From: Halobacteriovorax marinus
GTDB taxonomy: Bacteria > Bdellovibrionota > Bacteriovoracia > Bacteriovoracales > Bacteriovoracaceae
Assembly (NCBI GenBank): GCA_002163155.1
Contig: MAAO01000002.1
Coordinates: 1-64,000, forward strand
Reading direction: 5' to 3'
Length of the DNA stretch: 64,000 nucleotides
Under the pieces are notes generated by a model, which did no database searches, was not told the DNA's origin, and saw only the letters and a list, made by a program, of their open reading frames with translations. Numbering within the stretch: the first letter of the stretch is position 1; each line of letters opens with the position of its first letter. The translations under genes and the position numbers were made by a program. This document shows, piece by piece, positions 1 through 64,000 of this stretch.

Positions 1-2
1 TG

Positions 3-95
3 AAGATAACAACTTTTAAAACCCAAGAAAACTTGATGAATACTTTTAGTCTGAACAAGAATTTGTATATAACGCTGATAAATAATGTGAAGTAG
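3..95 (+). other. Possible 3' end of a gene cut by the window start
   Basis: One frame is open from the first complete codon to a TAG at 93-95, giving about 30 residues without a recognisable motif. It could be the tail of a gene lying to the left, or chance in AT-rich DNA. Apart from this and the repeat copies, I see nothing in bases 1-365. Confidence 0.15.
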
Positions 96-156
96 ATCGG
101 AAATTGTTTAATATTAGTTTTATTTTTGGTTTATTCTATTGCATCCACCAATTTCA

Positions 157-171
157 TCTATGAAAGAACTC
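157..171 (-). repeat. Partial copy of the 57-bp repeat (terminal arm)
   Basis: The 15 bases TCTATGAAAGAACTC are the exact reverse complement of 283-297 in repeat copy A. Together the two arms bound a 143-base segment (157-299) that could fold as a long stem-loop. Confidence 0.6.
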
Positions 172-242
172 TCAAAACTGACTAAAGTTCTGTATTAAAG
201 ATTAGGAAACCTTCTACAGATATGGAAGCCGTTGTATTACCT

Positions 243-299
243 AATGGCACTTCTTGCATAGAAGCGCTTTGATTTTCTCTGTGAGTTCTTTCATAGAGA
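243..299 (+). repeat. 57-bp dispersed repeat, copy A
   Basis: This 57-base unit starts AATGGCACTT and ends GTTCTTTCATAGAGA. It aligns without gaps to copy B at 1104-1160 (about 47 of 57 bases identical). Copies A and B lie in the same orientation on either side of the gene at 378-1088, so that gene is bracketed by direct repeats. It has no open reading frame and is not an insertion sequence. Confidence 0.75.
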
Positions 300-365
300 T
301 TTCTTGAAGAATGAAAGTGTGACGGAAGTCTTTTCGTTGCTTGTCTGTCTAAAATAAATATAGTG

Positions 366-371
366 TATAAT
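366..371 (+). promoter_or_regulatory. -10 element of a probable leaderless promoter
   Basis: A perfect TATAAT sits at 366-371, six bases before the ATG at 378, and no Shine-Dalgarno sequence is present. Transcription would start at or next to the ATG. This favours 378 over the in-frame GTG at 363 as the start codon. Confidence 0.55.
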
Positions 372-377
372 TTTTGT

Positions 378-1088
378 ATGTCGAAAGAAAAATCCAAGAT
401 ACTGAATAAGCGCAATATTATTATTATATTTTTAGTTTTGATAACTGCTTTTATGTATAGAAATGTTTTTATCTACACCTATATGCATTACACATATGAA
501 CCTAAAGAGGTTGATGGACAATTGGAACCACCATTTCCAAGTTACTCAAGTGCATTTGGAACTATCCAGGGGGCAGATGTTAATAAGAACGGTCTTAGGG
601 ATGACCTCGAAATTTTTGCAAATGAAATTTTGAACGATCTTCCATATGAGTTAAGAGAGGTTACGAAATTAGAGTTAAAAAATTGGTCATTATTTACAAC
701 TCAAGATATGGGTACAGCAGAAAGGAAAAAATGGTGGCTTGATAAATTGAGAATTGATCGTTGTTTTAATTTTCTAGAGAGTTCTGTTGAAAGCCCCATT
801 GAATTAAATCAAATGTTTGATGTAATGGATGATTTGAGGGATCGAATAGGCAATACTAGCGAGAGGCAAAAAGCAGTGGATATAAATCGACAAGGAATGA
901 TTACTAATCATTATTTGGATATAAATATTAGTATTTACAATATCGTTGCTATTTGTGATGGAATGAAGATTAACCTATGTAAGGTTGTCAAAAATACACT
1001 TGGAAGTTCAAATAAGTGGAGGCCTAGGAGTTATCAGCTTCAGCCAAAGATTTATAAGAGCTTCTATGAGAAGTGTCATAAGAAATAG
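378..1088 (+). CDS. Membrane-anchored protein with an EF-hand-like loop
   Basis: I do not recognise this 236-residue protein. Residues about 13-38 form one hydrophobic segment after a lysine-rich start, so it is probably anchored in the inner membrane with the rest outside the cytoplasm. At about residues 67-78 it reads DVNKNGLRDDLE, which has the 12-residue spacing of an EF-hand-type calcium loop (acidic or Asn at 1, 3, 5, Gly at 6, Asp at 9, Glu at 12). The remainder is helical and charged with a few cysteines. It lies between two copies of a 57-bp repeat and stands alone. I chose ATG 378 because a perfect -10 hexamer lies directly upstream; an in-frame GTG at 363 would add five residues. 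Calcium binding is an inference from the loop alone. Confidence 0.75.
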   Translation: MSKEKSKILNKRNIIIIFLVLITAFMYRNVFIYTYMHYTYEPKEVDGQLEPPFPSYSSAFGTIQGADVNKNGLRDDLEIFANEILNDLPYELREVTKLELKNWSLFTTQDMGTAERKKWWLDKLRIDRCFNFLESSVESPIELNQMFDVMDDLRDRIGNTSERQKAVDINRQGMITNHYLDINISIYNIVAICDGMKINLCKVVKNTLGSSNKWRPRSYQLQPKIYKSFYEKCHKK

Positions 1089-1103
1089 TCTTGTATGTTG
1101 AAG

Positions 1104-1160
1104 AATGGCACTTATTTTATAGAAGTGGATTTCTTTTCTCTGTGAGTTCTTTCATAAAGA
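1104..1160 (+). repeat. 57-bp dispersed repeat, copy B
   Basis: This is the second copy, directly downstream of the 378-1088 stop codon. It shares AATGGCACTT at the start and an unbroken 20-base block from position 31 of the unit with copy A. It is about 72% identical to inverted copy C at 2163-2219. The distal part has the GTTCTTTCATA arm found in every copy. Confidence 0.75.
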
Positions 1161-1192
1161 ATATAGGAGAGCTTTTAAAGTTGTTTTAATTC

Positions 1193-2032
1193 TTACCACT
1201 CGATTCCTTCAACTGCACCGTTGTACTTAACTAAAGTGTCGTATAGTTGAAAAGCGAACCTTTCGTAGTAAACAAAACGAGTATTGTTTGAGCCTTGAAT
1301 ACCGTTAGAGCTTGTGAAGTCGTTTGATACTCCACCTTTTATGATTCCACCAAGAACGTGTTGAACTCCAAGGTTAATTTCGTTTGTTTCGTCTTCAAAA
1401 GATAAAATTACTGCTCCACCAGAAGCTCCTGCGTAAGTAGTAACACCATCACTGATTCCGCCAACTAGATGGCGGCGAGAGTCTTCAACACTCATTAAGT
1501 AATCATAAGTCGTATCGTAAGTTAATACAGTTCCACCTTTTCCTACTTCTATATCAGCACTGTATCCAGCAACATGGACATCGGCCTTGTAGCTGTTCAC
1601 CATTCCTGTGACTGAGTTTCCTGATTCAAAATCAATAATTAAAGGCATAACGTCTTCTGTTTCTACGAAGCTTTCTAGTAGGAGGAAGGCGTAGTCGAAG
1701 TTACCGTCTCTATCTATAGTTTCTATAACTTTTCTTTTAACTACTTTTCCAGACTTGGTTGTTGTTGACCATGTAATATCATTCGCTTTCAAACAGTGAG
1801 AAGACGTTACAATAACTCTACTTCTTTGGTTTGGAGTAAAAGCAACAAGGCTAGCCCCACACCAATTAATGTTTCCGGTTACAGAATGTACGCCTTTCAA
1901 TCTTCCAACTGCATCCAAAAATCTTGGAGAATTAGGACCCTTAACAAGACGATCATCAGTAGGGTGACGTTCCGCCTGAACAGTTCCAATCACAAAGCTC
2001 ACAAGAAGAAGAATTTTTAAAACAGATTTCAT
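1193..2032 (-). CDS. Secreted trypsin-like serine protease (S1 family)
   Basis: This 279-residue protein has a clear signal peptide (about residues 1-20, ending VQA). The chymotrypsin-fold triad is visible: His79 in TSSHC, Asp113 in FDYAFL and Ser204 in GASGGA. Cys58 and Cys80 are placed for the disulfide usual around the catalytic histidine. The Ser motif is GASGG rather than GDSGG; the residue before Ser varies in bacterial members, so activity is still likely. It should be exported to the periplasm or beyond. The start is supported by AGGA about eight bases before the ATG. It stands alone between repeat copies B and C. A role in degrading prey or scavenged protein fits a predator but is inference. 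Confidence 0.9.
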   Translation of the reverse strand: MKSVLKILLLVSFVIGTVQAERHPTDDRLVKGPNSPRFLDAVGRLKGVHSVTGNINWCGASLVAFTPNQRSRVIVTSSHCLKANDITWSTTTKSGKVVKRKVIETIDRDGNFDYAFLLLESFVETEDVMPLIIDFESGNSVTGMVNSYKADVHVAGYSADIEVGKGGTVLTYDTTYDYLMSVEDSRRHLVGGISDGVTTYAGASGGAVILSFEDETNEINLGVQHVLGGIIKGGVSNDFTSSNGIQGSNNTRFVYYERFAFQLYDTLVKYNGAVEGIEW

Positions 2033-2162
2033 GAAATTTCCTAAGTAGAATATCCCCCTTCATATCAATAACGGACACTTGAGTCAGCTGTAAACTGAAT
2101 TTACTGTAATTTATTCCACTGGAATATATTGAAAGAAGGTAAGTGGTGGTTTGTGAGTTAAA

Positions 2163-2219
2163 TCTCTATGAAAGAACACCAAAACTTGAGAAATCTTGCT
2201 CTATAAAAGATTTGCCATT
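2163..2219 (-). repeat. 57-bp dispersed repeat, copy C (inverted)
   Basis: Read on the minus strand this is the same 57-base unit (about 41 of 57 bases match copy B, without gaps). With 11 more bases to 2230 it becomes an imperfect palindrome: TCTATGAAAGAA and TTCTTTCATAGA lie at its two ends. Copies B and C bracket the trypsin-like gene in inverted orientation. Confidence 0.65.
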
Positions 2220-2355
2220 CTTTCATAGACCAACTTTCAACAAATATAAAAAAAGGTTGGAACCAGTTTCTTAATTATTCAAAAAAATCAAATCTGAAAT
2301 AAATCAAATTTAATTCTGCAATAAATATCTCTAAGAAGAAAATTCAAGTAGAAAA

Positions 2356-2429
2356 ATGAAGTCCTCGGTTATCTCTATAGCCTCAATGAAGAGGCCCTTT
2401 TCAGAAGGAGAGGTCATGGAGGACTTCAT
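2356..2429 (+). promoter_or_regulatory. Pairing leader of the small-peptide gene
   Basis: ATGAAGTCCTC (2356-2366) is the exact complement of GAGGACTTCAT (2419-2429), which begins inside the start codon region of the peptide. An inner hairpin (GCCTC, six-base loop, GAGGC) lies between the arms. If 2356 is transcribed, the fold would enclose the AAGGAG ribosome site and the start codon, as in mRNAs of type I toxins. Both arms are seen; the regulatory effect is inferred. Confidence 0.5.
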
Positions 2430-2496
2430 AAGGGTGATTACAATAATCATTCTCGGATTGCAGCTACTAGCTGCGATCCTTGAATTATTAAAGTGA
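2416..2496 (+). CDS. Tiny hydrophobic membrane peptide, type I toxin-like
   Basis: The gene encodes 26 residues: a short acidic start (MEDF), one Arg, then a continuous hydrophobic stretch (residues about 7-22) and a final Lys. It has a strong ribosome site, AAGGAG, five bases before the ATG. A terminator-like hairpin follows seven bases after the stop. An in-frame ATG at 2356 would extend it to 46 residues, but without a good ribosome site. Size, single membrane segment, structured leader and compact transcript resemble holin-like or Fst/Ldr-type toxins of type I toxin-antitoxin systems. I recognise no specific family and cannot see the antisense RNA. It could also be a small subunit of a membrane complex. 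Confidence 0.55.
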   Translation: MEDFIRVITIIILGLQLLAAILELLK

Positions 2497-2502
2497 TCTT
2501 TA

Positions 2503-2529
2503 GGGCCAAGTGTTCAAAGCACTTGGTCC
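2503..2529 (+). terminator. Hairpin after the small-peptide gene
   Basis: GGGCCAAGTG (2503-2512) and CACTTGGTCC (2520-2529) pair over ten positions with one G-U pair around a seven-base loop. The T-rich tract after it is weak, so it may be a terminator or a 3' stabilising stem. Confidence 0.5.
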
Positions 2530-2835
2530 ACCTTATGAATTTTATCATGACATTTTTCTTTAAATCAAATCAATTCAATACAAAAAATTGTAAGTAATCG
2601 GAAGAACGAAAAGTATCCAGGGTCTTATATCTTTCAGGTGGCCGAGCTTCAATAAACAAACATATATCAACTTTAAGTAAAAACTGTTTAAGGGGTTTGC
2701 TAACCAGATCTTAGGATATGTCCTATTTATACATACTTTGTGAGTCATTACAATAACTTGGGTAAGAAGTTGTTCACCGAGAAGAAATTCCCTTTAAGCT
2801 GTAATATCCAGTAAAAAATGTTACTAATTGGCGCT
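2530..2835 (+). other. Long non-coding leader of the DEAD-box helicase gene
   Basis: About 300 bases without a credible gene precede the helicase. Stacked short complementarities and the length would fit a structured 5' leader, as on cold-induced helicase mRNAs of other bacteria. I see no cold-box sequence I can defend and no clear promoter. Confidence 0.3.
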
Positions 2836-4065
2836 ATGACTATACTTAAAGACTTCAATTCATTAAAGCTCCTTCCTTCAATTCTCGAACAAGTTGAGAA
2901 GAAGGGATATACAACTCCAACACCGATTCAAGCTCAGAGTATTCCGCACTTATTAAAGGGAAGAGATCTTCTAGGAATTGCCAAGACGGGGTCTGGAAAG
3001 ACCGCTGCATTTTCCATTCCTATCTTAGATAGATTCGGAAGAAAGAATGTTGTGCTTAAACCTAATCAAGTTCGTTCATTGATCCTAACTCCCACTAGAG
3101 AGTTGGCGACTCAAATTGAAAAGAATATTACAACTTATGGAGAAGGCCTAGAGCTTAGTTCAAAAGTTGTGTTTGGGGGAGTAGGAAGACAACCTCAGAT
3201 TAAAGCACTTGAAGGGGGACTAGATGTATTAGTCGCCACACCTGGAAGACTGTTAGATCTTATTAATTGTGGTCATGTTGGTTTTGAGCAACTTGAAGTT
3301 TTTGTTTTAGATGAAGCTGATATGATGTTGGACATGGGCTTTTTAAAGGATGTGAAATCAGTAATTTCTTTTCTACCTATTAAAAACCAAACATTGCTCT
3401 TCTCTGCAACGATGCCTCCTGCAATTGAGAAATTGTCTAAAGAGTTATTGATTAATCCTATTAAGGTTAAAGTAGATTTGGAGACTTCGACGGTTGATAC
3501 TGTGATTCAAAAAGTTTACGCCTTAGAGAAGAAAAATAAGAATGAACTTTTAGAGACTATGTTAGCGGACAGTGCTTACTCTTCTGTTTTAATTTTTTGT
3601 AAAACAAAGTTGGGTGGAGACATTATCGTTCAGCACATTGAAAATATGTCAGTGAGCTGTGCTGCAATTCATAGTAATAAGTCACAAAGAGAGCGCGATG
3701 AAGCCCTTAACTCTTTTCGTGAAGGGGAAGTTCGAGTACTCGTGGCAACTGATGTGGCCGCTCGTGGAATTGATATAAAGAATGTTTCTCACGTGATTAA
3801 TTATAACCTACCTGAAGACCCTACCAATTATATTCACCGTATTGGGAGAACTGGTAGAGCGGGACAAAGTGGAGTGGCTATTTCATTCTGCGTTCCTTCT
3901 GAAATTGCGCGTCTTGGAACTATTGAAAAATTGATTGATCAGAAAATTGAGATCGATGCTGATCAACCTTTTCATGTAGACTTCTCAAGCATTACTAGTG
4001 CTTCTAAGAAGAAGAAAAATGCAAAAGGTATGAAGGCCAAGAAAGCAAAGGGGAGAAGGTTTTAA
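2836..4065 (+). CDS. DEAD-box RNA helicase (RhlE-like)
   Basis: This is an ATP-dependent RNA helicase of about 409 residues that remodels RNA duplexes, probably in ribosome assembly or mRNA turnover. All core motifs are present in order: the Q motif (TPTPIQ, about residues 27-32), Walker A AKTGSGKT (about 49-56), PTREL, TPGR, DEAD (about 159-162), SAT, then in the second RecA domain a VATDVAARGID block and HRIGRTGRAG. The C-terminus is a short Lys/Arg-rich tail, as in RhlE. There is an upstream in-frame ATG at 2818, but the sequence from MTILKDF fits the family start better; neither has a strong ribosome site. The gene is monocistronic, preceded by a long leader. The exact subfamily is uncertain. 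Confidence 0.93.
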   Translation: MTILKDFNSLKLLPSILEQVEKKGYTTPTPIQAQSIPHLLKGRDLLGIAKTGSGKTAAFSIPILDRFGRKNVVLKPNQVRSLILTPTRELATQIEKNITTYGEGLELSSKVVFGGVGRQPQIKALEGGLDVLVATPGRLLDLINCGHVGFEQLEVFVLDEADMMLDMGFLKDVKSVISFLPIKNQTLLFSATMPPAIEKLSKELLINPIKVKVDLETSTVDTVIQKVYALEKKNKNELLETMLADSAYSSVLIFCKTKLGGDIIVQHIENMSVSCAAIHSNKSQRERDEALNSFREGEVRVLVATDVAARGIDIKNVSHVINYNLPEDPTNYIHRIGRTGRAGQSGVAISFCVPSEIARLGTIEKLIDQKIEIDADQPFHVDFSSITSASKKKKNAKGMKAKKAKGRRF

Positions 4066-4095
4066 TTCCTCCTCTCCCAAGTCTTTTTATTTTAA
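4051..4095 (+). terminator. Terminator overlapping the helicase gene end
   Basis: GGGAGAAGG (4051-4059) can pair with CCTCCTCTCCC (4067-4077) with one mismatch, followed by TTTTTATTTT from 4084. It lies between convergent genes and would stop helicase transcription. Confidence 0.5.
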
Positions 4096-4998
4096 GAAAT
4101 CAAGTATCTCTTTGTGAACTAATTCCGCTTTTAAAATATGCATATGTCCCAGAGAGTTAGTCTTGAGATGGCTAATCTCTTTATCACTCTCTAAAATTTC
4201 TTCTGCAACATTATAGCTAATAGCACTGTCTCCAAAATCATGGATCAGTAATTTCTTAGCGTTTATCTTCTTATACATTTTAGAGACTTCTAATTCATTT
4301 ATATCTTCACCACTGGTCTCTTTGAAATTAGAGATCATCTTCTTTAAGAGTGAGTCACTCATATGCATGAACTTAGCGTAGTTCTTAAAGATATTAATGA
4401 TCTTATTAGGAGAGCTGATGGTTATTGTATGTTTCACTTTCACCTGTGGGTTATCACTTAGAAACTTTACAATAGAGGCCCCACCAAAAGAGTGACCAAT
4501 GAAAGCTTCGTAGGAGAGTCCATAGATTTTAACAATCTTTTTTAAGGTGAGAGCAAAATCAATTAAGTTTGTTCTCTCTCCAGTTGAATAACCATGGGCT
4601 GGACCATCGATGGTGATAACTCTATACCCGGCCTGAACTAGGGGAGGAATCATTTTAAAAAAGTCCCGCGCTTGTCCTTCCCAGCCGTGCACAAGGAAAA
4701 TACTCTTGGTGTTTTCTTTGCCAAAGATATAAACCTTAATTTCTTCACCATGAATTTGAAGAGTTTCCAGCTTCGCAGTTTGAAAAACTGCTTCTACTTC
4801 TTTAGTGGTTTTTCTAGAGTACCTAGTGGTGCAGAAAACCTTGATAGCGTAATTGGCCGCGACTCGTTCGGAGAAGAAATTTAGAACTTTCATCTTCATT
4901 CTAATAGAATCCACAAAGAGATCTTTGGTGATCTTCTTAATATCTCGCATACGAACGTTCGTGCTTAAATAGTTTGGTAATATATCTCGTTCCTGCAT
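4087..4998 (-). CDS. Alpha/beta hydrolase
   Basis: A 303-residue cytoplasmic serine hydrolase of the alpha/beta fold without a signal peptide. The oxyanion turn is HGWEG (residues 104-108), the nucleophile is Ser170 in GHSFGG, and likely acid and base are Asp257 and His285 (LGHMH). About 70 extra residues precede the core. The substrate is unknown; members near TetR regulators often handle esters or other small lipophilic compounds. The start is secured by AGGAG six bases before the ATG, within the short gap after tetR, so the two genes form one operon. A perfect palindrome matching the tetR operator lies inside codons about 13-16, which would let the regulator also bind within the gene. Confidence 0.85.
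   Translation of the reverse strand: MQERDILPNYLSTNVRMRDIKKITKDLFVDSIRMKMKVLNFFSERVAANYAIKVFCTTRYSRKTTKEVEAVFQTAKLETLQIHGEEIKVYIFGKENTKSIFLVHGWEGQARDFFKMIPPLVQAGYRVITIDGPAHGYSTGERTNLIDFALTLKKIVKIYGLSYEAFIGHSFGGASIVKFLSDNPQVKVKHTITISSPNKIINIFKNYAKFMHMSDSLLKKMISNFKETSGEDINELEVSKMYKKINAKKLLIHDFGDSAISYNVAEEILESDKEISHLKTNSLGHMHILKAELVHKEILDFLK
4951..4962. promoter_or_regulatory. Second TetR operator, inside the hydrolase gene
   Basis: ACGAACGTTCGT is a perfect 12-base palindrome. With its flank, read on the minus strand, it matches the site between the -35 and -10 of the tetR promoter (shared core GCACGA-C/A-CGTTCGT). It probably acts as an auxiliary operator or roadblock; this is inferred from the match. 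Confidence 0.6.
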
Positions 4999-5012
4999 AC
5001 TTTTCTCCTGGT

Positions 5013-5600
5013 CTAAGCTTTTTGTCTGTTAAATAGTTCTGCGACAGACTGCTCAAACATTTTTTTTGAATCATCGATTGATAAAAGTCTTTGGTAGAGG
5101 TGAAGCCCTAAAATATTTGAATAGAGTTCAAAGGCGACTTTGTTACAGTCAGTATCGGCCTTGAAATGACCTTCCTCTACAGCTAAGGTGATGGATCTTG
5201 TTATTGAGTTCACAAGTGCTGTTAAGTGTTTCTTAGTGGCATCTCTGACGATGCCGGGGCGATCATCAAACTCGACGGAAGCGGCAGTCATAGGGCAGCC
5301 ACCGTGTTTGTGACTACTGGACCACTTGAGCCAATTTTGTACGATGCCTTCCAGTCTTGGAAGTCCTCGTTCAAGTTTTAGTCCGGGTTTGATTACTTTG
5401 AGAATAAAGTTCTCTGCAGCGTAATCTAGAATCGTCACTTGTAGTAATTCTTTGGATTTAAAATGAGAGAAGAGGCCAGACTTGGACATGCCCACTAGTT
5501 TTGCTAACTCGCCAATGCTGAGAGACTCAAAACCGAACTTTCGTACTTGCTCTAAGGCGATTTCTAAAATGGTTGTTTTTGTATCTAATCCTTTTGCCAT
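5013..5600 (-). CDS. TetR/AcrR family transcriptional regulator
   Basis: A 195-residue repressor with an N-terminal helix-turn-helix (about residues 25-50, LSIGELAKLVGMSKSGLFSH) and an all-helical ligand domain. The segment HGGCPMTAA near residue 100 is typical of a TetR subgroup and contains a cysteine that could sense electrophiles, though that is speculative. It is the first gene of a two-gene operon with an alpha/beta hydrolase, its probable target. Its promoter has the operator placed exactly between -35 and -10, so it should repress itself. The -10 hexamer ends six bases before the ATG and there is no ribosome site, so the mRNA is probably leaderless. Confidence 0.92.
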   Translation of the reverse strand: MAKGLDTKTTILEIALEQVRKFGFESLSIGELAKLVGMSKSGLFSHFKSKELLQVTILDYAAENFILKVIKPGLKLERGLPRLEGIVQNWLKWSSSHKHGGCPMTAASVEFDDRPGIVRDATKKHLTALVNSITRSITLAVEEGHFKADTDCNKVAFELYSNILGLHLYQRLLSIDDSKKMFEQSVAELFNRQKA

Positions 5601-5606
5601 GAGGTT

Positions 5607-5635
5607 ATTTTAGCACGACCGTTCGTTTTATGCAA
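5607..5635 (-). promoter_or_regulatory. tetR promoter with embedded operator
   Basis: On the minus strand TTGCAT (5630-5635) is followed after exactly 17 bases by TAAAAT (5607-5612). The spacer holds ACGAACGGTCGT (5615-5626), palindromic at 10 of 12 positions and matching the perfect palindrome at 4951-4962. Confidence 0.65.
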
Positions 5636-5788
5636 CCTGATGAAAGCCTCATGATATTAGATATATATGGAATTCATAAATAGAAATCTTTGAGAGAAAC
5701 TGCTTAAGATAAATTAAATCGGAGCGTACTCTGAGTGGGCTAAACTAGTTGCATACTTAATATATATTAAATTTTTCAGACTCTTGAG

Positions 5789-6943
5789 ATGTATGCGATG
5801 AAAGATTTTAAAGAATCCCTTAGTCAATTACACAACCAACAGATCAGAGATTTGGTGAAACGAATTTCCTGCGTCTTTATCCTTTTATACTTCTTTCTCA
5901 TTGGCGTTAAATGTTTCTCTAGTGGACTTCAGTTGATGGGAGGGGACTTCGCTCTCACTCTTTTTTCTATGACAGGCATGCCGCTGGTTTCTCTTATGAT
6001 TGGAATGCTCGCCACTGTCCTTCTGCAAAGTTCATCCGTCACTACTTCTATAATTGTGGGTCTTGTCTCGGCGGGAACTATTTCTGTGGAGGGAGCAGTG
6101 CCCATGATGATGGGATCCAATCTGGGAACTTCCGTGACGAACACGCTCGTTTCACTGGGATACGCTAGTGACACGGGGAACTTTAAGAAGGCCTTCGCTG
6201 CAGCAACCGTTCATGACTTCTTCAATATCCTCTCCGTCATCATTCTCTTACCCCTCGAAATTTTCACAGGCTTCATTGAAAAGGCCGCCACCTATATGAG
6301 TTCAATTCTGTATGGAAGTGTGTCAGGCATTAATTATCAATCTCCCATTAAGGCGATAATCAATCCTCCAGTGAAAGCTATTAAGAACTTCGCGCTGGAA
6401 AATATTGATGGGCAATACGCAGGCTTTGCCATGATAGGTTTCGCAGGAATAATAATTATTATCTCACTAGGAACCATTGTGAGAACCATGAAAACTCTCA
6501 TTGAGAATCATAAGACTGAATTAGTAAATAAATTATTAACTAAGAGTGCTTACGGGGCAATATTATTTGGAGCTATTATTACAGTTGCCGTGCAATCAAG
6601 TTCCATTACAACTTCTCTGCTCATTCCTATGGCCGGATCTGGACTGCTCACTGTCAGTGCCATTTATCCCATCACCATAGGCGCCAATATTGGAACAACA
6701 GTCACTGCATTGATGGCGGCCCTCGCTGGAAATATGGCAGGACTTACTATTGCGCTAGTTCACTTACTCTTTAATGTCTTTGGGGGACTGATCTTCTTTC
6801 CCATTCTGAAAATGAGACAGCTGCCTATTTTGCTCGCAAATAAATTGGCAGAGTCTATCGAGAAAACGCGTATGTTGGTCTTTGCTTATGTGGGGATTAT
6901 TTTCTTTGCACTGCCGATTGGAATTATTTTTGTAGGAAGATAG
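5789..6943 (+). CDS. Sodium-dependent phosphate symporter (NptA-type)
   Basis: This polytopic inner-membrane protein of about 384 residues belongs to the Na/Pi-cotransporter family (Pfam PF02690). It shows the duplicated signature of the family: QSSS at residues 80-83 and again at 269-272, each followed by TTS, plus the paired re-entrant motifs GSNLGTSVT and GANIGTTVT. These bind sodium and the anion, so the protein should take up inorganic phosphate with Na+, sensible for a marine cell. It lacks the C-terminal PhoU-like domain of YjbB-type members. The start could be 5789 or the ATG at 5798; neither has a strong ribosome site. It is monocistronic. Confidence 0.9.
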   Translation: MYAMKDFKESLSQLHNQQIRDLVKRISCVFILLYFFLIGVKCFSSGLQLMGGDFALTLFSMTGMPLVSLMIGMLATVLLQSSSVTTSIIVGLVSAGTISVEGAVPMMMGSNLGTSVTNTLVSLGYASDTGNFKKAFAAATVHDFFNILSVIILLPLEIFTGFIEKAATYMSSILYGSVSGINYQSPIKAIINPPVKAIKNFALENIDGQYAGFAMIGFAGIIIIISLGTIVRTMKTLIENHKTELVNKLLTKSAYGAILFGAIITVAVQSSSITTSLLIPMAGSGLLTVSAIYPITIGANIGTTVTALMAALAGNMAGLTIALVHLLFNVFGGLIFFPILKMRQLPILLANKLAESIEKTRMLVFAYVGIIFFALPIGIIFVGR

Positions 6944-6951
6944 ATAAAATA

Positions 6952-6973
6952 GAACTCTAAGTAGAGTCCTTTT
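6952..6973 (+). terminator. Weak terminator between convergent genes
   Basis: ACTCT (6954-6958), four-base loop, AGAGT (6963-6967), then CCTTTTAT. The stem is short but lies just after the symporter stop codon. Confidence 0.4.
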
Positions 6974-6980
6974 ATAATTA

Positions 6981-7562
6981 TTAATCTAAACTATTTAAAT
7001 CAAAGTAAACTTGTCTGATCGCTTTCCAGTGATCATCTAGCTCTCTAACCACACCACTAGTTCCATTCATTCCCTTGATATTATTTTGAAAGTGGATGAT
7101 GAAAGTTTTTACATGATCTTTATGATCTTGAAGAAAGGCACTTCTCTCAGCTTGAGTCATTTTCTTTAAGAGCACATGGTTATGAACATGTAGCTGAATG
7201 GTAGAATTAATTTTATCTCTAATATATTTGTTTCCAAACCTAGATGGGTTTCCAAGAAATTCTTCTAGGCCCTCGGCGAAGTCCATGTTTCTCATATCAA
7301 CTTCCATCAACTTATCACTCATATCAGTAAGCACAACACTATCACTTAATTCACCATCGTTAGTTTTAACAACCAGTCTATCGATTTGGCTATTCTCTAC
7401 ATTTCCTATGGCATAACTACGAATCGATTGTGCGGGAGTGACTCTTGAGACCTTTGTAGTATTCTTAGAAGGAAATAACTTTCCCAATGACCCAAGAATA
7501 GAGGCCTGAGATTGGTAAATACAAAGTACTGACAATATAAGAACTTTAGCAGAGTTGTTCAT
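6981..7562 (-). CDS. Secreted protein of unknown function
   Basis: I do not recognise this 193-residue protein. It starts with a signal peptide (about residues 1-20, ending SQA). The mature part is hydrophilic with a mixed alpha/beta look and no cysteines or catalytic motif I can identify; the second half is rich in His, Lys and Asn. AGAGGA before the ATG supports the start. It stands alone and points away from the glutamate-synthase-domain lipoprotein gene. Confidence 0.75.
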   Translation of the reverse strand: MNNSAKVLILSVLCIYQSQASILGSLGKLFPSKNTTKVSRVTPAQSIRSYAIGNVENSQIDRLVVKTNDGELSDSVVLTDMSDKLMEVDMRNMDFAEGLEEFLGNPSRFGNKYIRDKINSTIQLHVHNHVLLKKMTQAERSAFLQDHKDHVKTFIIHFQNNIKGMNGTSGVVRELDDHWKAIRQVYFDLNSLD

Positions 7563-7745
7563 TTTTCTTCCTCTTCATTAAAATTTATTTGCCTTTTTAT
7601 ACCTTAGAATTGAGGTTAATGAGTTTGCTTTGAAATAAATGAGGAAGGTGTCTAAAGTTTAGTCAATTTAGGAGTAATTAAGTCTTAAGAGATTGACCTA
7701 AATACCCGAAAAGTAAGTTAGATTTTACTCTTTATCGGAACTTAA

Positions 7746-10205
7746 ATGAAAGCAAATATAGTCCTACTCATTTCTCTTTTTATTTTAAGTTCCTGCTCTC
7801 ATGTTTCTAACTATAAATCGCGAACACCTGCCAGTGACGGTATTTCCATTGTTAATATCAATGGATGTTCCAGTGCGCTGATGTCTTTCTTAAAAGCGGC
7901 CAAGAAGTTTGAACTTTCAAAGGCAAGCTCGCTAGTGAAGAGTCTACACGCGCTTGCTGATTCTGATATTGTTTCAACAGAACTGCGAGGGCAAATTGAA
8001 AGTGTGCTCTCGGTGAATCTCATCTACAAGAGTGAGATGAATCGCAAGTATGCTGATCTTACGGCGGAATTTCTCGCCAGTAGTGGTGAGCAGAAGAAGG
8101 CCCTAAAGAACAAACTTAAAAATCTTGGATTAAAAATGGAGAACTTCTCTCCCAAAAAAGACGTGCTAGACATTCTTGATTCCTATAAGAGTTTAAATCT
8201 TATGCGCAAGAGTGATTTTGATTACACACTATCCACTGAAGCGCTCGATGCTCTAGAGAGAGAGAATGAATATCTTATAAAAGGTCTGCACTTACCAGAT
8301 ACCTATGAAGGAAATTTCATTGGAGCACTTTATAAAATTAATAAACAATCTTCTAATTTAACTGAAGACACTCTAGAAGAATTAGAAAAGAAATTACTTG
8401 CGACTGATAGTGCAAAACTTGCTGTTGATCAGGCTGGTGATATTTTTGCCAGGACGAAGAGTGATAAAGCCGCCACAAATTATTTAAGTGCCGCTTTTAA
8501 TATTAATCCAAAATATCTCTACGCCAAAACTAAGTATAAGCTGCAACTAGGTTTTGCCACTAAAGTTTTTAGACCAACACTGGACTTTTTTAGAAATACC
8601 CTAGAACACGGTGGTTTAATGTTTAGAAAGTACTTTTCAAAACAGGCACCAGGTAGAGAGTTGCAAAGGTGGTCCTTTGTTGAAAAGTTACATGAACTTG
8701 GAAAAATTAGTGGGTCTTTTGGACATGATTACTTTAAAGGCTGGGTGGATATTCTTGGGGCCCAGGGGGTTTCTGACAAGGCGATTGCTAAAATTCACAA
8801 AGACACTAAATTAGTGGGAAGAGATATCATTCTTCCCAGTGGAAAAGTGGTTAAGATCAAAAAAATGGAAGCTTCGGCGATGATGAATATCTCAGGAATG
8901 AGCTTTCCACAACTCTCGGCTGAGTCACATATCACACTACTGGCCACCCAAGCGGAGTTAACCGCCAGTAAGGGTGTTAAAATGACTGTCAATACGGGAG
9001 AGGGTGGACCAATGTTTCACTTGGCGCTGATTGATGGTGATGTTGAAAAGTTACGGAGAGAAGTGATTTTCTGGGGATTAGAAACCGGTGACTTTAAGGT
9101 GGGCTCAATGGATTATCATGAGATCAATGTACGCATTGAAGAGATCATGAAGCTAAGAGATGAAGTTTTAACTAAAGAAAATGTAAAAGGTAGTAAAATC
9201 GTTGCTCAATTTGGAACGGCTTTAAATGGTATTAGATCAAATGATGGTTTCGCTGTTGATTTTGATAAATTAAAAGAAATTGGAGATCATCCAAGCGTCG
9301 CTATGATTCAATTTAAATTGGATCAGGCCGCTAAGAGAGGATCAAAAGTTGATATAAATAAAGTGGATGCTATCACTGCGGCCATGAGAAAAATCAATAA
9401 GAATAAAGGGATTCAATCTCCAAAATCTATTGATGAGTACACGCATGAAGAATTGGCAAAGTTAATCACAGCTACAAAAATTGTGACTAAGAAGCCAGTG
9501 TCTTTAAAAATTGCTCCGGGAGATTTAAACTTCGCCCTAGAGAGAATTAAATACCTTAGAGATCACAATGCTCTGCCTGATCATATTCAAGTTGATGGGG
9601 TAGGGACACACTTCAGTGGTGGTTCTGGAAATGCTCCTCAGGGAGCGGGTGTGAGTATGACAACTCAGCACGCTGTCATTTCTATGGATGCTATTTTGAA
9701 GAAATTGGGAGTAAGAAATCAGGTACATCTTGAAGCGAGTGGCGGGGTTATTTATCCACAAGACGCTGTGGAGATGATGGTTCTTGGTGCCGATGATGTC
9801 TCTAGTGCTAGATTTTGGATGGGCTCAGCTCTTGGTTGTGGTCGAGTTCAGCAATGTGCCAATGGTGCTTGTCCCTACGGTATTGCCGCCAAAAATTCTA
9901 TTTTTGCTAAAGGACTGGATCCAAAAGCCAGGTCTGAGAAGGCGATTAAAGCTGCCGATGCTTGGCATAATTTCTATGTGGATAAAATTGGCGAGATGGG
10001 AGTGAGTGATTGGAGAACGATTCGTGAAACTCATGGCCTCCATGTTAATGATCCAAAAATATTACAAAGAATTAAGAAGAGAGATGCCAATGGTGAGCAG
10101 ATTTTTTTAAAGTCCTATTACAGGCCTTATCTCTATGAACTTCTTTCTCCTATTATGACTAAAGAGGAAGTCGATCACTTTGTTCTAGGCAGTGCTGCTA
10201 ACTAA
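7746..10205 (+). CDS. Lipoprotein with a C-terminal FMN/3Fe-4S glutamate-synthase domain
   Basis: This 819-residue protein joins a lipoprotein signal (lipobox LSSC, Cys17) to a glutamate synthase-type domain (PF01645) at about residues 370-730. In that domain I see MSFPQLSAE, NTGEGGPMFH (416-425), a VDG-containing strand followed by a Gly-rich loop (about 616-634), a second glycine-rich phosphate loop (EASGGV, GADDVSSARF) and the cluster Cys698-x5-Cys704-x4-Cys709. The cysteine spacing equals that of the ordinary family member at 55948-57492, so FMN and a 3Fe-4S cluster are likely retained. Residues about 30-370 are a helical region I do not recognise. The usual glutaminase domain is absent. 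Such enzymes are normally cytoplasmic; a lipidated one would be outside the cytoplasm, with unknown electron donor and substrate. Confidence 0.85.
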   Translation: MKANIVLLISLFILSSCSHVSNYKSRTPASDGISIVNINGCSSALMSFLKAAKKFELSKASSLVKSLHALADSDIVSTELRGQIESVLSVNLIYKSEMNRKYADLTAEFLASSGEQKKALKNKLKNLGLKMENFSPKKDVLDILDSYKSLNLMRKSDFDYTLSTEALDALERENEYLIKGLHLPDTYEGNFIGALYKINKQSSNLTEDTLEELEKKLLATDSAKLAVDQAGDIFARTKSDKAATNYLSAAFNINPKYLYAKTKYKLQLGFATKVFRPTLDFFRNTLEHGGLMFRKYFSKQAPGRELQRWSFVEKLHELGKISGSFGHDYFKGWVDILGAQGVSDKAIAKIHKDTKLVGRDIILPSGKVVKIKKMEASAMMNISGMSFPQLSAESHITLLATQAELTASKGVKMTVNTGEGGPMFHLALIDGDVEKLRREVIFWGLETGDFKVGSMDYHEINVRIEEIMKLRDEVLTKENVKGSKIVAQFGTALNGIRSNDGFAVDFDKLKEIGDHPSVAMIQFKLDQAAKRGSKVDINKVDAITAAMRKINKNKGIQSPKSIDEYTHEELAKLITATKIVTKKPVSLKIAPGDLNFALERIKYLRDHNALPDHIQVDGVGTHFSGGSGNAPQGAGVSMTTQHAVISMDAILKKLGVRNQVHLEASGGVIYPQDAVEMMVLGADDVSSARFWMGSALGCGRVQQCANGACPYGIAAKNSIFAKGLDPKARSEKAIKAADAWHNFYVDKIGEMGVSDWRTIRETHGLHVNDPKILQRIKKRDANGEQIFLKSYYRPYLYELLSPIMTKEEVDHFVLGSAAN

Positions 10206-10215
10206 GAGGAAATAA

Positions 10216-10689
10216 ATGAATTCGTTAAATAAAGAAACCATTAAGAAATTGGCCATGAAAACTAATACTGAAGTATGGAATTACTTTGGAAAAGAACATA
10301 TCACTCAAGAAGAAATAAGTTTAATGCTTGAAAATGCTTATACCTCTTTAAATCTATGGGCCCATGTAGGTGGGGATATTAATTTAGCGCGGGGACATTG
10401 GATGCTGGCAAGAGCATTTTGTGTGGCCAACAATAAAGAACAAGCGGAATTACACGCCAATAAGTGTAAGGACTATACAGACTCTGCCATAGACTCTAGA
10501 AGAGACTTCGATGTCTTCTATAGCCTTGAGGGACTAGCGAGAGCTTGTGCTCTCAACGAAGACAGGGAGAGTGCCAAAGTCTATTACAGTGATGCCCTTC
10601 GTTTAGCGGAAAGCATAACTGATAAGGAAACTAGAGATCTATGTTTAGATGATATTAAGTCTGCCCCTTGGTTTGGAATGGATTTTTGA
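10216..10689 (+). CDS. TPR-like helical protein, partner of the FMN lipoprotein
   Basis: A 157-residue soluble helical protein without a signal peptide. Two or three helical pairs resemble tetratricopeptide repeats (for example ARGHWMLARAF and SLEGLARACAL, each followed by NNKEQAELHA or NEDRESAKVYY), suggesting a protein-binding scaffold. It starts ten bases after the upstream gene with GAGGAAATAA before the ATG, so both are on one transcript. Similar proteins are found as hypothetical genes in proteobacteria; I assign no function. Being cytoplasmic while its neighbour is exported, it may act in maturation or be unrelated. Confidence 0.75.
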   Translation: MNSLNKETIKKLAMKTNTEVWNYFGKEHITQEEISLMLENAYTSLNLWAHVGGDINLARGHWMLARAFCVANNKEQAELHANKCKDYTDSAIDSRRDFDVFYSLEGLARACALNEDRESAKVYYSDALRLAESITDKETRDLCLDDIKSAPWFGMDF

Positions 10690-10785
10690 AAGTCCTTAAT
10701 TAATCCTTAAAATTCACTTACATGAAAATCTTCATAAAGTATTGATAGAGTCATTGTAGACTGAAGGCAGTGTTTTGGAGAGAAA

Positions 10786-12006
10786 ATGTATTTAGACCCT
10801 ACGATACATTCATTTACTGGTATTTTACTCACAATAATTATTCTCGGAATAACTTTAAAATTTTTCAAAATCCCATATGTTATGGCCTACTTATTTGCAG
10901 GAATTATAATTGGTCCCTTCTGTCTGGGTATTATTTCTGACCATCAAATCATGCTTAGATTAGAATCTATCGGAGTTATGCTACTGCTCTTCTTTGTGGG
11001 AATGAAAGTCTCTATGTCTAAACTTATTGCCAATTGGAAAATTGAGATTGGTGGGACTTTTATACAGATTGTAGCGAGTCTCTTGTGCATTGGTGCGCTC
11101 AGTCTCTGGCTAGATTGGACATGGGCACGAGTTATTCTTCTAGGATTTGTGATTAGTATTAGTTCCACTGCGGTGGTGTTAAAAATTTTAGAAGATCGAA
11201 AAGAAACGGACTCAGATATTGGTCGTCATGTGATAGGTATTCTTCTTATTCAAGATTTAGCACTCATTCCTATGATTATCATTATTGAATTTCTAGGTGG
11301 AAAGACTCCTGAAGTTAAGGAATTATTATTACAAATTACAGGAGGGACAGCGATAATAAGTTTTATCGTATGGATGGCCAAAACTAAAAGAAATTTAAAA
11401 TTACCTTTTAGTAAATTGATCAAACGTGACCACGAATTGCAAGTCTTTGCAGCTCTGCTACTTTGTTTTGGTTTAGCATTTATTTCTGAGCTCTTTCACT
11501 TATCAAGTGCTATAGGCGCTTTTACCGCGGGGATTATCGTGGCCTCAACAAAAGAGACTGATTGGGTCTCTAGGAGTCTTCAGCCTTTCTATATCTTCTT
11601 TGTGGCGCTCTTCTTTGTCTCCATTGGCATGTTAATTGATCCCTTGTTTCTGATGGAAAATTGGCCTGTTATTTTCATTATGGTTTTCTTTGCTCTTTTA
11701 ACAAATACCTTTATCAATGCTTTCATCTTTAATTTTCTTGGCATGAATTGGCGTCAGAGTTTATATGGCGGAGGACTACTCTCGCAAATCGGTGAATTTA
11801 GCTTTGTTCTGATTTCTATTGGATTACAATATAAAACTATTGGGGAATTTGAATATCAAATGGCGATCTATATCATTGCTACCACTCTGCTTCTATGTCC
11901 CATGTGGATCAGCTTTATTCAACATTTTAGTAAAAAACAGCGCCTTCCTGATGTTTCCACTAAAATGACTACGCCTAAAAATGGACGCAATGGAAAACTT
12001 ATCTAA
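10786..12006 (+). CDS. CPA2-family monovalent cation:proton antiporter (Kef-type)
   Basis: This 406-residue membrane protein has about 12 hydrophobic segments and the landmarks of the Na+/H+ exchanger CPA2 family: GIIIGP near residue 43, ESIGVMLLLFFVGM, the ion-binding IQDLALIP motif near residue 155 and a GAFTAGIIVA segment near residue 245. It probably exchanges K+ or Na+ for protons. It ends right after the transporter domain, without the TrkA-N/RCK nucleotide-binding domain of KefB/KefC. GGAGAG before the ATG supports the start. It appears monocistronic. Confidence 0.9.
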   Translation: MYLDPTIHSFTGILLTIIILGITLKFFKIPYVMAYLFAGIIIGPFCLGIISDHQIMLRLESIGVMLLLFFVGMKVSMSKLIANWKIEIGGTFIQIVASLLCIGALSLWLDWTWARVILLGFVISISSTAVVLKILEDRKETDSDIGRHVIGILLIQDLALIPMIIIIEFLGGKTPEVKELLLQITGGTAIISFIVWMAKTKRNLKLPFSKLIKRDHELQVFAALLLCFGLAFISELFHLSSAIGAFTAGIIVASTKETDWVSRSLQPFYIFFVALFFVSIGMLIDPLFLMENWPVIFIMVFFALLTNTFINAFIFNFLGMNWRQSLYGGGLLSQIGEFSFVLISIGLQYKTIGEFEYQMAIYIIATTLLLCPMWISFIQHFSKKQRLPDVSTKMTTPKNGRNGKLI

Positions 12007-12074
12007 ATGACTTTCTCTCAATACATTTTACTTCATGATATTCAAAAGCTAGACTTAGAATAAAAAGGATTGAA

Positions 12075-12854
12075 ATGTTTAAAAATATTTACTTCGATCA
12101 TGTCAATTGCCAAGATGATCGACATAAGTTTTTTAACTCTCTAGGTAAGAGAGGTTTTACCCTTAGTCCAAATAAGACAGAACATCCTGGAAAGAGACAT
12201 TGTCGCTTCATCATGTTTGAAGGTGATAATTTATTCAAAGTTAGCTACCTTGAATTTATTAGAGTTGGTGCGGGTGGTAAGAGTTATGACCGAGCAGGAA
12301 TTTCATTTGGTTATAAAAAGAAACTCGTAAAATTCTATAAATCTATTTCAAAGAAGCTTACAAGTCATTTCACGCATAAGAATTACTCTTGGAAAGAAAA
12401 TTCTATAGACAAACTTCCCGGTTGGAATTTCTTAAACTTTAAAAATATTGGAATGCGTTCAATCTATCCTTGGTTTACTGAATACGAACCATTTGATTCT
12501 AAAGTAGGAATCAAGACTAGGAAAAGACCTAGCATTCCAACACACCCCAACACTGTTTATAGTGTTCATGGTTTTGAACTTACTCTGACGGCTAAAGGGC
12601 ATAAATCTTTTGAAATGATTCTTGGTAAGAAACTAAGAACTGTGAATAAACTTGCTGATGGAACAAATCTCTATATTAACTCAGGTCGAGTCAATCGTTG
12701 TACTAGGGTGATTTTAAACTGTAGGAATATACACAAGGCGCGTAAACTTGTTCAAGCTGAAGAAGAGTTCATCTTCAAAGGTAGTGAAGCTTTACTGCTT
12801 CGAAGCCCTGCGAGTAGTTTAAAGGCCTGGGATATAGTCATTATTCAAAATTGA
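12075..12854 (+). CDS. Glyoxalase-like (VOC superfamily) protein
   Basis: A 259-residue cytoplasmic protein. The start (FDHVNCQDD) and the stretch FTLSPNKTEHPGKRH followed by YLEFI match the first half of the Glyoxalase_3-like domain (PF13468). A second beta-rich half from about residue 165 (VHGFELTLTAKG) looks like the paired module of the VOC fold. The metal-ligand set cannot be assigned with confidence, and no substrate is suggested. AAAGGA seven bases before the ATG supports the start. Confidence 0.65.
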   Translation: MFKNIYFDHVNCQDDRHKFFNSLGKRGFTLSPNKTEHPGKRHCRFIMFEGDNLFKVSYLEFIRVGAGGKSYDRAGISFGYKKKLVKFYKSISKKLTSHFTHKNYSWKENSIDKLPGWNFLNFKNIGMRSIYPWFTEYEPFDSKVGIKTRKRPSIPTHPNTVYSVHGFELTLTAKGHKSFEMILGKKLRTVNKLADGTNLYINSGRVNRCTRVILNCRNIHKARKLVQAEEEFIFKGSEALLLRSPASSLKAWDIVIIQN

Positions 12855-12891
12855 GCTTATGCCTACGAGACTCCTTGAGAAATATCTATGG

Positions 12892-12897
12892 TATAAT
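12892..12897 (+). promoter_or_regulatory. -10 element of a probable leaderless promoter
   Basis: TATAAT lies five bases before the ATG at 12903, with no ribosome site between. The transcript should begin at or inside the start codon region. Confidence 0.55.
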
Positions 12898-12902
12898 TCA
12901 CT

Positions 12903-13547
12903 ATGCAAAAATTGAATAGCTTCTTTCTTACAATAGTTCTCTTGTTAGTCTCTGGTTGTGCTCATAAACCAACTGATAAATTTACTCAAATGGTAAAAAT
13001 AGATAAGTGTGAAGAGTCCATTGAGGCCTTACCCGATACTATGGGCTATCGGGTTGTGGATAAAGCTAGAGAAACGAGTACTTCTCTTGTCAATTATCTA
13101 TTGGTGGGGACTTCTTATACTGGAGAGTTCTTAATCCAATACGGAGGAGGAATAATAATAGGCATGGCCATTTGTACTCCTATTCTTATTGCAGAGTCTA
13201 GATCGTATGGCAGAGGAGATATCTCTGTTCGTTGCTTTGGAGATATTGTCTCTGAGTTATTTCCTAAACCTGGTAATAGATTTAATTTTAGTAAAGAATT
13301 CTATAAGAAATCTAAATGGATGCGTTGTCCGAATTTAAACCCCATCTCTAAACGAGTGCGAAGTGTTGCAAGTTGTTTCTCCAAGAGAGGAGATATAGTA
13401 AATCTCAAGAAGGCAGAACAACAACTCAATTCATTGGTTTCAAAACAGGCTCTAATGAAATGCGTGAGTAAATCAGAACGAAAATTAATTAGAAGTGACT
13501 TGATTAAAGTTAAAGAAAATCTTGAATCTAAAGAACTTCTAAATTAA
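12903..13547 (+). CDS. Lipoprotein of unknown function
   Basis: This 214-residue protein has a lipoprotein signal ending VSGC (Cys19). A second hydrophobic stretch lies at about residues 72-100 (IIIGMAICTPILI), so it could also span a membrane. The C-terminal half has several Cys and many Lys/Arg. I recognise no family. It has its own near-leaderless promoter and is probably a single gene. Confidence 0.75.
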   Translation: MQKLNSFFLTIVLLLVSGCAHKPTDKFTQMVKIDKCEESIEALPDTMGYRVVDKARETSTSLVNYLLVGTSYTGEFLIQYGGGIIIGMAICTPILIAESRSYGRGDISVRCFGDIVSELFPKPGNRFNFSKEFYKKSKWMRCPNLNPISKRVRSVASCFSKRGDIVNLKKAEQQLNSLVSKQALMKCVSKSERKLIRSDLIKVKENLESKELLN

Positions 13548-13613
13548 ATATAATATTCTCTGAAGAGTTTATCTTTTTCTCTTATCTCCTTTTAAAAATC
13601 CGATAAATTTTCC

Positions 13614-14201
13614 ATGAAGTATAAATCTTTTCTAAAATACAGCATTGTCGCATCGTATGGAATCTCCATTATGGGAGTGCTATCGATTGTTCATTCATGG
13701 CATTTCTTAGATCTACGCGCAAGTGCAACTTCGCCAAAAGAAATTTCCTTACTTACTCATAAAGGCGGAGAGACTTTAAAGGTTTTACATGTATTGGGGG
13801 AAGGGTGTGGTTGTTCAGAGTTTACCGCGGAGTATCTGTATGAACGAGGAGCAAGAAGTGACATCAGAGAAATTATTTACTTTCTAGGTTCTCAGAAAGA
13901 TTTAGATTTTGACTTTAAATCAAAAGGTTATGAAATTTACTTTAAAACTATGGAAGAAATAAAAAAGAATAGAAAAAAGATAAATGGAGTTCCTCTTTTT
14001 CAAGTTTATTCAAAAGATCATAGTTTACTCTATAGCGGAGGCTATTCAACAAAAATGATTTCTAGAGGAAGTAAATTCATGGACCTTCCAATTATTGATA
14101 AGCTGATGGCAAAGGGGATTGCTCAATCGAACCCTGTTTTTGGCTGTCTCGTAGGTAAGGAATTTGCCAATAGTATCGATCCACTTGGCTTGAAATATTA
14201 A
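13614..14201 (+). CDS. Membrane-anchored protein with a GCGC motif, upstream of a chemotaxis transducer
   Basis: A 195-residue protein with one N-terminal membrane segment (about residues 9-30) and an exported domain. The strand KVLHVLGEGCGC followed by a helix resembles the start of a thioredoxin fold, with Cys-x-Cys in place of Cys-x-x-Cys. A later strand-loop SGGYS, a PVFGC motif and DPLGLKY end the protein. It lies 19 bases upstream of a methyl-accepting chemotaxis gene and is very likely in its operon. Redox sensing or metal binding by the three cysteines, feeding the transducer, is an inference. Confidence 0.7.
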   Translation: MKYKSFLKYSIVASYGISIMGVLSIVHSWHFLDLRASATSPKEISLLTHKGGETLKVLHVLGEGCGCSEFTAEYLYERGARSDIREIIYFLGSQKDLDFDFKSKGYEIYFKTMEEIKKNRKKINGVPLFQVYSKDHSLLYSGGYSTKMISRGSKFMDLPIIDKLMAKGIAQSNPVFGCLVGKEFANSIDPLGLKY

Positions 14202-14220
14202 AAGAAATAATGAGGGAATA

Positions 14221-15669
14221 ATGAGCGAGTACATGAAGTTTAATTTCGATAATAAATTTAGAAATGATCATAATGAGAAAACATCACGTTTTCTAAATAT
14301 TGTTTTCTTCTGCCATCTTCCGTTAGCGTTGTTCATGTCATGGTTTTATAAAACATCTTATAGTGTAAATCTTGGTATTACTATTGCTGTCTGTGTCTCT
14401 AGTGTACTTGCCTGTGAGCATTTGAAAAAGTCACCTCTACTCTATGTTGTCTATGGAATAAATGCCATGGCCTTGTCTGCTATGGTTATTTATGCAGGTA
14501 GAGGACTTCCCGAGTTTCACTTTCACTTCTTCGTGAGTATGAGTTTTTTGATAGCTTTTGCCCATACGCTTCCCATTGTAACGGCTGTAATAACAATTTC
14601 CTCTCATCATATTGGAACTTACTACTTCTTACCGGGCGTTGGTTTCCCCATCGACTATTCATTTGCTCTCTATGCTGTCCACTTTATTGCCGCCGTTTTT
14701 CAAGCTGTACCTTGTCTCATCATTAGTTTTAAGGCCTCAAGAATTGTGGATAATCAAGGGGAGTTACTCGATGATTTAAAAGAAGTGGTCAAACAAAATG
14801 AACAAACAAGTTCAACTCTAGATAGTTCCATGAAAGAGCTTAGCGATAATACAAACTCTCAGAGCTCGGCCCTTACTCAAACCTGTTCAGGTATTGTCGA
14901 GATTGAAAATATGATGCTAAAAAATCAAGATAATGTAAAAAGTACGAATGAGGGAACTGAGAAGGCCGTAAAATTACTAGATAAAACGAAAGACAAAATC
15001 TCTACAATGAGAGAAACAATGGAGCTTCTCTCTAATGATAATGTAAGCGTTGTTAATGATCTAAATGCAGGTGCAGAGGATTTAATGGGAATGGTTGCCT
15101 TAATGGATGAAGTTGCTAGTAAGTCAAAGGTGATTAATGACATTGTTTTTCAAACTAAACTTCTCTCTTTTAATGCCTCCGTAGAAGCGGCAAGAGCGGG
15201 AGAAATGGGTAAAGGTTTTTCTGTGGTAGCAGAAGAAGTTGGAAACCTTGCTTCTTCAAGTGGAAAAGCTGCCGTTGAAATTAATGATCTAGTAGATAGT
15301 GTCAGTCTTAAAATAAACGAAATCTCAAAATCTCTACAAGAAAAAATAAAAGTATTGGGAGAGAAGAGTGGTGTGGGGATCAGTGATGGACTTCGTCTCG
15401 CTCAGGAGGGAAGTGATTTTATTATTGAAACTGCCAGCCATTTTGATAAAATCAAGAATGCTAGTAAAGAAATCGATAGGGCCTCTGCTGAACAACTTCT
15501 GGGGATAACCAATATAAACGAATCAATCCAAGTCATAAGTGACACCATGTCTTCAATGACAACTCTCGCAGGTAATACAATTCATTTGTCGGAAGAAGTA
15601 AGCGCTAGCTCACTTAACTTGATAGAGCTTTTAGCGAAAATTGAAGAAGTTGATAAGAAATCAGATTAG
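14221..15669 (+). CDS. Methyl-accepting chemotaxis protein with a polytopic membrane domain
   Basis: A 482-residue transducer. Residues about 25-175 hold five or six hydrophobic segments with only short loops and no periplasmic ligand domain. Residues about 200-480 are the cytoplasmic coiled-coil signalling domain; the hairpin tip is clear (QTKLLSFNASVEAARAGE, then GKGFSVVAEEV). It should control CheA through CheW. With no large sensor domain, the signal is probably sensed in the membrane or passed by the GCGC protein encoded just upstream. The ATG follows GAGGGAATA. Confidence 0.92.
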   Translation: MSEYMKFNFDNKFRNDHNEKTSRFLNIVFFCHLPLALFMSWFYKTSYSVNLGITIAVCVSSVLACEHLKKSPLLYVVYGINAMALSAMVIYAGRGLPEFHFHFFVSMSFLIAFAHTLPIVTAVITISSHHIGTYYFLPGVGFPIDYSFALYAVHFIAAVFQAVPCLIISFKASRIVDNQGELLDDLKEVVKQNEQTSSTLDSSMKELSDNTNSQSSALTQTCSGIVEIENMMLKNQDNVKSTNEGTEKAVKLLDKTKDKISTMRETMELLSNDNVSVVNDLNAGAEDLMGMVALMDEVASKSKVINDIVFQTKLLSFNASVEAARAGEMGKGFSVVAEEVGNLASSSGKAAVEINDLVDSVSLKINEISKSLQEKIKVLGEKSGVGISDGLRLAQEGSDFIIETASHFDKIKNASKEIDRASAEQLLGITNINESIQVISDTMSSMTTLAGNTIHLSEEVSASSLNLIELLAKIEEVDKKSD

Positions 15670-15686
15670 TTTCTCTTAAAGAACTC

Positions 15687-15717
15687 TTGTTTAGCAGCTA
15701 CGCAAATATGTTATAAT
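15687..15717 (+). promoter_or_regulatory. Extended -10 promoter
   Basis: TGTTATAAT (TG at 15709-15710, TATAAT at 15712-15717) is an extended -10 element; TTGTTT at 15687 is a weak -35 with a 19-base spacer. It reads into the small gene at 15751. Confidence 0.5.
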
Positions 15718-15750
15718 GTACTGGTTAATCTTTTTAAGAAGGAGGAAGTT

Positions 15751-15936
15751 ATGAACTTTCAACTCAATAAAGTCGAGATTAAAGAAGTTACACAAGTTCT
15801 TGATCACTACCGATCTGACCTTAAAATTGAAACTCGCCGAACTATGGATTATAGATACAAAGAAACTCTTAATCGAGAGATGGAAGTTCTCAATGGCCTC
15901 TTAGATAAGTTTAGAGTTAAGAAAGATGGCAAATAA
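15751..15936 (+). CDS. Small charged protein of unknown function
   Basis: A 61-residue, strongly charged helical protein with an excellent ribosome site (AAGGAGG) seven bases before the ATG and its own extended -10 promoter. It has no membrane segment or cysteines. The composition fits a small cytoplasmic regulator or adaptor; I recognise no family. Confidence 0.75.
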   Translation: MNFQLNKVEIKEVTQVLDHYRSDLKIETRRTMDYRYKETLNREMEVLNGLLDKFRVKKDGK

Positions 15937-15957
15937 AATATTCTCATCGCGAGTTAG

Positions 15958-16434
15958 TTAATACTTTAAAATCTCTAATTTAAAGAGTTTACGAATCTCT
16001 CCCAGAGGCATGTCTAGGTATTCTTCATAACCACGCACTTGCCATTTTCTAGACATTTTCTTAGATCTTAGAAAGACTTTGCACATGAGAGGTATTCCAA
16101 AGATGAGGCTTTTTACCAAGAGTTTAGGTCCAATATCTTGAATAAGTTTCTTACCTTCTGGAGTATTGGCATAATCTTTATATTCTTTAAAAGTCATATC
16201 TGTAGCAAAGAAGGTCCAACAATCGCCAGCTGTTTCATCAAGAAGAGATGTATTAACACCAAAGAAAACATGTCCTACATCGTGATGAACAAGGAGTTCT
16301 GTCCAATTTGTTAATGGATCTGGCTTTGAGAAAAGTTTTGAATTAATCGAGTAGAACTCTTCCATCGCTTCTCTTAAAGTGAGCGAACAATCTTGTTCCT
16401 GAAATTTTGCAACTTTTCTTCTCTCAAATATCAT
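15958..16434 (-). CDS. Coq4-like protein
   Basis: A 158-residue cytoplasmic protein. Residues 51-67 read HDVGH, eleven residues, Glu: exactly the HDxxH-x11-E metal motif that defines COQ4 of the ubiquinone pathway. The following Trp/Phe-rich helix and a hydrophobic segment near residues 100-120 also fit the membrane-surface-binding fold of COQ4. COQ4 supports C1 decarboxylation and hydroxylation and organises the CoQ complex; whether this bacterial protein acts on a quinone is unknown. It lies 16 bases after the DUF924 gene and probably shares its transcript. An ABC1-kinase (UbiB-like) gene is elsewhere at 44119. Confidence 0.75.
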   Translation of the reverse strand: MIFERRKVAKFQEQDCSLTLREAMEEFYSINSKLFSKPDPLTNWTELLVHHDVGHVFFGVNTSLLDETAGDCWTFFATDMTFKEYKDYANTPEGKKLIQDIGPKLLVKSLIFGIPLMCKVFLRSKKMSRKWQVRGYEEYLDMPLGEIRKLFKLEILKY

Positions 16435-16450
16435 ATTGAAATTACACTAG

Positions 16451-16996
16451 TTAAAAAGAAGAACCAGGACCTTTTAGAAACTCAATCTCTTCCTCGGTCG
16501 AGTTTCTGCCCAGTACTTGATTTCGGTGGGGATAACGTCCAAAGCGATCAATAATATCTTTGTGTTTTAATTCAAAATTATAATTGTCTTCTAGTCCCGG
16601 AAGACTAAAGAGTTTAACTGCTACTTGGTGGACTTGTAGCGACTCACTGTGCATGAAGGGCATGTATAGGAAGGACCTCTCAATGTTTGTGAGTTCTTTA
16701 TCTAAACCTAGCTCAATCACTTCTTGAGCGCAGCGTAGAGCGAGTTCATCCTGAGCAAAGGCCTTTGGTGTGTCTCTGTAAATATTGCGCGAGAATTGAT
16801 CTAGGAGAATGACTTCGGCTAGTCGACTCTTGGCACTTATTCTCCATTTAATAAGAGAGTCTTTTGATGCGAGCTCGAGGGCAGTAGTAAAACGTTTGAT
16901 AATTTGTTGATCTAACTCAGAATCTTGCGCAAACCATTGTTTGGGAGTGAGTTCTCTAAACCAGAAATGTAATATGTCTTCAGCAGTTGTTTCCAT
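16451..16996 (-). CDS. DUF924 family protein
   Basis: A 181-residue cytoplasmic helical protein of the DUF924 family (PF06041). Landmarks are ILHFWF near the start, LAEVILLDQFSRNIYR near residue 70, and a C-terminal FGRYPHRN motif. The fold is TPR-like; no biochemical role is established that I know of. The ATG follows TATAAT by six bases with no clear ribosome site, so it is probably translated from a leaderless mRNA together with the Coq4-like gene downstream. Confidence 0.9.
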   Translation of the reverse strand: METTAEDILHFWFRELTPKQWFAQDSELDQQIIKRFTTALELASKDSLIKWRISAKSRLAEVILLDQFSRNIYRDTPKAFAQDELALRCAQEVIELGLDKELTNIERSFLYMPFMHSESLQVHQVAVKLFSLPGLEDNYNFELKHKDIIDRFGRYPHRNQVLGRNSTEEEIEFLKGPGSSF

Positions 16997-17002
16997 ACTT
17001 CC

Positions 17003-17008
17003 ATTATA
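17003..17008 (-). promoter_or_regulatory. -10 element of a probable leaderless promoter (DUF924 operon)
   Basis: On the minus strand a perfect TATAAT ends six bases before the ATG at 16996. No convincing -35 is seen. Confidence 0.55.
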
Positions 17009-17046
17009 CTATTTATTCTAGATTTAAGTGAGAGTTTTTAGAGGGA

Positions 17047-17079
17047 GCCTTTGCTTAGAAACGTCTTCTAAGCAAAGGC
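17047..17079. repeat. Perfect 14-bp inverted repeat between divergent genes
   Basis: GCCTTTGCTTAGAA (17047-17060) and its exact reverse complement (17066-17079) flank a five-base loop. It lies between two divergent genes, so it does not end any gene I can see. It may be the end of an unseen small RNA, or an operator. Nothing else is evident in 17080-17340. Confidence 0.7.
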
Positions 17080-17340
17080 GATGAATCTTTTATTTGGCAA
17101 TAATTGACTTCAATCTTTTATCTTAAAACAAGATTTTTTTATCAAGTTCAAATAATATGAACAATGGGTCTGAACCTTTTACAATTGTTGATTTCACAGA
17201 AATATTCGCTAATTAACGTGAAATTAGTCATATAGGATAATGAAATACCGCTCCTATTCAGTTGTTGTGAAAACAATTTGATCAGATACTTATCTCTATA
17301 AAAGGAATTTTTAATTCTTTATTTATGGTAAATTGTAGGG

Positions 17341-18249
17341 ATGAAATTAATCGTTTTCTCATTCCTCTGTTTATTGTCAACTCAAATTATGGGAGGGGCC
17401 CTTCAGCAAAGTAACTCCAAAGAAAAGGAAACTATCCTGTGGGTGAAATGGAAGTTATTACCTGAATATATTGAAAGGGGAGAGTTTAAAAATGAAGGCT
17501 ATCTCGATAAATTTCTTAATTATGTAAACTCAAAAATTCCTGAGTATAATCATAAATATGAATATTTTCCACTAAGTAGAGTTTCAAAAATTTGGAAGGA
17601 GGGGAATGTTTGCACTATTCATCTCTGGTTAGGTTTTTGGTCTGATAAAATTATCTATTCTAGCTCTTATGGTTTTACTCCTAAATTTGGAATTATTGTA
17701 AAGAAGGATTCCAAACTTGATAAGGAGTTAAGAGGTAAGAAAAGTGTTTCCCTAAAGAATCTTCTTGCTAAAACCAAGTATAGGCTGGGAATACTTCCTT
17801 TATTTCCAGCAGGAGAGACAAGTTCTAGATATCCTCACTTAAAAGATTACATTTCACCCTACTTAAATACAAATAAAGTTCACGAGTTTAGAAATAGTCG
17901 CAATGAACTCAGTGTAGATTATCTTGATTCAGATCGTGTTGATTATATCCTTCGTCAGAGAATTACTCATTTTAGTGAAATGAAAATAAATCACATCAAT
18001 AAAGATATATATACTTATTACAGTATTGATGAAGAAACTAAGTATAAGCTAGTAGCAGCAGCCTGTTCGAAAGGTAAGCTTGGAAAGAAGATTATAGGAA
18101 GAGTTAATGAGATGATTCATCAAGATCAGAGTATGTTTAATAACTACCTAAAATTTCGCCAAATTTGGGACATGGGAAATGTTCAATTTGAAGATGTTTA
18201 CAATCAATATTTTATAAAGAAAGTGGAAAACCCAAACATTACTAAATAA
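17341..18249 (+). CDS. Periplasmic binding-protein-like protein (TIGR02285 type)
   Basis: A 302-residue exported protein with a signal peptide (about residues 1-19). The mature sequence looks like a family 3 solute-binding fold of the TIGR02285 group: an early strand with W and PEY, a conserved Cys in NVCTIHLWLG, then IIYSSSYGFTPKFGIIV and a C-terminal DxxM-type helix. No ABC transporter is nearby, so it could be a free-standing sensor or carrier. TAAATT lies about six bases before the ATG, and GTAGGG might serve as a weak ribosome site. Confidence 0.7.
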   Translation: MKLIVFSFLCLLSTQIMGGALQQSNSKEKETILWVKWKLLPEYIERGEFKNEGYLDKFLNYVNSKIPEYNHKYEYFPLSRVSKIWKEGNVCTIHLWLGFWSDKIIYSSSYGFTPKFGIIVKKDSKLDKELRGKKSVSLKNLLAKTKYRLGILPLFPAGETSSRYPHLKDYISPYLNTNKVHEFRNSRNELSVDYLDSDRVDYILRQRITHFSEMKINHINKDIYTYYSIDEETKYKLVAAACSKGKLGKKIIGRVNEMIHQDQSMFNNYLKFRQIWDMGNVQFEDVYNQYFIKKVENPNITK

Positions 18250-18509
18250 GTGTCGTCATAAAATACTTGATTATAGGGTGAGGAGAGATTGCCTTCAACC
18301 AAGATTTGAAACCAAAGTCTTTGATTCTCGATGTCTAATCTATCCCTTCTTCTTGTTGTGCATTCTGTCATTGGGCGTTAATTAAATAATAAACAACTAA
18401 AATATGTAAAAGTGTTGTCAAAATAATCTTAAGATTGGTTTAAAGGTTTAAATTCCTAGTCAAAATATGTAGAATGTTCGAGTTATCAAACTCATATTAT
18501 GGATGATTA
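18250..18509 (+). other. Non-coding region upstream of the desaturase gene
   Basis: No gene is seen. TTGTCA near 18416 and AT-rich hexamers downstream could form a promoter for the desaturase, but no choice is compelling. Confidence 0.3.
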
Positions 18510-19340
18510 ATGAAAGTATTCAACTATAAAGAAGATCGACTTCCGATTTTAATTATTTCAACTTATTTCCTGATCGATATTTTAATCTACTTAAATGTAG
18601 AGAGTATTCCATTTCTTATCTTCTGGTTCTTCCTAGGGATTTGGCCAAAGGGAAATATTTGTTCATGGAATCATCATCACCAACATTGCCAAACTTTTAA
18701 AACTCCTATTTTTAATAGAATGCTAGAGGTTATGTATGGACTTCAGACGGGAATTTTTGGATTCACGTGGGTGCTTCATCACAACTTAGGTCATCACCTA
18801 AATTACTTAGATCAAGATAAAGATGAATCTCGTTGGAAGAACTCAAAAGGTGATACGATGAAGAGACTTCGCTACACTGCTGAAGTTTCTATTACAAGTT
18901 ATATTAGGGCCTTTAAAGTTGGAAAGAAACATCCAAAGGTTCTGAAGAGATTTCTTATGATGAGTATTACGACTCTAACGATTGTTGGTGCCTTAACTTA
19001 TTATAAACCTATCTCAGCAATCCTCATTTTTTGGATTCCTATGATTGTCTCTCTAGTTCTAACTGCTGATGCTACTTATAGTCATCACACAGGACTTGAT
19101 ACTAAGGACCCTAAGAAGGCGAGCCGAAACATTGTTGATTCTGTTTGGTATAATAGACTGACAGGTAATCTTGGTTACCACACAGCTCACCATGTAAAGT
19201 TTGGAATGCATTGGTCAAAAATGCCAACACTCCATGAGAAAATTAAAGCTGATATTCCAGCAGAGTGTTATGGTAAACCTATGATTCTCTTCCTTGGACT
19301 TGATTGGCTCTCTAAGACCGCTAAGGGTCTAGTGAGTTAA
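18510..19340 (+). CDS. Fatty acid desaturase
   Basis: A 276-residue membrane di-iron desaturase. Histidine boxes are visible: NHHHQH near residues 52-57, HHNLGHH near 88-94, HHTG near 192, and TAHHVKFGMHW near 225. Hydrophobic segments flank them (about 15-45 and 155-185). It would introduce a double bond in an acyl chain at the inner membrane, probably for lipid fluidity. It is a different branch from the paired desaturases at 39-41 kb. It is monocistronic and followed by a strong terminator. Confidence 0.9.
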   Translation: MKVFNYKEDRLPILIISTYFLIDILIYLNVESIPFLIFWFFLGIWPKGNICSWNHHHQHCQTFKTPIFNRMLEVMYGLQTGIFGFTWVLHHNLGHHLNYLDQDKDESRWKNSKGDTMKRLRYTAEVSITSYIRAFKVGKKHPKVLKRFLMMSITTLTIVGALTYYKPISAILIFWIPMIVSLVLTADATYSHHTGLDTKDPKKASRNIVDSVWYNRLTGNLGYHTAHHVKFGMHWSKMPTLHEKIKADIPAECYGKPMILFLGLDWLSKTAKGLVS

Positions 19341-19347
19341 GACAACT

Positions 19348-19382
19348 GGGTTGGACGGATTCTCCGTGTGACCCTTTTTTTT
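19348..19382 (+). terminator. Intrinsic terminator of the desaturase gene
   Basis: GGGTTGGACGGA (19348-19359) pairs with TCCGTGTGACCC (19363-19374) with one mismatch and two G-U pairs around TTC, followed by eight T. Confidence 0.85.
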
Positions 19383-19453
19383 CAAAAATCATTTCCTTTT
19401 TAGTTAGAGATAACGAAAATTAATCAAATTCAAAATATCAATGGAGATCATAT

Positions 19454-20233
19454 ATGAAATGTCATGAAGTCGATTATAAAATTATTGGTAACGATATGCA
19501 GTTAGTTGAGGTTGAGCTAGACCCTAATGAAACAGTAGTGGCTGAAGCCGGAGCGATGACTTACTTTGAAAACGGAATTAATTTTGAAGCTAAGATGGGT
19601 GATGGTTCTAAGATTGACCAAGGTTGGCTCTCAAATATCTTAAATGCAGGTAAGAGAATGATAACGGGAGAATCTCTCTTTCTCACTCATTTTACAAATA
19701 TTGGGCAAGGAAAGAAGAGTGTCGGTTTCGCTGCTCCCTATCCTGGAAAAATTGTAGACTTAGATTTGGCCGAGTACGGAACAATCCTTTGTCAAAAAGA
19801 CTCCTTTCTAGCAGCAGCACTTGGAACAGAAATCAGTATTGCTTTTACTAAGCGCTTTGGTGCCGGATTCTTTGGTGGAGAAGGTTTTATTTTACAAAAG
19901 CTAATTGGTGATGGAATGGCCTTTATTCATGCTGGCGGTACCATTGTTAAAAAAGAACTAAAGGGTGAATCACTCTCAATTGATACCGGTTGTCTCATGG
20001 CCTTTACTAGTGGATTAGATTACTCCATTGAAAGAGCTGGTAATTTAAAGTCTATGTTCTTTGGTGGAGAGGGACTTTTCCTCGCTAAAATTGAAGGGAC
20101 AGGAACCGTTTGGATTCAAAGCATGCCCTTTTCAAGACTAGCGGATAGAGTTATTCAAAGTGCTCCTCGTGCCAATGGAACACAAAAAGGTGAGAGTGGT
20201 GGGCTTGGAAATCTTGGTAATTTCTTTGATTAA
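19454..20233 (+). CDS. TIGR00266 / AIM24 family protein
   Basis: A 259-residue cytoplasmic beta-rich protein of the TIGR00266/AIM24 family (PF01987). The start ([19 protein letters not shown], then VVAEAGAM), the repeated GGEG motifs ([10 protein letters not shown] and [10 protein letters not shown]) and the Gly-rich C-terminus are characteristic. The fold is a beta-prism-like trimer; the function is not established. It is monocistronic and runs tail to tail with the LysR gene. Confidence 0.92.
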
Positions 20234-20235
20234 AT

Positions 20236-21147
20236 TTAACTCATTTCGTTTATAAAGTGATTAAGAAATTCTTCTTTTACTAGAGCTTTACTTCGAGTCT
20301 TTCTAACGGCTAGATCAAAGGATAATGTATAATCCTTTGCGACGTTTGGAAGGACTTGGACTAAGCTTCCTTGAATGAGTTCTGCTTCCACAAGATATTT
20401 TGGAAGATGACCAATCCCAATATGCTTCTCAATGAGTGCCTTCATCATGGCATTGTCAGGACAAATTGCAGTGGCCTTGACTTTTCTTTGTTCAGCTAAA
20501 ACTTCTAAACTTACCTTCTTCGCCCAGAAAGCAAAGGCCCTAGTTTCAACATCATCTACGAAATCAAGAAGACTATGTTTGAGTACATCTTTTGGTTTCA
20601 TAATTTTTGGAATTGATTCTAAGTATTTCTTTGAAGCGACCATGATGACATCTTTTTTATCCAGGGGATAAATCTCAAAGAGTTTCTTATCTTTAACAAA
20701 CAATAGAACTCCCAAGTCGATTTTATTATCAATAAGCATTTGTTCAATTTCTGCTGCATAACCATATTCAATTTGAAAAGATACATTTGGAAAATTTCTT
20801 CTAAAATTTGCAATCAAGATTGGTAAATTAAAAAGCCCAATATCGGGTCTTACTCCAATCTTAATTGTACCGCCCAAAGACTTTGTATCAGATTTTAATG
20901 TTGAAATTTGTTCGCTAATTTGCGACATCTTCTCTTTTGCAAACTCATAAATTTCTCTTCCTTCTGGAGTTAGATAAATACGAGAATTCTTTCTATCAAA
21001 AAGAGGTAAATCAATTTCTTCTTCTAATTGTTGAATCTGTTGGGTAATTGCTGACTGAGTTCGATAGAGTTTATTGGCCGCTTTTGAAACAGAACCTTCG
21101 TTAGCCACTTCTATGAAAGTTCTAAGTTTATTGAAGTCATTGAACAT
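20236..21147 (-). CDS. LysR-type transcriptional regulator
   Basis: A 303-residue regulator with the N-terminal winged helix (VSKAANKLYRTQSAITQQIQQL, about residues 20-41) and a periplasmic-binding-like effector domain from about residue 90. I prefer the ATG at 21147: AGGGGG lies six bases before it, whereas the GTG at 21153 directly abuts that site. It is divergent from the DUF427-to-egtD operon, with a 145-base shared control region holding the palindrome TGGTTAACCA. LysR regulators commonly control the divergent unit, so it may activate the ergothioneine operon; the inducer is unknown. Confidence 0.92.
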   Translation of the reverse strand: MFNDFNKLRTFIEVANEGSVSKAANKLYRTQSAITQQIQQLEEEIDLPLFDRKNSRIYLTPEGREIYEFAKEKMSQISEQISTLKSDTKSLGGTIKIGVRPDIGLFNLPILIANFRRNFPNVSFQIEYGYAAEIEQMLIDNKIDLGVLLFVKDKKLFEIYPLDKKDVIMVASKKYLESIPKIMKPKDVLKHSLLDFVDDVETRAFAFWAKKVSLEVLAEQRKVKATAICPDNAMMKALIEKHIGIGHLPKYLVEAELIQGSLVQVLPNVAKDYTLSFDLAVRKTRSKALVKEEFLNHFINEMS

Positions 21148-21172
21148 TGCCACCCCCTAAGTGTCTGTATAT

Positions 21173-21182
21173 TGGTTAACCA
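21173..21182. promoter_or_regulatory. Candidate LysR operator
   Basis: TGGTTAACCA is a perfect ten-base palindrome in the intergenic region between the divergent LysR gene and the ergothioneine operon, 25 bases from the LysR start. Confidence 0.35.
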
Positions 21183-21292
21183 TATTAGAAAATCTATCTT
21201 ATTTGTAATAATTAGTAATTATAATTAATAGCAGTCTTGGGCGATACTGTAAATAGGAGCAAGGGAGTGGCTTTCTTGTAAGGACCTAATCT

Positions 21293-21631
21293 ATGGATCA
21301 CTATTTGATATTCGAACATCCAAAAGAGCAGATTGAAGTGTGGCTTGGAAATACTTTATTGGCGAAGTCATCTAGTACCTTACTGTTAAAAGAGATTGGA
21401 GGTTTAGGTTACCCTCCTGTTTATTACTTTGATCCTAAAGATGTGAGAACCGCAGAGCTTAAGCAGAATGAGAAGAAATTATTTTGTTACCTAAAAGGAG
21501 AAAGTACTTTTTGGAGTATTGATGAATTTGATTTAGCAATTTGGAGCTATTTACAAACATATGATGAAGCTAAGCCTCTCGAGGGAAAAATTGCCTTCAG
21601 TCCAAAAGTGTTTGAGGTCGTTAGTGAATAA
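21293..21631 (+). CDS. DUF427 protein, first gene of the ergothioneine operon
   Basis: A 112-residue protein of the DUF427 family (PF04248), beta-rich and cytoplasmic. The family signature is seen: LAKSSSTLLLKE, PPVYYFDPKDV, a CYLKGE...FWS segment and IAFSPKVFEV. Its biochemical role is not known. AAGGA precedes the ATG. Its last eight bases overlap the GTG start of the next gene, so the two are translationally coupled. Confidence 0.88.
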   Translation: MDHYLIFEHPKEQIEVWLGNTLLAKSSSTLLLKEIGGLGYPPVYYFDPKDVRTAELKQNEKKLFCYLKGESTFWSIDEFDLAIWSYLQTYDEAKPLEGKIAFSPKVFEVVSE

Positions 21632-22187
21632 TTTAAAATGGAAGATTTTCTTACTCATCATTGCTGGCTTTCTCTCTCTTTGGTTTTTCATTGATGTTTC
21701 TTCTTTAATAGTTTTTTTAAATAAATTTAAAAGGGGATTCGGAGAAAATTATATTTTCTATATAGCACTTGCTTATAGTGTTGCTCTCGCAGTTCCATTT
21801 TTTCCAGGAGCGGAGATAGGAATATGTCTCATGTGTATGTTTGGCGAACGAGGAGTTTTTATTGCTTACACTGCAACAATAGTAGGGTTGAGTGCTTCCT
21901 TTCTTGTTGGAAGACTATTTAGAGGAAGGTTGAACCTAAAAGAAAATAGAATCATGAAAAATCTAAATACTTTTTCCATATATATTCCTAGAGGGCTGAC
22001 TCTCGCTATCCTGCTTAATTTTCCAGGGAATATTATTTTTGGAGGTGGAGGGGGAATTTCATTTACTCTTGGAATTGAAAATAAGCTTAAGTATAGGCAG
22101 TTTGTGGCAATCATCACTTTGGCTACTCTACCTGTCCCACTGTTTGTTTATTTTGGAATTATCAATATTGATAAATACTTAGTCTAG
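21624..22187 (+). CDS. VTT/DedA-like membrane protein
   Basis: A membrane protein of about 187 residues with four or five hydrophobic segments and the VTT-domain pattern: a PFFPGAEIGICLMCMFG segment, a GLSASFLVGR helix and LAILLNFPGN-IIFGGGGG near the C-terminus. VTT/DedA proteins act in lipid scrambling or membrane homeostasis. I place the start at GTG 21624, where GAGG lies six bases upstream and which overlaps the DUF427 stop; an ATG at 21561 would run far into the upstream gene. It is the second gene of the operon that ends with egtD. Confidence 0.75.
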   Translation: MNNLKWKIFLLIIAGFLSLWFFIDVSSLIVFLNKFKRGFGENYIFYIALAYSVALAVPFFPGAEIGICLMCMFGERGVFIAYTATIVGLSASFLVGRLFRGRLNLKENRIMKNLNTFSIYIPRGLTLAILLNFPGNIIFGGGGGISFTLGIENKLKYRQFVAIITLATLPVPLFVYFGIINIDKYLV

Positions 22188-22197
22188 GGAGTTCGCG

Positions 22198-22704
22198 ATG
22201 ACAAAACTGGAAACCATAAACTTAGATCAGCAATACGCAGGGGATGTAGAACTAATCTGGTCTTACTGGAGCGATTTGGAAAATCTCTGTATTTTTAGTA
22301 GTGAGGTCTTAGAGAGCCGTGTTGTGACAAGTATTAAAAAAGGAATTGGGGCACAGAGAATTTGCGTTATGAAAAATGGTGGTGAAATCAGAGAAACTGT
22401 GAAGAGCTATTCAGAGGAAGATCACTTTTTTGAATTATCAGTAGAGACTGACTTTCTTCCTTATAAAGAAGCATTAGTAAGTTTTTCTATCTCTGAGGTG
22501 AGTCGAGGGATTTCAAAAGTAAATGTACAAATGCGTTTTGTTCCAAGATTTAGTTTCCTTGGAGTGATGTTATCAAAAATCATTATAAAACCAAATATTA
22601 AAAGAATGTTTAATAAATTACTGGAAGACTTTGAAATTTATTTCGCGCGGATAGAACGAAAAGACTTTCTGATAAATTCACAGCTAGAAATAGTAGGAGA
22701 TTAG
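22198..22704 (+). CDS. SRPBCC (START-like) family protein, cytoplasmic
   Basis: A 168-residue protein with the SRPBCC helix-grip pattern: a strand with LDQQYAGDVELIWSYWSD, an ETVKSYSEEDHFFELSV strand pair and a long C-terminal helix after FLGVMLSKI. Such folds bind hydrophobic ligands in a deep cavity. It has no signal peptide. It is clearly related to the lipoprotein at 22933 (shared IG-R-C-GG-I-ET pattern and FLG-helix), so the operon holds a cytoplasmic and an exported version. GGAG precedes the ATG. Confidence 0.75.
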   Translation: MTKLETINLDQQYAGDVELIWSYWSDLENLCIFSSEVLESRVVTSIKKGIGAQRICVMKNGGEIRETVKSYSEEDHFFELSVETDFLPYKEALVSFSISEVSRGISKVNVQMRFVPRFSFLGVMLSKIIIKPNIKRMFNKLLEDFEIYFARIERKDFLINSQLEIVGD

Positions 22705-22705
22705 A

Positions 22706-22918
22706 ATGAAGAAATTATTAATGATGCTAATTTGTTTCACCGGACTTAGTGGTCCAGCTTTTGGAATGTGCTCTACAGATCATGACAGCACAGCTCAAAC
22801 CTATCATGAAGATGTAGAGATGCAGTCTTTGGAAACTAAAGAAAAGATCAAGAAGAAGCAAGAGATGAGAATGGTTTCAAAAACTAGTAATTTAATAGAA
22901 CAACACAATGAGAAATAG
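22706..22918 (+). CDS. Small secreted protein
   Basis: A 70-residue product with a signal peptide (about residues 1-20, ending AFG) and a 50-residue mature part that is highly charged and helical, with a single Cys at its start. It begins one base after the upstream stop codon and is part of the operon. I recognise no family. Confidence 0.7.
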   Translation: MKKLLMMLICFTGLSGPAFGMCSTDHDSTAQTYHEDVEMQSLETKEKIKKKQEMRMVSKTSNLIEQHNEK

Positions 22919-22932
22919 TTAAGGAGAATTAT

Positions 22933-23481
22933 ATGAAAATAATAAATACTGCCATATTGGCCCTAAGTGTAATCTTAGTGAGTTGTAGCTCTGCACCGAT
23001 AGGTATGATTACTGAAAGTCCAGATGAAGGGTTTACTAAAATTGCTTATGAAGTGGAAGTGAGCACCTCTAAAGATAAGGTCTGGAAAATTCTTGAGGAT
23101 TATGACAATTTAAGTTGGAGTAATACTGTCAAGGAAGCCCATTACCTTAATGAAAAAAGAAGTGAGATTGGTATGTCTAGACATTGCAATCTTTCAGATG
23201 GTGGTTATATAATTGAGACAATATCAAAGTGGGATCAAGGGAATGGTTTTAGTTATACCCTTGATGATTCTTCAGATCCAATTAATAGTAAATCCTATGC
23301 AAATTGGAGTGTAAAAGGTGATGACCAAAAATCAGTGATACGATTTGAAGTTCACTATGCACTAAATTATGGATTTCTAGGCAGTGCAATGAATAGTTTG
23401 TTTGCAAAAGCTAAATTTGCAAATTCTATTAAAGGCTTTATGCATGAATTAAAAAATCATGCTGAAAAAAAGAAAATGTAA
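22933..23481 (+). CDS. SRPBCC-like lipoprotein
   Basis: A 182-residue protein with a lipoprotein signal ending LVSC (Cys18). The mature part is a START/SRPBCC-like domain (VEVSTSKDKVWKILEDYDNL, IGMSRHC, GGYIIETISKWDQG, then a C-terminal helix). Exported SRPBCC lipoproteins are unusual; the fold normally binds a hydrophobic ligand in the cytosol. It parallels the cytoplasmic paralogue two genes upstream, so the pair may hand over a lipid or act on the same ligand on both sides of the membrane (inference). AAGGAG precedes the ATG. Confidence 0.75.
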   Translation: MKIINTAILALSVILVSCSSAPIGMITESPDEGFTKIAYEVEVSTSKDKVWKILEDYDNLSWSNTVKEAHYLNEKRSEIGMSRHCNLSDGGYIIETISKWDQGNGFSYTLDDSSDPINSKSYANWSVKGDDQKSVIRFEVHYALNYGFLGSAMNSLFAKAKFANSIKGFMHELKNHAEKKKM

Positions 23482-23506
23482 GAAGAAAGTTTAAAATTAG
23501 GTGAGT

Positions 23507-24760
23507 ATGGAAAATCAAGATTTACTATTAGAGAGATTTATCTGTTCTCGGAATTTAACGGCTAAAATATGTGATGGACTATTTCCTGAAGATTTAGCAG
23601 TTCAAAGTATGGAGGATGTGAGTCCTGCAAAGTGGCACTTGGCCCATACCACCTGGTTCTATGAAACTTTTATTTTAAAAGTCTACGAACCTGATTTCCA
23701 ACCATTTCACGAGCTCTATCATCATCTCTTTAACAGTTACTACAAAAGTGTTGGCGAGCATTGGAATAGGTGTATTAGAGGAGTTCTCTCTAGACCCACC
23801 GCTAACGAAATTCAACTCTATCGCGATGATATAGATGCTAGAGTTATTAAACTCTTTACTTCAAATCTCTCTCTAGATCAAAAACTTAAAATTGGAAAAC
23901 TCGTTGAGCTTGGAGTTAATCATGAGCAGCAACATCAAGAACTGATGCTTATGGATCTTAAACATGTTCTCGGAACAAATCCTCTCTATCCTGTCTGGAT
24001 GGAAGGTGAGTTTCCTACTTCTAAGAAAATTGAGGAACAATTTGTTTTAATCTCCGGAGGAGTTAAAGAGATTGGAGAAAACTATGGTGATGAGTATATT
24101 TTTGATAATGAAGTCCCTAGGCATAAAGTCTACGTGGAGGACTTCGAATTAAGTAATAAACTTGTAACCAATGGAGAGTTTCTAGATTTCATAAAAGACG
24201 GTGGATATAAGAAGCCAGAGTTATGGTTAAGTGACGGTTGGGATTTATCTATGAAGAATCCTCTCTATTGGAAAGAAGATAAAAATACTCTTGGTTCTTT
24301 TTTAGAAAGCACTCCTTACGGTCTTAGGGAGTTAGACCTTGATGCGCCAGTCTGTCATATAAGTTACTTTGAAGCAGATGCCTATGCTACGTGGAGAGAG
24401 TGTCGTCTTCCTAGCGAGAAAGAATGGGAGTTGGCAGCGCAGTCTCTTGAACTAGAAGGACAATTCTATGATCAAGGTGATTTAATGCCAAAAGCTGGAC
24501 ACGTCACTGGTGAGTTCAATGATATGTTTGGAGTCCTTTGGCAGTGGACGTCTAGTCACTATGAGAGTTATCCCGGTTATCATAAACCTGAGGGAGCGCT
24601 TGGTGAATACAACGCAAAATTTACCAATGCTCAAAGAGTACTTAGAGGTGGTTCCTTTGCAACCCTTAGAGAACATTTTAGAAAGACCTATAGAAACTTT
24701 TATCAATCAGAAAAACAATGGCCCTTTACTGGCATTCGTTTAGCAAGGAATAAGGTTTAA
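23507..24760 (+). CDS. egtB: Ergothioneine synthase EgtB
   Basis: A 417-residue iron-dependent sulfoxide synthase that joins a thiol (cysteine or gamma-glutamylcysteine) to hercynine in the ergothioneine pathway. The N-terminal DinB-like domain carries the three iron-binding histidines: the His of DLAH-type motif HLAH (about residue 47) and two in NHEQQHQE (about 139 and 143). The C-terminal FGE-sulfatase domain has CHISYFEADAYATW, RLPSEKEWE, WQWTSS and RVLRGGSFAT. I take ATG 23507; a GTG two codons upstream is possible. It is followed one base later by egtD. No EgtA, EgtC or EgtE is in the window. Confidence 0.93.
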   Translation: MENQDLLLERFICSRNLTAKICDGLFPEDLAVQSMEDVSPAKWHLAHTTWFYETFILKVYEPDFQPFHELYHHLFNSYYKSVGEHWNRCIRGVLSRPTANEIQLYRDDIDARVIKLFTSNLSLDQKLKIGKLVELGVNHEQQHQELMLMDLKHVLGTNPLYPVWMEGEFPTSKKIEEQFVLISGGVKEIGENYGDEYIFDNEVPRHKVYVEDFELSNKLVTNGEFLDFIKDGGYKKPELWLSDGWDLSMKNPLYWKEDKNTLGSFLESTPYGLRELDLDAPVCHISYFEADAYATWRECRLPSEKEWELAAQSLELEGQFYDQGDLMPKAGHVTGEFNDMFGVLWQWTSSHYESYPGYHKPEGALGEYNAKFTNAQRVLRGGSFATLREHFRKTYRNFYQSEKQWPFTGIRLARNKV

Positions 24761-24761
24761 T

Positions 24762-25751
24762 ATGAATTATAAAGTCTTAGATAGTATTAAGAACAGTGAT
24801 GAAGATGCCCTCAAGGAGCAATTCTCACAAGATGTGCTAACAGGTTTTACTAGCGAGAAGAAATACTTATCTTCAAAATATTTCTATGACGATAAAGGTT
24901 CAGAACTCTTTGTGAAGATTACTGATTTAGAAGAGTATTATCCTACAAAAGCAGAAGAAGAAATCTTAGAGAATAATAAGCAAAAAATTGTGAGTCACTT
25001 TAATACACAGAAATTAAATGTGGTAGAACTTGGGGCCGGAGATGGTCACAAGACAAAACTTTTACTAGATGAATTATTTAATAATGATGTTCCTCTAGAG
25101 TATAACCCAATTGATATTTCTGAGGACGCTATAAAAGGAGTTTGCGAGAAGTTAAATAAAGATGACTTTGAAACCTTTGGCATAGTGGGAGAGTATATCC
25201 CGGCGCTTAAATGGGCCAATAAAAATAAGGAAGGAAAGAAGCTTGTTCTCTTTCTCGGTTCAAATATAGGGAACTTTTCCCTTCATGATTCCTTAGTTTT
25301 TCTAAGAACTATTTGGAAGAATCTATCAAAGGATGACCATATCTTAATTGGATTTGATATGAAGAAGGATATTAATCTCTTAATTAATGCCTACAACGAC
25401 GACAAGGGTGTGACTTCTGAGTTTAATTTAAATGTCTTAAATAGAATGAATAATGAACTGGGAGCGAATTTCGTTATAGGAAGTTTCCAGCACTTTGGAA
25501 CTTATAATCCAAATATTGGTGCTATGGAAAGTTATCTCATCTCTACGAAGTCACAAACCGTGAGAGTCGATTATTTGGAAAAGAATTTTCACTTCGATGA
25601 ATTTGAGGCGATTCACTTAGAGTATTCTTTTAAATATCTACAAAAAGACATAGAGTATTTAGCTAAAGAAACTGGTTTTGAAATTGTGGAGAACTTTTCT
25701 GATAAGAAGGGTCACTTTGTGGATTCGCTTTGGCGGGTGATTAAAGAATAA
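24762..25751 (+). CDS. egtD: Histidine N-alpha-methyltransferase EgtD
   Basis: A 329-residue S-adenosylmethionine-dependent enzyme that trimethylates histidine to hercynine, the first step of ergothioneine synthesis. The family start is clear (KYFYDDKGSELFVKI then LEEYYPTKAE) and the SAM-binding loop is ELGAGDG at about residues 89-95; LFLGSNIGNF lies in the middle, as in EgtD. It completes the operon after egtB. Ergothioneine is an antioxidant thiol, so the operon points to oxidative stress protection. Confidence 0.95.
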   Translation: MNYKVLDSIKNSDEDALKEQFSQDVLTGFTSEKKYLSSKYFYDDKGSELFVKITDLEEYYPTKAEEEILENNKQKIVSHFNTQKLNVVELGAGDGHKTKLLLDELFNNDVPLEYNPIDISEDAIKGVCEKLNKDDFETFGIVGEYIPALKWANKNKEGKKLVLFLGSNIGNFSLHDSLVFLRTIWKNLSKDDHILIGFDMKKDINLLINAYNDDKGVTSEFNLNVLNRMNNELGANFVIGSFQHFGTYNPNIGAMESYLISTKSQTVRVDYLEKNFHFDEFEAIHLEYSFKYLQKDIEYLAKETGFEIVENFSDKKGHFVDSLWRVIKE

Positions 25752-25825
25752 GCCACGTCACCATACATTTTAAAACTTGATCAAAAATCAGGGTTAAGTT
25801 TATAATAGTTGAGTATGGAGACACT

Positions 25826-26287
25826 ATGAGCATTGTAATTACTGATTCTATAAGAAAATTCTGGCTAGACTTTATTAAAGCTAATCCTAAACTAGAATAT
25901 TTAAAAGCAAGTTCCATTGACGCCTGGAGCTTTGGAAATACTTCTGAAATGGCAGATGACTTAGTCTCTCTTGTCTTAGCGGGCAAGAAGACAGCGACTT
26001 GTAGTTTACTTAGGGCCTATCAAGGCTACGAAGATGAGATTCCAAAGGTTGGAGTTTATAGCCTCATATGTGATGGAGAAAATAATCCAAAGTGTATCGT
26101 CTTTTATACTGATACATTTCTTTGTAAATATAATGAAATCACTGAAAAACATGCTTATGAAGAAGGTGAAGGAAATCGCACTCTAGAGCATTGGAGAAAA
26201 GTACATACAGAGTTCTTTTCTGAGTATGGTGGCTTTCACGAAGAAGATATACTTCTTTGTGAAAGGTTTAAAGTTGTTTATAAGTAG
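25826..26287 (+). CDS. ASCH domain protein
   Basis: A 153-residue cytoplasmic protein of the ASCH family (PF04266), an RNA-binding beta-barrel related to PUA domains. Landmarks are AWSFGNTSEMADDLVSLVLAGKKTAT near residues 30-55 and the final ERFKVVY strand. Some members hydrolyse modified nucleosides such as N4-acetylcytidine. GGAG lies before the ATG. A 74-base gap separates it from egtD, so it may have its own transcript. Confidence 0.85.
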   Translation: MSIVITDSIRKFWLDFIKANPKLEYLKASSIDAWSFGNTSEMADDLVSLVLAGKKTATCSLLRAYQGYEDEIPKVGVYSLICDGENNPKCIVFYTDTFLCKYNEITEKHAYEEGEGNRTLEHWRKVHTEFFSEYGGFHEEDILLCERFKVVYK

Positions 26288-26288
26288 C

Positions 26289-26813
26289 TTACTTAGTAAC
26301 GGCCTCTATTGCGCAAGAAGGGATGGTGACATCGACTTGACCATAACCTAGTCCTGGATGGTAGTGTCTTAGAAAAGTCATTCCTAAAGCTTTTAAATTT
26401 CTAAGGTTCTGATCATTTGAGATAACTGTAACTCCACCAAATGTTACAAAGTAATGTTCTTCAGAGTTTTGGCAGTATTCTTCTACACCTTGTAAGAAAG
26501 TTAGTTCAAGCTCGATTTGTCCTTTCTTTATTTTTCTAGGATAAATTTTTCCACGTCGTACTCTTCTATCACGAAGCACTTTTGCCTCTTCAAGAACTGA
26601 ACAATGTGTCACTTTTACATTTTTTAACTCAGCATTAGAAAGACCAATATTTAATTTCTGTAAATAAGTAATTTGTAATCCACTGAAGTCATTTAAATTT
26701 CTACTGGAGCAAGCATCTTCAATTTTAGATGTCTTAATCCTTATTTTAGTAGTGTACGCATTTGTATTAAAAACAAATAGTAGTGCTGACGCTATCAATA
26801 GTAGTTTTTTCAT
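26289..26813 (-). CDS. Secreted protein of unknown function
   Basis: A 174-residue product with a signal peptide (about residues 1-19, ending TNA). The mature chain is basic and beta-rich with four cysteines that could form two disulfides. It reads convergently into the ASCH gene, with one base between their stop codons. I recognise no family. AGAGG precedes the ATG. Confidence 0.72.
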   Translation of the reverse strand: MKKLLLIASALLFVFNTNAYTTKIRIKTSKIEDACSSRNLNDFSGLQITYLQKLNIGLSNAELKNVKVTHCSVLEEAKVLRDRRVRRGKIYPRKIKKGQIELELTFLQGVEEYCQNSEEHYFVTFGGVTVISNDQNLRNLKALGMTFLRHYHPGLGYGQVDVTIPSCAIEAVTK

Positions 26814-26936
26814 ACTGCCTCTGGTTGTTAGTTACTCTTTAATATAACTCATTTTAGGGGCTGATTAGAGGGATGTGTAAATAGTATATAGGGTGTAAAC
26901 AAATTAAACAGATGAGTGATTTTAAAGATTTAACTA

Positions 26937-28043
26937 CTAATGAATATTGTCAAAAATCGTATAAAGTAAGGCCAGAGCCTTCTTACCAATAAGTGGATCT
27001 TCTCCAAAGAAGTGATCACTTTTTGGAGCTAAAACAGTGGAAGAGTTTGGAGCTATTGCGTCTGGTAGTAACGTAAGAGCATCATTAGGACCTAACTCTC
27101 GGAGAATTTTGTACTTATCCATACCGAAGTCAGAAATATCTCCAGAAAGCGAGAGACCAAGGTAATTGAGAATGAAGATGTGCTTGGGAACATCTAAGGT
27201 TTTAAAACGAACTTGGCTAGCTTTTGTTTTCATACTTTCAAATGTTTCTTTTTCCCAATCTTTAAACCAGCGAACAATTGCATAAATAGGAACAGTCATT
27301 CCTGAATCGATCCAATCGACTAGAGGACTTCCATTCAGAATTCCCCCTAGGTTTAACCAGGCCCTCACACTTTTAAGCTCTTTTTTATCAAGAAGTTTTC
27401 CAAGGGCTAAGTGGATCGCAGCTCCCGCAGAGCTTGGACCCGCTACAATAATTTTTTTGTCTTGATTCTTTTTAATGACATTTACAATATCTGCTGCGTT
27501 AGCGGAGACAGATCCCATGGGGTGAATAGGGACAAACTCAACGTTTAATCCCTTGTCTCTTAAAATTGCAATAGGGGCCTTAAGATCGGCTCCAGTGAGG
27601 TGCCCAACATCTATATAATCCAAACCTGGTACCATAATGATTAAAAAGTCGTCTTTGTTACTAGGTAATTTCACTTCTTCAATATTTTTTAGATTAGAAA
27701 GAAATTGTTCTTGAACGGAGTCATTTTCTTTCTTGTTTAAGAGTTTATTTCCAAAGTAGAGAGTGGCAAAGTCAACTGATGTTTTTTCTGATAATAGTTT
27801 TAAACTTTCACGACCTAGGGGAAGGTTTTTAAATTCCTTATCAATGATCTGAATCTCCTGATGCAGCTTAGGGTTTGTAACTTGATTAGTGAGGTAATTT
27901 TCTAAATAGTACTTAGCTATCTGAGCGTCCACTGTCGTTTCTATATTGTAGTGAACGAGCTGACCTTTTGTAGGAATTTTATTTAAACTTGAGCAGCTTA
28001 ATAGGGTTGTGGAAAATAATAGAAGTAATATTAGTTTATTCAT
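26937..28043 (-). CDS. Lipoprotein with an alpha/beta hydrolase-like domain
   Basis: A 368-residue lipoprotein (lipobox LLSC, Cys17). Residues about 130-368 look like an alpha/beta hydrolase: VPGLDY as oxyanion turn, GPSSAG (202-207) in place of the usual GxSxG elbow, and a C-terminal PKSDHFFG that could supply the catalytic histidine. The N-terminal 110 residues are helical and unfamiliar. It would act at the periplasmic face of a membrane; the substrate is unknown. TATAAT lies eight bases before the ATG and no ribosome site is seen, so the mRNA is nearly leaderless. Confidence 0.72.
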   Translation of the reverse strand: MNKLILLLLFSTTLLSCSSLNKIPTKGQLVHYNIETTVDAQIAKYYLENYLTNQVTNPKLHQEIQIIDKEFKNLPLGRESLKLLSEKTSVDFATLYFGNKLLNKKENDSVQEQFLSNLKNIEEVKLPSNKDDFLIIMVPGLDYIDVGHLTGADLKAPIAILRDKGLNVEFVPIHPMGSVSANAADIVNVIKKNQDKKIIVAGPSSAGAAIHLALGKLLDKKELKSVRAWLNLGGILNGSPLVDWIDSGMTVPIYAIVRWFKDWEKETFESMKTKASQVRFKTLDVPKHIFILNYLGLSLSGDISDFGMDKYKILRELGPNDALTLLPDAIAPNSSTVLAPKSDHFFGEDPLIGKKALALLYTIFDNIH

Positions 28044-28051
28044 CGATTGAG

Positions 28052-28057
28052 ATTATA
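28052..28057 (-). promoter_or_regulatory. -10 element close to the start codon
   Basis: A perfect TATAAT (minus strand) ends eight bases before the ATG at 28043, implying a transcript with almost no leader. Confidence 0.5.
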
Positions 28058-28113
28058 CGAAGAGAAGTAAACTCTGTCACAATTTTTGAACAAAATTGCG
28101 ACAGAGATAATAT

Positions 28114-28731
28114 TTAAAGGTCTGTAATTAACTCATCTGAAATTTCATTTTCATCATCCTCTTGAATAGGGAATGAGTCCTGTAAGCTGTGACCACACTC
28201 AGAAATAGCAGCGTTAAGTCCTTCAACTATTTTCCCGTCTTTGATTTTAGAAATTAATCCAGAGACTAGTTTATTCCAATAATCTTTCTCTACTTTTTCA
28301 TTTATTCCACAATCGGCCAAGACTTCAACTTTTCTCTCTAAGAGAGAAATATAAATCATAATTCCTGTGCGATCTTTAGTCATAGAAACTCTATGATTAT
28401 GAAAAATTTCTAATGCCCTTTGGTAAACCTCTTCTTCCATTTCTGACTTAGTCGTAAATATACGCTTAATGAATTTTATATAAGCTAGGAGGTAACCAAC
28501 TATCATCCCAGGGATTTGAATCCATAACAACATAATGGGATCATCAAAATCGTAGGTGTAATAACAAGTAAAGGAAAATAGCATTCCAATGATTAAGGCC
28601 AACCTAAAATGGGCCGCAGGATAGAAGTCTGACTGACTAAGAACTACAGGAACAATCTCTCCGGAAGTCTTTGATTCAGCACTTTTAATAGCTTCACTTA
28701 TTAATGTCTTATCTTTATCGCTTAATTTCAT
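28114..28731 (-). CDS. TPM domain membrane protein
   Basis: A 205-residue protein with an N-terminal TPM-type start (SKTSGEIVPVVL), two hydrophobic segments at about residues 45-85, and then the remaining TPM-like part (TGIMIYISLLERKVEVLADCGINEKV). The TPM fold (PF04536) is associated with phosphatase activity or photosystem repair elsewhere; in bacteria the role is open. The ATG shares its A with the stop of the previous gene (TAATG), so translation is coupled. It is last in the lemA-TPM-TPM operon. Confidence 0.85.
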   Translation of the reverse strand: MKLSDKDKTLISEAIKSAESKTSGEIVPVVLSQSDFYPAAHFRLALIIGMLFSFTCYYTYDFDDPIMLLWIQIPGMIVGYLLAYIKFIKRIFTTKSEMEEEVYQRALEIFHNHRVSMTKDRTGIMIYISLLERKVEVLADCGINEKVEKDYWNKLVSGLISKIKDGKIVEGLNAAISECGHSLQDSFPIQEDDENEISDELITDL

Positions 28732-29462
28732 TACCAATCTCCACTTGCGCCGCCGCCGGAAAATCCGCCGCCTCCACCAAAGCTTCCGCCTCCGCCACCA
28801 AAGCCTCCGCCTCCGTAACTTGATCTTCCTCCGCCCATAGCACTACCTATAAGCATTCCTGCTAGGAGACCACTGCCTCCACGTCCACCTCTTCCACGTC
28901 CTGAAAAAAGAGCTACAGCAATAAAGAGTAGATAGATTATTCCTGAGAAACCTTTCTTCGATCTACGGTTTCTAACTCTTGGGGCATTTGTTAATTTTCC
29001 ACCCGTTTTTTCTACAATCTGAGAAACACCAAGAATGATTCCAGATTTATAATCACCCTTTTTGAAGTAGGGCTTAATAGAGCGAATAATTCTTCCTGCG
29101 GTAATGTCTGGGAGGTCTCCCTCGAGACCGCGACCCACTTCAATTCTCATTTTCTTATCATCAGCCGCAATTAGAAAGAGAACACCATTGTCTTTCCCTT
29201 TTTGTCCTAACTTCCACTGGTCACTTACTTTAAGCGAATAGCCTTCAATGGTTTCATCTTCTAGCGACTTTACCGTGAGTACAGAGATTTCATTACCTGT
29301 TTGCTTTTGAATTCTGTAAAGTGCACCTGTTAAAGCTTGATTAACTCTATGTGATAAGAGTCCAGCTTGGTCGATAATCGGTTTTCCACGACTTGGAACT
29401 TCTTTTGCCGCTACACTTAGGCAAAGAGTTAGAAGAAGTCCTAGGCTTATTAAAGACCTCAC
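28731..29462 (-). CDS. TPM domain protein with a Gly-rich tail (YgcG-like)
   Basis: A 243-residue protein: signal peptide (about residues 1-19), TPM domain (PF04536) at about 30-150 (IDQAGLLS, TGNEISVLTVKSLEDETIEGYSL, LFLIAADDKKMRIEVGRGLEG), one membrane segment near 175-190, and an extremely glycine-rich tail ending GASGDW. This architecture is typical of YgcG-like proteins paired with LemA. The start is GTG, overlapping the lemA stop (TAGTG). The tail is low-complexity at DNA level. Confidence 0.92.
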   Translation of the reverse strand: MRSLISLGLLLTLCLSVAAKEVPSRGKPIIDQAGLLSHRVNQALTGALYRIQKQTGNEISVLTVKSLEDETIEGYSLKVSDQWKLGQKGKDNGVLFLIAADDKKMRIEVGRGLEGDLPDITAGRIIRSIKPYFKKGDYKSGIILGVSQIVEKTGGKLTNAPRVRNRRSKKGFSGIIYLLFIAVALFSGRGRGGRGGSGLLAGMLIGSAMGGGRSSYGGGGFGGGGGSFGGGGGFSGGGASGDW

Positions 29463-30037
29463 TAAAATTCTACTTTAGGTGCATCTTGAACCTTTTCTAA
29501 GTTTTGAACTTGAAACTGAGGTTTCTTTTCATGCTTTAAGAACATTGAATTATACCAAGATGTTGGTGGAACGCTGATGAGATTATTAAATTGTTTTATA
29601 GATTCAATGTAACGATTTCTTGCCACAGTAATTCTATTTTCAGTTCCTTCTAGTTGAACTTGTAAATCTCTAAAATTTGCATTGGCCTTAAGATCTGGAT
29701 ATTTTTCAACAACAACCATTAAGCGACCAAGCGCTGATGAGAGGCCTTGCTGTGCTTGAGCATATTTGGCCATATTTGATTTATTTAATTTAGAAGCATC
29801 AACATTGACTGATGTGGCCTTTGCTCTGGCTTCAACTACAGCTGTAAGAGTATCTTTCTCGTGACTAGCATAACCTTTAACAGTTGATACTAAGTTAGGA
29901 ATAAGATCACTTCTTCTCTTGTATTGATTCTGTACTTCGGCCCACTTGGCTTCAACTTCGTTGAGTGAAGTTGGGATACTTTGCATACCGCAAGATGTTA
30001 AAAGTAGGGTTGTGAGCACAATTAAAATTTTATTCAT
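29462..30037 (-). CDS. lemA: LemA family lipoprotein
   Basis: A 191-residue lipoprotein (lipobox LLTSC, Cys16) of the LemA family. The long helical hairpins are recognisable: WAEVQNQYKRRSDLIPNLVSTVKGYA, ARAKATS, LGRLMVVVEKYPDLKAN, and the closing FNNLISVPPTSW. LemA proteins are surface-exposed or periplasmic four-helix proteins of uncertain role, often next to TPM genes as here. The three genes overlap by single bases and form one operon. AGAGGA precedes the ATG and lies partly within an inverted repeat. Confidence 0.94.
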   Translation of the reverse strand: MNKILIVLTTLLLTSCGMQSIPTSLNEVEAKWAEVQNQYKRRSDLIPNLVSTVKGYASHEKDTLTAVVEARAKATSVNVDASKLNKSNMAKYAQAQQGLSSALGRLMVVVEKYPDLKANANFRDLQVQLEGTENRITVARNRYIESIKQFNNLISVPPTSWYNSMFLKHEKKPQFQVQNLEKVQDAPKVEF

Positions 30038-30046
30038 AATGATTCC

Positions 30047-30089
30047 TCTTTTTATTTATAGAAATATAGTTTATTCCTATAAAAAGAGT
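30047..30089. repeat. Inverted repeat over the lemA ribosome site
   Basis: CTCTTTTTAT (30047-30056) is the exact complement of ATAAAAAGAG (30080-30089), loop 23 bases. On the minus strand the proximal arm contains the AGAG of the lemA ribosome site. A promoter with TTGCCA, 17 bases and TAAACT overlaps the region, so the distal arm may not be transcribed. Confidence 0.5.
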
Positions 30090-30134
30090 ATGGCAAAGCT
30101 CGCCATCATATAGATCATGAAAAGTTATACAGTA

Positions 30135-30653
30135 TTAGCTTCTCTTTAACAGGTTCGTAATTTTCATTACAAACGGCATAACTAGGTAGGTCATCATGAG
30201 TACTATTATTGCTGTACTCACTGCATTTAAGCTCACATCATTTAAGCCTGTAATTTTCTCTATCACAGGCGGTATGTAGAGAACTAGTGGAAGAAGTCCA
30301 ATAAAAGTTAGTAGAGACATTTTCATTCTATTTTGCGGAGCTTGATCAAACCAAAACTCTAAACCAGCATAAGATGTAATATGTGTTTCTCTTTCAACTA
30401 TAAGCTTTAATTCAATTAATAAATCTTGATGAATTTTTGAATCAAGCCACTTATTTAATAAACCCTGGCTTTCAAATCGAAAAATTGAGATTCTTTCATT
30501 CTTATTTCCGCAAGAGTCGATGAGTAATGCATCGATGTAGCCTTCAAACTTACTTGATTCTCCTCTGATTTTTTTTAGCCAGAGGAGAAAATTGTCCACT
30601 TTTCCTTCTTTGATGTGATGATGAACAATAGATGTCACAGTTTGATTCTTCAT
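30135..30653 (-). CDS. ABM-domain protein with a membrane tail
   Basis: A 172-residue protein: residues about 5-95 form an antibiotic-biosynthesis-monooxygenase-like ferredoxin fold (TSIVHHHIKEGKVDNFLLWLKKI, FEGYIDA), followed by WFD and two hydrophobic segments at about 115-135 and 142-162. This arrangement is known in predicted membrane ABM proteins. Enzymatic activity is not established. It is monocistronic. Confidence 0.82.
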   Translation of the reverse strand: MKNQTVTSIVHHHIKEGKVDNFLLWLKKIRGESSKFEGYIDALLIDSCGNKNERISIFRFESQGLLNKWLDSKIHQDLLIELKLIVERETHITSYAGLEFWFDQAPQNRMKMSLLTFIGLLPLVLYIPPVIEKITGLNDVSLNAVSTAIIVLMMTYLVMPFVMKITNLLKRS

Positions 30654-30845
30654 TCTCTATGCCTTTATCTAAAGCCTGTGTAGCTTGATTTTATTTATGA
30701 CTCAGTAGGGTTTCTTATCTCCAGTCTTTCATAATTTCTATAAGAACGCTGGCCATAAATACAATTATTCACTTACTTAATGGATATAGTAGAAGTTGAG
30801 GATAAATTGATATAAGGGAATATCTGACAATGACGATAGAGTTAT

Positions 30846-32147
30846 ATGCAATGGTACTCAAACTTCGTAGATAAAATTATCTTAAAATCCACTTTGGAAG
30901 GAAGTGATCCCTATCAATTGCAAAAAGATAGGCAAGTGGTTTCATTTACCATAGTGATAGTCATTGTTCATCTCTATTTCATGGGTGTTTATAAGTTATA
31001 TTTTGGCGTTCCTTATCTCGGAGAGTTTGCTCTTACTTCTGGCCTAGTTTCTTTACTCTCTCTCTATAGTTACCGTATTACTGGGGATTATCGATATGGA
31101 GCATGGATCATAATGGTGACAGGATCTATTGATCTATTCTTTCTCTCTATTTTCTCTGGGGGAGGAGCTTCTCCTCTAATTCTTTGGTACATGATCATTC
31201 CATTTAGTGCGGGGATTCTCTTAGACTCTAAAGCTGCATATTTAAATTCTTTAATTTGTATCTCACTATGTCTGATGATTTACCTAGTTGAATCTCAAGG
31301 GATGCTACCTGCCGATGTCTTTACACGAGAGCAATCTATTTTAATTGGAAAAGTTTCTCTCATTTCTATGCTTGTAACAGGAGTGATTTTAACATCTTTT
31401 AATAGAGTACAAGTTGAATCTGTAATGAGTTTACTCAAGAAACAAAAACTAGCGGAACAAGAGTTGATTCGAGTTCTTGTTCATGATGTAAGTAACCCCC
31501 TGATGATCATTCAGACCCATACTAAGAAACTCTTGAGTGTTGTTGAAAAAGAGGAGTATTGTAGTTCAATCGCTAGAATTGAAAAAGGTTCAAATGTGAT
31601 AACGGAAATTGTTACACATATTAGGGATATGAAAGCGATGGAAGATGGGAAGAAGAAAATTGTATTAACTGAAGTCGTGCCAATGGAAATCGTTGAGAAT
31701 ACCGCTGATTCATATATTGAAAAATTGCATATAAAGGAATTGGACCTCTGTATTAGTAATCACACAAGTAATGAGAAAGTCATGGCAAACCCTGGATCAT
31801 TTAGCAACCAAGTCATAGGCAACCTTCTCTCTAATGCCATAAAGTTTTCTCACCTAAAAGGTAAAATTTGGATTGATATAAGTTGTGAAGAAGGAGGGGT
31901 TTGTATCTCTGTTAGAGACGAAGGTGTAGGAATGCCAAAAGAATTATTGGAGAACCTATTCGATCTAGATAAGCCAACTTCTAGAACTGGTACGAATGGG
32001 GAGAGTGGTACAGGATTTGGTATGCCTCTAGTTAAGAAGTATGTGGAAAGTTTTGGGGGAGAGTTAGAGGTGCATAGTTTTGAAGAGGTTCAAGAGGGGG
32101 ATCGCCATGGGACTGAATTCATTGTTCATTTAAAGCTTGCATCTTAG
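30846..32147 (+). CDS. Membrane sensor histidine kinase
   Basis: A 433-residue kinase. Residues about 30-185 contain five or six membrane segments with short loops and no extracytoplasmic domain. The phospho-acceptor is His213 in VLVHDVSNPLMII. The ATPase domain has the N box (NLLSNAIKFSH), G1 (VRDEGVGMP) and G2 (GTGFGMPLVKKY). No response regulator gene is adjacent. Its stop codon is eight bases from that of a convergent gene for a CHASE3-PAS sensor that lacks a kinase, which invites a functional link. No clear ribosome site is seen before the ATG. Confidence 0.92.
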   Translation: MQWYSNFVDKIILKSTLEGSDPYQLQKDRQVVSFTIVIVIVHLYFMGVYKLYFGVPYLGEFALTSGLVSLLSLYSYRITGDYRYGAWIIMVTGSIDLFFLSIFSGGGASPLILWYMIIPFSAGILLDSKAAYLNSLICISLCLMIYLVESQGMLPADVFTREQSILIGKVSLISMLVTGVILTSFNRVQVESVMSLLKKQKLAEQELIRVLVHDVSNPLMIIQTHTKKLLSVVEKEEYCSSIARIEKGSNVITEIVTHIRDMKAMEDGKKKIVLTEVVPMEIVENTADSYIEKLHIKELDLCISNHTSNEKVMANPGSFSNQVIGNLLSNAIKFSHLKGKIWIDISCEEGGVCISVRDEGVGMPKELLENLFDLDKPTSRTGTNGESGTGFGMPLVKKYVESFGGELEVHSFEEVQEGDRHGTEFIVHLKLAS

Positions 32148-32155
32148 AAATATGT

Positions 32156-33205
32156 TTAAACTTTTGTAATAAAGCTTTTCTTTAAACGCTCTCTTTCTGT
32201 AATATCTTCGAGAAGTATGACTGCCCCCTTAGAATTACTATCCAGTAAAGGACATATTTTTAAAGATTCAATTCTAACTTCATGATTTTCAAGAGAGACC
32301 TCTCTTATGGTAGAGTAAATTTGATGATCTTTAATGACTTTTCTTAATATTTCCAAATCGAAATCTTGAATAGGAAAAACATCGTCAATTTTTTCTCCTA
32401 GGATTAAACTCTCAGCACTCTCTATTGTTTTTATAACTCCATCATTCCATTTAGTTACTCTAAGCTCGGTATCAAGTGCTATGAGGGTAAAAGGAATAGA
32501 GTTAAAGATAGAGTCTGAGATTGATTTGTTCTTATATAGTGGTTTTAGAATAAATTGAAAGAAATGGAATCCAATAAACAAGACTGTTATAAGCTGTGCT
32601 ATAAAAAGTGAATTGATTATTAGGGATGAATTATCTGAACTTGCTAATTGTTCTCTTTTAAGTTTATCTGATTCTGATTTCATAGAGAGAAATGCTGTTT
32701 GCAAAGAGTTTTTTACATAAATAAATTCCCTATGGATGTGTTGAATTGTTTCAATACTATCGGGAACTATCATGATCTTTGAATATTCTAATCTATTAAT
32801 ATATGAAAAATCTCGATCTATTTTTTCAATTCGCTCTCTGATTGTGTTAATCACGACCTTCATTTGTGTCGCTTTTATTTCTTTCTGAGCCCTCTTTATA
32901 AAATGTTTGGCCAAAGCCGATTGGTAGTTAAAGTCATCAAGTTGCTTGTTATCACCCGTAAGAATATATCCATTTACTGCACTTTCTAAAAGTAATAGAG
33001 TTGAAATCATGCTAGCAGTTAATGTGTTTTCATCAATTAATTTATTATAACGGTTTTCTCTCTTACTCATTGAGGAGTTTATAAAATAACTTGAAACTCC
33101 ACTGAGAAGTATCAGTAGAGATAGTAAAGTTATACCAATCATTGTTTTAGACCTTATAGATCCATTAGATGTCTTTATAGAAATATAACTTTTCGTAAAT
33201 TTCAA
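32156..33205 (-). CDS. CHASE3-PAS sensor without an output domain
   Basis: A 349-residue protein: membrane segment at about residues 20-43, a periplasmic four-helix CHASE3-like domain (about 44-200, with the typical ESAVNGYILTGD motif), second membrane segment at about 197-218, then a PAS domain (about 225-345; IALDTELRVTKWNDGV, GEKIDDVFP, GAVILLEDITERE). It stops right where a histidine kinase or cyclase would begin. The downstream bases are the end of a convergent gene, so I see no frameshifted kinase. It is last in an operon with two periplasmic binding proteins, which it may sense, passing the signal to a separate kinase. Confidence 0.85.
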   Translation of the reverse strand: MKFTKSYISIKTSNGSIRSKTMIGITLLSLLILLSGVSSYFINSSMSKRENRYNKLIDENTLTASMISTLLLLESAVNGYILTGDNKQLDDFNYQSALAKHFIKRAQKEIKATQMKVVINTIRERIEKIDRDFSYINRLEYSKIMIVPDSIETIQHIHREFIYVKNSLQTAFLSMKSESDKLKREQLASSDNSSLIINSLFIAQLITVLFIGFHFFQFILKPLYKNKSISDSIFNSIPFTLIALDTELRVTKWNDGVIKTIESAESLILGEKIDDVFPIQDFDLEILRKVIKDHQIYSTIREVSLENHEVRIESLKICPLLDSNSKGAVILLEDITERERLKKSFITKV

Positions 33206-33219
33206 AATCTATTCACTCC

Positions 33220-34236
33220 TTAGAAATGGTATTCACTCATATTTTCTTTTGTCACATCAGTCCAGCCAGTACCATAGAATAAATTCTTCTTTTCTTTAGA
33301 CATTTTAATTTTTGTAAAACCTTGGACTCTAAGGTTCATTTCATTTTTAAGTTCCATTTTTTCTAAGGCCATTACGGCCATTAAATTCATTACGTATCCA
33401 ACCTTTGCGGGATCCCAGAAAGAAATGAGATCAACACTTCCACTTTCTAGAAACTTTGCACAAATAGATACGACACCAGTGGTTACAAGTGAAACTCGAT
33501 CCTTCAAGCCAAGCTGTTCTATGGCAAGTCCGGCTCCAGATGCCGTGGGCATGGGAGCCCCTAGGATTCCACTTATTTCTGGATTAGTTTTAAGGGCCTT
33601 GGTCGCCTTTGTGAAGGTAATTGAATGTTCATCAGCATTTTCGAGATAATCACCTAGACGACTAATGTCGGGATACTTTTCCCTTTGCCTTTGCTCAGCC
33701 CCTTGTTGCCATTCCATATGAGATTTAGATTTTTTGCTACCAACAAAGGCAATATACTTTCCTTGATAGTTCATGTACTTAGCCAAGTGGTCCATTAGGT
33801 GAGCTCCATATTCTATATTATCGAAAGCCTCGATAATATAATCTACATTTCTTATATTAGAAGCTTCGTGAGCAATCACAACAATTCCCAAATCTCTTGC
33901 TTTCTTTAATACGGGTTCAACAGATTCAACATCAAAGGGAACTATGGTAATAGCATCGACTCCATCCTTAATTGCTTGTTCTATTTGTGCAACTTGGAGT
34001 TCTGCTTTTGCTTCGACAGGACCTATTAGCGTGGCATCGTGCCCTGTTTCGTTAGAAAATTTGTGAACACCTTCACGCATTCTAGAAAACCATGCAATGC
34101 CATCTATTTTTACAATAGTAACAATCTTATATTTCTTTTTGACGTCACTGATCAGATCTTTTGCTTCTTTAATTTTTACTTCTTTTTTACAGCTCATTCC
34201 TATAACTAAAGAGAGAAGAATAATTATCTTGTTCAT
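33220..34236 (-). CDS. Periplasmic sugar/AI-2-type binding protein, copy 2
   Basis: A 338-residue type I periplasmic binding protein with a lipoprotein-like signal (GMSCKK, Cys16). Landmarks are KIVTIVKIDGIAWF, GPVEAKAELQVAQIEQAIKDGVDAI, VVIAHEASN and a C-terminal NMSEYHF, similar in layout to LsrB/RhaS proteins. The acidic residue that LsrB uses to hold AI-2 after the VxxxD strand is replaced by a His-Glu pair, so the ligand probably differs. It is roughly three-quarters identical to its neighbour at 34274, a recent tandem duplicate. No permease or ATPase is nearby. Confidence 0.85.
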   Translation of the reverse strand: MNKIIILLSLVIGMSCKKEVKIKEAKDLISDVKKKYKIVTIVKIDGIAWFSRMREGVHKFSNETGHDATLIGPVEAKAELQVAQIEQAIKDGVDAITIVPFDVESVEPVLKKARDLGIVVIAHEASNIRNVDYIIEAFDNIEYGAHLMDHLAKYMNYQGKYIAFVGSKKSKSHMEWQQGAEQRQREKYPDISRLGDYLENADEHSITFTKATKALKTNPEISGILGAPMPTASGAGLAIEQLGLKDRVSLVTTGVVSICAKFLESGSVDLISFWDPAKVGYVMNLMAVMALEKMELKNEMNLRVQGFTKIKMSKEKKNLFYGTGWTDVTKENMSEYHF

Positions 34237-34273
34237 TTAATTCTCCAATTAAATATTGTGTATAAAGTTCAAG

Positions 34274-35290
34274 TTAAAATGTATATTCGTGCATATTCTT
34301 TTTCGTCACATCAGTCCAACCAGCACCATAGAATAAATTCTTCTTTCTTTTATCAATTTGAACATTCGTATAACCATCAACTCTAAAGTTCATACCGTTT
34401 TTAAACTCCATTTTTTCTAGTGCCATAACGGCCATTAAGTTCATGATGTAACCAACCTTAGAAGGATCCCAAAAGGAAATAAGATCTACACTCCCGCTCT
34501 CAAGATATCTGGAACATGCAGTAACTAAACTTGTCGATACTATTGAAACTTTATCTTTTAAACCAAGCTCTTCTATTGCTAGTCCCGCTCCTGGAGCCGT
34601 ACTCATTGGTGATCCTAGGATCCCGTTGATCTTACGATTTTTCTTGAGCGCTTTTACTGTTTGGGTATAAGCTATAGAGTGATTATCTTTACTTTCTATA
34701 TAGTCACCCTCCCTTGAAATGTTAGGATATTTTTCTCTTTGTCTTATTTCAGCACCGAGTTGCCACTCCATGTGAGTTCTTGAATCTTTACTACCGACAA
34801 AACCAATATACTTACCTTTGTAGTTCATTAATTTAGCTAAGTGATCCATTAAATGACTGCCATATTCTATATTTTGAAAAGCTTCAATTATGTAATCCGC
34901 ATTTTTCATATTTGATGCTTCATGAGCAATAACAACAATTCCTTTCTCTCTCGCCTTTTTTAATACAGGCTCGAGAGCTTCAACATTGAAAGGGACAACT
35001 GCTATGGCATCTGCTCCATCTTTTATTGCTTGCTCTATGTGTGCTATTTGTAGCTCCGCCTTTGCTTCTGTAGGACCTGTTAGAGTAGCTGTATGACCAG
35101 TTTCATTGGCGAATTGATGAACTCCTTCACGCATTCTTGCAAACCATGCAATTCCGTCTATCTTTACGATAGTTACAATTTTGTATTTCTTTTTAACATC
35201 TTTTAAAAGTTCTTTTGCATTACCAACTTCAGCTTTTTTAGTGCAACCGAATAAAACTAATAATGCCATTATTAAGTTTAGTTTTTTCAT
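34274..35290 (-). CDS. Periplasmic sugar/AI-2-type binding protein, copy 1
   Basis: A 338-residue paralogue of the next gene with the same length and domain plan: lipoprotein signal (LFGCTKK, Cys16), KIVTIVKIDGIAWFARMREG, VVIAHEASN, SRTHMEWQLGAE, and NMHEYTF at the end. Both copies share the predicted pocket motifs, though loops differ, so they may bind related ligands. First gene of the operon leading to the CHASE3-PAS sensor. The absence of an ABC transporter favours a sensory role like LuxP, rather than uptake. Confidence 0.85.
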   Translation of the reverse strand: MKKLNLIMALLVLFGCTKKAEVGNAKELLKDVKKKYKIVTIVKIDGIAWFARMREGVHQFANETGHTATLTGPTEAKAELQIAHIEQAIKDGADAIAVVPFNVEALEPVLKKAREKGIVVIAHEASNMKNADYIIEAFQNIEYGSHLMDHLAKLMNYKGKYIGFVGSKDSRTHMEWQLGAEIRQREKYPNISREGDYIESKDNHSIAYTQTVKALKKNRKINGILGSPMSTAPGAGLAIEELGLKDKVSIVSTSLVTACSRYLESGSVDLISFWDPSKVGYIMNLMAVMALEKMEFKNGMNFRVDGYTNVQIDKRKKNLFYGAGWTDVTKKNMHEYTF

Positions 35291-35411
35291 ACTTAGTCCT
35301 CATTCATTTTAGTAAGTCTATATATAAATTCTCTTCGAACTTTAAGACAGCTACTTAATATAATTTTTATTAAGATTGAATGGGGAAGTATAGATTTTTC
35401 TAAGTCAATTA

Positions 35412-36155
35412 TTAAAAATAGAAAGCTATCACTGAAGATAGAATTAAGAGTATCCCAGTCAGTTTTCCAATAAGAATTCCTTTAGGGAAAACTTTTTCTG
35501 CTAAGACATAGAAGGAAATGAGAGCGATCCATGTTAGATCCATTACTCCTGTCACAAAGAGTAGAGACATGAGCGCCCAGCAACAACCGAGACAATAATT
35601 TCCGTGCATGAGGCCCATTCTAAAGCCTCCCAAATTTCCTTCTTTCCATTCATGGGTAAGAAAGTGTAGAGGGGAGCGACACTTCTTAAGACAGGTGTAT
35701 TTTAAGTTACTAAATTGGTAGAGGCCCGCTACAGCTAGGATGATTGAATTAAACATAGTCACGGAACTCTTCATGGAGGAATTTAATATGGCATACTCAT
35801 GTAGTTGCCATTGCACGAGCGTAATGATCAAACTATAGATTGTCCAAATCGCTAGATAACCTGCTACAAAAAGGAAAGTACTTACGTAGGGAACTTTTCT
35901 TTCTTTTCTTCTTCTATTTACCTGATCGTACATGAGTATATAGGGACTAGCTGATGGAATCATCATACCAATCATCATGATCACCCACATTGAGAAGAGC
36001 ATAGTAAGTTGCGGTAAACCCCAAAGAAGAGGTGAGTGACTTTCCATAGCCCGCATCGAGAGCGCCATGAGGATCATATATACCCAGCTCATAAGTGTGA
36101 TCACAAAGAGACAGCTTGAAACTTTAAAGCTATCTCTTGTAAGAAGTGAACTCAT
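35412..36155 (-). CDS. DUF2182 predicted metal-binding membrane protein
   Basis: A 247-residue inner-membrane protein of the DUF2182 family (COG5486): about six membrane segments, MMIGMMIPSASPYILMY near residues 60-77, and GLMHGNYCLGCCWALM near 180-195, with Cys and His positions thought to bind metal. I start at ATG 36155, whose ATGA overlaps the stop of the DUF1326 gene; a TTG at 36167 is less likely. The two families are commonly neighbours. The function is unknown; copper or another soft metal is a guess. Confidence 0.88.
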   Translation of the reverse strand: MSSLLTRDSFKVSSCLFVITLMSWVYMILMALSMRAMESHSPLLWGLPQLTMLFSMWVIMMIGMMIPSASPYILMYDQVNRRRKERKVPYVSTFLFVAGYLAIWTIYSLIITLVQWQLHEYAILNSSMKSSVTMFNSIILAVAGLYQFSNLKYTCLKKCRSPLHFLTHEWKEGNLGGFRMGLMHGNYCLGCCWALMSLLFVTGVMDLTWIALISFYVLAEKVFPKGILIGKLTGILLILSSVIAFYF

Positions 36156-36769
36156 CCATTTGGCCAAGTGACATCTGCCTTAGCTGCAAACTTTCCAGGG
36201 TGTTTAAACTTTAAATCCTTATGAGACAACTCCATGGAGTCTGTGGTGCAAATGGCTCCATCATTCCATAGGAATCCTCCGCCAGGGTAAGTAATGTGAA
36301 CATTTTGATCATCACCAGTTATGGGATGTTTTATGGGGGTATTCTTTAAACTAAGAACTCCTTCTATATTTACCGAAGGATTTCTTCCCGATAGATCCAT
36401 TTTAATATCTGCTCTTACAGGTCCTTCAAAAGTACTAAATGTTGTGGCCAATGCTTCAAAAGGCATTCCTCCCGATTGACCTGAACAAATAGAACCCATC
36501 GCTGAAACTTGCTCATCGGAGGCATCTTGATTAATAAATAATACGCCGGAGCCATTTCCTTCATGTATTGCCTTAGGCCACATAATTCCCATGGCTATCT
36601 TCACTCCGGAGAGATCTACATTTTCATGTTTTCCTTTCTTCACTTCAAAACAAATTAAGGCCTCACAGGACCCAAAATCTGGAAAACCCGCAAATTGGCA
36701 ACCACAACCATGATTACAATTACAAGCTTCTGTATAGTCCATTTCAAGTTTCCAATTACTATCAGACAT
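36152..36769 (-). CDS. DUF1326 protein
   Basis: A 205-residue protein of the DUF1326 family, defined by the Cys-rich start EACNCNHGCGCQF and C-terminal beta strands. GCGAGG lies before the ATG at 36769, so I start there and not at 36832. It is translationally coupled to the DUF2182 membrane protein, and the pair likely handles a metal or redox cofactor at the membrane. No signal peptide is seen. Confidence 0.88.
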   Translation of the reverse strand: MSDSNWKLEMDYTEACNCNHGCGCQFAGFPDFGSCEALICFEVKKGKHENVDLSGVKIAMGIMWPKAIHEGNGSGVLFINQDASDEQVSAMGSICSGQSGGMPFEALATTFSTFEGPVRADIKMDLSGRNPSVNIEGVLSLKNTPIKHPITGDDQNVHITYPGGGFLWNDGAICTTDSMELSHKDLKFKHPGKFAAKADVTWPNG

Positions 36770-36866
36770 AATGACCTCGCTAGATAAAGTGTATGTCTTG
36801 ATTGTACTCTTGTTCTCTAGCGGGAGATTCATAAGATTTTATCAAGAAGGCTAGATGAAACTAAAA

Positions 36867-36897
36867 AAAAAGGCTCCATTCATAGGAGCCTTTTTTC
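36867..36897. terminator. Strong bidirectional intrinsic terminator
   Basis: AAAAGGCTCC (36867-36876), seven-base loop, GGAGCCTTTT (36884-36893), with A and T tracts on both sides. It ends the SEC-C gene on the minus strand. Confidence 0.85.
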
Positions 36898-36920
36898 TTT
36901 ATAAATAGTATTTTCTTAAT

Positions 36921-37112
36921 TTATTTACCACAACACTTCTTAAATTTTTTCTTACTACCACATGAACAAGGATCGTTACGTCCAACTTTTGGTGACTGTC
37001 TTACGATAGGTTGCATTTTATCATGGCCGTGATTACAGTTTGGTCCATGTACATGTCCCTCATGTGAATGATCGTGGCTTGTTTCTTTATTATTTTCTTT
37101 TTCTGAAGTCAT
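36921..37112 (-). CDS. Small His-rich SEC-C motif protein
   Basis: A 63-residue protein in two parts: a His-rich N-terminus (about residues 12-31, with ten or so His and one Cys) and a C-terminal SEC-C zinc finger ([19 protein letters not shown]). SEC-C motifs at SecA tails bind zinc and SecB or ribosomes. The His-rich part suggests metal buffering or chaperoning. AGGAA before the ATG supports the start. It is monocistronic. Confidence 0.85.
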
Positions 37113-37410
37113 TTGTAATTCCTAGTTTTGTTTTGGTCTTTATAACAGATGAGAAAGAGGTCTATCAAGGGCAAACTATCTATCTGAAATCACAAGATAT
37201 AATCTGTGTTGAAAAACTATGGGGTACTACATTGCTTACGTGAAGCGCCTTAATCACTTTAAAGTTGAAAAACGTATTATATTTAGACACCTATGCAAAA
37301 GGTGTCTATTTAGAATGCTCTAAGTTACTTAAAGTAGGACTGATGAAGTGGCACTTATTTTGCTTATTTAGAGTTAAATATATAGATACTAAATTAGTAA
37401 AAGGAACCCC
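37113..37410 (+). promoter_or_regulatory. Control region of the di-iron/desaturase operon
   Basis: No gene is seen. AGACACCT (37285-37292) and AGGTGTCT (37300-37307) form an eight-base inverted repeat with no T-tract, possibly an operator. Downstream TTGCTT, 17 bases and TAGATA make a plausible promoter ending about 25 bases before the ATG at 37411. Confidence 0.45.
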
Positions 37411-38418
37411 ATGCAGGAAATTGATATCTTTGATGAAGTCATGCTCTCAAGACAATTAGAAGTACAAAAGAGTAAAGGCTGGGACCTAGATAAAGACCTT
37501 AATTGGTCTGGGGGAGTCGATTTATCTAAATCCTTGCTGCCATTAAATCAGAACAATATGTTATTTCCAAATGCCACTAGTGAGCAGAAGTTAGTTATTT
37601 CACAATTGATGGGACTTATTGTCGCCTCTTCAATTGCTCAACTTGAACAAGTGGCAAATGATTTAAAAGAACCTACTTGGAATCGTTTTTTAAGAAAGTA
37701 TCCAGTCAATCCTGAACTCTTTGAGTTAGGTGAACATTTCTATGAAGATGAAATGAAACACTCAATGGCATTCAATCGCTATATCGACAGCTTTGCTGCG
37801 CAAGTAAATGTTGATCCTAGTGATTTAAGACAATTTCTCCCTCAAGCAAATAATTCAATCGCAACGCAAATCTATAAATTAAATTCGTTAGCAGGCGGTA
37901 TGGCCATATGGTGGTTGATCGCTGCTGTGGAAGAAGAATCAATACTTATATATAAATATATGAAAGGTATGAAAGGTTCAGTTGATCCTCTCTACTATCA
38001 ATTACATAAACTTCACTTTGAAGAAGAAGTTAGACATAAGAGTTATGCTTTTATGATGTTAAAAGTTCATGAAGAATTTTCTAATACTCCGCAAAGCTTA
38101 CTACTCAAAAAGTTAGATTTCATTATAGCTGAAGTTCTTAATTTAACTTGGACATTTAACCAACTCTTTAAAATTCGAAATTTCAAGAAGTTCGAAAATC
38201 ATCATCCATTCTTTAAAACTTTAGCATCTTTAGAAGGAATGCTAGGGCAGAGAAATCCTTTGGAAATTATCAATTGTTTATTTAAAGATACTCCGTATAT
38301 TTCAAGTGCACTTCATATGTCGGAACAAAAACATGTGAAAGAGCTCCTCGATAGATTTGGAGTACCAAGCATTCCTCTCTCTAAAACAAAGACGGTTGGT
38401 GAATTATGTACTGCATAG
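37411..38418 (+). CDS. AurF-like di-iron oxygenase
   Basis: A 335-residue cytoplasmic helical protein of the AurF/diiron-oxygenase type (PF11583). Candidate ligands are Glu79, Glu114-x2-His117, Glu175, His202-x3-Glu206-x2-His209. Their spacing is the same as I recall for AurF (Glu101, Glu136, His139, Glu196, His223, Glu227, His230). AurF oxidises an aryl amine to a nitro group; relatives hydroxylate other substrates, so the reaction here is open. It leads a four-gene operon with a hydrolase and two membrane desaturases, all overlapping. AAGGA lies seven bases before the ATG. A role in making a modified lipid or a small defensive metabolite is inferred. Confidence 0.85.
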   Translation: MQEIDIFDEVMLSRQLEVQKSKGWDLDKDLNWSGGVDLSKSLLPLNQNNMLFPNATSEQKLVISQLMGLIVASSIAQLEQVANDLKEPTWNRFLRKYPVNPELFELGEHFYEDEMKHSMAFNRYIDSFAAQVNVDPSDLRQFLPQANNSIATQIYKLNSLAGGMAIWWLIAAVEEESILIYKYMKGMKGSVDPLYYQLHKLHFEEEVRHKSYAFMMLKVHEEFSNTPQSLLLKKLDFIIAEVLNLTWTFNQLFKIRNFKKFENHHPFFKTLASLEGMLGQRNPLEIINCLFKDTPYISSALHMSEQKHVKELLDRFGVPSIPLSKTKTVGELCTA

Positions 38419-39302
38419 ATTCTATATACCGAGAGGGTGAATACATACACTTTATAAATATTCCCAGTGATAATGTGAATGCTCCCATACTATTTATGAG
38501 TCACGGTTTTCCTGATAATGCTTACGGATGGGATAAGCAAATGGAAGAGTTTGAAGGGCAATACCATATCATCGCCCCATTCATGCATGGAACTTTAAAT
38601 AACAATAGAGTTGAAAATACTCGTATAAAAGCGAAGCCCTTACAAAGAGATGTCCTCGCAGTTATAGAAGCAGCTCAGTATAGTCCTGAAACAGAAATTA
38701 TCTTAATAGGTCACGATTTAGGCTGTTTTTTAAATAATGTAATCTATAATAAATTAAAAAAGAGAGTAATAGGAATTGTTAATTTAAATGGACTTCCTCT
38801 TGCACAATACTTTGAGCGAAAATTGAATATCACTCAATGGGTAAAGTCTTACTATGTTTTTTTAGTCCAATCATTTCTTGGGCGCTATGTAGTAAAAAAG
38901 ATGATGCCTAATGTACTTTTAAACTTTATTTATAATCAAAGTCAACTAGATCCTTCTGATGATATTAGAAATAATGATAGCCGTGTTTTTAGAGGTATTT
39001 ATATTTATCAAGTGCTATTTTTTAGAATTTTTAGTTACTTCTTTAAAAAAATCGTAAAAATAAAAGCACCAACTGTTTTCATTTGGGGCAATAGAGATAA
39101 ATTCTTAAATATTCCAAATAGAGATGAGGTTGAGAAATTTCATACTGATGCCGTCGTTAGAGTTATTGAAGGTGGTCATTGGGTATTGCGCTCAAATAGT
39201 TCTCATGTGAATAGAATTTTAGATACGACTTTAATACGTTGGCAAAAAAATGGCCCTAGTACAACTTCTAAAGCAACGTTGATAGGAGTTAAGTATGAAT
39301 AA
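38406..39302 (+). CDS. Alpha/beta hydrolase with an Asp nucleophile
   Basis: A 298-residue hydrolase without a signal peptide. The nucleophile elbow is GHDLG (Asp104) as in epoxide hydrolases and haloalkane dehalogenases. The oxyanion turn is HGFPD (33-37), a likely acid lies in WGNRDKF, and the base in GGHWVL near the C-terminus. Asp-nucleophile members open epoxides, so the gene may act on an epoxide or a related oxygenated intermediate made by the neighbouring di-iron enzymes. Its ATG lies 13 bases inside the end of the upstream gene. Confidence 0.85.
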   Translation: MYCIDSIYREGEYIHFINIPSDNVNAPILFMSHGFPDNAYGWDKQMEEFEGQYHIIAPFMHGTLNNNRVENTRIKAKPLQRDVLAVIEAAQYSPETEIILIGHDLGCFLNNVIYNKLKKRVIGIVNLNGLPLAQYFERKLNITQWVKSYYVFLVQSFLGRYVVKKMMPNVLLNFIYNQSQLDPSDDIRNNDSRVFRGIYIYQVLFFRIFSYFFKKIVKIKAPTVFIWGNRDKFLNIPNRDEVEKFHTDAVVRVIEGGHWVLRSNSSHVNRILDTTLIRWQKNGPSTTSKATLIGVKYE

Positions 39303-40164
39303 GTTTAAAAAAGATCCATTCTATCTCTTAAAGTATTGCTTAAAGACTATATTGATTCTTTCAATTCTAAGCGCCATTCTATTTTTGACTCGAGGATTTG
39401 ATCTTTCATTTAACTTTGAAACTTGGATGATTATTCTTCCTATATTAGGAGCCGTTCTATGTGGTTATCCTTCAAGTATTTTACATAACTGTGCCCATGG
39501 TAATACGGGGACTCGTTTACAAAATGACCTAGTTGGAGAAATTCTCGGAACGGTCATGTTATATGGTTTTGGTGGATTTCGCCTAGGACATATGTTTCAT
39601 CATAAATTTCCAGATGACCCTCTTATGGATCCACATCCGCCCAGGGGTTACTCTTTCTTTTTCTTTCTATTGTCACCAGTAAAGGCAACTTTAGGAGTAA
39701 TTGAGCGTAGTTACTTTTCTTATTTTGGAGAAAATAAAACTACTCGCACCAATATTCAATTGCAAAAGATAGCATTTAATATAAGTATTATTCTGCGCGT
39801 TCTCTTTTGGTACTTACTACTTGGAAGTGAACTCTTTGTACTTTTCTATATACCTATGTATGTCTTAAATATCTTTGTCTTCGCTCATATTAATTATGCT
39901 ACTCATATTGTAAATGATGACGGCAGCTCAGAGATTGTAAATTTAAATAATAATTACTACTACAAAATCGTGAACAAGATTTCCTTTGGAGGTTACTTTC
40001 ACAAGAATCACCATAGAAGACCTCAGGTGTATAATCCTTCAAAAATTCAATTAAAGAATGATGTTGATTATATTACTTATATTCCAACAAATATCCAAGA
40101 AGACAAGAAACCAAGTTTCATTGAGTCTTTACTCAGTGGTTTAACAGGAGTTTTAAAGTCATGA
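39295..40164 (+). CDS. Membrane fatty acid desaturase/hydroxylase, first of a pair
   Basis: A 289-residue membrane di-iron enzyme. His boxes are HNCAH (64-68), HMFHH (about 98-102) and FHKNHHR (about 234-240), plus NYATH. Hydrophobic segments lie at about 15-32, 43-62, 105-120 and 160-195. It could desaturate, hydroxylate or otherwise oxidise an acyl chain. AGGAG precedes the ATG, which overlaps the hydrolase stop. Related to the next gene over its whole length (shared KDP start, HPP-xG, Y(F)HKNHH and YNPSK motifs). Confidence 0.88.
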   Translation: MNKFKKDPFYLLKYCLKTILILSILSAILFLTRGFDLSFNFETWMIILPILGAVLCGYPSSILHNCAHGNTGTRLQNDLVGEILGTVMLYGFGGFRLGHMFHHKFPDDPLMDPHPPRGYSFFFFLLSPVKATLGVIERSYFSYFGENKTTRTNIQLQKIAFNISIILRVLFWYLLLGSELFVLFYIPMYVLNIFVFAHINYATHIVNDDGSSEIVNLNNNYYYKIVNKISFGGYFHKNHHRRPQVYNPSKIQLKNDVDYITYIPTNIQEDKKPSFIESLLSGLTGVLKS

Positions 40165-40982
40165 ACTTCTATAAGAAAGATCCCAATTACTTTTTAAATT
40201 ACTTTAAGGGAAATCTCGTTTTATTTTCTATCCTGAGTGGATTGTTGCTAATTCTTAGAAAAGATTTCTTCTACTTTGAATTTCACCTCTATCAAATTGC
40301 AATAGTACTTTCTGGAATTGTTTTTGGATTAATTATTGCTACGACCTTTCACAATACTTCTCACGGAAATATTAAGCCTCGTTGGTTAAACACTGTCATC
40401 GGTGAATTTTGTGGAGCTTATACTTTAGATGGGATGCGCAACTTCAGAGTAGGTCATATGCTTCATCACATACACACTGATGATCCAGAACTAGATCCAC
40501 ATCCTCCGCTAGGACTTTCTTTTATTCAATTTATTATCACTTCTAAAGACAAAACTATTGAAGTGTTGATTAATGCTTATTTTAAATTTCACGGTAAGTC
40601 TCAGGAAAGCGAAGCGAATATTAAATCACAAATCCTCATCTATAAGTTGGGAGTTGTAAGTAAAATACTCTTTTGGTTTCTCTTATTTGGACCAGTGGGC
40701 TTTTTGATTTTCTATATACCTTCGTATCTGTCTTACTTCTTAGGTTTTGCTCATTTAAATTATATCTCTCATCAACCAGATGAATCCGGAGACGTTGTGG
40801 TTAAGAATCATGATGGAACGGTTTTCTATAAGATTATGAATGCTTTAACTGCTGGTGGTTACTATCACAAGAATCACCACCTCTTTCCAGGACTCTATAA
40901 TCCTAGTAAAGCGTTTGCCAAAAGAGAGTTGAGAAAAGAGCAGAGAAAAGTTAAAGCAAGTATAGGGGCGATTGAGATCTAG
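40161..40982 (+). CDS. Membrane fatty acid desaturase/hydroxylase, second of a pair
   Basis: A 273-residue paralogue of the upstream gene, coupled by an ATGA overlap. His boxes are HNTSH (about 68-72), HMLHHIH, and YHKNHH near residue 235, so all iron ligands appear present. The first box differs from its partner (TS for CA), suggesting a different position or substrate. Two consecutive oxidations of one chain are a natural reading of a tandem pair. AGGAG precedes the ATG. The operon ends here, three bases from a convergent gene. Confidence 0.88.
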   Translation: MNFYKKDPNYFLNYFKGNLVLFSILSGLLLILRKDFFYFEFHLYQIAIVLSGIVFGLIIATTFHNTSHGNIKPRWLNTVIGEFCGAYTLDGMRNFRVGHMLHHIHTDDPELDPHPPLGLSFIQFIITSKDKTIEVLINAYFKFHGKSQESEANIKSQILIYKLGVVSKILFWFLLFGPVGFLIFYIPSYLSYFLGFAHLNYISHQPDESGDVVVKNHDGTVFYKIMNALTAGGYYHKNHHLFPGLYNPSKAFAKRELRKEQRKVKASIGAIEI

Positions 40983-40984
40983 AG

Positions 40985-41875
40985 TTATCTTCTTCTAGAT
41001 TTCTTACCAGGCCTATGTGTGGTTTTCTTCGTTTCTTTTTGCATCCATTTGTCAGCGATTAGAGAAGCTTTGCTAACTTTCTTCTTAGTCGCTTTCTTTT
41101 TTTGTTGACCAGGTTTTGCACTTTGTTTCTTATTCTTACTAGGTGCTGCTTCTGTGCTTGAGCTCTCGGTTAATTTTAAGAGTGTTGTGAGTTCAGCTTC
41201 AGTGAGATCGCGCCAATCTCCAACAGGTAATCCTTTTAAGCTCACATTCATAATACGAACGCGCTCAAGTTTAGTGACTTCAAAATTGAAATGCTCGCAC
41301 ATACGACGAATCTGTCGATTTAAACCTTGAATTAAAGTGATTCTAAATGAGTTGGTAGACTCTCGCTCCATTTTACATCTCTTAGTTACGACACCAAGAA
41401 TGGGAACTCCTTTACTCATGCCTGCTAGGAATTCATCTGTGATAGGTCTATTAACCGTTACGATATATTCTTTTTCGTGGTTATTTCCTGCTCGCAGGAC
41501 TTTATTTACGAGGTCACCATTGTTTGTTAGAAAAATGAGTCCTTGAGAATCTTTATCGAGTCTTCCTATGGGAAAAATACGTAGCCCATGATTAATAAAA
41601 TCTACAATATTACTTCTCTCACTACTTTCGGTAGTACTGACAATTCCTACTGGTTTATTTAGGACTAAAACTACGAGACGCTCTTCATCGCGTGGTTCAA
41701 TATCTTGTCCGTTAACTGTTACTTTATTTCCAGGAAAAACTTGGTCACCATATTCTGCTTTCTTTCCGTTTATGGTCACTTTTCCAAGTTCAATAAAACG
41801 ATCTGCTTCTCTTCTAGAGCACATACCACTTTGGCTAATGAATTTGTTTAAACGGATTGAATTAATTAATGACAT
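40985..41875 (-). CDS. rluF: 23S rRNA pseudouridine synthase, RluF-like
   Basis: A 296-residue enzyme that makes pseudouridine in 23S rRNA (RluF: position 2604 in E. coli). An S4 RNA-binding domain ([19 protein letters not shown]) is followed by the catalytic domain with [10 protein letters not shown] (Asp107 the nucleophile) and [16 protein letters not shown], the pattern that separates RluF from RluB/RsuA. The last 50 residues are a Lys-rich, low-complexity tail. It is monocistronic. Confidence 0.92.
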
Positions 41876-41970
41876 ATATTTCTTACCCTTTGAATTAGGG
41901 GGTTTTGTAACATACTAATTTCATTAATTCATTCTCTTGTAGGAATAATTACACACTTAAAATTAACAGC

Positions 41971-41998
41971 TTAGCCCTTGCGAGGAGCGAGGGCCTAA
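41971..41998 (-). terminator. Hairpin after the 100-residue protein gene
   Basis: TTAGCCCTTGC (41971-41981) pairs with GCGAGGGCCTAA (41987-41998) with one bulge around GAGGA. It lies 26 bases past the stop of the gene at 42025 on the minus strand; the T-tract is weak. Confidence 0.5.
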
Positions 41999-42024
41999 CC
42001 GTAACTTGAAAAATATCCAGAAAC

Positions 42025-42327
42025 TTAAGCTGCATACCTAGGTATTAAAGTGAGAAAAGCTGCAGCACCTGCTCCTGCGTGAAGTCCTCCATCATAGTGA
42101 CCGATAACGTGATTGTGCGCATCTACTATATTGCCTTCATTAAATGTGGCCATGAGACTGTCTCTCGCGTTTACGATTGTATTGCCAACTACATATCCAA
42201 TGATTCTATGTGATGCATCTGTGACTTTTTTATTCTCTACGTGACCAATGACTTTTCCAGCGATTTTTATATCTTCACCGCTTACGACAGCGAGAGTGAA
42301 GTAACTTGTATCTTTAATTAACGACAT
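42025..42327 (-). CDS. Small beta-repeat protein with a Gly/Ala tail
   Basis: A 100-residue protein built of short repeats of about 15-17 residues: VIGHVENKKVTDASHR, IIGYVVGNTIVNARD, then NIVDAHN and VIGHYDGG. Such repeats suggest a small beta-prism or beta-solenoid. The C-terminus (GAGAAAFLTL) is hydrophobic. No signal peptide is present. AAGGAG precedes the ATG. I recognise the repeat style but not a named family. Confidence 0.75.
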   Translation of the reverse strand: MSLIKDTSYFTLAVVSGEDIKIAGKVIGHVENKKVTDASHRIIGYVVGNTIVNARDSLMATFNEGNIVDAHNHVIGHYDGGLHAGAGAAAFLTLIPRYAA

Positions 42328-42505
42328 TGGAGACTCCTTGATAGACGTGATTGCCTATATGGGGAATTTTAGCACTTCTTTATTGATTAATTGTTAATGT
42401 CGCTACATTTGTTAATAAATTAACTACTTGAAAGTAAATGAATAAAGCCTAAAAGAATTTAAAATTAAAGAAGAGTGGAGGGGAATATTGTATTAATTGT
42501 GAATT

Positions 42506-42537
42506 GAACCTAAGACTACTTGCAATGTCTTAGGTTC
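42506..42537 (-). terminator. Perfect hairpin after the esterase gene
   Basis: GAACCTAAGAC (42506-42516) and its exact complement GTCTTAGGTTC (42527-42537) flank a ten-base loop, seven bases past the esterase stop codon. The following tract is AT-rich but not a clean T run. Confidence 0.6.
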
Positions 42538-42543
42538 TAAAAC

Positions 42544-43437
42544 TTACTTTAAGAGGAAGTTAATAATTCTCTTGGCCACTTTCTTCTTATAGAAAATGAA
42601 ATGATTTCCATCATTGATTTTTATTAATTCTAATTTCGCGTCACAGTCAGACCACTTATAAGTCTGAGCGTCTTTCCCAAAATCTTGCAGATGAGTATTC
42701 AATTCTCTTCCTTCAACTCTTTCGCCGCGACAGTTATTTTGTATACTCCACTTTTTCATAAATTGATCAACAGAGAGTAGACCGGTCTTACCATTATCAA
42801 AACCAGTATATTTGATGGTTTGATCATTGGTTCCATGAATATGGAGATGTCTTATACTACGATTATGTTCACAGGGAGCTAACTCTGGTGGAATGAGCTC
42901 TCCTGCATCGTTTCTTAGGTCAGTTGTTCCAGAGAGGGTAACAATGCCACTGATGGGAGAGTTCATGTCACAGGCGAGTTTATGGGCCATAAATGCTCCA
43001 TTTGAATAACCCACGACAAAGATCTTTGAACGATTAACTCTTGCCAGTTTAGGGTCATTATTAATCTTCTCAATGAGCCCTAAGATATAAGCCTGGTCGT
43101 CAATTTTAGATTTTTCAAAGTCACAGCAAAAGTTGGATGCATTCCAAAAACCCTTACCGGCAGAGTTCTTTGTACCATTTGGAATGAGCAACATAAATCC
43201 AGCTTTTGAAGTGTATTTCTTTAACTTTAAATACCAATTTTGCAGATTCTGATTGCCACCAAAACCATGGAGAGAAATCACAAGGGGAAGACTCGCTGCT
43301 TTCTTATATCCTCTAGGGAGAAAGAGATTAGCATTTTCTCTCGCAGGATTGAGTGAGACTAATTCAACTTTCTTGGCCTGAATTGTGGCCGAAAAGCAGA
43401 GAGTGATAATAAGTGCAATACTTCGTAAGATATTCAT
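42544..43437 (-). CDS. Secreted PHB-depolymerase-type esterase
   Basis: A 297-residue exported hydrolase with a signal peptide (about residues 1-21). It belongs to the LpqC/esterase-PHB group: HGFGG (57-61), the WNASNFCCDF motif (about 98-107), nucleophile Ser145 in GYSNGA, likely acid in HGTNDQTIKY and base in DGNHF. These enzymes cleave polyhydroxybutyrate, feruloyl or related esters outside the cytoplasm. PHB in prey cells would be a possible substrate in a predator; that is inferred. It is monocistronic. Confidence 0.88.
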   Translation of the reverse strand: MNILRSIALIITLCFSATIQAKKVELVSLNPARENANLFLPRGYKKAASLPLVISLHGFGGNQNLQNWYLKLKKYTSKAGFMLLIPNGTKNSAGKGFWNASNFCCDFEKSKIDDQAYILGLIEKINNDPKLARVNRSKIFVVGYSNGAFMAHKLACDMNSPISGIVTLSGTTDLRNDAGELIPPELAPCEHNRSIRHLHIHGTNDQTIKYTGFDNGKTGLLSVDQFMKKWSIQNNCRGERVEGRELNTHLQDFGKDAQTYKWSDCDAKLELIKINDGNHFIFYKKKVAKRIINFLLK

Positions 43438-43586
43438 GAAAACTCCGTTAAGTTGTGCACAACCTACTTTTCTTAATCAGCTCTGTCAATAAAGATTACT
43501 GGCGTAGGTATTTATTACTTAATGAGGTGCCTTGACTCATAATTGATCATTTCTGTCGGTTAGGCACTCTATGATAATATTATGAA

Positions 43587-44051
43587 ATGAATTTTCTAAT
43601 AGTTTTCATCTCACTCCTTATAGCTAACGGTCATGCTTCTAAGTTGCGACCAACACTGAAACCCTTTGAAACCGATCTGTGTACTTTCTTTAGAGAGGGG
43701 ACGAAAGAAGAGCCAAACCTTTGGGCCCACTGCTGCGTTAAACACGACTTATCCTACTGGGTTGCCGGTGATAAGAGAGAGCAGAAGAGGGCAGATGTGG
43801 AGCTTAGAAACTGTGTAGAAAAGGTCGCCTCTCCCTTTTGGGCGAAACTTATGTACCGCGGGATTCGCTTGGGCCATCTCTCTCCCATTAAAAATGCCTA
43901 TCATTGGGGTTGGTCATGGGGAAAGAAAAGAAAGAAGTATGCAGTCTTAAGTAGTGAAGAACAGGTTGAGGCCCTAATCAATTTACAAAACCTGAATGAC
44001 ATAGACCCCGAAACTGTCCAACAATTCATTGATTTCAGATTTCGGCAATAG
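43587..44051 (+). CDS. Secreted phospholipase A2-like protein
   Basis: A 154-residue exported protein (signal peptide about residues 1-17). Residues 49-59 read CCVKHDLSYWV, matching the prokaryotic phospholipase A2 catalytic loop (C-x2-H-D-x2-Y), with His53-Asp54 as the active pair. KRADVELRNC (about 68-76) resembles the D-x-x-L-x-x-C helix that carries the second Asp. The N-terminal 45 residues and the Arg/Lys-rich C-terminus are specific to this protein. It would hydrolyse glycerophospholipids in the periplasm or outside. The calcium loop is not obvious, so activity is uncertain. Confidence 0.65.
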   Translation: MNFLIVFISLLIANGHASKLRPTLKPFETDLCTFFREGTKEEPNLWAHCCVKHDLSYWVAGDKREQKRADVELRNCVEKVASPFWAKLMYRGIRLGHLSPIKNAYHWGWSWGKKRKKYAVLSSEEQVEALINLQNLNDIDPETVQQFIDFRFRQ

Positions 44052-44118
44052 GAGAGTAAGGAACTTTTGGCAAGAATTTCTTCTTTCCTAGCTTCCTTAT
44101 CAGGCTTAATATTGTCTT

Positions 44119-45438
44119 ATGAAAGAAGACAAAATCTCAAATTCAAAAACTGGTAGACTCTTTAAAATTGGAAAAACCTTAGTTAAGGCCACTGGTGCTT
44201 ACGCCCTAGAAAAAGGGAAACAGAAGGCACAAGAACTTACTTCTAAGATTGAAGATGGACAAGAGTATGTGGCGCAAATTAAAGCGGCTAAAGAGCTTAT
44301 CTCTACCATGGGTCACCTCAAAGGTGGCATGATGAAATTAGGGCAGATGATCTCTATCACTGATGACTTGATGTTGCCCAAAGAGGTGACAGATCTCTTT
44401 AAAGTTTTACAAAAAGATACTTCTTATATGCCAAAAGAAGATCTAATAAAACAATTTCAGGACTCCTTTCAGACATCCCCCGATGAACTCTTTTTAGAAT
44501 TTGAATATAAACCCATTGCAGCAGCTTCCATCGGACAAGTTCATAAAGCTAAATTAAAGTCAGGTGAATACGTAGCTGTAAAAGTTCAATATCCAAATAT
44601 AGAGAGTATTGTAGAGAAAGATCTTGAACAAATGGACACCATTAAAAAAATGTTGGAAAAAGTGATTCCAAATATGGAAGCTTCCGATCACATTATTGAT
44701 GAACTAAAGCGCTCTTTATTAGAAGAGTGTGACTATATTCAAGAGGCCAAGAATATAAAGTCATTTCATAAGAACTTTAAAGACAGCAATGAGATACTCA
44801 TTCCAAAAGTTTTTGAAGAGCTTTCTACAAAGACAATTCTTACTATGGAGTTTATGGAAGGAGATCACTTTGAAGAGACTCTCGACTATCCACAAGAGGT
44901 GAGAGATAACCTTGCCCAGACCTTCTATGACTTTCATTTTACAGCTCTGTGTGAATATAGGCATATTCATGCGGATCCACAGCATGGAAACTATCTCTTT
45001 ACGCATGATAAAATTATCGTTTTAGACTTTGGTGCTACTAAAGAGTTTACGAAAGACTTTATCACTCGTTATCTCTCATTTTCAAAGTCTATTTCAACTC
45101 ATGATCTTACAAAATTTAAGAAACACATGTGTGAATTTAATTTTTTAAAGGATGATGCTACTGACGAGAGAGTTGAAGAGTACTTTGAATTGATCCATGA
45201 GTTCTACGCTCCCTTTATTGTTGAAGGGAAACAGAAGGTGCAGGGAGAAAATCCCTTTCAATCTTTATTTAATTTTCTAAATGCCATTAAGTTTAAAGAT
45301 AAAACGGTGCCAGACGAGAACTTTATTTTACTTGATCGCGCCAACATAGGTGTTTATATGAAGGCACGTAAGTGGAATGCATCTGTTGATTGGTTAAGTA
45401 TGATCAACAAATATCAGAAAATGTATGGAATAGAGTGA
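44119..45438 (+). CDS. ABC1/UbiB-type atypical kinase
   Basis: A 439-residue protein of the ABC1 family (PF03109; UbiB, ADCK). Family motifs are clear: KLGQMIS near residue 74 (the KxGQ motif), AAASIGQVHKAKL (Ala-rich loop), VAVKVQYP, EECDYIQEAKN, HADPQHGNYLF and DFGATKEF. Family members assist ubiquinone synthesis or lipid handling by an ATPase-like activity. No other quinone gene is adjacent; a Coq4-like gene lies 28 kb away. TAATAT precedes the ATG by six bases and no ribosome site is visible. Confidence 0.92.
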   Translation: MKEDKISNSKTGRLFKIGKTLVKATGAYALEKGKQKAQELTSKIEDGQEYVAQIKAAKELISTMGHLKGGMMKLGQMISITDDLMLPKEVTDLFKVLQKDTSYMPKEDLIKQFQDSFQTSPDELFLEFEYKPIAAASIGQVHKAKLKSGEYVAVKVQYPNIESIVEKDLEQMDTIKKMLEKVIPNMEASDHIIDELKRSLLEECDYIQEAKNIKSFHKNFKDSNEILIPKVFEELSTKTILTMEFMEGDHFEETLDYPQEVRDNLAQTFYDFHFTALCEYRHIHADPQHGNYLFTHDKIIVLDFGATKEFTKDFITRYLSFSKSISTHDLTKFKKHMCEFNFLKDDATDERVEEYFELIHEFYAPFIVEGKQKVQGENPFQSLFNFLNAIKFKDKTVPDENFILLDRANIGVYMKARKWNASVDWLSMINKYQKMYGIE

Positions 45439-45439
45439 A

Positions 45440-45739
45440 TTACTTCTTTTCTTTCTGCTTAGCTGGCTTATAACCAGGCTTGGCTAAAATTTCTAAGTAA
45501 AAAGACTCAATATTCTCTTCAACAAACTTAGTGATATTTGAATTAATGTCAGAAATTTCAACCGTTGATGCTTCTTCAGCATTTAGACCAATTCTGCAAT
45601 CAAAGTCCCAAAAATCAACGTTTTCGGAAGTTTTCTTTCTTCTTTCACGTGAAATGTACTTCTTCACTTCATGTTTAATAGAGTCTGCTTGGCGTTCAGG
45701 ATTCTTATTTGAAACCTTGATATTAAATATTTTTTTCAT
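45440..45739 (-). CDS. DUF6172 family protein
   Basis: A 99-residue basic cytoplasmic protein that matches the DUF6172 pattern: KHEVKKYISRERRK, VDFWDFDCRIG, then ESFYLEILAKPG. Function unknown. AGAGGAC before the ATG at 45739 identifies the start; an ORF extension to 45757 is unlikely. It is tail-to-tail with the ABC1 kinase gene, with one base between. Confidence 0.85.
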   Translation of the reverse strand: MKKIFNIKVSNKNPERQADSIKHEVKKYISRERRKKTSENVDFWDFDCRIGLNAEEASTVEISDINSNITKFVEENIESFYLEILAKPGYKPAKQKEKK

Positions 45740-45793
45740 ATTGTCCTCTTTATTCACTCTATTTACACCGCTTTTCTAGATGTGTCATGTCTC

Positions 45794-46633
45794 TTATTCG
45801 TCGTCGCTCTTTTTTACATCCTCCACATGACTCTTAAGCATCCAAGTCCTCTGAATCGCCTTGAGGGTGATGATGGCCTCTTTTAGCGTTTGCATCACGT
45901 CTTTGGTCAGATTGGGATTCTCTCCAATCTCTGAAGCCAGTTTATGGGCCGATTCTATGAGATCTTCAATTGTACTCGCCTTATTCTTAAAAGGTTTCAG
46001 AAAGCTTCTGGTGTCCTGTAGGGTCTTCTTGGCCAATTTGTTGTCAAGAAAATCTCTTTTCATGATTTGTGCGATTTCAAGTGAGGCACTAATACTTTTG
46101 GCTGCTTCATTTACGTTACTTAACGTGGGCTGAACTTTGGTGATGAGAGATTCTAAATTATTACCCACTTTTTCCATGCGTTTAATCATGGGGGTGAGGC
46201 CCTTGCCGGAAATAATATCTGAGAGCTCTCTTGAGTCTATTCCTTCTAAGACTCCTCCTTCTTCAATCATGGCATTATCCTTTGGACCTAGCTGTAAATC
46301 GATTCTCTTCTCTCCAATTAGAAAGGATCGTACAATAACTGCCTTAGTTCCGCTGCGAATTCGTTTTGCCATTGTTGCAAATACTAGAAAATGAACTTCA
46401 ATCTTTTCCTCTTCATTCACAAAGAGTTTAGTGATTTCACCTACTCGAATTCCTTTAAGGCTGACAGTTGAACCTTTTCTAAGACCTTGGGCATCTCCGA
46501 TAAGAGTTGTATATTTAACCACTTTAGAAAACCAAAAATTCTTCTGTCCCACGTAAATAATAGCGGCAGTAAAGATGGCGATTGAAAGAACAATACTTAC
46601 GATTGCTTTTTTCTCAGGATGATAAAAGTTCAT
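45794..46633 (-). CDS. MlaD-like MCE domain protein
   Basis: A 279-residue protein: short cytoplasmic start, one membrane segment (about residues 10-30), an MCE domain (PF02470; about 38-120, LIGDAQGLRKGSTVSLKGIRVGEI) and a long helical C-terminus with an amphipathic coiled coil. MCE proteins form hexameric rings that conduct lipid between inner and outer membranes. It overlaps the upstream ABC gene by 20 bases and follows mlaE-mlaF order. I start at ATG 46633, with AAGGA upstream. Confidence 0.9.
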   Translation of the reverse strand: MNFYHPEKKAIVSIVLSIAIFTAAIIYVGQKNFWFSKVVKYTTLIGDAQGLRKGSTVSLKGIRVGEITKLFVNEEEKIEVHFLVFATMAKRIRSGTKAVIVRSFLIGEKRIDLQLGPKDNAMIEEGGVLEGIDSRELSDIISGKGLTPMIKRMEKVGNNLESLITKVQPTLSNVNEAAKSISASLEIAQIMKRDFLDNKLAKKTLQDTRSFLKPFKNKASTIEDLIESAHKLASEIGENPNLTKDVMQTLKEAIITLKAIQRTWMLKSHVEDVKKSDDE

Positions 46634-47357
46634 CAAAAAAATCCTTTTTATTCATTTGCTTTTTTAGGGCCGCTTGAATATCTAATTGCTCTGGTGAGAA
46701 TATTTCTTTAAAGTCATCTTTTCTGACATGGTCTCTTGGACATATATACCAATCACCCCAAGTCGCAGCTCGGTAAATTTCATCAGTTGCTATAAGTATC
46801 GCCAATCCTTTTTTTCTTTGTCTCTGTATCCAGTGATAGAATTCTTTCTTTTCTGTAGGAGATAGTAGGGCACTGGGATCGTCAAGAAAGAGAAGCTTTG
46901 GAGCTAACACAATACTTCTTGCAAGGAGAGTCAACTTTTGAATCGATTGACTGACTTGATGAGGGCGTTTATTCCAAAGAGATTCACTCACTCCAATATC
47001 TTTTAAGGCGAGATTAGCAGAAGTTGGATCAGCGTTATAGTAATTGACTGGTAAATGAACATTTTCAAAGAGAGAGAGATTCGACAATAATCCTTTTTCT
47101 CTAAATCCAAAACCAATATTTTGTTTCCAAGTAGAACTTGTTTCATTAAAACCAATGTCTGTGTGATATTTTAAAGAACCTCTTTTAATTGTCCCTTGTG
47201 CTGCGATTAACCTTCCAAGTTCACTTGATTCATTCTCGCTAAATAAAATACCTACTTCACCTGCGTAGAGTTCGAAATTATAAGGAATGTTTGCTCCTAA
47301 AATACATTGAGTTGTTCTTCCTACTAAATCTGTGGCCTTTAATATTAATTCTTTCAT
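46614..47357 (-). CDS. MlaF-like ABC protein with degenerate ATPase motifs
   Basis: A 247-residue ABC nucleotide-binding fold in the MlaF position. The overall plan is present (IGFGFREKGLLSNLSLFENVHLPVNYY, PKLLFLDDPS), but the catalytic elements are not. The Walker A loop reads ILFSENESSEL with no Gly-Lys-Ser/Thr, the signature LSGGQ is VSQSI, the Walker B Glu is Asp (LLFLDDP), the Q-loop Gln is Arg, and the H-loop His is missing (ATDEI). It cannot hydrolyse ATP in the usual way. It starts at ATG 47357, overlapping the permease stop (ATGA). No second ATPase gene is in the window. Confidence 0.85.
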   Translation of the reverse strand: MKELILKATDLVGRTTQCILGANIPYNFELYAGEVGILFSENESSELGRLIAAQGTIKRGSLKYHTDIGFNETSSTWKQNIGFGFREKGLLSNLSLFENVHLPVNYYNADPTSANLALKDIGVSESLWNKRPHQVSQSIQKLTLLARSIVLAPKLLFLDDPSALLSPTEKKEFYHWIQRQRKKGLAILIATDEIYRAATWGDWYICPRDHVRKDDFKEIFSPEQLDIQAALKKQMNKKDFFDELLSS

Positions 47358-48064
47358 ATGCCCACATCGAAAAGTAAGTAAGAGATTGATGTGACCGCCA
47401 CCTGTAGAGAAACTCCAAGAATTAAACATTCCACAACTGATTTATTTGTAACAATGGGAACTTCAAAACTCGCTTTACTTAGAGACATCCCATGGTGACA
47501 GGCCCTATAGACAATAAAGGCACCAATGAGCAGAGTTTTTATAGTGAAGAAAATAACGTGGGTTGGGCGAATAGTAATGAAGAAATAGTGGAGTAGAGAG
47601 GAGAGGTGTACTCCTGAGGCATTATTTAGCCATAGCCAGAAACCGAGTGTGCAAAATGCAAAGAATGTAATCGCCATACAAAAAAAGGAAATACTTCCCG
47701 CAACAATACGTGGTCTTATGAGAAAGTTCTCTATAGATATTCCCATAATCTCTAACGCTTCAATTTCTCTATTCACTTTCATCATGGCAATTTCACTGGT
47801 AATCGCAGTTACACTTCTTATGACAATTAATATTGTGACTATTAATGGGGTGATTTCTCTAAAGATAATTGTATTGAGAATTTGTCCAAGATTTTCTAAC
47901 TGACCTAGTAGTGCTAGTCCTAGGTTTGCTTGAAAGGCACAGGCCAGTCCTACTGAAAACGCAGAAACAATAATCAGTGGTAACGCCTGAACGTAAGTGA
48001 AATAAACTTGCAGGAGCATCATTTGAATAAATTCTTTGTATGCTCCTGTCTTTGTGGAATTCAT
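47354..48064 (-). CDS. MlaE-like lipid transport permease
   Basis: A membrane protein of about 236 residues of the MlaE/YrbE family (PF02405), with five or six membrane segments and the family motif region FREITPLIVTILIVIRSVTAITSEIAMMKVNREIEALEIMGI. It forms the inner-membrane part of a Mla-type phospholipid transporter with the ABC and MCE proteins encoded downstream. The ORF could begin at 48121; I prefer MNSTKTG at 48064, where GAAGAG directly precedes the ATG. Confidence 0.88.
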   Translation of the reverse strand: MNSTKTGAYKEFIQMMLLQVYFTYVQALPLIIVSAFSVGLACAFQANLGLALLGQLENLGQILNTIIFREITPLIVTILIVIRSVTAITSEIAMMKVNREIEALEIMGISIENFLIRPRIVAGSISFFCMAITFFAFCTLGFWLWLNNASGVHLSSLLHYFFITIRPTHVIFFTIKTLLIGAFIVYRACHHGMSLSKASFEVPIVTNKSVVECLILGVSLQVAVTSISYLLFDVGI

Positions 48065-48204
48065 CTCTTCATCTCTTTCATTACACCTTAGTAAAAAACT
48101 GAATATATAATTATAAAGCATTTTTAGAGAGGTCTCTAGGTTGTAATGTAAGAGTAAAGCACTTTAAATGAAGTGCTAGGTTATAGAAGGAGAGAGAAAT
48201 ATTT

Positions 48205-49860
48205 CTATTTGAATTGAGGTGTATATCTCTTTTCTAGGATAGACACAATATCATCATAAGTAGACTCGGGAGTAAAAGTCAGAGAAGAAGCATCAAAAGT
48301 GTTAATCCAGTTATAGGATTTAAAATAGATAGTCTTTAAGTCCAAACTAATCGAGTTAAATTTAGGATAGTCAGAGAATACTTGTTCAATATTTTCTTTA
48401 AATGATCTTAGTGATCCAAAGGCAGTCGTGAAGTAGGACTCTGTATTTATTTTTATCCCACTTGATTCAAAATTTGTAATTAAGCTTCCACCAAGAGAGA
48501 CGTTTAAGAACCTTCTTTCTATTTCTTCTTTCGAAGCACCTAAAGGGATTTGAATACTAATGTTCTTTGACCAAGAGTCTTCTATGAAAATAGAAGCGGT
48601 TCCAAGCACAGCTAGGTTGATGTTAGGGTATTTTTTTAAAGCATCAACTATGAGTTGAATTGTTTTCTTACAAGCTTCTTTATCAGTTATAGCGAATCCA
48701 CACTGAATATGTATGTCATTTTGTTCACTAGCTGTTACAAACATGGCATTTCTCATGGTATTACTTGTAACTGCATAGGCAGCTTGTTCTTTCTTTTTAA
48801 TGCTTTCTCTTCTCTTTAGTAGAGTTCTTATGATTTCTTCTTGAGTATCATTTGCTGAAATGAAGTTTTTTTGGATGAAGTTATTCTGATCCGTTAAATG
48901 AATTGTTGAGAGATCTAAGAGTTTACTAAAATCTTTATCAAAGAGTGTATTTAATTGTTTTTCAATTAATTTGATAACTCTAAAGCAATGTTCAACCTCT
49001 ACTCTTTGATCACAAGTGATATTGAGATCTTCTGAATAAATATAGTAATGTCTTTCATTTTCTAGTTTACCTTTAACTTCAAGACCCTTGAATACATCTT
49101 CCAAAATTGATTTATAGTAAAAAATATTGGTGGAATATTCAGAACCTTTAGTATACCTAATCAACTCACCTGAACGAGTTCTATCCTTTCTTCCGCTAAT
49201 AAGAATTCCAGTGAATCCATAATCGTCTAAATTAACAGTTATAGATCCAGAATTTCCTGAGAAAGTATCACACTGATGATTAAATTTTCTTCCTGGTTCA
49301 TTTTGTATTTGGCACTCATCAGTTATTTTCTTAGCAAGTCCTTCGGGGTGTCCAATCACTGCGAGGGGAGTGTTAAGTTGAGGTTTTGATATCTTAAAAT
49401 CTAGAGCCGGGATATGATTTTCATCATCGGCCAGTTTTACTATCGCCATATCGGGAGAGTTCTTTCCTAGAAAGAGAATTTTACTACAACTTTTTATTAC
49501 TTGTTTTAGATCACTATTTTCTTCAAAGTTTGCAACCACATTGAAGTTACAATCGTCATAGCTTTTAATACAATGACCAGCGGTGACTAAATATTCTTTA
49601 TTATCTTTTTTAATAATCGTTCCACTACAGAAACCACTTGTGATTGGAGTCTTTTTTGATCGCGTGAGTACTACAACGGACTTGGAAATCTCTTGTAGTA
49701 ACTCATCCCCATGAAGAGATGGAATAGTTCTATTGTCTTCACTTCCATAGATTGATTTTGAGCTCGTATACTGAGCTTCACTCAAGCTAGATTGATCTGT
49801 GTCTAAACAGCTCACTAAGTTTAGAGATAGTAGTAAAATGCTCACAAGGTTGATTTTCAT
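48205..49860 (-). CDS. Lipoprotein with a trypsin-like protease domain
   Basis: A 551-residue lipoprotein (lipobox LVSC, Cys18). Residues about 55-270 are a chymotrypsin-fold protease with His96 in TAGHC, Asp137 in SPDMAIVKL and Ser204 in SGNSGS; Cys pairs fit disulfides. The remaining 280 residues form a helical and mixed domain I do not recognise (with a QCGF and Cys-x10-Cys element). It should act at the membrane surface. GATACT lies six bases before the ATG with no ribosome site, so the mRNA may be leaderless. It is a single gene. Confidence 0.88.
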   Translation of the reverse strand: MKINLVSILLLSLNLVSCLDTDQSSLSEAQYTSSKSIYGSEDNRTIPSLHGDELLQEISKSVVVLTRSKKTPITSGFCSGTIIKKDNKEYLVTAGHCIKSYDDCNFNVVANFEENSDLKQVIKSCSKILFLGKNSPDMAIVKLADDENHIPALDFKISKPQLNTPLAVIGHPEGLAKKITDECQIQNEPGRKFNHQCDTFSGNSGSITVNLDDYGFTGILISGRKDRTRSGELIRYTKGSEYSTNIFYYKSILEDVFKGLEVKGKLENERHYYIYSEDLNITCDQRVEVEHCFRVIKLIEKQLNTLFDKDFSKLLDLSTIHLTDQNNFIQKNFISANDTQEEIIRTLLKRRESIKKKEQAAYAVTSNTMRNAMFVTASEQNDIHIQCGFAITDKEACKKTIQLIVDALKKYPNINLAVLGTASIFIEDSWSKNISIQIPLGASKEEIERRFLNVSLGGSLITNFESSGIKINTESYFTTAFGSLRSFKENIEQVFSDYPKFNSISLDLKTIYFKSYNWINTFDASSLTFTPESTYDDIVSILEKRYTPQFK

Positions 49861-49929
49861 TAGGTAAGTATCTAGTTTTATATGATTTTATTCAACAAAG
49901 ATGTAAAAATGAAAGGGAGTGTTTAGGAA

Positions 49930-50283
49930 CTAGTCACTTATTTGAGCATTTTTAGGTAGGGCGACTGTTTTAATGACCCTTTTCCAGCAACCACTGTTAA
50001 CTTCTCCTGATGTATATTCAAACCTCCATCCTTCTTTTATAGTGCAGCAAATATGGTACTCGGCTCGTCCTGCATAGGAGTTTTCCTTGGCCGTAAAAAC
50101 AGTAAAATTCTTATCAAGTTCACAGATTTCATTGATACCAATTTCTACCCAGTCTAAACTTTCAATATTGGTACAAGAGTAGAGGTTCTCTGATTCATCG
50201 TAGTGTTCAAATCTTTCAAAACAAGTCACCGCTGGAACTAGATTCATATTGAATATCAATAGTAGGAAAATAAGCTTTTTCAT
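49930..50283 (-). CDS. Secreted Cys-rich protein of unknown function
   Basis: A 117-residue product with a signal peptide (about residues 1-17) and about six cysteines in the mature chain (CTN, CEL, CC, CW), likely disulfide-bonded. The start ATG 50283 has AGGTG upstream. No family is recognised. It lies after the protease lipoprotein gene on the same strand but with a gap, so it may be transcribed separately. Confidence 0.7.
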   Translation of the reverse strand: MKKLIFLLLIFNMNLVPAVTCFERFEHYDESENLYSCTNIESLDWVEIGINEICELDKNFTVFTAKENSYAGRAEYHICCTIKEGWRFEYTSGEVNSGCWKRVIKTVALPKNAQISD

Positions 50284-50370
50284 TTTCACCTAAAGACAAA
50301 GTATGAACCAATGATAGTTGTAGAGTGTGAATGTATTATTAAAATTGACCAATAAGATGTTAAGTCGTGA

Positions 50371-50416
50371 GAATGATAAAAAGAGTCTCTCTCAATATAA
50401 AGCTGAGAGAGACTCT
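50371..50416 (-). terminator. Strong intrinsic terminator of the GST gene
   Basis: GAGTCTCTCTCA (50383-50394) is perfectly complementary to TGAGAGAGACTC (50404-50415), loop nine bases. On the minus strand it is followed by TTTTTATC. It lies 11 bases past the GST stop codon. Confidence 0.85.
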
Positions 50417-50426
50417 GGGTGGCAAT

Positions 50427-51077
50427 TTAGAGAGAGAAGACGTAACTATTCTTCTCTTTTAAGTATGTCTTATAGTCATTTTCAAAATTTTCGGGAACTG
50501 ACTTTTTAACCTCTTCCATAGCAAGAGTGTTCTTAGACCAAGAGATTAGCTTCTTGGAGTTCTCTTCACTAAGCTTTAGATTCTTTGCTAGATCTCCAGT
50601 GAGAGCAATTCTTTGTATTAGGGGAATAACAGAAGTGTCTACTAATGAGAATTCACTTCCTCTAAAGAATGGCCCTTTGAATTCTGCGAGTAGCGATGAG
50701 AGATTTTTTTCGAGTTGAAGCTTCTTCTCTTCATACACTTCTCTTTCAGTGGCAATAGCGGCTTGAAAGTAATTCATGATAGCTGAACTTGAAAGTTCAA
50801 TAAACGCCCTTTCTTTCGCTTTAACTAAGGGGTCTCTTGAGTGAAGAGAGTCTCCATTCACTTCATCTACATATTCATTGATAACTGCAGACTCAAAGAG
50901 CACAACATCCTCAACTTGCAGAATAGGAACTTTTCCAAGGGGTGAAAGTTTTAAAAACCATTCTGGTTTATCTGCCAGATCGATATATTTAACATCATAG
51001 GGAACATTCTTATAATTCATTGTGATCAAAGATCTTTGTACGAAAGGACATAATCCAAAACTTATTATTGTATTCAC
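50427..51077 (-). CDS. Glutathione S-transferase-like protein
   Basis: A 216-residue cytoplasmic protein of the GST superfamily. The thioredoxin-like N-domain has CPFVQRS (Cys10) and the cis-Pro motif KVPIL followed by LFESAVINEYVD; the rest is the helical C-domain. The CPF motif resembles omega-type or SspA-like members, which act on disulfides or transfer thiols. GTG start with AAGGAG six bases upstream. It follows the metallo-beta-lactamase lipoprotein gene on the same strand after 67 bases and is probably part of the TetR-controlled block. Confidence 0.85.
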   Translation of the reverse strand: MNTIISFGLCPFVQRSLITMNYKNVPYDVKYIDLADKPEWFLKLSPLGKVPILQVEDVVLFESAVINEYVDEVNGDSLHSRDPLVKAKERAFIELSSSAIMNYFQAAIATEREVYEEKKLQLEKNLSSLLAEFKGPFFRGSEFSLVDTSVIPLIQRIALTGDLAKNLKLSEENSKKLISWSKNTLAMEEVKKSVPENFENDYKTYLKEKNSYVFSL

Positions 51078-51144
51078 TTCTTACTCCTTTTTATTCATTT
51101 TATTATGAGTATAACATTTTGGTGTTACATCAAATTTTTTTCAA

Positions 51145-51990
51145 TTAATAATAGTAATTGGGTGCATGTCTTATGGTTAAATTTTGATCAATATCATGTT
51201 GAATCCACAATTTAGCTTTCTTTTCAATTATCAACTTTTCAATTCTATTTATCGCCTCAAGAGATTGGTGCTTATCGAAATTTAGAGCAGGGATCCTCTT
51301 ATGGTCTCTATTCTTTTCAAAGTGAAAGAGGTCTCCTGATAATACTATTGGGCCTTCATTTCTTAAGTTAACAAGTAGAACTTGATGACCCGGAGTGTGT
51401 CCTTTCGCCGCATGAATCACAACGGAGCTATCTCCAAATATGTCATAAATTGCTTCTACTTCTTGAAAGTTCGCTCTATCAATTTCTGCGTATGAACTTG
51501 GATCAAAATGGTATTGTTTCGCTTTATTTGAAAATGCCGCCTTAAGCTCTTCCCTTTGAATGAGAACTTTTGCCTTTTTAAAGAGGTTTAAGTTTCCTGT
51601 GTGATCAAAGTGTAAGTGAGACAGCGCCACATAATCAATATCATTTGGAGTTAGGTTAATTTTTTTTAATTGAGAAATGAGTGTTTTCTTCACTTGTAAA
51701 TGAAACATTCCTGCCCCAACTGTGACTCCTTCTGTACTTGAGATCAATTGGTCAGAAAGTCCTGTATCCCAGAGAAGATTTCCTTTTGGATGTACAATTA
51801 AGTAACAAGAATTGGTTAACTTCTTTGTCACTCCAAGATCTACTCCAGGAGAAAATAGTGAAATATCTTTTACCGTAATTTCTCCGCAATCAAAGACATA
51901 CAGTTTCGTGGTACTCGTATCTGTTAATCTAGCGCAGCTTATGAGCGTTGCTAAAATTCCGAGAAAAAGAATTGCTTTAGATTTTCTCAT
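51145..51990 (-). CDS. Metallo-beta-lactamase-fold lipoprotein (lactonase-like)
   Basis: A 281-residue lipoprotein (lipobox LISC, Cys19) with the HxHxDH motif (SHLHFDH, residues 125-130) and GHTPGH, SGDLFH and a C-terminal HDIDQN His, all features of the two-zinc N-acyl-homoserine-lactonase group. It would hydrolyse a lactone or similar ester in the periplasm, so a role in quenching signals from other bacteria is possible but not shown. ATG 51990 has GAGGA upstream and begins one base after the stop of the DUF1330 gene; an ORF extension of seven residues exists but is unlikely. Confidence 0.85.
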   Translation of the reverse strand: MRKSKAILFLGILATLISCARLTDTSTTKLYVFDCGEITVKDISLFSPGVDLGVTKKLTNSCYLIVHPKGNLLWDTGLSDQLISSTEGVTVGAGMFHLQVKKTLISQLKKINLTPNDIDYVALSHLHFDHTGNLNLFKKAKVLIQREELKAAFSNKAKQYHFDPSSYAEIDRANFQEVEAIYDIFGDSSVVIHAAKGHTPGHQVLLVNLRNEGPIVLSGDLFHFEKNRDHKRIPALNFDKHQSLEAINRIEKLIIEKKAKLWIQHDIDQNLTIRHAPNYYY

Positions 51991-51991
51991 T

Positions 51992-52291
51992 TTAGTCCTC
52001 AGACGCAGCAATATAAATACTCAGATCTTCAAAACCCTCATCTCTTAAACCAACAACCGCTAAGTATTCAGGGTCATTAAAAGCATCGAGGATATTTTGT
52101 TCATTAGGAAATTCTATTTCTAGTAAACTCTTTGGATTTTGTCTGCCGGCCAAAATTTTTGTAACTTCTCTAGCGAGGGGAGGAAGGATTGCTCCATGTC
52201 TTTTTAGAACTTCAATCGCCACTTCTTTATACTGAGTTACTTTATCTGGATTTTTAACTGTTCCTGAAACTACTAATGTTGCTTTACTCAT
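51992..52291 (-). CDS. DUF1330 domain protein
   Basis: A 99-residue ferredoxin-like fold protein of the DUF1330 family: VSGTVKNPDKVTQYKEVAIEVLKRHGA and LLEIEFPNEQNILDAFNDPEYLAVV are typical. Such small proteins are relatives of ABM monooxygenases and dimerise. It leads the block with the lactonase-like lipoprotein and GST, close to a divergent TetR gene with three operators. AAGGAG precedes the ATG. Confidence 0.9.
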   Translation of the reverse strand: MSKATLVVSGTVKNPDKVTQYKEVAIEVLKRHGAILPPLAREVTKILAGRQNPKSLLEIEFPNEQNILDAFNDPEYLAVVGLRDEGFEDLSIYIAASED

Positions 52292-52313
52292 ATTTGACTC
52301 CTTAAAGATTTAC

Positions 52314-52329
52314 TTGAGTGATTGCTCAA
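52314..52329. promoter_or_regulatory. TetR operator O1
   Basis: TTGAGTGATTGCTCAA, a 16-base near-palindrome matching O2 (one base differs) and O3. It lies just upstream of the DUF1330 gene, next to a likely -10 (TATATT) of its promoter. Confidence 0.75.
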
Positions 52330-52364
52330 ATATATACTGTTCGGAAGAAATAGCAATAGGATAT

Positions 52365-52380
52365 TTGAGTGACTGCTCAA
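52365..52380. promoter_or_regulatory. TetR operator O2
   Basis: TTGAGTGACTGCTCAA, second copy, spaced 51 bases from O1 and 66 bases from O3. It lies in the middle of the divergent promoter region. Confidence 0.75.
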
Positions 52381-52430
52381 GAATGTGTTATTTTTGTTGT
52401 AATTACAAAAGGTTAGGTGCTCATATTTAT

Positions 52431-52446
52431 TTGAGCAAGTACTCAA
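52431..52446. promoter_or_regulatory. TetR operator O3
   Basis: TTGAGCAAGTACTCAA; reading its minus strand gives TTGAGTACTTGCTCAA, matching O1 and O2 at the outer positions. It overlaps the -35 of the tetR promoter, so binding should repress the regulator's own gene. Confidence 0.75.
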
Positions 52447-52460
52447 CTTCATGCTATGAT
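52431..52460 (+). promoter_or_regulatory. Promoter of the TetR gene
   Basis: TTGAGC (52431-52436), spacer 18, TATGAT (52455-52460). The ribosome site AAGGAAAAG and ATG 52481 follow. Confidence 0.6.
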
Positions 52461-52480
52461 CAAATGATAAGGAAAAGTTT

Positions 52481-53065
52481 ATGGGTAGATTAAAAGAATT
52501 TGAATTGCAAGAGGCCCTAGGCAAGGCCATGAATGTTTTTTGGAAAAAGGGTTACGATAAGACATCACTTAAAGACCTCCTAACCGAAATGGATATTCTC
52601 AATGGTTCTTTCTACAATACTTTTGGAAATAAGAAATCTCTCTTTTTAAAAACGCTAGAGTTTTACGGTGAAGAGATTACGGCCAAGAGGGCGAATCATT
52701 TAACAACTAACGAGAGTTTTAAAGTAGGGATTCGCTCACTCTTTGAAGATGTTTTTAAATGTTTTAGCGATAAGAAAACACCTCGTGGATGTCTACTCGT
52801 TAATAGCTTATCTAGTGAATTATTAAAAGATCAAGAAGTTCTAAATTTCGTCCAAACTGAAATTGCTAATTTTGAAGAATTCTTTTTTATTCAATTGGAG
52901 CAAGCTGTTGATTCAGGTGAACTAGATAAGTCCATTAATCCAAAATTAACGGCCTCAATCCTTGTGACATACATTCAAGGACTCATGAAACTTTCTAGTT
53001 TAGAAATTTCTTCTTCCAAATTAGAAAAACAAACGTCTCATTTCTTAGAAGTGATTGGGCTTTAA
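52481..53065 (+). CDS. TetR family transcriptional regulator
   Basis: A 194-residue TetR regulator with the N-terminal HTH (GYDKTSLKDLLTEMDILNGSFYNTFGNKKSLF, about residues 25-55) and a helical ligand domain with RGCLLVNSLSSEL. It is divergent from DUF1330, lactonase-like and GST genes and most likely represses them and itself through three TTGAGTNNNTGCTCAA sites. The inducer is unknown; the target set suggests an electrophile or lactone. AAGGAA before the ATG supports the start. Confidence 0.92.
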   Translation: MGRLKEFELQEALGKAMNVFWKKGYDKTSLKDLLTEMDILNGSFYNTFGNKKSLFLKTLEFYGEEITAKRANHLTTNESFKVGIRSLFEDVFKCFSDKKTPRGCLLVNSLSSELLKDQEVLNFVQTEIANFEEFFFIQLEQAVDSGELDKSINPKLTASILVTYIQGLMKLSSLEISSSKLEKQTSHFLEVIGL

Positions 53066-53159
53066 TTATTAAAGCTAAATTACCTAATCAAATAAGTTCG
53101 TTTAAGTTTATATCAAGATTCTCTATTCCTCTCACTAATTTCTAAAAAATTGTCGAAAT

Positions 53160-55088
53160 ATGATTATGGCAATTACTTTAATAACGAATGACAAAATTCA
53201 AAATGCTCATTTAAATGGACTTTTAAAGGATCGTTTTTCTTATGTAGGATTTCACACTAGTAGTGATGAGTTGAGCTTTGATCGCATCTTAGAACTCTAT
53301 ACTGTGGACATTTTACTCTTTGCCAATGATATAAAAGAAATGAGTATGATTAACTCGATGATTAAAAACGTTTTAATGAATAGTTCTCTTAAACCCAAAG
53401 TTGTTTTCCTAGCAAATGATTTAGCACAGACTCAAAAGAAAGCGACTTCTATCTGCGAAGACTTAATTGATCTCATCGATTATTACATCATAGAAAACTC
53501 AAAAGAATCAAAAATTATCTCCAGACTTATGAAACTTCTTTCATTCAACGATAAAGAGAGAAAGGGTGCAATTGAAGGGGATGTTAATCCCGTCAATGCA
53601 CGCAGTATGCAACAACAGGTCTTAGACACGATGCCTATGAATTTCTTTTGGAAAGATCGTCACTCTGTATACCAAGGTTGTAATTTACCTTTTGCGAAGA
53701 TTGCTGGAATTTCGAATCCTGAAGAAATTATTGGAGAAACTGATTACGATATGCCCTGGCCAAAGGACGAAGCAGATTTCTTTGTGAGTTGTGACAGGAA
53801 CATAATGGAATCTGGAAATTCGGAAATAGGTCTTGTTGAACCAATGTCTGGTACAGATGGAGTGGAGCACTGGGTAGAGACAAGTAAAATACCTTTACGA
53901 AATGATTTACAAGAAATAGATGGAGTCATAGGAGCTTTTCTGGATGTGACAGAAAAGGTTAAGTTGCAGGAAGAAAATATTAAAAAGGAAAAATTAAATG
54001 TCCTTGCTCAGGTCGCGGGAGGGGTCGCGCACGATATAAATAATTGTTTAACTATCGTGCTTGGATTTACAGATATTGCCCTAAAGGGAAAAATGGATCC
54101 TTCTAAGCATATGAGAGCTTTTGAGAGAATTAATTTAGCAGGAAAGAAGGCCTTACAAATTGGTAAAAAACTCATGGCCTTTACTAAAGAAGAACACACC
54201 TTTATGTCTATTTTAGACTTAGAAGAATTTTTCGATTCAAATATTCCTATTTTTAATGTTGGCCTTAAAATGAATGTTGATTTCGAAATTGCAGACGATA
54301 TAGCAAAAGTGATCTTTGATTCAAGCATGCTCTACCAGGTTCTTAATAATATTATTGCTAATGCCAAGCAGGCAAATGAACAAGAGAAAAAGTTTGTGAT
54401 TTCAATGCATCAAAAACATATAGAAAGTAATGAAATAGAAAATTTAAAATGTGGAGATTATATTCTCATAGAGTGCAGAGATTTTGCTGGAGGAATGAAA
54501 GACACAGTACTAGAAAATATTTTTCAACCTTATTTTACAACTAAGTCTGAAGGTAATGGATTAGGGCTGGCAAGTTGTAAGAAAATTATGGAAATGCAAA
54601 ATGGTCACATCGACGCCACAACAGAGCTAGGAGTGGGCACCATTTTTTCTCTGTATATACCAGTGGCAACAGTTGAAAATAGTAAGAAGTATATTCAGTT
54701 TACAAAAGAGCTAGTTAAAGGTGAGGGGCTCATATTATTTTCAGAAGATGATCCCAATTTATCACTAGTAAATATGGACTTGATTGCTGAAATAGGCTTC
54801 ACCGTTATAGGGTACCCAAGTGCAGAAGAATTACTGCTAGATGAGGCCAATATAGAAAAAGCCTGTGCAGTGGTTACTGATTTTAAATTTGAAGATGGTA
54901 TGTACAATGGGTTAGATCTTCTTAATAATTTAAAATCAAAAAGAAAGAACCTTCCTATTATTCTACTTAGTAGTTATATAGACGAAGTCGGCGCCATTGA
55001 GCAATTTGATTATGGCCTACAAAAACCTCTAGATATTCAAAAATTGAGTCAGGTTCTAGCTCACTTATTAAATAAAAGGTCCTTTTAA
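53160..55088 (+). CDS. Hybrid histidine kinase with PAS and C-terminal receiver
   Basis: A 642-residue cytoplasmic kinase. Residues about 1-130 form a receiver-like domain (VDILLFANDIK and VVFLAND), without a clear phosphate-accepting Asp set. PAS domain at about 150-265 (NFFWKDRHSVYQGCN, IGETDYDMPW). Kinase core with His291 in GGVAHDINN, N box NNIIANAKQA and G2 GNGLGLASCKK. The C-terminal receiver (about 520-640) has Asp574 in VVTDFKF. No membrane segment, so it senses an intracellular signal. ATG 53160 or 53166 are both possible. Confidence 0.9.
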   Translation: MIMAITLITNDKIQNAHLNGLLKDRFSYVGFHTSSDELSFDRILELYTVDILLFANDIKEMSMINSMIKNVLMNSSLKPKVVFLANDLAQTQKKATSICEDLIDLIDYYIIENSKESKIISRLMKLLSFNDKERKGAIEGDVNPVNARSMQQQVLDTMPMNFFWKDRHSVYQGCNLPFAKIAGISNPEEIIGETDYDMPWPKDEADFFVSCDRNIMESGNSEIGLVEPMSGTDGVEHWVETSKIPLRNDLQEIDGVIGAFLDVTEKVKLQEENIKKEKLNVLAQVAGGVAHDINNCLTIVLGFTDIALKGKMDPSKHMRAFERINLAGKKALQIGKKLMAFTKEEHTFMSILDLEEFFDSNIPIFNVGLKMNVDFEIADDIAKVIFDSSMLYQVLNNIIANAKQANEQEKKFVISMHQKHIESNEIENLKCGDYILIECRDFAGGMKDTVLENIFQPYFTTKSEGNGLGLASCKKIMEMQNGHIDATTELGVGTIFSLYIPVATVENSKKYIQFTKELVKGEGLILFSEDDPNLSLVNMDLIAEIGFTVIGYPSAEELLLDEANIEKACAVVTDFKFEDGMYNGLDLLNNLKSKRKNLPIILLSSYIDEVGAIEQFDYGLQKPLDIQKLSQVLAHLLNKRSF

Positions 55089-55093
55089 TTAAA

Positions 55094-55813
55094 TTACTTT
55101 ATAACTTTCTTAAGCAACTTAATAGTGGTCTCCGGGATTGACCTGACTCCTTCATAGAGAGAAAAGAGCGCCAGACCGGCCTTCGTTTTCACAATATCTC
55201 TTATTCTATAGTCTGTAAGATTGGCATCGATTTCAGATGGCATGAAGACGAATTGACTGGTGAGCGCTAGTTTATAGCGGCCTAGAATTTTACCTCTCTT
55301 AAGTCTTTCACTCCAAAGACTAAGGGGAACCGCTTTATCAAATACTGAGGGATCAAATATATAAGGTTGGGTTATTCCATCTTTTTCGACCAAAAGAATT
55401 GGTGCCACATGATGTAACCATCCAATTGATCTATAACGGATATCTCCCATGAGAAAAGCTTTTCCAGATCTAAGGCACATGTCATCCATAATCCTCGCCA
55501 TTTCATGGGCCCTAGCTTCACAACCCATTTCTACGTAATCAAAAGGGATATAGCGTTTATTTGTGAGAACTTGAAAGAGCGCCTGTGCCTGTGTTTCATT
55601 TATTATTGATAGACTAAGATTACTTTCAATCTTTGTAGAGAGACCAAAGTTTGTCCTCTTTGAAAAATTTAAACTTTCTTTTAGTAGATTTTTTTCAGTA
55701 TCAAAGCAACTTGCTAATAATTCTCTTTGATCAGCGCTCTCTGCTAAAGCTGAATGAAGTGTGAAGCTACTAAAAATTGTTAGTAGTAGAATTTTTAAAA
55801 TAGCTATTCTCAC
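55094..55813 (-). CDS. Secreted protein-glutaminase-like protein
   Basis: A protein of about 239 residues with a signal peptide (about residues 1-24, ending ALA). The Cys-His-Asp triad of the protein-glutamine glutaminase family (PF18626) is recognisable: GCEARAHEM (Cys98), LHHVAPIL (His135) and FDPS (Asp154). These enzymes deamidate glutamine side chains in proteins. GTG 55813 has GGAG six bases upstream and gives a good signal peptide; the longer ORF begins at a TTG. In a predator it could modify prey proteins, which is inference. It is convergent with the hybrid kinase gene. Confidence 0.8.
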   Translation of the reverse strand: MRIAILKILLLTIFSSFTLHSALAESADQRELLASCFDTEKNLLKESLNFSKRTNFGLSTKIESNLSLSIINETQAQALFQVLTNKRYIPFDYVEMGCEARAHEMARIMDDMCLRSGKAFLMGDIRYRSIGWLHHVAPILLVEKDGITQPYIFDPSVFDKAVPLSLWSERLKRGKILGRYKLALTSQFVFMPSEIDANLTDYRIRDIVKTKAGLALFSLYEGVRSIPETTIKLLKKVIK

Positions 55814-55947
55814 AAGTGACTCCAAAAATTGAATTGTTCTTTGTGTCGCTATTTTAAATTACAACTCTCTCCTAGTGATACTAGTTGAAGTCTTTACAGG
55901 GGGTGGCTAAATAGTAAGCACTTAGAAAAGTAAGTAATACCCTGTTT

Positions 55948-57492
55948 TTACAAGGTAAAACCTTCCTGTTCTTCAGGTTCTACATGACGTCTAGGATATA
56001 TTTCTTCATAATTTTTAACATCTGTCATACTTACGCGTCTATAGATATGTGCTCTGTCGAGTTCACACGGATGAGCTGTTCCAGAAGCAGCTAGAATTTC
56101 ACATAGACTGTGCAGTGTTTCTGCTTGAAAGTTGGCAACCCTAGGTCCTTTGTCTTTAACATTCAGACCACCTTCTAATCCTTTATTTTGCGTAGTAATT
56201 CCTGTGGGACAGTGATTGGTATTGCATATTAGTGCCTGAATACAGCCAAGAGCTAACATCATTCCTCTGGCCGAATAGCAGGAATCTGCACCAAGAGCAA
56301 TCGCCTTAACCATATCAAAGCCCGTGAAAATTTTTCCACTGGCAAATATTTTAAGTTCATCTCTTAAATTATAACTTCTTAAGATATTATTAGTTTTAAT
56401 TAGGCCTTCTTTTAGGGGAGTTCCAATGGAATTCGAAAACTCTAGGGGAGCGGCACCTGTTCCTCCCTCTCCTCCATCGACAGTAATAAAGTCAGGGGCG
56501 ATTCCTAGTTTCACCATATTTTTACACAGATCATGAAACTCTGTACGTGAACCAAAACATAATTTTATACCTATAGGTTTTCCTCCGGAGAGTTCTCTTA
56601 GTTGTTTAATAAAATTTAAGAGCCCAACATTGTCTGTAAAGGCCTTATGATAAGGAGGGGAATCTATACGCGTATGCGGTTTGACTCCTCTGATCTTTCC
56701 AATTTCTTCTGTATTTTTTCCAGCTGGTAGAATTCCTCCGTGACCTGGCTTTGCTCCTTGAGAGAGTTTTATCTCAATCATTTTCACGGAATCTAATTTA
56801 GCTCTCTCTGTAAACTTATCCGCACTAAAATTTCCATCTTCTGTTCTACAACCAAAGTATCCTGTACCGATTTGCCAAATGAGATCTCCCTCATGTTTTA
56901 AATGGTGGGAGCTAATGGAACCTTCACCAGTATTATGGGCAAAACCACCCAGCTTGGCGCCCATATTTAAAGCTTCTATGGCATGACCACTTAGTGAACC
57001 AAAACTCATGGCAGAAATATTTAAGCGACTACAATCGTAGGGATGCTTACAATCTTTTCCTCCAACAGTGATACTCTTAGACACTTTTAAAATCTCTTCT
57101 ACATTTAGAGGATACATACTGTGGTTAATCCACTCGTAACCAATAGCGTATACATCTTCTTGAGTTCCAAAAGGTTTCGTAGCTAAACTTTTCTTGGCCC
57201 TTTGATAGATCACAGATCTCTTAGTTCTATCAATGGGTGTTCCATCTATGTCGGACTCAATAAAGTATTGATAAATTTTTGGTCGTAACTCTTCCATTAC
57301 GTAACGAAGTCTTCCTCCAAGAGGATAGTTCTTTCTAATCGTTTGTTTGTTTTGTAGGGAGTCCACCATACCTAAGTATATAAGTATTATTACAATAGGA
57401 GCTGTGAGGTAGAAGCCCAAAAGGACATATTTAAATAAAATCAATTCTATAATAATAGAAACTATACACGCGATATAAAAATGCTTTCTCAT
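55948..57492 (-). CDS. Membrane-anchored FMN-binding glutamate synthase family protein
   Basis: A 514-residue protein. Two N-terminal membrane segments (about residues 6-45) are followed by a FMN-binding glutamate synthase domain (PF01645): SFGSLSGHAIEALN, HNTGEGS, VDGGEGGTG, EASGK-like FASGKI, and the cluster Cys417-x5-Cys423-x4-Cys428 (numbered from ATG 57492). It lacks the glutaminase domain, as usual for this family. It probably passes electrons between a membrane donor and an unknown acceptor. GGGAAGAG lies before the ATG; an in-frame TTG one codon upstream is unlikely. It is monocistronic. Confidence 0.93.
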   Translation of the reverse strand: MRKHFYIACIVSIIIELILFKYVLLGFYLTAPIVIILIYLGMVDSLQNKQTIRKNYPLGGRLRYVMEELRPKIYQYFIESDIDGTPIDRTKRSVIYQRAKKSLATKPFGTQEDVYAIGYEWINHSMYPLNVEEILKVSKSITVGGKDCKHPYDCSRLNISAMSFGSLSGHAIEALNMGAKLGGFAHNTGEGSISSHHLKHEGDLIWQIGTGYFGCRTEDGNFSADKFTERAKLDSVKMIEIKLSQGAKPGHGGILPAGKNTEEIGKIRGVKPHTRIDSPPYHKAFTDNVGLLNFIKQLRELSGGKPIGIKLCFGSRTEFHDLCKNMVKLGIAPDFITVDGGEGGTGAAPLEFSNSIGTPLKEGLIKTNNILRSYNLRDELKIFASGKIFTGFDMVKAIALGADSCYSARGMMLALGCIQALICNTNHCPTGITTQNKGLEGGLNVKDKGPRVANFQAETLHSLCEILAASGTAHPCELDRAHIYRRVSMTDVKNYEEIYPRRHVEPEEQEGFTL

Positions 57493-57592
57493 CAACTCTT
57501 CCCATACTTTTTAATATTTCAATTATTGTAACAAATTTATGAATTTTGACGGAACAATATTAAATAAAAAATAAGATTCATCAAGTATTGGG

Positions 57593-57634
57593 AAAAAGAT
57601 CTCAGACCGTCCATATTTATAGAGGGCCTGAGAT
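57593..57634 (-). terminator. Intrinsic terminator after the Cys-rich gene
   Basis: On the minus strand ATCTCAGGCC and GGTCTGAGAT form a ten-base stem with one G-U pair, loop 16 bases, followed by CTTTTTCC. It lies 13 bases past the stop codon at 57647. Confidence 0.8.
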
Positions 57635-57646
57635 TATGAGGGGGGC

Positions 57647-58987
57647 TTATTTGTTCTTATAAACTTTTAATTTAAAGTCTTTAGTGACAAATAAACTTTG
57701 AGTAATAGGGTCTACTAGATGCTTGGGAGCTTCTATGGAGATTTTGATTTGCGTTTTGAGTTTAACAGCTTTACCAAAAGATCCTTTTAATCTACTAAAT
57801 CCGTGTTTAGAAAGATCAATGGAGAGTTTAGAATCTGCAGTTGTAAATTCACTTAACTTAAAGGCCTTATTAAAGTGCCTCTTTCCATTTTTTCTTTTAA
57901 CAACATCAATGGTAATCGAGGCCTCTTTAAGGGCTTCACTTCCGCTTGTTTTTAAGACAAATTTTCCTGCCTTATTCATCCATAAACTCTTTAGTTCAGT
58001 CCTAAGTGGTGCTAAAAATGTTTCAAGATGACCAAAGTTGATCTTGTAGACGGTGTTTACAATATTTTCCTCGTCAGTATCACTAACAAGTTGAGTCTTC
58101 TTCTTAGATTGAATATAAGAGATCTCTTTATCGTTATTAATAATTTGCACAACTAATGAGCTATCAGCATTAAGCGATAAGTTGAATTTTGCATTACCAA
58201 CTTGGGCCTCATCAGTGAATTTGAAGGAAACGTTACGAATGAATTTCTTTTCAGCTTGGTAAGGAACATTGATAGGTTTCTTACAAGCATAAGTTTCAGT
58301 TCTGTAACGAGTTACATCTCTACAAACCCATTCTTGATAAGGAATACTGTCGCAAACATTTCTAGTGGGAATCCAATCGCAGACTCTTTCAGAAACATCT
58401 CTACACTCTCTATCTTGGTAAGGAACACTTCTACAAGTTCTCTCTCCAGGATGTGTTCTACAAACTCTATCTTGGTAGGGAACTCTTCTGCAGGTTCTTT
58501 CTCCGGGCTTAGTTGTACAGTGCCTTCTTCCGGGAACGTCTCTACATCTCTCAACACCATTTCTCGTACGACAAACTCTTCTAGCTGGTTCATCGCGACA
58601 AACTTCTCTACTAGGACCTGTTGTGCAATTTTCTCTATAGCGAGTTACGTTGCGGCAAGTTTCTCTGCTAGGTCCTGTTGTACAGCTTTGTCTGTAGTTA
58701 GTGACGTATTCACAGACCTGTCTTGACTGGTTGTAACAGTTATTGTGACCAGGAACGTCTCGACATTCTTGACGGTATCTCGTTTCATTTCCACAGACTT
58801 CTTCTTGGTATGGAACTTGTCTCTCACAAGTTCCATCCACGTACTCAACTCGGTGTAGTGTGATTTCCTTTGTGACCTCTAAATTAACTTCTTCAGATCT
58901 TTGACCTGCATAGTCAAAAGTTTCAGAAGCAAATACTGTTTGAAAACTTAGTAGTGACAAGACTACTAAGAGTTTGAATAAATTCAT
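57647..58987 (-). CDS. Secreted Cys-repeat protein
   Basis: A 446-residue exported protein (signal peptide about residues 1-20). Residues about 54-235 contain about 20 cysteines in a regular ladder, with eight or nine residues between neighbours and recurring units such as CRDVPG, CTTGPSRE, CRxVPYQDR and NVTRYR. The unit is rich in Arg, Thr, Pro and Tyr. From about residue 245 the chain becomes beta-rich, lysine-rich and free of Cys (C2-domain-like strands, but I assign no family). The DNA shows the same repeat pattern at 58290-58830. The array probably forms disulfide-stabilised, elongated structure at the cell surface. It is monocistronic. Confidence 0.8.
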   Translation of the reverse strand: MNLFKLLVVLSLLSFQTVFASETFDYAGQRSEEVNLEVTKEITLHRVEYVDGTCERQVPYQEEVCGNETRYRQECRDVPGHNNCYNQSRQVCEYVTNYRQSCTTGPSRETCRNVTRYRENCTTGPSREVCRDEPARRVCRTRNGVERCRDVPGRRHCTTKPGERTCRRVPYQDRVCRTHPGERTCRSVPYQDRECRDVSERVCDWIPTRNVCDSIPYQEWVCRDVTRYRTETYACKKPINVPYQAEKKFIRNVSFKFTDEAQVGNAKFNLSLNADSSLVVQIINNDKEISYIQSKKKTQLVSDTDEENIVNTVYKINFGHLETFLAPLRTELKSLWMNKAGKFVLKTSGSEALKEASITIDVVKRKNGKRHFNKAFKLSEFTTADSKLSIDLSKHGFSRLKGSFGKAVKLKTQIKISIEAPKHLVDPITQSLFVTKDFKLKVYKNK

Positions 58988-59087
58988 TTCTCTCTCCTTT
59001 AAATAATGTGTGACGCAGATACTATAGGCAATTAGTATGCCAATATATATTTTGTATAGCAGTGCATCTTGTCACGGAAATTATTAA

Positions 59088-59107
59088 TTTTCCAAAATTA
59101 TGGAAAA
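59088..59107. promoter_or_regulatory. Palindrome upstream of the aldo/keto reductase gene
   Basis: TTTTCCA (59088-59094) and TGGAAAA (59101-59107) are complementary around a six-base A/T spacer. It may be an operator in the shared region of two divergent genes. Confidence 0.35.
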
Positions 59108-59192
59108 GTGACAAAATGACACTGGGGCCAGATATAGAAATCTATTTGAGAATATTTGTCACCGGTCTAACTCAAACTTTTTGGAGATCAAT

Positions 59193-60146
59193 GTGAAAAC
59201 TAAAACTTTAAATAATCAAAAAACAATGCCAATGCTTGGACTAGGAACTTGGCTCTCTGATGCCGGTGAAGTTTATAAAATCGTAAAATCAGCAATTAAA
59301 GATGGCTATCGACATATTGACTGTGCCGCTTGCTACGGTAATGAAAAGGAAGTGGGCCAGGCGTTAGAAGAGCTCTTTAATGAAGGCGTAGTCAAAAGAG
59401 AAGAACTCTTTATAACTTCAAAACTTTGGAGTGATTCCCACGAAAAGAAAAATGTTCTTCCAGCACTTAAGAAAACTCTAAGTGATCTAAAATTAGACTA
59501 TTTGGATCTCTACCTCATTCACTGGCCAGTTGTATTTAAAGAGGACGTTTCATTTCCAGCTGAGGGTTCTGATTATCTCGCTCTTACAGAAGTTCCAACT
59601 ATTGAAACCTATACAGAAATGGAAAACGCCGTTACAGCGGGACTCATAAAATCAATTGGAGTGGCCAATTTTAGTCAAAAGAAATTACAAGAGCTCATCG
59701 GTATGGCCAAAATCAAACCAGCTGTAAATCAGGTTGAACTTCATCCCTTCTTACAACAAACTGCGCTGGTTGAATTTTGTAAAGAACAAGACATTACACT
59801 CACGGGCTATAGTCCTCTTGGATCATCAGGTAGACCGGAAGGTATGTTGGCAGAAAACGAACCGTCTCTCTTAGAGAATAAGTTGATCGTTGAGCTTGCA
59901 AATAAGTATGATAAATCACCTGCGCAAATTCTCCTAAACTGGAATATGAATAGGGGAGTTATTGTTATTCCTAAAACGGTGACACCAAAGCGTGCTATCC
60001 AAAACTTTGAATCTCAAAACTTTGAATTAGAAAATAGTGATATGGAAAAAATTGCTGAACTCGATAAGCACTTTAGATATGTAAATGGAGGCTTCTTCAC
60101 AGGAGAGGGCTCTCCTTATACAATTGCAAATCTTTGGGACGAATAA
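59193..60146 (+). CDS. Aldo/keto reductase
   Basis: A 317-residue NADPH-dependent oxidoreductase of the AKR family. The catalytic tetrad is Asp43 and Tyr48 (DGYRHIDCAACYGNE), Lys77 (TSKLW) and His110 (YLIHWP), and the NADPH-binding end has IPKTVTPKRAIQNFES. It reduces aldehydes or ketones. I start at GTG 59193, because GGAG lies six bases upstream; an in-frame TTG at 59181 gives an extra MEIN. It is monocistronic. Confidence 0.93.
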   Translation: MKTKTLNNQKTMPMLGLGTWLSDAGEVYKIVKSAIKDGYRHIDCAACYGNEKEVGQALEELFNEGVVKREELFITSKLWSDSHEKKNVLPALKKTLSDLKLDYLDLYLIHWPVVFKEDVSFPAEGSDYLALTEVPTIETYTEMENAVTAGLIKSIGVANFSQKKLQELIGMAKIKPAVNQVELHPFLQQTALVEFCKEQDITLTGYSPLGSSGRPEGMLAENEPSLLENKLIVELANKYDKSPAQILLNWNMNRGVIVIPKTVTPKRAIQNFESQNFELENSDMEKIAELDKHFRYVNGGFFTGEGSPYTIANLWDE

Positions 60147-60151
60147 TTTTT

Positions 60152-60177
60152 TTAGTGCCAGGTTTCTTACTTGGCAC
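60152..60177. repeat. Stem-loop between convergent genes
   Basis: AGTGCCA and TGGCACT are complementary and flank an 11-base loop in the gap between the aldo/keto reductase and the RlmM-like gene. The T and A tracts are on the wrong side for either gene, so it is not a textbook terminator. Confidence 0.35.
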
Positions 60178-61200
60178 TTAGATATCTTTTCTTGAGCCCA
60201 TGACAGTCACTTCGTTCTTATTGGCATTGAGCTGCTTTAAAATAACTTTAAATTCACTCTTCTTCTCAATCTTCTTAAATTCACTAAGGATTTTGTAATT
60301 TTCATCACCTTGAAATTTAATAGTAAAAATAAAGTGCTTACAATTATTTCCAATGACCCAATTCTCAACTAATTCTAAAACTCGATCTGGAGTTGAGATA
60401 ATATCTGATACGGCCCAATCAATTTCTTCTTCAGCAACGTACTTAAAGGCATCAGTCTTTAGGAAAACTACTTTTGAATCGGCCATGAGATCTTCGCGCA
60501 ACTCAGAACGATCGATGGCTATAACTTTAGCACCACGTTTTCTCGCCACATAAGTCCATCCACCCGGGCAGGCTCCAAGATCAATGAGTACTTCCCCGTC
60601 AGTTATGGACCTTCCCATAATTTCTTGCGCCTCAACGATCTTTTTAAAGGCCCTAGAAGGAGCCTTCTTGTCGTCTTCAACATTATTAAAGCCACCGATA
60701 TAAGGAGAGATTAAAGAGTGATAAGTTTTAACTTCCGCTACACTCAAAACAGACAGAGCAATTGAGCGATCAGCTAGGACTAGTACTTGTATAAAAGAAA
60801 GTGAACGATCAAAACCTTTTCTAAGACAAAAAACTTTTTCTTTTCTAAGATTCTTAACAACTTTTTCTTTTAAGAGTTCTGCGCGACCCGTTTCTAAAAT
60901 TCCATACTTGTGGGTAATACTATAAACGTGGCAATTTATCTTTTCGCCTTCTGGTATTTTTTTAGCAATGAGCTCCACAACTTTCTTCGCCTGATTAGAA
61001 ATAGATTCCTCAGGAAGTTCAGTTGCGTTTATAAGAGTTGTTGTAGAAAATGCAAGAAATCCACCTGCAAGGTTCACTTCACTAGGAATTTTCATTAAGG
61101 CGAGACCGCTCTCAGTAGTGATCTCTTTAGTGTAATTATCACTTACTTCTTCTTTGAGGGCCTTGATCCAATTGGTGTCTTTACACAATATATAGTGCAA
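60178..61200 (-). CDS. RlmM/FtsJ-like rRNA 2'-O-methyltransferase
   Basis: A 340-residue enzyme whose C-terminal half is a Rossmann SAM methyltransferase of the FtsJ/RlmM type: SAM loop DLGACPGGW (207-215), acidic IDRSEL, and a K-D-K-E tetrad candidate (Lys186, Asp266, Lys295, Glu330). The N-terminal half (residues 1-180) resembles the THUMP-like part of RlmM, which methylates C2498 of 23S rRNA in E. coli. The start is a TTG at 61200, with AGGAG six bases upstream and TATACT further up. Confidence 0.8.
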   Translation of the reverse strand: MHYILCKDTNWIKALKEEVSDNYTKEITTESGLALMKIPSEVNLAGGFLAFSTTTLINATELPEESISNQAKKVVELIAKKIPEGEKINCHVYSITHKYGILETGRAELLKEKVVKNLRKEKVFCLRKGFDRSLSFIQVLVLADRSIALSVLSVAEVKTYHSLISPYIGGFNNVEDDKKAPSRAFKKIVEAQEIMGRSITDGEVLIDLGACPGGWTYVARKRGAKVIAIDRSELREDLMADSKVVFLKTDAFKYVAEEEIDWAVSDIISTPDRVLELVENWVIGNNCKHFIFTIKFQGDENYKILSEFKKIEKKSEFKVILKQLNANKNEVTVMGSRKDI

Positions 61201-61278
61201 CTTCTGCTCCTGAGTATAATTCTATTCTTGATTACCAACTGATAAATACACGTATTTACTTGGCTTTGGAAAGGGACC

Positions 61279-61512
61279 TTATAGCAATTTCATGCTAAAA
61301 TTCATGGATTTAACTAAGGACTCGAGCCCATTTACCTTAATTTCGTAGAGTTCGGCTAAAAGATTGCCTAATTCTCCCTTTGGGAGGCCATTTTGGTAGT
61401 ACCAGACGACGTAAGTTTCCGGTAAATCAATCAATGTTACACCTTTATGTTTTCCGTAAGGCATTGGCATCGTTTTGAGCTTGATGAGACTTTTGGGATT
61501 AAATTCTGTCAT
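61279..61512 (-). CDS. DUF3820 family protein
   Basis: A 77-residue protein of the DUF3820 family: MPMPYGKHKGVTLIDLPETYVVWY and GLPKGELGNL are the family signature. Related domains occur in DNA-binding proteins; the function is unknown. TATCTT lies close before the ATG and the ribosome site is weak. It is monocistronic. Confidence 0.85.
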   Translation of the reverse strand: MTEFNPKSLIKLKTMPMPYGKHKGVTLIDLPETYVVWYYQNGLPKGELGNLLAELYEIKVNGLESLVKSMNFSMKLL

Positions 61513-61623
61513 AAGCTAAGATACCTAGATTTTACTATTATTTAAAGGTTTTTGCGTTCATTTGTAGACTAACTTTTAAGCTCGCGCAATAATGCTTGAA
61601 TAGTTAATTTTAGGAGCAAAGTA

Positions 61624-62061
61624 ATGAGTCAGAATAATCACCCAGATGAACAAATCAGAGATTTTATTGAATCTAATCTCACGAATATTAAAGGTATTGA
61701 ATTAATTAGTTGTGAGAGTAAAGAAAGTATCGTTTTGGACGAAAAGGAAATTAGTTGGATCTATACCTTTGCAAAACCAGGCTCTAAAGTTAGTGCAGTT
61801 TTAACTATCTCTGACCCTCTTTATTTTTGTAATGTGTCTTTTCAAAAAGAGAAGACAAGTCATTTTTCTTTAAAGCCTTTTATGGAAACTGTTTTAAAGA
61901 GTGATGAAATTGAATTACTTTTTAATAGCTTCATTGATGAGAAAATATTTGAGGACGAATATACGCTAGGGTACATAGGCATTTTTAAGAAGAGTTTAGC
62001 TTTAAAAGAAGTACAAGATGTTTTAAATGGAGACTTTTGGCCAGAAGTTCCTGCTGAATAA
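61624..62061 (+). CDS. Hypothetical cytoplasmic protein
   Basis: A 145-residue acidic protein without signal or membrane segments and without a motif I recognise. The pattern of alternating strands and helices (SAVLTISDPLYFCNVSF; LGYIGIFKKSLAL) suggests a compact alpha/beta fold. TTAGGAGC before the ATG supports the start. It ends next to a small convergent gene. Confidence 0.65.
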   Translation: MSQNNHPDEQIRDFIESNLTNIKGIELISCESKESIVLDEKEISWIYTFAKPGSKVSAVLTISDPLYFCNVSFQKEKTSHFSLKPFMETVLKSDEIELLFNSFIDEKIFEDEYTLGYIGIFKKSLALKEVQDVLNGDFWPEVPAE

Positions 62062-62070
62062 GCAGGATTC

Positions 62071-62280
62071 TTAACCATTCTTAAGCGACTCCGTTTCTAG
62101 TTGAAAGTCGCTTAATTTTTTCATTAAACTTTCATTCGTTGACATGATTTTCTTAGCACTTTCGATTCTTGCAAGCAGAAGAGAGCATTCTTTTCTGCGA
62201 TCTTTTCCGCTTTCTAAAGACCCAAGATCTTTTAGGTCTTTAGAAATAGTTTCAATGAGAGTATCTTGTAGAGATGCCAA
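62071..62280 (-). CDS. Small helical protein downstream of yebC
   Basis: A 69-residue helical, charged protein with no recognised family. The start is a TTG in the tract TTTTTTTTTGG, eight or so bases after AAGGA, and only 14 bases after the yebC stop. It is thus the second gene of a yebC operon. The nine-base A/T run at its start may be prone to transcriptional slippage. Confidence 0.6.
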   Translation of the reverse strand: MASLQDTLIETISKDLKDLGSLESGKDRRKECSLLLARIESAKKIMSTNESLMKKLSDFQLETESLKNG

Positions 62281-62294
62281 AAAAAAATCCTTAT

Positions 62295-63026
62295 TTAGAG
62301 ATTAGCGAAACGTTCGTCAAACTCAATATTGTGATAAACCTTTAAAACATCTTCATCTTCTTCAAGAGAATCAACAAGTTTCATAATCGTTAGATATGTT
62401 TCGTCATCAACTTCTTTGAAAGTTAAGGGTACTTGCTCTAGTGCCGCTTCTTCGGGGGCAACATTTAATTCTTCAAGTTTCTTTGAAACTGAACCAAAGA
62501 TTTCCATGGGACCAGTAATACTAAAGAATCCATCTTCTAGTTCAATATCTTCAGCACCAAGCTCAATCATTTCCATAGTGAAATCATCTTCGTCTAAGGC
62601 ACCTTGAGGAATTTCAAAAACAGCTCTTCTATTAAAAACAAATTGTAGAGAGCCTGTAGTTCCAACTGCTCCACCTGCTTTTTTAAAGTGAACTCTCACA
62701 TTGGCAATTGTTCTAGTAGGGTTATTTGTTGAGGCTTCAACAAAAATCGCCACACCATTTGGTCCATAACCTTCATAAGTGATGTCATTGTAACCATCAT
62801 CAAGATTTCCACAACCCTTAGAAATGGCGCGATCAATATTATCTTTAGGGACATTATTCTTCTTACATTTTTCAAGGGCAACTTTTAAAAGGAAGTTTGT
62901 ACCTGGATCTTCACCACCAACTTTGGCAGCTGAAGTGACTTCCATTAAAATTTTTGTGTAGATCTGACCTCTAAGTTTATCGTTAGCACTCTTTTGCTTA
63001 ACAATATTTGCCCATTTTCTTCCCAT
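62295..63026 (-). CDS. yebC: YebC/PmpR family protein
   Basis: A 243-residue protein of the YebC/TACO1 family. The N-terminal signature GRKWANIVKQKSANDKLRGQIYTKI and the middle YEGYGPNGVAIFVEASTNNPTRTIANVR are diagnostic. Family members help ribosomes pass difficult stretches or act as transcription regulators. Acidic C-terminus. It precedes a small helical gene. Confidence 0.96.
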   Translation of the reverse strand: MGRKWANIVKQKSANDKLRGQIYTKILMEVTSAAKVGGEDPGTNFLLKVALEKCKKNNVPKDNIDRAISKGCGNLDDGYNDITYEGYGPNGVAIFVEASTNNPTRTIANVRVHFKKAGGAVGTTGSLQFVFNRRAVFEIPQGALDEDDFTMEMIELGAEDIELEDGFFSITGPMEIFGSVSKKLEELNVAPEEAALEQVPLTFKEVDDETYLTIMKLVDSLEEDEDVLKVYHNIEFDERFANL

Positions 63027-63120
63027 ATAATCCTCTTTTAATTTTTTGCCTATTATAGTGAGGAAAACACGAATGAAAAAGTAAAATGTTAATGTAATAT
63101 TAGATAGTTAGGGTGAAAAC

Positions 63121-64000
63121 TTAAAAGAATCCGGTAAGGATTAACGATAATTCTTGGTTTAGATAGTAATTTGAAAGCAGGCCAGCGACCCATTTCTTTT
63201 TGAACTTGTATTGGACACCAGCAAAACTGCTCCATTTTCGATCATAAGTGTAGAAAGCTTTATTTTCAAAGTCGTATTTTCGTCTATCGGAAATCTCAAG
63301 CTTCCTGCCATAGGAGAAGATAAATTTCCTATAAAAGAATCCTCCAGAATAGATGTGAACTTTTTCAACAGTGCTTATACGATTGGTAAATAGTGTGTAG
63401 TCGAAAGTAATAAAGGGGAGATTGAGTCCAAGGGAGTAAGAATCTACATAGAATTCTGTTGCAGTTCGTAAGGAGTTAGAATCTAGCGTCGTTGCCGTTC
63501 CCTCATCTTTAAAGCGGGAATAACCTAAGTTAAGTGGACCAAGAGAAAGGCCTAAACCTCCACCTAGATGAATATTAGAGGTCTCTTCAACATACTTACC
63601 GATAAGACCTAAATTGATAGAGAAGAAACCTTTCTTAGTTTTATATAATGAAAGTGCAGTGGCAAAAGTGTACTTCTTTGACTTGTACTTGCCGTTATCA
63701 CTTTGGATCCTTCCTTCATAGTCTTCAGTTAATTCTTTGGCGGTATTTCCAAAAAAGGTGTCATCTGAGTTTGAACTCGAAACTCCTGCTCCTACCTTTC
63801 CATTTCCAGTAACAAAGCTAAATTCAAAGCCATCCCAAGTTATAGCTTCTACGCCAAAACCTTTTACTGAGGCCATGGAAGCGGGTGAGCTGAATGAACT
63901 TGATGAAGTGGGTCTACTGGCACCTAGACCCTTATTGATAGAGTGGGTATTTCCACAACTATTGAGCTTTAAATATTTACAGGGATCGTAGGCCGCGAAG
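63121..64000 (-). CDS. Beta-rich outer-membrane-like protein, cut by the window end
   Basis: The reading frame ends at TAA 63121-63123 and is open to the window edge, so the N-terminus is missing. Visible are 292 residues. Near the edge is a region with two Cys and then a Ser-rich linker, followed from about 63876 by many amphipathic beta strands, each 9-12 residues with aromatic ends, and a final Phe (LILTGFF). This looks like a beta-barrel outer-membrane protein that inserts through a C-terminal Phe signal. An internal ATG at 63876 is unlikely to be the real start, because the frame stays open upstream. Confidence 0.65.
   Translation of the reverse strand, partial: FAAYDPCKYLKLNSCGNTHSINKGLGASRPTSSSSFSSPASMASVKGFGVEAITWDGFEFSFVTGNGKVGAGVSSSNSDDTFFGNTAKELTEDYEGRIQSDNGKYKSKKYTFATALSLYKTKKGFFSINLGLIGKYVEETSNIHLGGGLGLSLGPLNLGYSRFKDEGTATTLDSNSLRTATEFYVDSYSLGLNLPFITFDYTLFTNRISTVEKVHIYSGGFFYRKFIFSYGRKLEISDRRKYDFENKAFYTYDRKWSSFAGVQYKFKKKWVAGLLSNYYLNQELSLILTGFF

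Follow-up and report, generated by a model that had tools for sequence, protein, structure and literature searches.

Four open reading frames on the + strand of the window, the 64,000-nucleotide stretch of Halobacteriovorax marinus DNA analyzed here, overlap by 13, 8 and 4 nt according to the ORF reading and form one operon, as the earlier note on this DNA had recognized from their end-to-end overlap (Table 1). They encode an AurF-like di-iron protein, an alpha/beta hydrolase and two membrane desaturase-family proteins, and the Pfam family calls for all four scored above the curated cut-offs. Upstream lies a divergent gene pair, of which the near gene starts at 36832, and downstream the operon faces a pseudouridine synthase gene in convergent orientation, which ends 3 bp past the last operon stop. 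Because of these divergent and convergent flanks, the operon comprises exactly the four genes. No gene for a ligase, a carrier protein or a transporter was found among the ten neighbours scanned (30.8 to 45.4 kb), in agreement with the earlier note. Bacterial polyyne clusters contain an acyl-AMP ligase, an acyl carrier protein and a thioesterase beside the desaturases. None of these three was present among the ten window neighbours, and nothing points to the polyyne-like product that had been considered in that note.

Table 1. Genes of the operon and the gene pair upstream of it
Feature	Position	Strand	Basis or context
AurF-like ferritin-fold di-iron protein, 335 aa	37411-38418	+	Pfam AurF, seven ligands, model
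Alpha/beta hydrolase, epoxide-hydrolase type, 298 aa	38406-39302	+	5ng7 match, catalytic set
DesA (name used here), first membrane di-iron desaturase-family protein, 289 aa	39295-40164	+	FA_desaturase, His set, own clade
DesB (name used here), second membrane di-iron desaturase-family protein, 273 aa	40161-40982	+	FA_desaturase, His set, own clade
DUF1326 gene overlapping PpoB2-family (copper chaperone) gene	35412-36832	-	Upstream, divergent from operon, 578-bp gap

Further upstream, two adjacent and closely similar genes for periplasmic sugar-binding-type proteins of 338 aa each (33220-35290, - strand) represent a tandem duplication, with no transporter seen alongside.

Catalytic residues and structural relatives

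The AurF-like protein scored 34.6 bits against the Pfam family AurF (PF11583; cut-off 29.6). The complete seven-ligand set that had been noticed earlier is present (E79, E114, H117, E175, H202, E206 and H209) and was invariant in an alignment with 11 relatives. Its spacing, E-35-E-3-H followed by E-27-H-4-E-3-H, appears to be that of AurF itself and is kept exactly in 29 of 35 members of the wider family. The ligands of AurF in this comparison are E101, E136, H139, E196, H223, E227 and H230. In the literature, the AurF residues H139, H230, E196, D135 and D226 are given (PMC12101540). In the AlphaFold model (mean pLDDT 86), the protein is predicted to adopt a ferritin-type fold that is closest to CmlI (Z 19.2) and AurF (Z 18.1) in structural comparison, with R2-type proteins reaching 16.5 or less; Foldseek alone returned no match to the model at E 0.001 or better. 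Fold, the seven ligands and their spacing are shared with the di-iron N-oxygenases AurF and CmlI of PF11583, whereas the identity in the structural alignment is about 11-13% and the partners of the window protein are an epoxide hydrolase and desaturases. Against a second family, PF10118 (Metal_hydrol), the protein reached 28.4 bits and stayed below the cut-off of 33.2, which its relatives from G003 and G001 barely reached.

The hydrolase scored 39.8 bits against Abhydrolase_1, above the curated cut-off, and its best solved relative is the epoxide hydrolase 5ng7 (E 2.9e-13). The nucleophile Asp104 lies within GHDLG and is invariant, together with the HGxP motif (H33-G34-P36), Y150, Y201 and the base H258, in 24 relatives from both cassette types described below; the acid D231 is at least 90% conserved in the same set. 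Judged from the 5ng7 alignment and established knowledge of the family, Y150 and Y201 probably form the lid pair that holds the epoxide. By its catalytic set the protein is an alpha/beta-fold epoxide hydrolase with predicted activity, and since this full set is conserved, its earlier description as epoxide-hydrolase-like with an Asp nucleophile is now better founded. The best NCBIfam match is the epoxide-hydrolase half of PRK05855, the model of EphD-type EH-SDR fusions, but the score of 65.5 bits is far under the model cut-off of 455, the window hydrolase is unfused and the window cassette has no SDR.

DesA and DesB scored 80.7 and 83.6 bits against FA_desaturase (PF00487), both above the curated cut-off, which upholds their previous reading as paired membrane di-iron desaturases. 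Both keep H64/H68, H99/H102/H103, N200/H204 and H236/H239/H240 (DesA numbering), a His/Asn pattern that we take to be the ligand pattern of SCD1, and the His set is invariant in 21 proteins. Their first His boxes had been described as somewhat different; they read HNCAH and HNTSH and vary only between the ligands, the ligand set itself being identical. A desaturase structural model (pLDDT 88) gave its highest Z score with a chloroplast FtsHi motor complex subunit (11.6), followed by AlkB (9.9) and SCD1 (8.9); the latter two tie, and the sequence matches are weak and fall on desaturases and hydroxylases alike. The two proteins resemble membrane fatty-acid desaturases and AlkB-type hydroxylases in family score, full His set and SCD1/AlkB fold, but differ from the characterized enzymes of PF00487 in being a short paralogous pair without a close characterized relative. 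In a tree, DesA and DesB form one clade each (100/99) across ten cassettes, apart from free tandem desaturase pairs. The source genome contains 11 desaturase-family genes, and another fatty-acid-desaturase gene lies in the window at 18612-19262 on the + strand.

Distribution and modular composition of the cassette

The earlier note had made its reading depend on finding the same four-gene order in other genomes. The four genes are conserved together, in the same order and usually overlapping, in nine genomes of a single Bdellovibrionota family, including that of the window (G000, G001, G002, G003, G023, G113, G114, G119 and G120), and the reading thus withstands the refutation by lack of conservation that the note had named. 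In a further genome (G059) the order is kept and three genes are intact, with the AurF-like gene split between two frames, either through decay or through a fault of the assembly. All AurF-like proteins from intact two-desaturase cassettes group in a single clade (100/99), and those of G017 and G136, in which the AurF-like/hydrolase pair is accompanied by a single desaturase of another lineage, stand apart on long branches. The G120 cassette is extended by a second, divergent tandem desaturase pair adjoining the AurF-like gene, so that four desaturase-family genes lie together. In G004, a member of the same genus, the site is cleanly empty (13695-13748), with the flanks of the G001 cassette about 50 bp apart; in the window's genome the cassette is located elsewhere and the G001-type site is filled by other genes. 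In the phylum-wide sample, relatives of the AurF-like protein are present in 33 of 369 genomes. About 85,000 species genomes were also scanned with short peptide patterns, which would fail to detect distant relatives. The named records of the loci returned belong to Bdellovibrionota or to unplaced MAGs, and at this sensitivity the cassette is apparently limited to one phylum.

Besides these cassettes, 15 complete loci over the phylum contain the AurF-like/hydrolase pair with a different continuation: in place of the desaturases come an M24 metallopeptidase-like protein, which has MetAP-type metal ligands, and an SDR. The window's own genome has one locus of this type (G000 contig C9, 4921-8459), and mixed endings of desaturases with M24 and SDR genes occurred in none of the loci compared. 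The AurF-like/hydrolase pair is thus a separable module with two alternative second halves, a feature that the earlier note missed. Of the EH-SDR fusion model PRK05855, one half is matched by the window hydrolase and the other by the SDR of these sister cassettes, in which hydrolase and SDR are separate genes.

A related arrangement was found in G007 and G036, where hydrolase, M24 and SDR genes are clustered with a di-iron protein of PF10118; in G034 and G016 a like cluster is interrupted by contig ends, and in G023 the four corresponding genes are split over two places. The hydrolases of these loci retain the Asp nucleophile, and a ferritin-fold di-iron protein, either AurF-like or of PF10118, repeatedly adjoins this type of hydrolase. 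The PF10118 proteins take the position of the AurF-like protein next to homologous hydrolase, M24 and SDR genes and have a similar ExxH...HxxxExxH motif, but their ligand spacing is different and the window protein is under the cut-off of their family. We found no characterization of PF10118 in the literature.

Two wider associations were considered and rejected. On the - strand of G023 contig C155 (6046-12951), genes for a type III polyketide synthase, an RND-type transporter, an FAD oxidoreductase and a START-domain protein continue into PF10118 and M24 genes, apparently as one operon. This did not extend to a general association with type III polyketide synthases: a gene over the cut-off is present in 25 of 59 relatives, and it is absent from the cassette-bearing G001 and from the M24/SDR-type f3 genomes. 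On plasmids, the sole match to the AurF-like protein was a Caballeronia protein with 24% identity, whose pairing is different because the neighbouring hydrolase includes a LuxR domain and lacks an Asp-nucleophile motif. Plasmid PF10118 genes occur in mixed contexts, and the two adjacent hydrolases that were read there lack the HGxP/GHDxG motifs.

Proposed function and alternative readings

We consider oxidative tailoring of a long acyl (lipid) chain, which is desaturated and oxygenated before the resulting epoxide is opened to a diol, to be the best reading of the operon, with a probability of roughly 0.45. We infer the substrate, the order of reactions and the product, as well as the role of the AurF-like enzyme as epoxide source for the hydrolase. 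One or both membrane di-iron enzymes would introduce C=C bonds; one of them may be a hydroxylase. The soluble AurF-like enzyme would then oxygenate the chain with O2, most likely by epoxidation of a C=C bond. Asp104 of the hydrolase would attack the epoxide, with Tyr150 and Tyr201 holding the epoxide oxygen, and yield a vicinal diol. The set may oxidize a chain repeatedly, as was proposed in the earlier note. An acyl-chain epoxide is expected mainly because EphD-type fusions consist of two halves that are matched by the hydrolase and the SDR, respectively; epoxystearic acid is cleaved by EphD, which also alters epoxymycolates (PMC7998700). The desaturase-family partners likewise point to an acyl chain. 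Against this reading, the characterized AurF-family enzymes that we found in the literature, AurF, CmlI and DnfA, are all N-oxidizing, and no redox partner, carrier or ligase gene lies inside the operon. Moreover, the AurF-like/hydrolase pair also exists without desaturases, so that these need not supply its substrate.

N-oxidation is a serious rival, since the literature regards the set of three His and four carboxylates as largely confined to N-oxygenases (PMC12101540), and both ligands and fold of the AurF-like protein are as in AurF and CmlI. The enzyme might convert an amine, in an amino lipid or an amino-acid-derived compound, to a hydroxylamine, oxime or nitro group, with the hydrolase and the desaturases acting elsewhere on the molecule. 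However, the PF10118 proteins in the sister loci have a similar motif at different spacing, so that its occurrence extends beyond the known N-oxygenases. In addition, it is an epoxide hydrolase that is conserved as the partner, and the operon has no gene to supply an amine. We regard an N-oxygenase as unlikely.

About equally improbable is a catabolic or protective operon that degrades or detoxifies oxidized lipids, for example from prey, instead of building a product. The relatives belong to the Bdellovibrionota, a group rich in predators, detoxification is common among epoxide hydrolases, and the M24 metallopeptidase-like protein and SDR that end the sister cassettes would fit as well. Desaturases, however, are anabolic as a rule, and no beta-oxidation, ligase or uptake gene was seen among the ten neighbours scanned. 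It is still less probable that one transcription unit serves two functions, with the AurF-like protein and the hydrolase on one side and desaturases for membrane fluidity on the other. The AurF-like/hydrolase pair is known without desaturases, and paired desaturases occur without that pair in G010 and G030, but the order is fixed in nine genomes with overlapping genes, and the cassette desaturases form clades of their own. A CylC-type halogenase with a dehalogenase-like hydrolase as partner is very improbable: enzymes of this type resemble AurF and have acyl chains as substrates (PMC12101540), and the hydrolase has a weak likeness to haloalkane dehalogenases, but the Gln that precedes the first ExxH in CylC-type enzymes (QExxH) is replaced by Asp113 in the window protein and by Asp or Glu in its relatives, and the presence of two lid tyrosines is characteristic of epoxide hydrolases.

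For acyl-chain tailoring, the wider form of the proposal is more doubtful: the AurF-like enzymes of Bdellovibrionota might oxygenate carbon, by epoxidizing or hydroxylating an acyl chain, unlike their known N-oxidizing relatives, and together with a dedicated epoxide hydrolase and one of two alternative second halves might form an oxidized lipid new to science in predatory-type bacteria. All components of the operon are of known kinds. Our literature search found nothing on this gene set, and as far as this search shows, neither the gene combination and its modular alternative nor its apparent confinement to a single phylum has been described. The cassette offers a genomic handle on the uncharacterized di-iron family PF10118, whose members are encoded next to homologous genes for an epoxide hydrolase, an M24 protein and an SDR. 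The product of the operon may be an oxidized lipid of a new type, and for the Bdellovibrio group the four genes provide a concrete route to a new lipid or other metabolite.
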